Source: a virus
IMG/VR virus record: IMGVR_UViG_3300030103_001830
Location: 1-20,914 of that record
Strand: one strand, 5' to 3'
Length of the DNA stretch: 20,914 nucleotides
Both the position numbers and the translations under genes were made by a program. Shown one piece after another: positions 1-20,914 of the stretch (positions within the stretch are counted from its first letter, which is position 1; every line of letters begins with the position of its first letter). The notes under the pieces were generated by a model, which was not told where the DNA came from, made no database searches, and was given only the letters and a program-made list of their open reading frames with translations.

Positions 1-66
1 TATTTTAGCCCTGTCACCTATAGTAGCTAATGTACCATCAATATCGCATAATATAATTCTTTTCAT
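1..66 (-). CDS. HAD-superfamily phosphatase, N-terminal fragment
   Basis: Only the first 22 codons lie in the window; the rest runs off the left edge. The peptide begins MKRIILCDIDGTLA, the hydrophobic strand plus DxDGT motif I of HAD phosphatases. The first Asp (D8) would be the phosphorylated nucleophile and D10 the acid/base. Phage proteins with this start are usually small deoxynucleotidases or the 3'-phosphatase half of polynucleotide kinase; the fragment cannot separate these. AAGGTG lies just upstream of the ATG, and the start follows the thyX stop by one base, so it is the next gene of the same leftward operon. Next to thyX, a role in nucleotide metabolism is plausible but inferred. 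Confidence 0.7.
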   Translation of the reverse strand, partial: MKRIILCDIDGTLATIGDRAKI

Positions 67-67
67 A

Positions 68-721
68 TTACACCTTTTTGTTTAATGGTTTAGCCATTGA
101 AGGAGCAGACCACTCTTTTGGAGTTAAAAATGGTTCTGCCCAATCATGTACTTTAATAACTTCAGCTACCATAAGCTTGAAGACCTCTCTGTATTCACCT
201 TGTGCTCTTGGGCTTAATCTAGACTTAGCCATTTCATGCAAAGTTCTTAAATTAAATTTAGCTACGATATTAGTGTGAATATTTGTAGGCAATATACCTC
301 TAGCATCTTCTGCATTTACTCCTGAGTTTCTTAACTTTTGATAATACTCATTTATAGTTTTCATAGCTTCATCATAATGATGTTTACCTGCTGGGTACTT
401 TTCTATTTCTTCAGGTACAAAATAACCGAAGCCTTGCATATCCACTGTACGTTGTGATTGTTGTGCGTAGCTACCTTGTCTTGTGCGTACAAACTGATGA
501 GTAAAGCCACGAGTAACTTCTCTAATATCAAATACATAATCAACAAACTCCCATGATGATTTTATAGTATTTAGCATATAATCCAGTTCAGCTTGTTTTT
601 TATCTTCTGGCCAATCTTTAATTTTAGCATACGCATCATCTTCATTCATTAACCTAGTATTCTTAGTAAACAATAAAAGGTTTTTAGCATCGCTAGTATA
701 ATTTATTAATTTAACCTTCAT
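68..721 (-). CDS. thyX: Flavin-dependent thymidylate synthase ThyX
   Basis: ThyX makes dTMP from dUMP using methylenetetrahydrofolate and FAD/NADPH. The 217-aa length is normal. The signature RHRX7S appears at residues 79-89 as RTRQGSYAQQS, so the usual His is Thr (T80) while both Arg and the Ser (S89) are kept. A second conserved block, NIVAKFNLRTLHEMAKSR to AQGEYRE (about 151-179), supplies the Asn/Arg residues that bind dUMP. The ATG is preceded by GAGGAG. Its start overlaps the end of the upstream lipoprotein gene by 11 bases, so translation is probably coupled. It would supply dTTP for phage DNA synthesis, which suits this AT-rich genome and the replication genes of the operon. The family call is firm; whether the His-to-Thr change alters the chemistry is open. 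Confidence 0.93.
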   Translation of the reverse strand: MKVKLINYTSDAKNLLLFTKNTRLMNEDDAYAKIKDWPEDKKQAELDYMLNTIKSSWEFVDYVFDIREVTRGFTHQFVRTRQGSYAQQSQRTVDMQGFGYFVPEEIEKYPAGKHHYDEAMKTINEYYQKLRNSGVNAEDARGILPTNIHTNIVAKFNLRTLHEMAKSRLSPRAQGEYREVFKLMVAEVIKVHDWAEPFLTPKEWSAPSMAKPLNKKV

Positions 722-1160
722 TGTCTAACTCCTCTATCAACTCATTGGTAAACTGATGAGGAACAGCCAACATTACATAAGCCTCAAAATTACTACCACT
801 CTTTTTAATATTAACTTTAACTCTTTCAAAGTTTTCAATACGCATATTAATAGTTTCAATAAAAGCTACTTCAGTATTTTGAGCTGAACCTCTTGATAAA
901 TAATATTTTGATTTGCCTTTTACTTCACTAGCTATCATATCAGCTGCTGTACGTTTTGCTGCCATTGTTGCCATATCTAAGGCAAGTTGTTTATGTTTAG
1001 ATTTACCATACCCACTGACTACAGTGCTACCTTCTACTGTTGGTGGGTCAATGTACCATATTGGGTCAGGAGAGTTAAAGTTATAAGAACACCCTCCTAA
1101 AAATTTTATTACTATGACAAATATTACAATGCCTATAAATAATTTTATGTATTCTCTCAT
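711..1160 (-). CDS. Putative LPP20-like lipoprotein
   Basis: A 149-aa protein with a lipoprotein-type signal: charged start (MREYIK), a hydrophobic run to about residue 20, and a lipobox-like LGGC with C24 as the lipidated residue. The mature part begins SYNFNSPDPIWYIDPP and continues with an Ala-rich helix (LALDMATMAAKRTAADMI) and a predicted alpha/beta end. This arrangement (WY.DPP, then repeated ALD/AARA helix) resembles LPP20-type outer-membrane lipoproteins; that match is from memory. Residue -2 of the lipobox is Gly, which is tolerated but not optimal. AGAAAGGA stands 7 bases before the ATG. It sits oddly among replication genes. Phage lipoproteins such as T5 Llp block receptors, so superinfection exclusion is one hypothesis; a cell-envelope role is the safe statement. 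Confidence 0.65.
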   Translation of the reverse strand: MREYIKLFIGIVIFVIVIKFLGGCSYNFNSPDPIWYIDPPTVEGSTVVSGYGKSKHKQLALDMATMAAKRTAADMIASEVKGKSKYYLSRGSAQNTEVAFIETINMRIENFERVKVNIKKSGSNFEAYVMLAVPHQFTNELIEELDNEG

Positions 1161-1161
1161 A

Positions 1162-2082
1162 TTATATTCCTTTCTTACTGTGTAGTTGAATTAAATAATT
1201 ATCACCAATCATATTATCAATAACATTTATATCATCAACAATATCATCAAGCAATAACTGCCTCCATGTAGCAAACCTACCCACAGAAAAAATATTATAC
1301 TTTTGTGTTAAATACAAAATAAATTCTTTACGAACTTTTTCTTCTATTGGTAAAAGTTTACCATACTTCATCTCAGACACTGTTATGTATTTTAACTCAT
1401 ATGGCTTTACACCAAAATCATCTTTTAAAAAACTAAAAATATCTGAGCCGTCTTTTGTTGGTCTAGAAATGTACTCTGCCATAACTACATTACCAGTTAT
1501 TGATACTCTGTAGCAATCTGTTATATCACTAGGATAATAAACAGTCTGATACAAAGATGTTTTAGGATTAGTTATAACAGCCCTTTTAGACCAAATAGTC
1601 TTAAACTTAAAATCAGGTTTATTTGGCCAACTAATTATCTTCATCATAGTCGGCATAGGTATTGTGGATAAAATAGGTTCTCTAAAATTGTTACAAGCTT
1701 CATAATTTAAAATTTCATTATACTCAATATTTAAACTATTAGCCATTAAGCTTATAAATTTTAAAGGTGCTATGTATCTGTGTACTGGTTCAAGATTACT
1801 AATAGACCTATCATAATAAGCACCTGTTACTTTTAAAGAATATTTATTGCTTAAAAATAAATCAGGTTTAGTAATCAACCTATCTTCATACTTTATAGCC
1901 TTACTAACTTTTACCTTTTTAAAAGGGATACCAGTGGCTATAGCTACCTTATCAGACCTAAACCTTAACAATGCGTCATGGTTGTTGGGTAATGAAGGTT
2001 GTCCTTCTTTTATAGTTGGATTATATCTGCGTAACATATTAGCAGTTAACAGACCACCCATACCTGCACCATAGATAATCAT
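1162..2082 (-). CDS. FAD/NAD(P)-binding Rossmann-fold protein, probable oxidoreductase
   Basis: A 306-aa protein that opens with a dinucleotide-binding turn: MIIYGAGMGGLLTA gives GxGxxG at G5, G7 and G10 directly after a very short first strand. The C-terminus has NIFSVGRFATW followed by an acidic LLLDDIVDDI helix. This resembles the last FAD-contacting strand and helix of amine-oxidase/UDP-galactopyranose-mutase-like flavoproteins (GR followed by a helix). The middle, with YYDRSISNLEPVHRYIAP at about 89-106, is not a domain I recognise. The start ATG overlaps the upstream stop as ATGA, so translation is coupled. The substrate is unknown. Beside thyX and a HAD phosphatase it could act on nucleotides, on DNA-base or tRNA modification, or on a host cofactor; all of these are inference. 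Confidence 0.6.
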   Translation of the reverse strand: MIIYGAGMGGLLTANMLRRYNPTIKEGQPSLPNNHDALLRFRSDKVAIATGIPFKKVKVSKAIKYEDRLITKPDLFLSNKYSLKVTGAYYDRSISNLEPVHRYIAPLKFISLMANSLNIEYNEILNYEACNNFREPILSTIPMPTMMKIISWPNKPDFKFKTIWSKRAVITNPKTSLYQTVYYPSDITDCYRVSITGNVVMAEYISRPTKDGSDIFSFLKDDFGVKPYELKYITVSEMKYGKLLPIEEKVRKEFILYLTQKYNIFSVGRFATWRQLLLDDIVDDINVIDNMIGDNYLIQLHSKKGI

Positions 2083-2648
2083 CTCTTGAACCTAATTCTG
2101 CCTTTTGCTAGATCCCATGCTAGGTCTTGACGTCTACCACCTTTAGCTATAAAATCTTCATATGTTAACCCTTTATTTTTAATAACAATATCTAAAGAAC
2201 TAAAGCCATGACTTTCTCTACGTCTTGGGTTTACAATTAAGTCTGTGGTAAGCTTTCTGCCTTTAAAAAATGACTTACGTCCTCGAGTTTCTTCACCATT
2301 TAAACTTCTATTAGACTTAGGTTTTTTATTAGTAGGTTCTGGGTCAAGCTTACGGATGATACCTTCAGTTCTTAGTTTTTCAAAAAGATTCATTAGTCGC
2401 TCTGCTCCAGTCCTGCGGTCAGCGAATCTTCTAACCCTTTTAACTTTTGTTCTATCGGTATAACTATTATAAAGTTCTACCATATCATCAGAAGTTATTG
2501 TACTGTAATTATCAATTAGGTCGTTTATGTTTCTAATTAATATACCTGATTTAGCGTCGTCTTTAGCTTGAGTTATTGTATCAAAACAAGCCACAGTGCT
2601 AAGTTGATTCTTACTATACTTTTTTAAAAATAATTTATATATCGCCAT
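2079..2648 (-). CDS. Conserved phage protein, basic, unknown function
   Basis: A 189-aa protein with no recognised family. A central basic stretch (VKRVRRFADRRTGAERLM, about residues 74-91) resembles the 'F.DR..A..R' helix seen in several small phage and bacterial DNA-associated proteins. It is followed by a low-complexity Lys/Pro/Asn linker (about 102-125) and a C-terminal segment ending RRQDLAWDLAKGRIRFKR. The high basic charge suggests nucleic-acid binding, but no catalytic motif is visible. The start overlaps the end of the 75-aa gene upstream by 14 bases and the stop overlaps the next start, so it is an internal operon gene. The reading frame is continuous and its codon use is like its neighbours. 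Confidence 0.6.
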   Translation of the reverse strand: MAIYKLFLKKYSKNQLSTVACFDTITQAKDDAKSGILIRNINDLIDNYSTITSDDMVELYNSYTDRTKVKRVRRFADRRTGAERLMNLFEKLRTEGIIRKLDPEPTNKKPKSNRSLNGEETRGRKSFFKGRKLTTDLIVNPRRRESHGFSSLDIVIKNKGLTYEDFIAKGGRRQDLAWDLAKGRIRFKR

Positions 2649-2862
2649 TATCTGCTCCTTCCTCTTCTTTAAGTTTTGATAAAATATTATCTTGTGAAGT
2701 TAAAAAACTTTGTACCATGTTCAACATACGTTCTTGTTGTGCCATAGCTTTTACAGTATAATCTATATATTCATAATAATCTTTTTTTAATAGATCGTAC
2801 TTTTCTTGTGTTGTTATTTCAGCTACATCTATAGCCTCAATATATTTTTTTACATAATGCAT
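2635..2862 (-). CDS. Small helical protein, unknown
   Basis: A 75-aa protein that is largely helical by inspection, with heptad-like spacing from about residue 15 to 65 and an acidic end (KLKEEEGADNGDI). No family is recognised. The start is well supported: AGAAAGGA lies 7 bases before the ATG, in the same context as at 8234 and 8491. A possible promoter lies in the 67-base gap upstream, so it may be the first gene of a secondary transcript. A structural or adaptor role is possible but not shown. Confidence 0.6.
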   Translation of the reverse strand: MHYVKKYIEAIDVAEITTQEKYDLLKKDYYEYIDYTVKAMAQQERMLNMVQSFLTSQDNILSKLKEEEGADNGDI

Positions 2863-2888
2863 AATTTATTCCTTTCTCAATATTGTTA

Positions 2889-2916
2889 GTATTATTTAAA
2901 ATCATTTTAATTACAA
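2889..2916 (-). promoter_or_regulatory. Possible sigma70-like promoter, weak
   Basis: On the minus strand TTGTAA (-35, 2911-2916) and TAATAC (-10, 2889-2894) are 16 bp apart in the only real gap of the leftward block (2863-2929). Downstream is AACAATATT then GAGAAAGGA, the same arrangement as in the promoter/RBS region before 8234. The -10 box is a poor match, so this is tentative. Confidence 0.35.
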
Positions 2917-2929
2917 CATTTATTTTACG

Positions 2930-4405
2930 TCAGTTAAAATCAAAGTGTTTCAAAGTTCTTGGTTGTACGATGTATAATTTATTTTTCGCCCTAGTTATAG
3001 CCACATACCAAACTCGTAACTCTTCATCACTATAAATATTATCAAAACTTTTTTTGCCCATATCTGTCAATAATAATACATTATCAGCTTCACCACCTTT
3101 AATTTGATGGATGGTACTAATTATTATTTTAGGCTTATCACTAAACTTTTCTCCATTGCGTAAACATGCTCTTAAATATTCTCTATCTTGAAGTGGGATT
3201 AATTTTAAAACTTTAAGCCATGATTGTTTTAACATATCTTTAGGTAAACCGATATCATTAACTCCATAAGTTTCGAGATCTTCTAATTTGTGTTTTATTG
3301 GAATAAATTTTAAAACATTTTTAGCTTCACTTATAGATAGCTTATTACCTTTGCGTAAACTTTCCCAAGATACTATAGCTTTAGTTATATCTGTACTTAG
3401 GGAACTATTGTTATGTATGATGTAACCTCTGCCTTGTTGTATGGCTACTTGTTTACATCGGTTGAGTAAATACTTTGACCTAGCTAATAAAAGCCAATCA
3501 CCTTTTAAATTAATTTCTTGTTCACTAGCCACCCACTCAACTGCACCTTCATATTCTCTAGGGTGCCAAGTTTTAGAATATCTCTTTTTTATTCTTTTTA
3601 ATATTTTATTAGCTAAGTGATGAATGGTTGATGGTATTCTATAAGATTGTGGTAGGACTATCTTGTTCCCTTTTAAAGATAAAAATTTATTAACATCAGC
3701 ACCAGCCCATCCAAAAATAGCTTGGTCATCGTCACCTGCTATAAAAACTTTTTTTGCAGACTTGGCTAACCTTATACCTAGCTTGTATTGCAAAGAAGAT
3801 AAATCTTGTGCCTCATCAAATATACAAACATCAACAGGTAGTGTGCCTTCATACTTTTCTAACATATCAGTAAAATCAAATAACCCAAACTCATGTTTAT
3901 ATTTTTTTAAAGTTTGTTTGTATTGTTCTACCGCATGATATGTTAAATCTGTTACATTAGATAATTCAAATTGTTGCTCAGTTGTGCGCATTGTCATCCT
4001 AGCTAGTGCATCTATTCTAGCACATTTATCTCCAAGACCATCGCCCACAGGTAACATTGTAACCTCGTCATAAATACCTTTAAAAGTTAAACCCATAGCC
4101 CTACCAAATTTTTTATAATGACTAGGTGTCATAACTTCATCAGACCTCAACCCTAATTGTTTAAAAGCTAAAGAGTGTATTGTTCTAAAGAATGGCATTC
4201 TATCTTCATCAAACCCAAACCTAGCTATGGCACGTTCTATGGCTTCATTTGCAGCTTTACGAGTAAAAGCTAAAAATGCAATACGTTCCGGAGGTATACC
4301 ACTCTCAATAGCTTCATCCACTATATTTAATAGAGCAGTAGTTTTACCAGTTCCAGGAGGACCAAGTATTATATTAACCCTGTGTGAAGTCTTTAATTTT
4401 ACCAT
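2930..4405 (-). CDS. UvrD/Rep-like superfamily 1 DNA helicase
   Basis: An ATP-dependent 3'-5' type SF1A helicase, probably the replicative or repair unwinding enzyme. Motifs appear in order over 491 aa: Walker A GPPGTGKTT (15-23); motif Ia AFTRKAANE (46-54); motif II DEAQD (197-201) with the catalytic Glu; motif III GDDDQAIFGWAGAD (224-237); motif IV QSYR (253-256); motif V ISTIHQIKGGEADNV (about 430-445); motif VI VWYVAITRAKNKLYIV near residue 470. The length is below that of full UvrD (about 720), so the accessory 1B/2B subdomains must be short, as in other phage versions. The ATG lies within the upstream gene (32-base overlap). The start has no clear SD, so translation is probably coupled. 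It lies two genes downstream of the primase, consistent with a shared replisome. Confidence 0.93.
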   Translation of the reverse strand: MVKLKTSHRVNIILGPPGTGKTTALLNIVDEAIESGIPPERIAFLAFTRKAANEAIERAIARFGFDEDRMPFFRTIHSLAFKQLGLRSDEVMTPSHYKKFGRAMGLTFKGIYDEVTMLPVGDGLGDKCARIDALARMTMRTTEQQFELSNVTDLTYHAVEQYKQTLKKYKHEFGLFDFTDMLEKYEGTLPVDVCIFDEAQDLSSLQYKLGIRLAKSAKKVFIAGDDDQAIFGWAGADVNKFLSLKGNKIVLPQSYRIPSTIHHLANKILKRIKKRYSKTWHPREYEGAVEWVASEQEINLKGDWLLLARSKYLLNRCKQVAIQQGRGYIIHNNSSLSTDITKAIVSWESLRKGNKLSISEAKNVLKFIPIKHKLEDLETYGVNDIGLPKDMLKQSWLKVLKLIPLQDREYLRACLRNGEKFSDKPKIIISTIHQIKGGEADNVLLLTDMGKKSFDNIYSDEELRVWYVAITRAKNKLYIVQPRTLKHFDFN

Positions 4406-4619
4406 TGCGTATTTTTTCCAATATTATTTTAGCAGTGCTAACCCAACCGAAGTCATCAGTTTTGAATGTACCATTTTCTAAAATAGTTTCTAAAGCCATA
4501 AATAATTCAGCTATATCGTCGTCTGTTAAATCTTCTCTAACTCTACGGAACAGTTCTACATTTTCATGCTTGTTCTGCCAGTTAGTTAATCTCCATGATT
4601 CAATTGGTGGTATTGTCAT
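4374..4619 (-). CDS. Conserved small phage protein, unknown
   Basis: An 81-aa mixed-charge protein starting MTIPPIESWRLTNWQN, with an acidic helix (LTDDDIAELFMALETIL) and a mostly helical C-terminus. No motif is recognised. The ATG follows the primase stop directly, with GGAGG about 9 bases upstream inside the primase end. Its own end overlaps the helicase start by 32 bases. Its place between primase and helicase suggests a replication accessory such as a loader or clamp-like peptide, but nothing in the sequence proves it. Confidence 0.6.
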   Translation of the reverse strand: MTIPPIESWRLTNWQNKHENVELFRRVREDLTDDDIAELFMALETILENGTFKTDDFGWVSTAKIILEKIRNGKIKDFTQG

Positions 4620-6152
4620 TTAAAAATCCTCCTGTATTGTTGATGGTAAGTCTAGGTCTTCTTCTTCATAAAACTCTGGTGCTGTAACGGACCAGACCTT
4701 GACAGGTTTACCTTTTATTTTAAAAGTTTTACGTTCTGCTCCTGCATCTCTAAGCCAAGACCATATTTGATGTTGGTTAGAATATTTGTACCTTCTAGTT
4801 TCTAAGTAGATGAAAAGATCTTCAGATCTAAAAAATACTCTTTTAGTTTCTATATCATGATAAGGTTTACCATTCATTATTTCATCTCTATGACGAGCCT
4901 GCACCTTACCAGTTAAGAATGTATCTAAGAATCTTTCAAACTGACCTTTAGGTGAAGCATCATCAGGATCTTGTACAATCTCTACTACTTCAAGTAATTC
5001 ATTTATACGATGCTCCCACCTTTGAGCAGGCATAGTGGATGGGCATTTGTTTAATCTTTCTACACAAAGTTTTTGTAACTTGCGTTGGTCTAATAATTGG
5101 TCGGTGTTTGTTTCAATACGTTCCCCACCTATTTCAATATACCATCGTACAGATTCTTTATTTGTAGTTTCATATTTAGTAATACTATCTATTTCAATAC
5201 TAGCCCCAGACATATTAGACCCAACCCCAAACTTACGTTTAATACATTTAACTCTTTCACAATAGTTACAGATGGGTGCTTGTTTGCAGGTATATTCATA
5301 ATCCTTTTTAGCTACACCTTTAACTATGCCACTAACCTCTGAAGCTGATAGGGGAGGTTTAACATATTCATAGTTATGCTTCATGACGTCTTCTTGCCAA
5401 TCGTCTGGGTTCTTTTTTCTATAGTAAACTCCTATATTAAATAAGGACACATTCCTAGTACCCTCAGGAAAGCCCATAGTAGATAAATGTTGTAAGCATG
5501 GTGGACCATCTTCAAACATATCTATGAGTCTTGGTTGATAGGATTGTAATTTTTCTAAGGTTGTTGTTTTACTTTCTGCATAATCTAAAAATTCTTTTAG
5601 CGATAATTTTTTACCATCTTTAATAGCATATCGCTCTGAGTTCTCGCCACCATGATAACATAAGTTAATCCAATTACCTCTATCACGTTCATTGGCTCGA
5701 TTAGTTTGTTTAGGAAATATCTCTACACCACCATAGCCTAATTGTGCTGCGAACTCATTTAGCTTACTTACTACCTTAGTAGCTTTGACTGGTGGGTCTA
5801 AGAATAAATAAAGATGGGCTCCTCCACTTTTACTACGGCACAGAACTAATGGGGTATCTTTTATTCTTTTTTCAAGATCTTCTAATTTTTCATTTAAAGT
5901 TATAGCACCTTTAATATCTATATCAATCGCTCCAAAGCTACATGTATTATCACTCTTTAACATTATAATACCTAATATATAGTCTTCACCATTGAGGTGG
6001 TCTTGATAATTTTTAATGGTGGGAGGTTCGGATATAGTTAAAGCCCTGCCAGATAACTTACCTTCAGCTGACTTGTTGAATACTTTATATTGACCATAAG
6101 CATGTTCATAGCCACTAAAGAGTTTCATAAACCTTTTAATGTTATCTGGCAC
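4620..6152 (-). CDS. AEP-family primase, TOTE-associated type
   Basis: An archaeo-eukaryotic primase that would prime DNA synthesis. The N-terminal catalytic domain has FMKLFSGYEHAYGQY (8-22), the metal-binding FGAIDIDI (73-80; D77, D79), CRSKSGGAHLYLFL (105-118; H113) and EIFPKQTNRANERDRGNW (144-161). This order resembles the AEP-TOTE primase domain. A PriCT-like helical region follows (about 225-285). A cysteine cluster follows next (C289, C295, C298, C303 in YTCKQAPICNYCERVKC). It probably binds a metal and is typical of phage primases of this kind. The last 200 residues are less clear and include a possible winged-helix end. GTG is the start, with AGGAAGAG just upstream. Neighbours are an SSB-like gene before it and a helicase after it. 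Combined primase-polymerase activity is possible, since no other polymerase is in the window. Confidence 0.85.
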   Translation of the reverse strand: MPDNIKRFMKLFSGYEHAYGQYKVFNKSAEGKLSGRALTISEPPTIKNYQDHLNGEDYILGIIMLKSDNTCSFGAIDIDIKGAITLNEKLEDLEKRIKDTPLVLCRSKSGGAHLYLFLDPPVKATKVVSKLNEFAAQLGYGGVEIFPKQTNRANERDRGNWINLCYHGGENSERYAIKDGKKLSLKEFLDYAESKTTTLEKLQSYQPRLIDMFEDGPPCLQHLSTMGFPEGTRNVSLFNIGVYYRKKNPDDWQEDVMKHNYEYVKPPLSASEVSGIVKGVAKKDYEYTCKQAPICNYCERVKCIKRKFGVGSNMSGASIEIDSITKYETTNKESVRWYIEIGGERIETNTDQLLDQRKLQKLCVERLNKCPSTMPAQRWEHRINELLEVVEIVQDPDDASPKGQFERFLDTFLTGKVQARHRDEIMNGKPYHDIETKRVFFRSEDLFIYLETRRYKYSNQHQIWSWLRDAGAERKTFKIKGKPVKVWSVTAPEFYEEEDLDLPSTIQEDF

Positions 6153-6163
6153 GAGCTCTTCCT

Positions 6164-6985
6164 CTACATTACGTCAGAGTCATTATCATCATCTTTAGAA
6201 TCTTCTGGGGCAACTTTTACATCGCCTGACTTAATTTGGTCTCTGAAGGCTCTAGCTGATAAATAGATTTGGTCACCATTTTTAAGTTGCTTCATGATGC
6301 CTCCACTATCACTATCAAACATAGGCTCAACATCCCAACCAAACCATTCACCTTTATCATTACTCATAGGCACAGTCTTTAACTTATAAGCATTATAAAA
6401 GATAGCAGGATTAAACACCCCATTACCATCAGGCTTAGGAACTTGTAGAGCAGCAGTCATACTATTCCATCTACGAGCAACCTTTAACATACTACTTGTC
6501 ATAGATATTAAAGCTTGAGTAGTGGCTCCTGTTTTTTCATCATACAAGTACACAAAGTACTCTGCTGTAGTTACTACTTCATTACCCTCAGTGGTGATGT
6601 CTTTCATTGAACCTTGAGGCTTCTCACACATCTCAAGGATACTGCTATTAGTGCCATGGTCTTTAACTAAACCACCACCAGCATCTCTAGGCTTCCACTC
6701 AATGTACTTTCTATTATAGTTAACTGGGATTACTGTTACACCCTTTTCTCCACTATAGATATCTTTAGTTACTGAGTTCATAATATCCCCAACCTCAGCA
6801 CCTTCAATATACTTACCATCCCTTTTATTAACTTGTGGGGAATTAGTTTGTAAGACTTGAAGTCTGGGTATCATGTAGTCTTCGTTGGTCATACCTTCTT
6901 GACCGACACTAGCATCTTCCATTAGCATAGCTGGGTCAATTGTTGATACTGTAGTATCATTCTTTTTTTGTACTGCTTTCACCAT
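6164..6985 (-). CDS. Probable single-stranded DNA-binding protein
   Basis: A 273-aa protein. It has a Met/Asp-rich N-terminus, a core beginning MIPRLQVLQTNSPQV (about 42-56), conserved blocks VTVIPVNYNRKYIEW (about 104-118) and PRDAGGGLV, and a strongly acidic tail (EDSKDDDNDSDVM). Phage proteins with this core plus an acidic C-terminus occur beside primase and helicase genes and are usually annotated as ssDNA-binding. The acidic tail is the shared functional feature with T7 gp2.5 and bacterial SSB, where it recruits partners. I know the family from context rather than from a structure. The ATG has AAGGAGT 7 bases upstream, and a 1-base gap separates it from the upstream gene. Confidence 0.6.
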   Translation of the reverse strand: MVKAVQKKNDTTVSTIDPAMLMEDASVGQEGMTNEDYMIPRLQVLQTNSPQVNKRDGKYIEGAEVGDIMNSVTKDIYSGEKGVTVIPVNYNRKYIEWKPRDAGGGLVKDHGTNSSILEMCEKPQGSMKDITTEGNEVVTTAEYFVYLYDEKTGATTQALISMTSSMLKVARRWNSMTAALQVPKPDGNGVFNPAIFYNAYKLKTVPMSNDKGEWFGWDVEPMFDSDSGGIMKQLKNGDQIYLSARAFRDQIKSGDVKVAPEDSKDDDNDSDVM

Positions 6986-6986
6986 A

Positions 6987-7580
6987 TTAATTACTCCTTT
7001 TTATAACGGCACGATGGCCAGTGAAAATTTTAAAAACGTCATAGGGAACTTCTTTACCATTGGCTATTTGTTCTTTGAGCCAAGAGTTAAGTCTCCTAGG
7101 ATTTACTTCAGACTTGTTAGCAAAGTCTAATTCTTTATCATTTAATATCTTTTCAAATTCTAAAGCCTTAGTATCTTCACCAGTTTGAAACTGAACTACA
7201 TAGTTGTTACTAATTAAAGACTCAGCCTTATTACTTCTAAGGTAAGTGTAACAGCTATCTTTACGTTGTACGAGTTCCTGCTTGAGTTCACCTTTGGCTC
7301 TATCTATGGCACCATTACTCGGTGTACTACCAGAAACTACATCATTCACTGAAACCTTTGTACCATCATTTAACTTAAACTCTTTTACGTTAAGGTTGTT
7401 CATTAACTCTGGTAAGTCTATTTCAGAAACTTGTCGTAAGTTCTGCTTCGCTAGTTTGAGTTGTTCTTCAAGACGGATTACCTCATCTTCGAGTTGGATC
7501 TGTCTTTCAGCTAACTCACTACATGCACCTATTTCATTGGATGAAGGTGCTACATCCTCTAGCAAGTTTATTTTAGTCAT
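6987..7580 (-). CDS. Conserved phage protein with N-terminal coiled coil
   Basis: A 197-aa protein. Residues about 22-55 form a clear coiled coil (ELAERQIQLEDEVIRLEEQ, continuing), followed by a beta-type section (VKEFKLNDGTKVSVND) and a conserved-looking end, NSWLKEQIANGKEVPYDVFK then IFTGHRAVIKR. I recognise this end from uncharacterised phage proteins found next to SSB-like genes, without a known function. AGAAAGGA stands 8 bases before the ATG. It is translated just ahead of the SSB-like gene, so a recombination or replication partner role is the best guess. Confidence 0.6.
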   Translation of the reverse strand: MTKINLLEDVAPSSNEIGACSELAERQIQLEDEVIRLEEQLKLAKQNLRQVSEIDLPELMNNLNVKEFKLNDGTKVSVNDVVSGSTPSNGAIDRAKGELKQELVQRKDSCYTYLRSNKAESLISNNYVVQFQTGEDTKALEFEKILNDKELDFANKSEVNPRRLNSWLKEQIANGKEVPYDVFKIFTGHRAVIKRSN

Positions 7581-7947
7581 GCTTTATTTCCTTTCTAAAT
7601 TCCAAGGTGGTCGGCATGTACCAGCCAGCTCTTCTATCCCTATCACCTTGCTCGATGTTACGTTCCCATCTGAGAACATTAATGATTGGAGATACTTCTG
7701 CAGCCAAAGCTGATACTATCATCACTGCTATTGGATCTCCACCTCCTGCCCAAAGTATATAGTCATTGGGACTGAAGTCTTTTAATAACCTACGAGCTTT
7801 CAAGATGGATGGTCCTGTTAAGAACTGAGGCTTTTCATTAGGCTCAAATATAACCTTCATTGAACCATAACGAGTAGCATCTGTTAAATCAGGAGTCCAT
7901 CCAAATTTATTCTCTCGTGGTCGTTGTACTAAGTAGACTGTTGCCAT
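7573..7947 (-). CDS. Conserved phage protein, unknown
   Basis: A 124-aa protein with no catalytic motif I can name. It starts MATVYLVQRPRENKFGWTPD and has a middle stretch, DYILWAGGGDPIAVMIVSAL, that looks like a buried strand-turn-helix. A basic segment follows (LRWERNIEQGDRDRRAGWY). Similar short proteins (LVQ.P...) sit in the early region of other phages; that is recollection only. The start overlaps the end of the previous gene by 19 bases without a clear SD, so coupling is likely. Its stop overlaps the strong RBS/ATG of the following coiled-coil gene. Confidence 0.6.
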   Translation of the reverse strand: MATVYLVQRPRENKFGWTPDLTDATRYGSMKVIFEPNEKPQFLTGPSILKARRLLKDFSPNDYILWAGGGDPIAVMIVSALAAEVSPIINVLRWERNIEQGDRDRRAGWYMPTTLEFRKEIKHD

Positions 7948-8234
7948 GGATCTGTTTCTTTTATCTTATCATAATTGTTAGGTGATACATCTAAATAGAG
8001 TTTTGTAAAATCCTGCTTGGTTGAACTTTTAGTCCACTTAAAGTTTTTAGGATCTTTTGGGCTCATTATAATTAACCTAAACTCATCATTATTATGAGGC
8101 ATTGCAAAAGTAACAGGGTACACCATGTCGTCTTTTAAATTATCTATGTAGCCTTCTTTGATGTTTCTATTACGACCTACTTTTATAGATTCATCATTAA
8201 AGTCTTTTAATTGTTGCTTAGTTAAATATTGCAT
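7929..8234 (-). CDS. First gene of leftward early operon, unknown
   Basis: A 101-aa protein of unknown function, with no transmembrane or signal segment. A longer reading from a TTG at 8252 is possible. The ATG at 8234 is preferred because AGAAAGGA lies exactly 7 bases upstream, and the TTG version would place this RBS inside the gene. The gene begins about 25 bases after the predicted transcription start of the leftward promoter, so it should be the first early product. It starts MQYLTKQQLKDFNDESIKVG and contains YPVTFAMPHNNDEFRLIIMS, a beta-strand pair. Early first genes often encode host-takeover peptides, but this is inference. Confidence 0.65.
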   Translation of the reverse strand: MQYLTKQQLKDFNDESIKVGRNRNIKEGYIDNLKDDMVYPVTFAMPHNNDEFRLIIMSPKDPKNFKWTKSSTKQDFTKLYLDVSPNNYDKIKETDPWQQST

Positions 8235-8241
8235 AGTTAAT

Positions 8242-8249
8242 TCCTTTCT
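8242..8249 (-). promoter_or_regulatory. Extended ribosome binding site AGAAAGGA
   Basis: A perfect AGAAAGGA, 7 bases before the ATG at 8234. The same 8-mer precedes the starts at 1160, 2862, 7580 and 8491 at 7 or 8 bases. It pairs with the extreme 3' end of a 16S rRNA ending CCUCCUUUCU. It decides the start of the gene at 7929-8234. Confidence 0.8.
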
Positions 8250-8264
8250 CAATAATATTGTTAT

Positions 8265-8293
8265 ACTATATATAGAAAATAATTTAAAGTAAA
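8265..8293 (-). promoter_or_regulatory. Leftward early promoter
   Basis: On the minus strand TTTACT (8288-8293) and TATAGT (8265-8270) are separated by 17 bp. The -10 box matches the sigma70 consensus at 5 of 6 positions and the -35 box at 4 of 6. Transcription would start near 8258 and enter the early operon whose first ATG is at 8234. The GGTAAC repeat array begins 22 bp upstream of the -35 box. Confidence 0.7.
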
Positions 8294-8315
8294 ATATTTT
8301 TTTCCTAGGATCTGG

Positions 8316-8426
8316 GGTAACTTGGTAACTGCGGTAACTTAATCTCTGTAAGCCTTAGTTAGTAAGGATTATATCTGGGTAACCAGAGTAAGAATCTGTT
8401 GGTAACTTTTTTAATACTTTGGTAAC
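8316..8426. repeat. GGTAAC repeat array between divergent promoters
   Basis: Six same-orientation copies of GGTAAC start at 8316, 8324, 8333, 8378, 8401 and 8421; four are followed by TT. The first three are spaced 8 and 9 bp apart. Two small hairpins lie inside: CCTTA-GTTAG-TAAGG (8353-8367) and TCTGG-GTAA-CCAGA (8374-8387), the second containing a repeat copy. The gene-free stretch 8235-8490 holds only this array, the two promoters and the RBSs. It may be an operator for an early repressor or an iteron-type replication origin. Confidence 0.75.
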
Positions 8427-8433
8427 TTTAGGC

Positions 8434-8462
8434 TTTACTTATTTGAACAGATGGCGTATAAC
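8434..8462 (+). promoter_or_regulatory. Rightward promoter, mirror of the leftward one
   Basis: TTTACT (8434-8439) and TATAAC (8457-8462) are 17 bp apart on the plus strand. This has the same -35 box and spacing as the leftward promoter. The last GGTAAC copy ends 8 bp upstream of the -35. AGAAAGGA and the ATG at 8491 follow. Confidence 0.65.
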
Positions 8463-8490
8463 ATAGTTATAACTGAGAAAGGAATAAATT

Positions 8491-9132
8491 ATGATAGTAC
8501 AATATGATTATAAAGGCGAACCAATTCAAACTTTTAGAAGAACTTTTGAACATAGAAAAAAGTACACTGGTAATGAGCCTACTAAATGGGAACACTTTAA
8601 GGATGACTTCAATCAAATCAGAAAACATTTTGAAACTGGTCGTTGTAGATTTTATAATGATGATGAGAAAAAAGTTTATGTTCACTCTAGAAAGATAGTA
8701 GACCATGTAGAGAAATATGGTGAAGAACCTATGGACGTTTGCTTAAGTGATGTTTGGGATTTAAGTGATTTAGTTAGTTTTGTTTTAAAAACTTTAGAAC
8801 ATAGAAAGTCTCCTGTTCATTATAACTATGCTAACCATATGGGTTGGACTGATGTTAACCCTTGGGAGGTTACTATGATAGTTAGTGAGAAGACTATTGA
8901 AGTTAAAGAGATGACTGCTACTAAAGATGATTCTGTTAAACTTAAATGGGTAGCTGGAGGGTTTGCTGGTCATTGCGTTAATCAAAGAGACCAAGAATGG
9001 TTTATAGAATCTAATCCTAATGGTGCAAGAAAAAGAATCCGTAGAAGAAAAGATGGATTCTGGTATGATAAATATAACAACAGATTTGTATTATCATTTG
9101 AACCACATAAGTTTTACGACTATAACTTTTAA
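8491..9132 (+). CDS. Conserved phage/mobile-element protein, unknown function
   Basis: A 213-aa soluble protein. The first half is charged and helical (HFKDDFNQIRKHFETGRCRF). The second half, from about residue 112, resembles a small standalone family common in phages and mobile elements. It has a strand region after GWTDVNPWEVTMIV, a 'NPNG...R.RRRKDGFWYD' block, and an end rich in aromatics, FEPHKFYDYNF, which parallels the YYDYSF end of that family. No function is known for it to me. It is the only rightward gene of the divergent promoter and has a strong RBS (AGAAAGGA, 7-base spacing). It is closed by its own terminator, so it is a monocistronic early unit. A regulatory or host-interaction role is plausible; no DNA-binding helix-turn-helix is obvious. 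Confidence 0.7.
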   Translation: MIVQYDYKGEPIQTFRRTFEHRKKYTGNEPTKWEHFKDDFNQIRKHFETGRCRFYNDDEKKVYVHSRKIVDHVEKYGEEPMDVCLSDVWDLSDLVSFVLKTLEHRKSPVHYNYANHMGWTDVNPWEVTMIVSEKTIEVKEMTATKDDSVKLKWVAGGFAGHCVNQRDQEWFIESNPNGARKRIRRRKDGFWYDKYNNRFVLSFEPHKFYDYNF

Positions 9133-9151
9133 TAATTATTTTCATAATAAT

Positions 9152-9198
9152 AAAGGGCTACTTACTCCTTAATTCTTACTCCAATCAAGTAGCCCTTT
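9152..9198. terminator. Bidirectional intrinsic terminator
   Basis: A perfect 12-bp stem AAAGGGCTACTT (9152-9163) pairs with AAGTAGCCCTTT (9187-9198) around a 23-base loop. The plus side is followed by a T-run and a T-rich stretch, and the minus side by A/T-rich sequence. It lies between two convergent genes and should stop both transcripts. Confidence 0.9.
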
Positions 9199-9510
9199 TT
9201 ATTTTTTCTTTTGTTGTTTATTTTTTAGAACTTGTTTAGCTTTCTTTGCAATTTTAACTACTTCATTCTTGCCCATAACTTTTGCCCTTTGTTCCATTAC
9301 AGTTAAGATTTGAATCTTTCTTGCATATGGTTTAGAAATCTTTTTAACTTTCTTTACAGTTTCTCTGGCATCAGATGGAGTAGCAAATTTTATTTTTACA
9401 GTATCTTTAGGATTCTCATCTGTATATAATCTTCTTGAAGACCCTTTAGGTTTTCTACCTGTACCAACTTTAGGATCTTTCTTTTTTCTTTTTGTAATTT
9501 TATTTGCCAT
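9199..9510 (-). CDS. Lysine-rich small basic protein
   Basis: A 103-aa, very basic protein: MANKITKRKKKDPKVGTGRK at the start, a core (DTVKIKFATPSDARETVKKV) that looks folded, a helical middle, and a KKAKQVLKNKQQKKK end. No family is recognised. It stands alone on the minus strand between a convergent terminator and a gene-free gap that contains a palindrome. It therefore has its own transcription unit and may be regulated at that palindrome. No SD precedes the ATG (only AT-rich sequence), so initiation may be leaderless or weak. Nucleic-acid binding is likely from charge alone. The Pro-Lys-rich arms resemble the small basic proteins of the late cassette. Confidence 0.6.
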   Translation of the reverse strand: MANKITKRKKKDPKVGTGRKPKGSSRRLYTDENPKDTVKIKFATPSDARETVKKVKKISKPYARKIQILTVMEQRAKVMGKNEVVKIAKKAKQVLKNKQQKKK

Positions 9511-9758
9511 AATATTTTAGCCGAAGCAGTAAACTAAACACAACATATAGTAATTTATCCCCAAATTATCATAACAATTGTTATTAATGGTTTTAAAAAA
9601 TACTTCGGCTAAAAATAATTATCTTATTCCAATAAATAAAAATAAAGTGTTAATTAAGTTATTAATCAAATAATTCTGCACATATAAATTAAAAGTGTTG
9701 ATTTTCATAAGTTATTTTTTATTTTAATTAGGAATTGCAACATTTATGCGAGGATAAA
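9511..9758. other. Gene-free AT-rich gap before the late block
   Basis: About 250 bases between divergent genes with no credible coding frame. It holds the 9515-9614 inverted repeat with its internal palindrome, then an AT-rich stretch (9615-9730) in which no promoter is convincing. The late operon must be transcribed from somewhere here or by read-through, since no other gap precedes TerS. Confidence 0.6.
9515..9614. repeat. 12-bp inverted repeat enclosing a 14-bp perfect palindrome
   Basis: TTTTAGCCGAAG (9515-9526) is the exact reverse complement of CTTCGGCTAAAA (9603-9614), with 76 bases between. Inside is ATAACAATTGTTAT (9571-9584), a perfect palindrome. The outer repeat starts five bases upstream of the minus-strand gene's start codon. 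The palindrome is typical of an operator for a dimeric regulator; the outer repeat could form a long hairpin in either transcript. Confidence 0.75.
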
Positions 9759-10325
9759 GTGTCGGAAGAAAATACAGAAAATAAAAGAAAAAGAGGAAGA
9801 CCACCAAAGCCACCAGAACCAAAGGTTCAAGTGCAAAGACCAATTAAAAATGGACCACACAATAAATTCAATGGATCTTTTAAATCTGTAGAGCCATTAG
9901 GCACAGAAAAGGTTTTTAGGAAAAAGAGATATAAGTGGAACCATCAAGCATTAATAAACTGGATTATGGGACAAGCAGATCCTGCAGGCTTTCTTGGTGC
10001 AGTGATGACAGGCAAAGAAATATTCCCAGTATACAAGCAAGATGGTGAAGGTAAAGTAGAACATGTAGGCAAAGTATCAGCTGACCCAGAATTAAGAGTT
10101 ATGGCAGCAAAAACTCTGTTAGGTAAATGTGTTCCTGATTTAAAAGCTGTAGAAATTAATTCAACAGTTGAGCAAAAGAAAGTAATTGACATAACAAGGA
10201 TATCAAGCGATGACCTCAATACCATTGAACGAGCTCTTGAGCACTCTGTCATTGAATCAAGTGAAGGCAGAGAAGAGCAGGAGGAGTCTGAAGGAGTTTA
10301 TCAAAAACAGCTGGACAACAGTTGA
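9759..10325 (+). CDS. Terminase small subunit, probable
   Basis: A 188-aa protein that would recognise phage DNA for packaging. After an AT-hook-like KRKRGRPPKPPEP near the N-terminus comes a helical domain. Its block ADPELRVMAAKTLLGKCVPDLKAV matches the 'dPelRl.AA..Llp...P.LkAV' pattern of phage TerS-type proteins. The C-terminus is acidic (SSEGREEQEESEG). The GTG at 9759 is preferred because GAGG lies 5 bases upstream; an upstream in-frame TTG at 9735 has no usable SD spacing. Its last 116 bases overlap the start of TerL in another frame. Position directly before TerL is the strongest support. Confidence 0.75.
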   Translation: MSEENTENKRKRGRPPKPPEPKVQVQRPIKNGPHNKFNGSFKSVEPLGTEKVFRKKRYKWNHQALINWIMGQADPAGFLGAVMTGKEIFPVYKQDGEGKVEHVGKVSADPELRVMAAKTLLGKCVPDLKAVEINSTVEQKKVIDITRISSDDLNTIERALEHSVIESSEGREEQEESEGVYQKQLDNS

Positions 10326-11712
10326 ACCTGGAAGAGACTTCCACGACAATTGGCACATTGATGCTATATGCGAACACTTACAAGCAGTAGTTGAAGGTGA
10401 CATTAGGCGATTAATAATAAACATACCACCAAGACACATGAAGTCAATTACAGCATCAGTGGCACTACCAGCATGGTGCTGGACTAAATATCCTAACAAG
10501 AGATTTCTGTTTGCTAGTTATGCCAACTCTTTGTCAATAAGAGATTCTGTAAAATGTAGAAGATTAATAGATAGTAAATGGTATCAAGAGCATTTTGGAG
10601 ATATGTTTGATTTAACTACTGACCAGAACCAAAAGCAAAGGTTTGAGAATAATAAAACTGGGATGCGCATAGCTACGTCAGTTGATGGAGCATTGACTGG
10701 TGAGGGTGGTGACATTATAGTTATAGATGACCCACACAATGTCAGAGAAGCAGAATCTACAACAGTACGTGAAGGTGTTCTTGATTGGTGGGACCAAGCC
10801 ATGCAGACCAGACTCAATGACCCAAAGACAGGTGCATTCATTATTATCATGCAACGAGTACATGACAATGACCTAACTGGCCATATACTTAGCAATGACT
10901 ATGATTGGGACCATTTATGCCTACCAGCCAGACATGAAGCAAACCACCCATACCCATCAACCTCTACTATAGGCTTCAAAGACCCACGCACTGAAGAGGG
11001 AGAATTACTTTGGCCAAACAGGATAGACGAGTCCACACTAGACAAGCTTGAGCAATCACTAGGCATGTATGCTGCTTCTGGTCAATTACAACAACGACCA
11101 TCACCCAAAGGTGGCTCAATATTAAAACAAAGATGGTGGCGAGAATGGGAAAGTGCAGACTTACCTTCTGTAGAATATGTGATACAATCATGGGACACTG
11201 CCTACTCAACAAAAGAGAAGTCAAGTTACTCTGCTAGAACTACTTGGGGTGTTTTTAAATATGAAGGTTGTTGGAATGCTATTGCTCTTGACTGTTGGTA
11301 TGATAGAGTAAGCTATCCTGACCTCCGCAGAGAAGCACAAGAAGCATATGACGATTATGAACCAGACGTTGTTCTAATTGAAAAGAAGGCTAGTGGTCAA
11401 TCCCTAATACAAGACCTTAGGATGAGTGGTGTACCTGTGTTACCCTATATGCCAGACCGAGACAAAGAAGCACGTGCCCATGCAGCATCTGCACTTTTAG
11501 AAGATGGTAGAATCTGGTACCCAGCAAAAAAGAAGTGGGCAAAAGATCTGATTGAAATATGTTCTTCCTTTCCAACAGGAGAAAATGACGATATAGTAGA
11601 TACATGTACACAAGCATGGCTCAGGCTACGCAAGTCTTGGTTCTTGACCCACTCAGAAGATTGGGAAGATGAAGACCAAGAAATTATAGATAGGAAACCA
11701 TTATATGGCTGA
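10210..11712 (+). CDS. terL: Terminase large subunit
   Basis: The packaging motor: an N-terminal ATPase and a C-terminal RuvC-like nuclease in 500 aa. Walker A is the deviant PPRHMKS (73-79) after the strand RRLIINI. Walker B is IIVIDDP (169-175). A coupling-type segment with IIIMQRVHDNDLTG follows. The nuclease residues are D329 (QSWDTAYS), E391 (VLIEKKASG) and the D460/D461/D464 cluster (GENDDIVD). The N-terminal block SLKEFIKNSWTTVEPG with WHIDAICEHLQAV is typical of this terminase group. The ATG lies 116 bases inside terS, with AAGGAT about 10 bases upstream; the conserved N-terminal sequence argues that this start is real. The end overlaps the portal start by 8 bases. Function is certain; packaging type (cos or pac) is not visible. 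Confidence 0.96.
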   Translation: MTSIPLNELLSTLSLNQVKAEKSRRSLKEFIKNSWTTVEPGRDFHDNWHIDAICEHLQAVVEGDIRRLIINIPPRHMKSITASVALPAWCWTKYPNKRFLFASYANSLSIRDSVKCRRLIDSKWYQEHFGDMFDLTTDQNQKQRFENNKTGMRIATSVDGALTGEGGDIIVIDDPHNVREAESTTVREGVLDWWDQAMQTRLNDPKTGAFIIIMQRVHDNDLTGHILSNDYDWDHLCLPARHEANHPYPSTSTIGFKDPRTEEGELLWPNRIDESTLDKLEQSLGMYAASGQLQQRPSPKGGSILKQRWWREWESADLPSVEYVIQSWDTAYSTKEKSSYSARTTWGVFKYEGCWNAIALDCWYDRVSYPDLRREAQEAYDDYEPDVVLIEKKASGQSLIQDLRMSGVPVLPYMPDRDKEARAHAASALLEDGRIWYPAKKKWAKDLIEICSSFPTGENDDIVDTCTQAWLRLRKSWFLTHSEDWEDEDQEIIDRKPLYG

Positions 11713-14119
11713 AGATAAAAATGTAATACCCTTTACCGAAGGTGCTCCTCCTGACGACCTTGAAGTAGAGGAGACAAATGATGGTAATGTTCTTATAGGT
11801 GAAGCAGAAGAAACCACAGAACCAAAAACAGATTTTTACAGTAACCTAGCAGAACAAATCGACGAAAGAGAATTATTAGGACACTCCTCAGAGTTGCTAG
11901 ACTACTACCACACAGACCGAGAAGCAAGATCCAACTGGGAAGAAAGATATAAAGAAGGTTTAAAAACTCTTGACCCAGACGGAGGTCTACAAGAAGACGA
12001 CTCAGAAAGAGCAGCAAGAGGATTAAGCCAAGTTGTGCATCCTATGATAGCTGAAGCTGCAACACAATTTCAATCTAGGGCTATAGCCGAACTGTTTCCT
12101 GCTGCTGGTCCTGTAAAGACTGTAACAGTAGGTGAGTCAGACGAAGCAGTCAAAGAACAAGCCACTAGAGTTAAAGATTATATGAATTACCAACTTCTAG
12201 AAGAGATGCCTGAGTACTTCCCTGATATAGACCAGATGTTATTTCATCTACCACTCATCGGGCAAACTTTTAAAAAAGTATGGTACGACCCATCCATGGG
12301 CAGAGTGACGAGTCGCTTTGTTAAAGCTGAAGACTTCGTGGTTGCTGCAGAGAGTACTGACCTTTTAACTTCTCCTAGATATACGCATGTTATTCAATTA
12401 CCTCGTAACGAATACAATAGGTTTGTACAAGCTGGGTATTATCTGCCTGTGGATAGTTATTCTGGTGATGGTGGGGATAGTTATGATGAAACTGTATACG
12501 AGGTCGAAGGTGTAAGCCCAGAAGGTTCTGAAAGCATAGATGAGCAGATGACCTTACTAGAGATGCACACTTATAGAATATTAGATGGTATTGATGGAGC
12601 CAATGTTGAGGACGAGAACTTTGTTGCTTTACCTTACGTGATAACAATAGATTCAGGTTCACAACGCATTGTCTCTGTAAGACGTAACTGGGACGAACAA
12701 GATGAAGATAAAAAGAAACGTAACTGGTTTGTAGAATATAAGTTCTTACCAGGATTAGGATTTTATGGCTTTGGACTTTACCACTTGATTGGTGGGCTGG
12801 GTCGTGCTGCTACTGGTTCACTAAGAGCATTACTAGACTCCGCAGCATTTTCAAATATGCAAGGTGGCTTTAAATTAAAAGGTAGAGTTCCAGGAGGAGA
12901 CATGCAAATCAATCCTGGAGAGTTTGTTGATTTAGATGCTGCGGTTGATGATGTGAATAAGGCTATATTGCCTTTACCTTTTAAAGAGCCTAGTGGTACA
13001 TTATTTAATTTATTAGGTTTTATTGTTGATGCTGGTAGAAGGTATGCAGCAGTAGCAGATTTAAATGTAGGTGATGCTAATCCTAATGCACCTGTGGGCA
13101 CAACTATAGCAATGTTGGAACAAGGTTCTAAAATATTCTCAGCTATTCATAAAAGACTACACTACGCACAAGGTCAAGAGTTTAAAATGATAGCTAAGTT
13201 GAACTCCGAGACGTTGCCTGAGGTTTTTAAGTTTGCTGCGAGTGGTGCGAGTAAGATGATTAATGCTGCGGACTTTGATGATAGAATAGATATTATCCCA
13301 GTTAGCGATCCTAGTATTTTTAGTTCTACTCAACGTATCGCACAAGCCCAAGCTATACTACAACTCGCTCAATCAGCACCGCAACTCCACGATGTATATG
13401 AAGCTTATAAAAGAATGTATGAAGCTATACGAGTGCCCAACATTGATGAGATATTAAAAAAACCTGAGCAGGCTCCAAAGCTTGACCCAGTAGACGAGAA
13501 TATTGCCGTCATGTTAGGTAAACCTATAAAAGCCTTCATAGACCAAGACCATGAAGCACACATCGCTGTACACATGCAGTTTTTATCAGACCCATCCTTA
13601 GCTGGTAATAAGTTAGCACAAAAGACTATTGGTCCTGTATTGATTGCCCATATTGCGGAACACATGGCTCTACTTTATAGAGTCAGGATGCAAAAAGCTA
13701 TGGGTGTAGAATTACCACCACTACCAGATATCAGAGATCCTAAGTTTAAGTTTGAAGATGTGTCGCCACAGATGGACAATATGATTGCTGAAAGAGCAGC
13801 ACAAGTCATACAACAAGCTCCAAAGATGAAGCCAATCCCAGGAGTAGATAAACTAGGTGGAGGAGACCCAATGAATTATGCACAACAACTCGCTAAAATT
13901 GAAGCCGAAGCAGTTAAGGCAAGGACTCAAGCCGAAATCCAAGCTGACCAAGCAAAGGCAAAATCAGATATCCAGATTGACCAAGCTAAAGCACAAGTCG
14001 ATATTCAAAAATCTATGCAAAAGCTAAAAGCTGAACTTGAAGGTAAAATGGCTAAACTTCAAGCTGAAATACAAATAGCCAGAGAAAAAGAAATTATAAA
14101 AGCTAATAAGGAGACTTAA
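11705..14119 (+). CDS. Portal protein, P22-like
   Basis: The dodecameric head-vertex channel through which DNA enters. It is 804 aa, in the range of P22-type portals. Directly after terL, the N-terminal part (YYHTDREARSNWEERYKEGL, then AARGLSQVVHPMIAEAATQF) and the LPLIGQTFKKVWYDP segment are characteristic of long P22-like portals. The C-terminus, from about residue 735, is a regular coiled coil of Ala/Gln/Lys repeats (AEIQADQAKAKSDIQIDQ and so on). It would form the barrel that reaches into the head, as in P22. It overlaps terL by 8 bases. No head protease or capsid gene follows at once; the small-gene cassette separates the portal from the expected capsid. A podovirus-type virion is the likely form, but the tail genes are outside the window. 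Confidence 0.9.
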   Translation: MAEDKNVIPFTEGAPPDDLEVEETNDGNVLIGEAEETTEPKTDFYSNLAEQIDERELLGHSSELLDYYHTDREARSNWEERYKEGLKTLDPDGGLQEDDSERAARGLSQVVHPMIAEAATQFQSRAIAELFPAAGPVKTVTVGESDEAVKEQATRVKDYMNYQLLEEMPEYFPDIDQMLFHLPLIGQTFKKVWYDPSMGRVTSRFVKAEDFVVAAESTDLLTSPRYTHVIQLPRNEYNRFVQAGYYLPVDSYSGDGGDSYDETVYEVEGVSPEGSESIDEQMTLLEMHTYRILDGIDGANVEDENFVALPYVITIDSGSQRIVSVRRNWDEQDEDKKKRNWFVEYKFLPGLGFYGFGLYHLIGGLGRAATGSLRALLDSAAFSNMQGGFKLKGRVPGGDMQINPGEFVDLDAAVDDVNKAILPLPFKEPSGTLFNLLGFIVDAGRRYAAVADLNVGDANPNAPVGTTIAMLEQGSKIFSAIHKRLHYAQGQEFKMIAKLNSETLPEVFKFAASGASKMINAADFDDRIDIIPVSDPSIFSSTQRIAQAQAILQLAQSAPQLHDVYEAYKRMYEAIRVPNIDEILKKPEQAPKLDPVDENIAVMLGKPIKAFIDQDHEAHIAVHMQFLSDPSLAGNKLAQKTIGPVLIAHIAEHMALLYRVRMQKAMGVELPPLPDIRDPKFKFEDVSPQMDNMIAERAAQVIQQAPKMKPIPGVDKLGGGDPMNYAQQLAKIEAEAVKARTQAEIQADQAKAKSDIQIDQAKAQVDIQKSMQKLKAELEGKMAKLQAEIQIAREKEIIKANKET

Positions 14120-14590
14120 ATGGACGAAAAAACTTTTATGGACAAGTACATGGCAGCATTTAGTAAATTTACAGATGCTCAAGCCAAAGGTGAAGATGTT
14201 AATCAAGTGTTTGCTGATATGAAAAAGAATATGCCAGGAGCAATGACTGATAAAGAATTAGATTTTATGTCAAACAAAGACAGATACCCAGTAGATAAAT
14301 CAGGACCAGTTAGTGATAAAGAATTAGAATTTATGAACAAGATGGCTGACCCAGGACCATCCGCAGACTACACAACAGGACCAATAGAGATTCCTGAAGG
14401 TGTTGACCCATCAATGTTTAATGAAATACCAACAACAAAAGAAGACATGGGCTCACTACCAGGACCAGTTAGTGATAGAGACATGCAGTTTATGCAAAAA
14501 ACAATGCCACAAGCAGTCAGCCCTATGGGTAGTATGATAAACAATGTAGAAGATTTTTTAAGTAACTTAGGTAGAAAGGTAGGAAAATAA
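14120..14590 (+). CDS. Small protein with three copies of a DKELxFM motif
   Basis: A 156-aa hydrophilic protein without a recognised domain. A short motif occurs three times: GAMTDKELDFM (40-50), GPVSDKELEFM (62-72) and GPVSDRDMQFM (115-125). Consensus: [G][PA][VM][ST]D[KR][ED][LM]xFM, separated by Pro/Gly-rich linkers. This looks like a disordered chain carrying repeated docking helices. It begins one base after the portal stop with AAGGAG upstream, so it is co-translated with the portal. A portal-binding, scaffold-like or internal virion role is a reasonable guess from position. Confidence 0.7.
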   Translation: MDEKTFMDKYMAAFSKFTDAQAKGEDVNQVFADMKKNMPGAMTDKELDFMSNKDRYPVDKSGPVSDKELEFMNKMADPGPSADYTTGPIEIPEGVDPSMFNEIPTTKEDMGSLPGPVSDRDMQFMQKTMPQAVSPMGSMINNVEDFLSNLGRKVGK

Positions 14591-14829
14591 TGCCAAATAA
14601 TGTAGATGTAATGGGAATGTTTGAAGCTAAGATGGGCTTTTCAGCTAGTGAAGTACCAATGACCGAAGAACAAGTAACACAGTTCATGCTCCTCTGTCAG
14701 CAACAAATGTTAGGTTTACCAGAAGAAGAACACATGGAAGACGAAGAACCTATGAAGAGTGGTTCTGTAAAAATAATTAAGATAGGCAAAGGTTCATCAA
14801 TGATGGACAATATGCTAGAAGATGGCTGA
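14590..14829 (+). CDS. Small acidic protein, unknown
   Basis: A 79-aa protein, Met-rich (11 Met) and acidic in the middle (PEEEHMEDEEPM), with an N-terminal helical part (VPMTEEQVTQFMLLCQQQML). No family is recognised. The start ATG overlaps the previous stop as TAATG, with AGG sites upstream. Its end overlaps the next start by 8 bases. It belongs to the head-region cassette; function unknown. Confidence 0.6.
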   Translation: MPNNVDVMGMFEAKMGFSASEVPMTEEQVTQFMLLCQQQMLGLPEEEHMEDEEPMKSGSVKIIKIGKGSSMMDNMLEDG

Positions 14830-15508
14830 TAAAGTTACAGGAGTTTTAAACCTTTTAAAAGGTTTAGTAAAACAAACCCCAACTTCTAAAAGTACAGACC
14901 TAGTCATACCCACTAAAGCTGAGTTAGAAAAATTACCTCCAGACGATTTAGAAAAAATATCTAACCAACTTAAACAAGCCACCAATGTAGACCGAAGAGA
15001 GCTCATGAGAGGTGCTTTAGGTACTATAATGAATACAGCTATGGATGTAGGCACTTTAGGTAAAGTTGTTAAAGCTATTGAGCCACCTAAAAAAGTTAAA
15101 CCAATAAAAGAATCTATAGACCTTATACCTAAATTTTTTGATGACTTTAGAGAAGATCTTCGTGAGAGATTAGTAGATAATAAAATAGATGAGTTTATGG
15201 CTGAAGAAGGCATAGATGATTTAGATGCATATGCTGCTGAAACAGGTGTTGAAATTGACCCTGTAATAGATTCTTACGAGTTAGACCAACCTTTAGTAGA
15301 ACTTTGGATGTATTTGAAAAAACCTAAAAAAGACATAGAGTATGAATATTTAGATAATGAATTATCAGATATCGAAACATTTATGAAAGATAATAATATA
15401 TCTAATGAAGAGATGATTAAAAAAATAGAAGAGCAAGGTTTAAAACCCGATAACCAAGAATTAAAAGATTATGGTTTAGAAGAACTTATAGAGAAAAAAG
15501 ATGGTTAA
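14822..15508 (+). CDS. Unknown protein sharing an N-terminal module with the ART-like neighbour
   Basis: A 228-aa protein. Residues 5-43 resemble the start of the next gene product: VLNLLK (8-13), KQTP (17-20), IPTKAELE (29-36) and DL (42-43), against ALLNLLK, KQTP, IPNKQELE and DL at nearly identical positions. After this, a mildly hydrophobic helix follows RRELMRGALGTIM (58-70). The rest is acidic and helical, with no visible active site. It overlaps its neighbours by 8 bases at each end. The shared start suggests a common targeting or packaging tag, or an ancient duplication of the N-terminal part. It could be a partner or inhibitor of the next protein, or another internal virion protein. 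Confidence 0.65.
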   Translation: MADKVTGVLNLLKGLVKQTPTSKSTDLVIPTKAELEKLPPDDLEKISNQLKQATNVDRRELMRGALGTIMNTAMDVGTLGKVVKAIEPPKKVKPIKESIDLIPKFFDDFREDLRERLVDNKIDEFMAEEGIDDLDAYAAETGVEIDPVIDSYELDQPLVELWMYLKKPKKDIEYEYLDNELSDIETFMKDNNISNEEMIKKIEEQGLKPDNQELKDYGLEELIEKKDG

Positions 15509-16643
15509 ACTTACTCCAGGAGCATTGCTTAATTTATTAAAGCAAACACCAAAAACTAATCCACCTTCAGGTACAATATCTAAAATACCTAATAAACAAG
15601 AACTTGAAAGAGCATCAATTAGAGATCTTCAATTATTTAAAATGAATAAAGGTAGAGAGCCTACTCCTGAAGAAACTAAACTCATATTAGACAATAATAT
15701 AGGTGCATTAGGTTTTGTAAATTTAAGCGACTTAGTAAACAGAGGTGCACTAAAAGATATTTATAGAAGTCCAGGAATATTAAGAGAAGGATATGCTGAT
15801 GATTTAGGTCAAGTTGGTAGACCTACTCCCAAAACTTTAAGTCGTGAAGGTACAACTAAATCAACTAGCTTAATTGATACTGGAGATGTTGAGTTGAATG
15901 ACTTTGTTAATAGTCTGCGTTTAGATCCTAATAGTGGTGATGGTGGTCTCGCAGATACTATAAAAGGAATATTATATGATAAAGCTAATAAAGGTGCTGG
16001 GTTTTACGAACAAGATTTTTATACAGACATTATTACTAATAGTAAAGGTGAACGCATGGGCTATAGGAATAGTGATGAGTATAAAGAAGCTATGTTAGAG
16101 TATGATGACTTTGATGAAATGCTTAATCCTCAAGTTCGTATAAGAGTTCCAAAACATAGTAAAGTAGTTAATTATTTCAAAGACACTGCTAAAAATTACT
16201 TAGATGAAAAAGGTTTAGGAGATAAAATTTATTTATTTAGACAAGGCAGATTAGACAAAGGCGAGATAAAACATGATCCTGACCCAAAAGAGCCACTGTC
16301 TTTTTCATTAAGCCCAGAGCCTAAAGGTAATATTTTTCAAGTAAACTCTCGTGTTGATGTGTACGTTATAGACAAAAACGATGTACAAGCTTTACCAAAC
16401 CTTCATAAAAGAGGAGGTTCAGACTATGCTCTTGAAGAAGAAGTTTTAGCTGCAGGTGAAGATGTAGCTTATGTAGGTTCAATAGGTGATTATACTTTCG
16501 AAAGTGGTATTAAAATTAAAGATGTTGATGGTAGTAATCCTTACATCTATAAAGACAAACAAGGCAATACTATTGAAGAATTAAGTAAAAAAGCTAAAAT
16601 AGATTCAGAGCAATTTTTAAATCAACTCAAAGGAGATAAATAG
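15501..16643 (+). CDS. Candidate ADP-ribosyltransferase (R-S-E type)
   Basis: A 380-aa protein with the three hallmarks of the Arg/Ser/Glu class of ADP-ribosyltransferases in order: a strand ending in Arg (IYLFRQGR, R247), an S-x-S strand (PLSFSLSPEP, S267 and S269) and an ExE loop (LEEEVLAAGEDV, E312 and E314). The final 'EEEVL...G' is the usual NAD-site signature. The spacing (20 and about 45 residues) fits compact ART folds. Residues 1-43 match the start of the previous protein (LLNLLK, KQTP, IPxKxELE). No signal peptide or transmembrane segment is visible. Lying near portal and terminase rather than among early genes, it could be packaged and injected, like T4 Alt. Target, activity and packaging are inferred, and homology is judged by eye. 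Confidence 0.65.
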   Translation: MVKLTPGALLNLLKQTPKTNPPSGTISKIPNKQELERASIRDLQLFKMNKGREPTPEETKLILDNNIGALGFVNLSDLVNRGALKDIYRSPGILREGYADDLGQVGRPTPKTLSREGTTKSTSLIDTGDVELNDFVNSLRLDPNSGDGGLADTIKGILYDKANKGAGFYEQDFYTDIITNSKGERMGYRNSDEYKEAMLEYDDFDEMLNPQVRIRVPKHSKVVNYFKDTAKNYLDEKGLGDKIYLFRQGRLDKGEIKHDPDPKEPLSFSLSPEPKGNIFQVNSRVDVYVIDKNDVQALPNLHKRGGSDYALEEEVLAAGEDVAYVGSIGDYTFESGIKIKDVDGSNPYIYKDKQGNTIEELSKKAKIDSEQFLNQLKGDK

Positions 16644-16912
16644 TGGCTAAACTACCTAAAGTAAAAAAAGTAAAAACTCCAGGAGGTTACATGGTACCAG
16701 CTAAGTATGTGGCTGGGTTAAGTGGTGAACAACGTAAGAAGAGATTATTAGCCCTTGAAAAAATGCGTAAATCAGGTAAAGTTCTAGGAGATCTTCCAGG
16801 AGATAAAACACCTTCTGGTAAAAAAAGGAAAACAAAAGAATCTATATACACTAAAAAATTTAGGAAAATGTATGGCAATAAACGCAAAACAAAAAAAGGC
16901 TCTAAAAAATAA
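16643..16912 (+). CDS. Lysine-rich small phage protein
   Basis: An 89-aa, strongly basic protein (MAKLPKVKKVKTPGGYMVPA at the start; a helical AGLSGEQRKKRLLALEKM; a Lys-rich tail ending KRKTKKGSKK). The start is a GTG overlapping the previous stop by one base, with AAAGGAG upstream. No domain is recognised. First of a run of tiny basic proteins in which each start lies within or next to the previous gene. DNA binding inside the head is plausible from charge alone. Confidence 0.6.
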   Translation: MAKLPKVKKVKTPGGYMVPAKYVAGLSGEQRKKRLLALEKMRKSGKVLGDLPGDKTPSGKKRKTKESIYTKKFRKMYGNKRKTKKGSKK

Positions 16913-17165
16913 AGCAGAAAAAGCCAACGCACCACTAGGTGCTCTAACTACTATTTATAATAAAGGGTTAGGTGCTGCTGCTAGTGGCGGTCGTCGTCCA
17001 GGAGTCTCACCTTCAGCTTGGGCTATGGCTAGAGTTAACTCTGTATTGACAGGTGGTAAAGCTAGACAAGTTGATAAAAAGCAGTGGGAACAAATACAAG
17101 CTTATCGTAGGAAGAACAAAGGTAAGAAAAAGAAAACATCACCAACAAAAAAAGGAGGTAAATGA
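16872..17165 (+). CDS. Conserved small basic phage protein with GRRPGVSPSAWA motif
   Basis: A 97-aa protein. The middle (IYNKGLGAAASGGRRPGVS then PSAWAMARVNSVLTGGKARQ) resembles a family common in marine phages ('YN.G..A...GHRPG....QWA.ARV.SF'), which has no assigned function as far as I recall. The C-terminus is Lys-rich (RRKNKGKKKKTSPTKKGGK). It overlaps the previous gene by 41 bases; the ATG has AGGA 7 bases upstream. The motif is usually taken as part of a small virion or DNA-associated protein, but I have no evidence for that here. Confidence 0.7.
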   Translation: MAINAKQKKALKNKAEKANAPLGALTTIYNKGLGAAASGGRRPGVSPSAWAMARVNSVLTGGKARQVDKKQWEQIQAYRRKNKGKKKKTSPTKKGGK

Positions 17166-17287
17166 TGTACGGAAAAAAGACAATGAAAAAGAAGACAACT
17201 AAAAAAATGACCATGAAAGAAAAAATGGCAAAGCTTAGAAAAATGAAGGGCAAAAATAAAAAGAAGAAAACTTCTTCTTATAGCTAA
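17165..17287 (+). CDS. 40-aa Lys/Met-rich peptide
   Basis: Starts MYGKKTMKKKTTKKMTMKEK and ends KTSSYS; 17 of 40 residues are Lys and 6 are Met. ATG at 17165 lies 6 bases after the perfect GGAGG of AAAGGAGGT; an ATG at 17162 in frame is too close to it. Its stop overlaps the next ATG (TAATG). The strong SD and the tight packing argue it is translated. Its composition is protamine-like. Confidence 0.6.
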   Translation: MYGKKTMKKKTTKKMTMKEKMAKLRKMKGKNKKKKTSSYS

Positions 17288-17421
17288 TGCCAGTCAGAAA
17301 AGTCAAAGGTGGCTATAGGTGGGGTAGTAAAGGTAAAATCTACCCTACTAAAGCTTTAGCAGAAAAGCAAGGCAGAGCAATCATGGCTTCTAAAGGAAAA
17401 AAGAAGGGTGGCAAAAGCTAA
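17287..17421 (+). CDS. 44-aa conserved phage protein (MPVRKVKGGYRWG type)
   Basis: The peptide MPVRKVKGGYRWGSKGKIYP followed by TKALAEKQGRAIMASKGKKK belongs to a short family frequent in marine phages, with the pattern 'RKVKGGYRWG..GK.YPTKA.AE.QG.AI'. Function unknown. Its start overlaps the previous stop by one base and its Lys-rich tail overlaps the next GTG. The family match is from memory and supports that it is a real gene. Confidence 0.7.
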   Translation: MPVRKVKGGYRWGSKGKIYPTKALAEKQGRAIMASKGKKKGGKS

Positions 17422-17572
17422 AAAAATAATCCAAAAAGACGGCACAACCAGTCATTGGAAAAAACTAATACAGCACAAAAGTTGCTCCTTCTGTTCAAAT
17501 GAAGCTATGCATTATGAAAAATTTAAGTATTATTGTAAACAGTGTTATAAGGAGAAAATAAATGGCAAATAA
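17408..17572 (+). CDS. 54-aa zinc-ribbon protein
   Basis: GTG start; the product starts MAKAKKIIQKDGTTSHWKKL and contains two CxxC knuckles, CSFC (C26, C29) and CKQC (C43, C46), 13 residues apart. That is the normal spacing of a small zinc ribbon. A purine-rich GGAAAAAAGAAGG precedes the GTG. It overlaps the previous gene by 14 and the next by 11 bases. Likely a nucleic-acid-binding or protein-interaction module; no other domain is attached. Coding is supported by the two intact knuckles. Confidence 0.65.
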   Translation: MAKAKKIIQKDGTTSHWKKLIQHKSCSFCSNEAMHYEKFKYYCKQCYKEKINGK

Positions 17573-17747
17573 AACAGTATTAGCACCTAAAGGTTTTCAT
17601 TGGATGAAAGCAGGTAAAGGTTATAAGTTAATGAAAGGTGATTATAAACCTCACACAGGTGCAGTTAAAAGAGCATCTTTTGAGATACAAAAGGTACATA
17701 AAAATGGCAAAAGCAAAAATAAAAAAGGTGGCAGCAGCAGAAATTAG
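17562..17747 (+). CDS. 61-aa conserved small phage protein (APKGFHWMK type)
   Basis: The product starts MANKTVLAPKGFHWMKAGKG and continues YKLMKGDYKPHTGAVKRASF then EIQKVH before a Lys-rich tail. 'PKGFHWMK.G..YKLMKG...PH.GA...A.F.IQKVH' is a pattern I know from other marine phage genomes, without function. AAGGAG is 7 to 10 bases upstream of the ATG. The end overlaps the next gene by 44 bases. Confidence 0.7.
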   Translation: MANKTVLAPKGFHWMKAGKGYKLMKGDYKPHTGAVKRASFEIQKVHKNGKSKNKKGGSSRN

Positions 17748-17895
17748 AGCTGCAAAAAAATTTTTAGAACGTAAAGGATTTAAAGCTACTGATATTCCAC
17801 CAAGACTTTTTGCTATGGCTGCAAAAGAACTTGATAAATCTTTTACTCAAACTCTACAAGTATTAGCACAATCCCAAACAGCAGGAACAGTTTAA
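17704..17895 (+). CDS. Small helical protein, unknown
   Basis: A 63-aa protein (MAKAKIKKVAAAEIRAAKKF, then LERKGFKATDIPPRLFAMAA, KELDKSFTQTLQVLAQ). The frame stays open upstream to 17638, but the ATG at 17704 has AAAAGG about 10 bases upstream and gives a start like its MAKAK-type neighbours. It is mostly helical with a Pro-Pro hinge. No function known. The stop overlaps the next ATG (TAATG). Confidence 0.6.
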   Translation: MAKAKIKKVAAAEIRAAKKFLERKGFKATDIPPRLFAMAAKELDKSFTQTLQVLAQSQTAGTV

Positions 17896-18131
17896 TGACT
17901 ATAGATCCTTTTTTGGTTTGGAATATAGTTTTGTCTTTTATAGTTGTGCCTTTTGGATGGGCATTTGGCAAGATGTTTTCAGAGGTAAAAAGATTGCAAA
18001 TATTATTAAACAGAACAAGAGAAGATTACGCAACAAAATCCGAGCTTCGCAATGAAACAAGAGAAATCAAGGAATTAGTAATTCGCATAGAACAAAAGCT
18101 TGATAGATTCATTGAGAAGCAAAATGGTTGA
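17895..18131 (+). CDS. Membrane-anchored coiled-coil protein, possible holin/spanin-like
   Basis: A 78-aa protein with one N-terminal transmembrane helix (about 7-25, FLVWNIVLSFIVVPFGWAFG) followed by a charged coiled coil (28-76; ATKSEL ... RIEQKLDRFIEKQ). This topology is common for small phage proteins in lysis cassettes. It lies four genes before the lysozyme, so a holin-accessory or spanin role is possible. No direct motif identifies it. It overlaps the next gene by 8 bases. Confidence 0.65.
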   Translation: MTIDPFLVWNIVLSFIVVPFGWAFGKMFSEVKRLQILLNRTREDYATKSELRNETREIKELVIRIEQKLDRFIEKQNG

Positions 18132-18768
18132 ACCTGTAACAGCTGTACTAACAGGTATAGCTTTAGTAAAAAAATCTGTAGATTTTATTAAACAAAATAT
18201 ACAAACCTGTAATGATATAGGAGATATCATTGGTCATATAGATAAAGCTATGACTGGTGAACAACAAGTTATAAAAGAAAGAGATAAATCTGGTGCAGAT
18301 CCTTTTGCTGTGGGTACTGTGGCTCAAGAAATTATAGATGCTAAATTAGCCAGAGAACACTTAAACCAAGTGCGCAATCTTGTTAATTTAAGGTTTGGTC
18401 CTGGTACATGGGAATATATATTGCAAGAACGTAAAAAACGTATTGATGCACAAAAACAAGCTATCAAAGAAGCAAAAGCTGCAAAATTAAAAAAGCAGCA
18501 AGAAATAGCAGAGTACATTAAGTACGGATTAATTACTATTATAACTTTAGCTTTTATAGGAGTAGCTATAGGTATTACATTTAAATTTTTTGTATCAGCA
18601 ACTAATAAAGTATATGCACACAATATTGAGCAAGATGATGGGAGCTGTAGGCTTTACGATTATAAATATTTTTTAATATGTATGAATGAAGGCAGAGATT
18701 ATGCAGATACAGAATTATATTTAGATTATAAAAAGCAGAAAGAGCAATGGATTGAAAGTATTGATTAA
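18124..18768 (+). CDS. Conserved phage protein with C-terminal membrane helix
   Basis: A 214-aa protein starting MVEPVTAVLTGIALVKKSVD. I recognise this N-terminus, with TCNDIGDI and the block AREHLNQVRNLVNLRFGPGT then WEYILQERKKRI, as a recurrent uncharacterised family in marine podo- and myophages. A basic Ala/Lys helix (105-128) leads into one transmembrane segment (about 134-157). The last 55 residues have two Cys (C175, C186) that could pair if outside the cytoplasm. ATG 18124 is used rather than the upstream in-frame ATG at 18100 because the family begins at MVEP. Its place near the lysis genes is noted; function unknown. Confidence 0.75.
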   Translation: MVEPVTAVLTGIALVKKSVDFIKQNIQTCNDIGDIIGHIDKAMTGEQQVIKERDKSGADPFAVGTVAQEIIDAKLAREHLNQVRNLVNLRFGPGTWEYILQERKKRIDAQKQAIKEAKAAKLKKQQEIAEYIKYGLITIITLAFIGVAIGITFKFFVSATNKVYAHNIEQDDGSCRLYDYKYFLICMNEGRDYADTELYLDYKKQKEQWIESID

Positions 18769-18795
18769 TTTATCATTTAACAGTATAAATAAGAT

Positions 18796-18999
18796 ATGAA
18801 GCCAGAGAACTTAGATAAATGGCGCATATGGCCAAGACTGTTAATTACTCTTTATGGTTTAGCTTTTTTTAGAGTAACAGAGTGGTTTATGCAACTTGAA
18901 GATCCAACTAATGCACAGTCTGCTTTTGTTAGTGTTTTAGTAGGAGCAGGTGCTGCATGGTTTGGTTTATATTGTGGGACTGGTAAGAAAAGTGAGTAA
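18796..18999 (+). CDS. Two-helix small membrane protein, holin candidate
   Basis: A 67-aa protein with two transmembrane helices (about 11-32 and 41-60) joined by a short LEDPTNAQSA loop, and a short basic tail. The 'DP..AQ.AFVS...GA...WFGLY' pattern is common in small phage membrane proteins. Length and topology fit a class II holin, which would let the lysozyme two genes downstream reach the cell wall. It is equally compatible with an uncharacterised membrane protein. No clear SD; the upstream gap is only 27 bases. Confidence 0.7.
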   Translation: MKPENLDKWRIWPRLLITLYGLAFFRVTEWFMQLEDPTNAQSAFVSVLVGAGAAWFGLYCGTGKKSE

Positions 19000-19330
19000 C
19001 AAAGAAGCTAAACTTAAAAAGTATGGTTTAAAAGGTTTAAATAAACCTAAACGAACCCCAAACCACCCAACAAAGAAAGGTATAGTAGCAGTTAAAGATG
19101 GTGAAAAAATTAAAATTATTCGCTTTGGCGACCAAAAAATGGGTCACAACTATAGTGACGAAGCTCGTAAAAACTTTAAACAACGGCATGCTAAAAATAT
19201 TAAAAAAGGTAAAACAAGTGCTGCATTTTGGGCGAACAAAGTTTTTTGGTCTGGTGAAAAGGGCTCTAAAAAGAATCCACCAAAAAGTCAAAAGCATGTT
19301 AAAGGGAGAGTAAAAGGTGGCAGATCTTAA
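18992..19330 (+). CDS. Conserved phage protein, DUF6321-like
   Basis: A 112-aa basic protein starting at GTG 18992 (MSNKEAKLKKYGLKGLNKPK). The blocks PKRTPNHPTKKGIVAVKDGE, KIKIIRFGDQKMG and ARKNFKQRHAKNIKKGKTSA then AFWANKVFW match a family widespread in phages that I recall as DUF6321. No function is established. The His/Arg-rich core suggests nucleic-acid contact. The upstream extension in frame (to 18950) lies inside the membrane protein gene and is unlikely. It overlaps both neighbours. Confidence 0.8.
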   Translation: MSNKEAKLKKYGLKGLNKPKRTPNHPTKKGIVAVKDGEKIKIIRFGDQKMGHNYSDEARKNFKQRHAKNIKKGKTSAAFWANKVFWSGEKGSKKNPPKSQKHVKGRVKGGRS

Positions 19331-19781
19331 AAGTAAATTAATAGACTTAATATCTTTACATGAAGGTGTTAAGTATAGAGTGTATGATGATGCTAATGGT
19401 AAGGAGATTAAAGCTGGTGATACTTTAGTTGGTCATCCTACTATTGGTGTTGGTAGGAATGTGGCTAGTGATGGGCTAGGTTTAAGTATAGAAGAAATAA
19501 ATTTTATTCTAGTCAATGATATTAACAGAGTAATAGGAGAAGCTAAAGATTGGGTATTTTTTAATGGGCTAAGTGAAGTAAGACAAGCTGTTATTATAGA
19601 TATGCTCTTCAACATGGGCAGAACTAGATTCAATCCTGGTAAATGGCCGAACTTCTTCGGAGCAATAAAAGACCATAACTGGGAAAAAGCTTCTAAAGAG
19701 ATGTTAGACTCTTCTTGGTCAAAGCAAGTCAAATCAAGAGCTGAAAGGCTAAGTAAAATGATGTTAACTGACCAATGGTAA
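19317..19781 (+). CDS. Endolysin, T4-type lysozyme (GH24)
   Basis: A muramidase that cleaves peptidoglycan at lysis. 154 aa, close to T4 lysozyme (164). The catalytic triad region is clear: E16 in LHEGVKYRVYDDANG, D24/D25, and T42 in HPTIGVGRN (E-D-T of T4: 11, 20, 26). The last helices (FNMGRTRFNPGKWPNF, SSWSKQVKSRAERLSKMM) fit the C-terminal lobe. No signal sequence, so a holin is needed to release it; two membrane proteins upstream are candidates. Start is GTG with GGGAG upstream, overlapping the previous gene by 14 bases. It is the last gene before an internal promoter. Confidence 0.92.
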   Translation: MADLKSKLIDLISLHEGVKYRVYDDANGKEIKAGDTLVGHPTIGVGRNVASDGLGLSIEEINFILVNDINRVIGEAKDWVFFNGLSEVRQAVIIDMLFNMGRTRFNPGKWPNFFGAIKDHNWEKASKEMLDSSWSKQVKSRAERLSKMMLTDQW

Positions 19782-19782
19782 T

Positions 19783-19810
19783 TTTACTTTTAAATAATTG
19801 TGGTTATAAT
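19783..19810 (+). promoter_or_regulatory. Promoter inside the late block
   Basis: TTTACT (19783-19788), 16-bp spacer, perfect TATAAT (19805-19810). This is the same -35 box as the two divergent early promoters. Transcription would start near 19817 and serve the genes from 19892 through the GroES-like gene and perhaps the capsid gene beyond. Confidence 0.65.
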
Positions 19811-19812
19811 AA

Positions 19813-19902
19813 ATGACATTAATTAGAGCAAAGTTTAGCAAACTTTTAAAACCTAACAAAAAGAAGAAGAAGAAAAGGAGAAAAAAGAAAAATGCAAAAT
19901 GA
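19813..19902 (+). CDS. Possible 29-aa polybasic peptide
   Basis: An open frame of 29 codons giving MTLIRAKFSKLLKPNK then a Lys/Arg run. There are 13 Lys and 3 Arg. It has no SD, and its ATG lies upstream of the start expected from the 19783-19810 promoter. It could only be made from read-through transcripts. The poly-Lys run is simply the translation of a homopurine tract, so it may not be a gene. Confidence 0.25.
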   Translation: MTLIRAKFSKLLKPNKKKKKKRRKKKNAK

Positions 19903-20044
19903 TGTAACAATTAATGTAACTGGAGTTTCTTCAAAAAGCGAGGTGCAACTTGACAATAACAGACCTACTGGAGAAGATAAAGAAGACGTTAGAAAGCCAG
20001 AGACAAAATCTAGCGAACGAGATGATAGAGGGCAGGATAAGTGA
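19892..20044 (+). CDS. 50-aa acidic peptide, unknown
   Basis: The product starts MQNDVTINVTGVSSKSEVQL and has a polar acidic tail (DKEDVRKPETKSSERDDRGQ). The ATG follows a 35-base homopurine tract that contains GGAG. It would be the first gene after the internal promoter. Its second half overlaps the next gene in another frame by 95 bases, so one of the two might be the true user of this DNA. The frame is intact and the RBS reasonable. Confidence 0.45.
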   Translation: MQNDVTINVTGVSSKSEVQLDNNRPTGEDKEDVRKPETKSSERDDRGQDK

Positions 20045-20147
20045 TTTTGCTCAATATCAAAAGACTGTCGGTATTGCTGAAGGCTTAAAACAAGCCACCA
20101 TCGAAATCGATAGAGTTTATAAACAATTAGATAGAGAGGATGAATAA
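19950..20147 (+). CDS. Small helical phage protein (DFAQYQKTVGIAEGL type)
   Basis: A 65-aa protein, starting at TTG with GAGGTG four bases upstream. It is a helical hairpin: LLEKIKKTLESQRQNLANEM and IEGRISDFAQYQKTVGIAEG then a final amphipathic helix. The middle matches a short family often found near head genes ('DF..Y....G...GL..A...I'), with no known activity. The family pattern makes this frame more credible than the overlapping 50-aa frame. It ends 2 bases before the GroES-like gene. Confidence 0.7.
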   Translation: MTITDLLEKIKKTLESQRQNLANEMIEGRISDFAQYQKTVGIAEGLKQATIEIDRVYKQLDREDE

Positions 20148-20149
20148 AC

Positions 20150-20548
20150 ATGGCTCATCTCCATGCAGCAAACTGGGACAACGACCCAGAAACAAACGTT
20201 CCTAAAAACTTACCAGAACCTACAGGATGGCGAGTTTTAATTCAACCACAAGCCCCAAAAAAGAAAACCACAGGTGGCATTTATTTACCATCACAATCTC
20301 AAGACAATGAAGAGTATTTAACAGCACATGGTATTATATTAGCTGTTGGTCCTCTAGCATGGTGCGAAAGAGCATCAGGCAAACCATGGGAAGGTGGTAA
20401 TTGGGCTAGATGTGGAGACCATGTTACCTTTGGAAAATATGCAGGACAAAAGCTTATCATAGAAAGAGTAAAATTATTACTTTTAAATGATGACGAGATT
20501 ACTTCTGTATTACCATCAGGGTGCAACATACAAAATTATTTACCATAA
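20150..20548 (+). CDS. GroES-like co-chaperonin
   Basis: A lid for host GroEL that helps fold capsid proteins, like T4 gp31. The GroES beta-barrel order is clear in 132 aa: GWRVLIQP (26-33), the mobile-loop region with TTGGIYLPS (40-48), HGIILAVGP (60-68), GDHVTFGKYAGQKL (88-101) and VKLLLLNDDEI (107-117). It is longer than GroES (about 97) by an N-terminal 25 residues and an insert before GDHV. Presence of a phage co-chaperonin fits a capsid gene just beyond the right edge. GAGG lies upstream of the ATG. It probably replaces host GroES during late infection. Confidence 0.88.
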   Translation: MAHLHAANWDNDPETNVPKNLPEPTGWRVLIQPQAPKKKTTGGIYLPSQSQDNEEYLTAHGIILAVGPLAWCERASGKPWEGGNWARCGDHVTFGKYAGQKLIIERVKLLLLNDDEITSVLPSGCNIQNYLP

Positions 20549-20569
20549 CTTAATGAAAGGACGTGGCTC

Positions 20570-20704
20570 ATGACCATGGAAAATGAAAAAGAACAAGAAG
20601 AACTTGAAGTAGAAATAGAAGAAAATAAAGCTGAAGAACCTGAAGTAGTAGAAGAATCCACTCAACCAACAAAACAAGAAGTAACTCCAACAGAAGGAGG
20701 ATAA
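20570..20704 (+). CDS. 44-aa Glu-rich peptide
   Basis: The product starts MTMENEKEQEELEVEIEENK and continues with AEEPEVVEESTQPTKQ and a GG end; 18 of 44 residues are Glu. AAAGGA lies 9 bases before the ATG. Very acidic small proteins beside head genes can be scaffold fragments or DNA mimics; neither is shown. It is short and low in complexity, so the call rests on the SD and its position after the GroES-like gene. Confidence 0.5.
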   Translation: MTMENEKEQEELEVEIEENKAEEPEVVEESTQPTKQEVTPTEGG

Positions 20705-20914
20705 TTTGTATGTTATTGTAATGCCAGTTTAGTCTTAAGCTGAGCTGGCTTAGCAATATTAGTTGGAAACCTGTGGACAGGAGTGGACGATGAGCCTTAC
20801 AGGTATAAAGATAGACATTGTGGTCGCAGTTAATCAAATGAAAGACTGAAGTGTAATCGACATCAATGGTAGGATCCGTTAAAATAGACATAACTAGTCT
20901 TTTCCTGTCACTAA
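20705..20914 (+). other. Gene-free 3' stretch with RNA-folding potential
   Basis: No convincing gene, though the edge cuts it. It has a 10-bp hairpin GCCAGTTTAG/CTGAGCTGGC (20723-20732/20740-20749; with G-U pairs). It also has two exact pairings: ACCTGT with ACAGGT (about 20769-20774/20799-20804), and GACAGGA (20776-20782) with TCCTGTC (20902-20908). A 19-codon frame at 20790-20849 (MSLTGIKIDIVVAVNQMKD) has a good AGGAG RBS. A second frame from 20866 (MVGSVKIDI, open at the edge) resembles it. It could be the leader of the next (capsid?) gene, a structured RNA, or a decayed gene. Confidence 0.4.

What the first reader, a model, noticed from the sequence alone, without database searches (positions are those of the whole stretch)
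15501..16643. Phage-encoded ADP-ribosyltransferase candidate in the head-gene cassette
The 380-aa product has the R-S-E order: R247 in LFRQGR, S267-F-S269, and E312-E-E314 in LEEEVLAAG, with spacing typical of compact ADP-ribosyltransferases. It is encoded with late genes, four genes downstream of the portal, not with early genes. A virion-borne ART delivered with the DNA has the T4 Alt precedent, but here the rest of the protein and its tag are unlike anything I recognise. The motifs are read by eye; a statistical profile match is still missing.
Basis: partly seen in the sequence, partly recalled or inferred. Interest (0 to 1): 0.85.

Follow-up and report, generated by a model that had tools for sequence, protein, structure and literature searches.

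The report
Tagged phage ADP-ribosyltransferase-like head-locus protein
A marine phage encodes, among its head genes, a protein that probably is an enzyme which would tag host molecules with ADP-ribose, fused to a swappable N-terminal address label that neighbouring proteins also carry, suggesting a set of effectors packed into the virus particle.

Summary
The ORF is real (15501-16643, 380 aa, fourth gene after the portal). The R-S-E residues (R247, S267-F-S269, E312-E-E314) are invariant in all complete relatives found, including one at about 30% identity. No sequence profile matches any known family. An AlphaFold2 model of the distant relative's body (pLDDT 73.5, pTM 0.74) puts R, SxS and ExE on the strands expected for an ADP-ribosyltransferase (ART). 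Its best solved-structure matches are the ART-like domain of CNFy (E 0.02, probability 0.95). A top viral match appears to be an unannotated Bacillus phage SP-15 protein with a plain R-S-E motif. So 'R-S-E ART-like' is the best reading, but overlap is modest and activity is untested. It is not in the T4 ModA/ModB family by sequence.

The wider find is the cassette. Within a phage, adjacent late genes share an N-terminal tag with unrelated bodies, and bodies swap between tags; the ART body occurs behind three. Sister phages CRP-901/902 use another tag on a PBECR5 nuclease-like protein, and CRP-902 also on a GNAT. This resembles T4 internal proteins with a shared capsid-targeting sequence. Virion packaging is inferred, not shown. 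Verdict: new variant of a known kind.

The parts
15501..16643 (+). 380-aa CDS: N-terminal tag, linker and R-S-E ART-like body
   Evidence: conserved ORF in other contigs
15501..15614 (+). N-terminal tag (residues 1-38, MVKLTPGALLNLLKQTPKTNPPSG...IPNKQELERA), similar to the tag of the upstream gene
   Evidence: tag alignment score 56 against a shuffle maximum of 47; in L023/L036 the same body sits behind a MADKVTG tag
15615..15872 (+). linker (residues 39-124) with the 'RGALKDI' element that aligns with L051
15873..16493 (+). ART-like body (residues 125-331), the stretch homologous to the modelled body of L051
16239..16241 (+). R247, putative NAD-binding arginine at the end of strand 1
   Evidence: invariant; strand E98-103 in the L051 model
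16299..16307 (+). S267-F268-S269 (SxS) on strand 2
   Evidence: invariant; strand E113-119 in the L051 model
16434..16442 (+). E312-E313-E314 (ExE), putative catalytic glutamate E314
   Evidence: invariant; immediately before/at strand E164-168 in the L051 model
14822..15508 (+). upstream cassette gene (228 aa), tag MADKVTGVLNLLKGLVKQTPTSKSTDLVIPTKAELEKL, different body; overlaps the next gene by 8 nt
11705..14119 (+). portal protein (SU10 type)
10210..11712 (+). terminase large subunit

Best explanation
The 380-aa protein is a late, probably virion-packaged effector. Its N-terminal tag (about 40 residues) is an address shared with neighbouring cassette proteins, and its C-terminal body (about residues 125-331) is a compact R-S-E type ADP-ribosyltransferase-like domain. 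Proposed mechanism: (1) made with head proteins late in infection [inferred from gene position]; (2) the tag docks it into the prohead or portal region during assembly [inferred]; (3) it enters the next host cell with the DNA [inferred]; (4) R247, S267/S269 and E314 bind NAD+ and transfer ADP-ribose to a host macromolecule early in infection, favouring takeover or blocking defence [inferred; only residue conservation and an ART-like predicted fold are shown]. The target is unknown.
For: R, SFS and EEE are invariant across the family down to about 30% identity, while R250 is not. The AF2 model of the distant relative (pLDDT 73.5, pTM 0.74) puts R103, S115/S117 and E162-164 on or at strands 1, 2 and the strand after the loop, as in R-S-E ARTs. 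The four best PDB matches are CNFy structures that share domain D4 (E 0.02-0.1, probability 0.84-0.95); D4 is reported as ART-like (PMC9426531). Pierisin-1 and TreTu, both ARTs, appear lower down with weak scores. The viral library's second match (E 2e-3, probability 0.96), identified by length as SP-15 SP15_258, has FRG - SSFSYS - EAEVVLLGG, and hhalign pairs its helix + FRG strand in register with ours (33 columns, 33% identity, P 0.017, low probability). Tag sharing and tag/body exchange. Sister-phage tagged bodies are PBECR5 (2e-11) and GNAT (2e-4). ARTs near portal/terminase genes are a known pattern and about 44% of phage ARTs lie in head-packaging contexts (PMC9503650). T4 precedent: diverse internal proteins with a shared capsid-targeting sequence (PMC3012670).
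Against: No significant sequence or profile match to any ART family; hhalign to an eight-member ModA/ModB alignment fails (probability 0.1-0.2%). Foldseek TM-scores are low (0.28-0.36), no match reaches E 0.001, and the other four models had pLDDT 49-68. The first, full-length model of the window protein failed (pLDDT 35.5), so the fold is carried over by homology. The R-to-S spacing can be only 10 residues and there is no 'A..FA' helix after SxS, unlike ModA. No direct evidence of packaging; no Peptidase_S78 prohead protease was found, so a T4-like cleaved tag is unsupported.
Confidence: 0.55

Rival explanations
1. A tagged ART-fold protein that is not delivered by the virion: it is made late and acts inside the infected cell (late host takeover, counter-defence or superinfection exclusion), and the shared tag serves complex assembly or solubility.
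For: Packaging is only inferred from position and tags; no virion proteomics for these phages was found in the passages read (the CRP-901/902 paper, PMC10149686, is a genomic study). T4 ModA/ModB are non-packaged phage ARTs (PMC5512222).
Against: The gene lies in the portal-to-capsid region and shares tags with neighbours in several phages; PBECR-type and ART bodies in this context are usually predicted virion cargo.
Confidence: 0.2
2. A catalytically dead (pseudo-ART) or purely structural internal head protein; the conserved Arg, Ser and Glu have a folding or packing role.
For: CNFy D4, the best structural match, is itself only ART-like with no known activity; the domain lacks some canonical ART elements.
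Against: The conserved residues are exactly R, SxS and ExE, kept at about 30% identity where most other positions changed; SP15_258 shows the same motif set.
Confidence: 0.17
3. A different alpha+beta fold; the R-S-E order is a coincidence. An SH2-like fold was suggested by weak profile matches to SYK.
For: hmmsearch matches to SYK SH2, E 0.04-0.4; no ART profile match.
Against: No SH2 structure among the 50 listed Foldseek matches, while the four best are an ART-like domain; SH2 would not explain conserved EEE.
Confidence: 0.08

Closest known systems
T4 Alt (R-S-E ART packaged in the head and injected with DNA) and T4 internal proteins with a capsid-targeting sequence
   Same: R-S-E residues; late head-associated coding; conserved N-terminal tag on otherwise diverse proteins (PMC3012670, PMC5512222)
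   Different: No sequence relationship found to the Mod family; no S78 prohead protease was found; packaging not shown. The Alt and CTS sequences themselves were not compared
T4 ModA/ModB family
   Same: R ... SxS ... ExE order
   Different: No profile-profile match; shorter R-to-S spacing, no A..FA helix, head-locus rather than early coding
Bacillus phage SP-15 SP15_258 (469 aa, unannotated)
   Same: Structural match E 2e-3 and the same motif layout FRG / SSFSYS / EAEVV
   Different: Different N-terminal part, ordinary A..FA helix present, no tag cassette examined; identified in the structure library by length only
CNFy domain D4 (ART-like, DUF4765)
   Same: Best solved-structure match
   Different: 11-12% identity, low TM-score; part of a bacterial toxin, not a phage protein
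Polyvalent/MuF-linked phage effectors (Iyer et al. 2017, 2022)
   Same: ART, PBECR and GNAT-type domains encoded with head genes
   Different: Polyvalent ARTs are H-Y-D and fused in large proteins; here bodies are separate small genes joined by a shared tag
Roseobacter phages CRP-901/CRP-902 (closest cultured relatives)
   Same: TerL 71%, MCP 79% identity; multi-gene cassette with a shared N-terminal tag at the same place
   Different: Other tag (MANPVKGAI.QLGE.VI) and other bodies; no ART body

Membership tests
R-S-E clade ADP-ribosyltransferases | Conserved R on strand 1, S/T-x-S on strand 2, (E/Q)-x-E at the strand after the ARTT loop | tested here: met
   Invariant in all relatives; strand positions in the AF2 model of L051
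R-S-E clade ADP-ribosyltransferases | ART split-sheet fold with NAD pocket | tested here: inconclusive
R-S-E clade ADP-ribosyltransferases | Statistically significant sequence-profile match to a known ART family | tested here: not met
   Pfam, PHROGs, NCBIfam, PDB sequence searches
R-S-E clade ADP-ribosyltransferases | NAD-dependent ADP-ribosyl transfer, lost on changing the ExE glutamate | not testable with these tools
   needs enzyme assay
T4 ModA/ModB family | Sequence homology to ModA/ModB | tested here: not met
   hhalign probability 0.1-0.2%
T4 Alt-like virion-injected ARTs | Encoded with late/head genes | tested here: met
   fourth gene after portal, before lysozyme, GroES, scaffold-like and capsid genes
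T4 Alt-like virion-injected ARTs | Present in the virion and delivered to the host | not testable with these tools
   needs virion proteomics
T4 Alt-like virion-injected ARTs | N-terminal packaging sequence shared with other internal proteins | tested here: inconclusive
   an N-terminal tag is shared within phages and swapped between bodies; that it directs packaging is inferred only
T4 Alt-like virion-injected ARTs | Tag processed by a prohead protease | tested here: inconclusive
   No Peptidase_S78 in 8 records, some of them fragments; other protease types not searched
Polyvalent-protein ARTs (H-Y-D) | H-Y-D active site | tested here: not met
   R-S-E residues instead
SH2 domain | SH2 fold | tested here: not met
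   no SH2 match among the 50 listed Foldseek matches

The most novel reading that the evidence does not exclude
These marine phages carry an interchangeable virion-cargo system: each clade has its own N-terminal address tag, and many unrelated effector bodies (a new compact R-S-E ART family, PBECR-type nuclease, GNAT, several unknown folds) are loaded by acquiring that tag, so that effectors are swapped between phages by recombination just after the tag.
Probability: 0.4. Interest if true: 0.7.

Novelty: new variant of a known kind. Interest (0 to 1): 0.5.

Why it matters
If right, it adds an unrecognised compact ART family to the list of phage head-locus effectors and gives a sequence handle (the shared tag) for listing virion cargo in uncultured marine phages, whose cassette proteins match almost no curated family. 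CRP-901/902 are cultured, so the tag-equals-cargo rule is directly testable by virion proteomics.

Tried and rejected
Single-sequence and profile searches for a known family: none. The full-length AF2 model on a shallow alignment failed. A degenerate DNA pattern scan for SFSxSP...DVY found only the same family plus two chance hits without a matching frame. Bacterial and archaeal genome contigs hold no relative. tblastn against cultured phages: none. SH2 reading rejected (against 81). hhalign to ModA/ModB: none. MAG-derived portal relatives added no ART homologue. No second copy in the same records, and none in CRP-901/902 or HTVC023P. I considered the HYD-type polyvalent ART and set it aside because the residues are R-S-E.

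Full report
OBSERVATION. The ORF at 15501-16643 is real: 380 aa, conserved as an ORF in other contigs. It follows terminase (PHROG 3.6e-96), portal (SU10_portal 1.4e-12), a 156-aa, a 79-aa and a 228-aa gene. They are invariant in relatives at 57-91% identity. A portal-based scan followed by an HMM search found one distant relative, L051:12032-12835 (E 1e-18), which keeps 'MYVFRQG', 'FSFS' and 'DEEEIL' at about 30% identity. R250 is not kept. A loose R-S-E pattern is found in only 2 of 654 ORFs of related loci, both from this family, and in 14 of 20,000 shuffles (the pattern was composed with the family known, so it measures specificity only).

WHAT THE BODY IS. No library or PDB sequence gave a credible match, and no relative was found in cultured phages or in genome contigs. 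A first AF2 run on the full window protein failed (pLDDT 35.5). With the body of L051 as query and seven relatives, AF2 gave pLDDT 73.5 and pTM 0.74 for the best model; the other four models were worse. In that model R103 ends strand 98-103, S115/S117 lie on strand 113-119 and E162-164 stand at the start of strand 164-168. That is the layout of R-S-E ADP-ribosyltransferases (general knowledge of the ART superfamily). Foldseek against PDB: the four best matches are CNFy entries (E 0.02-0.1, probability 0.84-0.95). D4 is the domain shared by the 1-704 fragment and the D4-D5 fragment, and it has been called ART-like (PMC9426531). Two ARTs, pierisin-1 and TreTu, come lower with insignificant scores. 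Against viral models the best matches reach E 2e-3. One is a 469-aa SP-15 protein; by length this is SP15_258 (L145:41139-42548). That protein reads YLFRG...SSFSYSFEESMKFAS...VVFIKVPRERVL...EAEVVLLGG, a textbook R-S-E layout, and hhalign aligns its helix and FRG strand with ours (P 0.017, low probability). The independent structure search thus landed on a protein with the same motif set. The ModA/ModB alignment does not match. The honest status is ART-like fold and residues, moderate support, no family membership by sequence, no activity data.

THE CASSETTE. In the window the upstream gene (14822-15508) and the ART-like gene share an N-terminal segment '..LLNLLK..K..P.S...IP.K.ELE', while their bodies score near background. 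In relatives the cassette has two to three such genes. L023/L036 carry the same ART body behind the MADKVTG tag that elsewhere belongs to the neighbour. L051 carries it behind MPKLPIKKPGALP...GVLDNLP, a tag it shares with its own neighbour and with genes of L050. One 244-247-aa body occurs behind two tags (L006 against L007/L010), and the L050:12496 body joins the group found behind MADKVTG in L004/L007/L009 (that grouping is single-linkage). In CRP-902 four genes share MANPVKGAI-type tags; the bodies include PBECR5 (2e-11) and GNAT (2e-4). The tags are therefore phage-specific and the bodies exchangeable. Not every pair passes on its own: in L007 the ART tag against its neighbours is weak (p 0.02-0.06). 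[quoted passage not shown] Virion ARTs near portal/terminase genes are a recognised pattern (PMC9503650, PMC5512222). No Peptidase_S78 prohead protease was found in eight records, some of them fragments, so a cleaved T4-type tag is not supported.

MECHANISM. Shown: conserved residues, an ART-like predicted fold of a homologue, tag sharing and tag/body exchange, late head-region coding. Inferred: packaging through the tag, delivery with DNA, NAD-dependent modification of a host target. Confidence about 0.75 for ART-like, 0.55 for the whole.

NOVELTY. A phage ART at the head locus is a known kind. The compact orphan R-S-E family and the tag-swapped cassette of separate small genes are, as far as I searched, undescribed. 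I file it as a new variant of a known kind.

Noticed in passing
window 16643-16912 and 16872-17165 (also L005, L007, L009): Two overlapping ORFs each match one half of DUF5824 (profile 1-61 and 57-118), with a conserved 41-nt overlap in different frames: a split gene or a frameshift (+1 needed). No Rfam match in 16500-17300.
   Followed up: partly
window 14822-15508, L007:610, L050:11855, L051:11427, L132:8619: Cassette proteins carry a 'RRE(F/L)(L/M)RGALG' or 'RRGFLTGAVAAP' element resembling a twin-arginine signal, about 25-60 residues from the start.
   Followed up: no
L026:13155-14696 and L026:15491-16237 (CRP-902 gp65, gp68): Tagged proteins with PBECR5 nuclease-like (2e-11) and GNAT (2e-4) bodies; gp65 is annotated only as 'nuclease', gp68 as hypothetical in the record.
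   Followed up: partly
L145:41139-42548 (Bacillus phage SP-15 SP15_258): Unannotated 469-aa protein with a clear R-S-E ART motif layout in its C-terminal part; no Pfam, other cultured-phage or PDB sequence match.
   Followed up: partly
window 18950-19330: 126-aa product matches PHROG 220 'minor head protein and DNA pilot' (1.2e-6) and PHROG 7595 (6e-26).
   Followed up: no
L039:3031-5907 (same phage, contig IMGVR_UViG_3300030380_000566): 958-aa protein right after the capsid gene, no Pfam match, with a 'HHGGEQGIISHSLI...EITEIQSD' stretch of the kind I associate (from memory) with polyvalent proteins.
   Followed up: no
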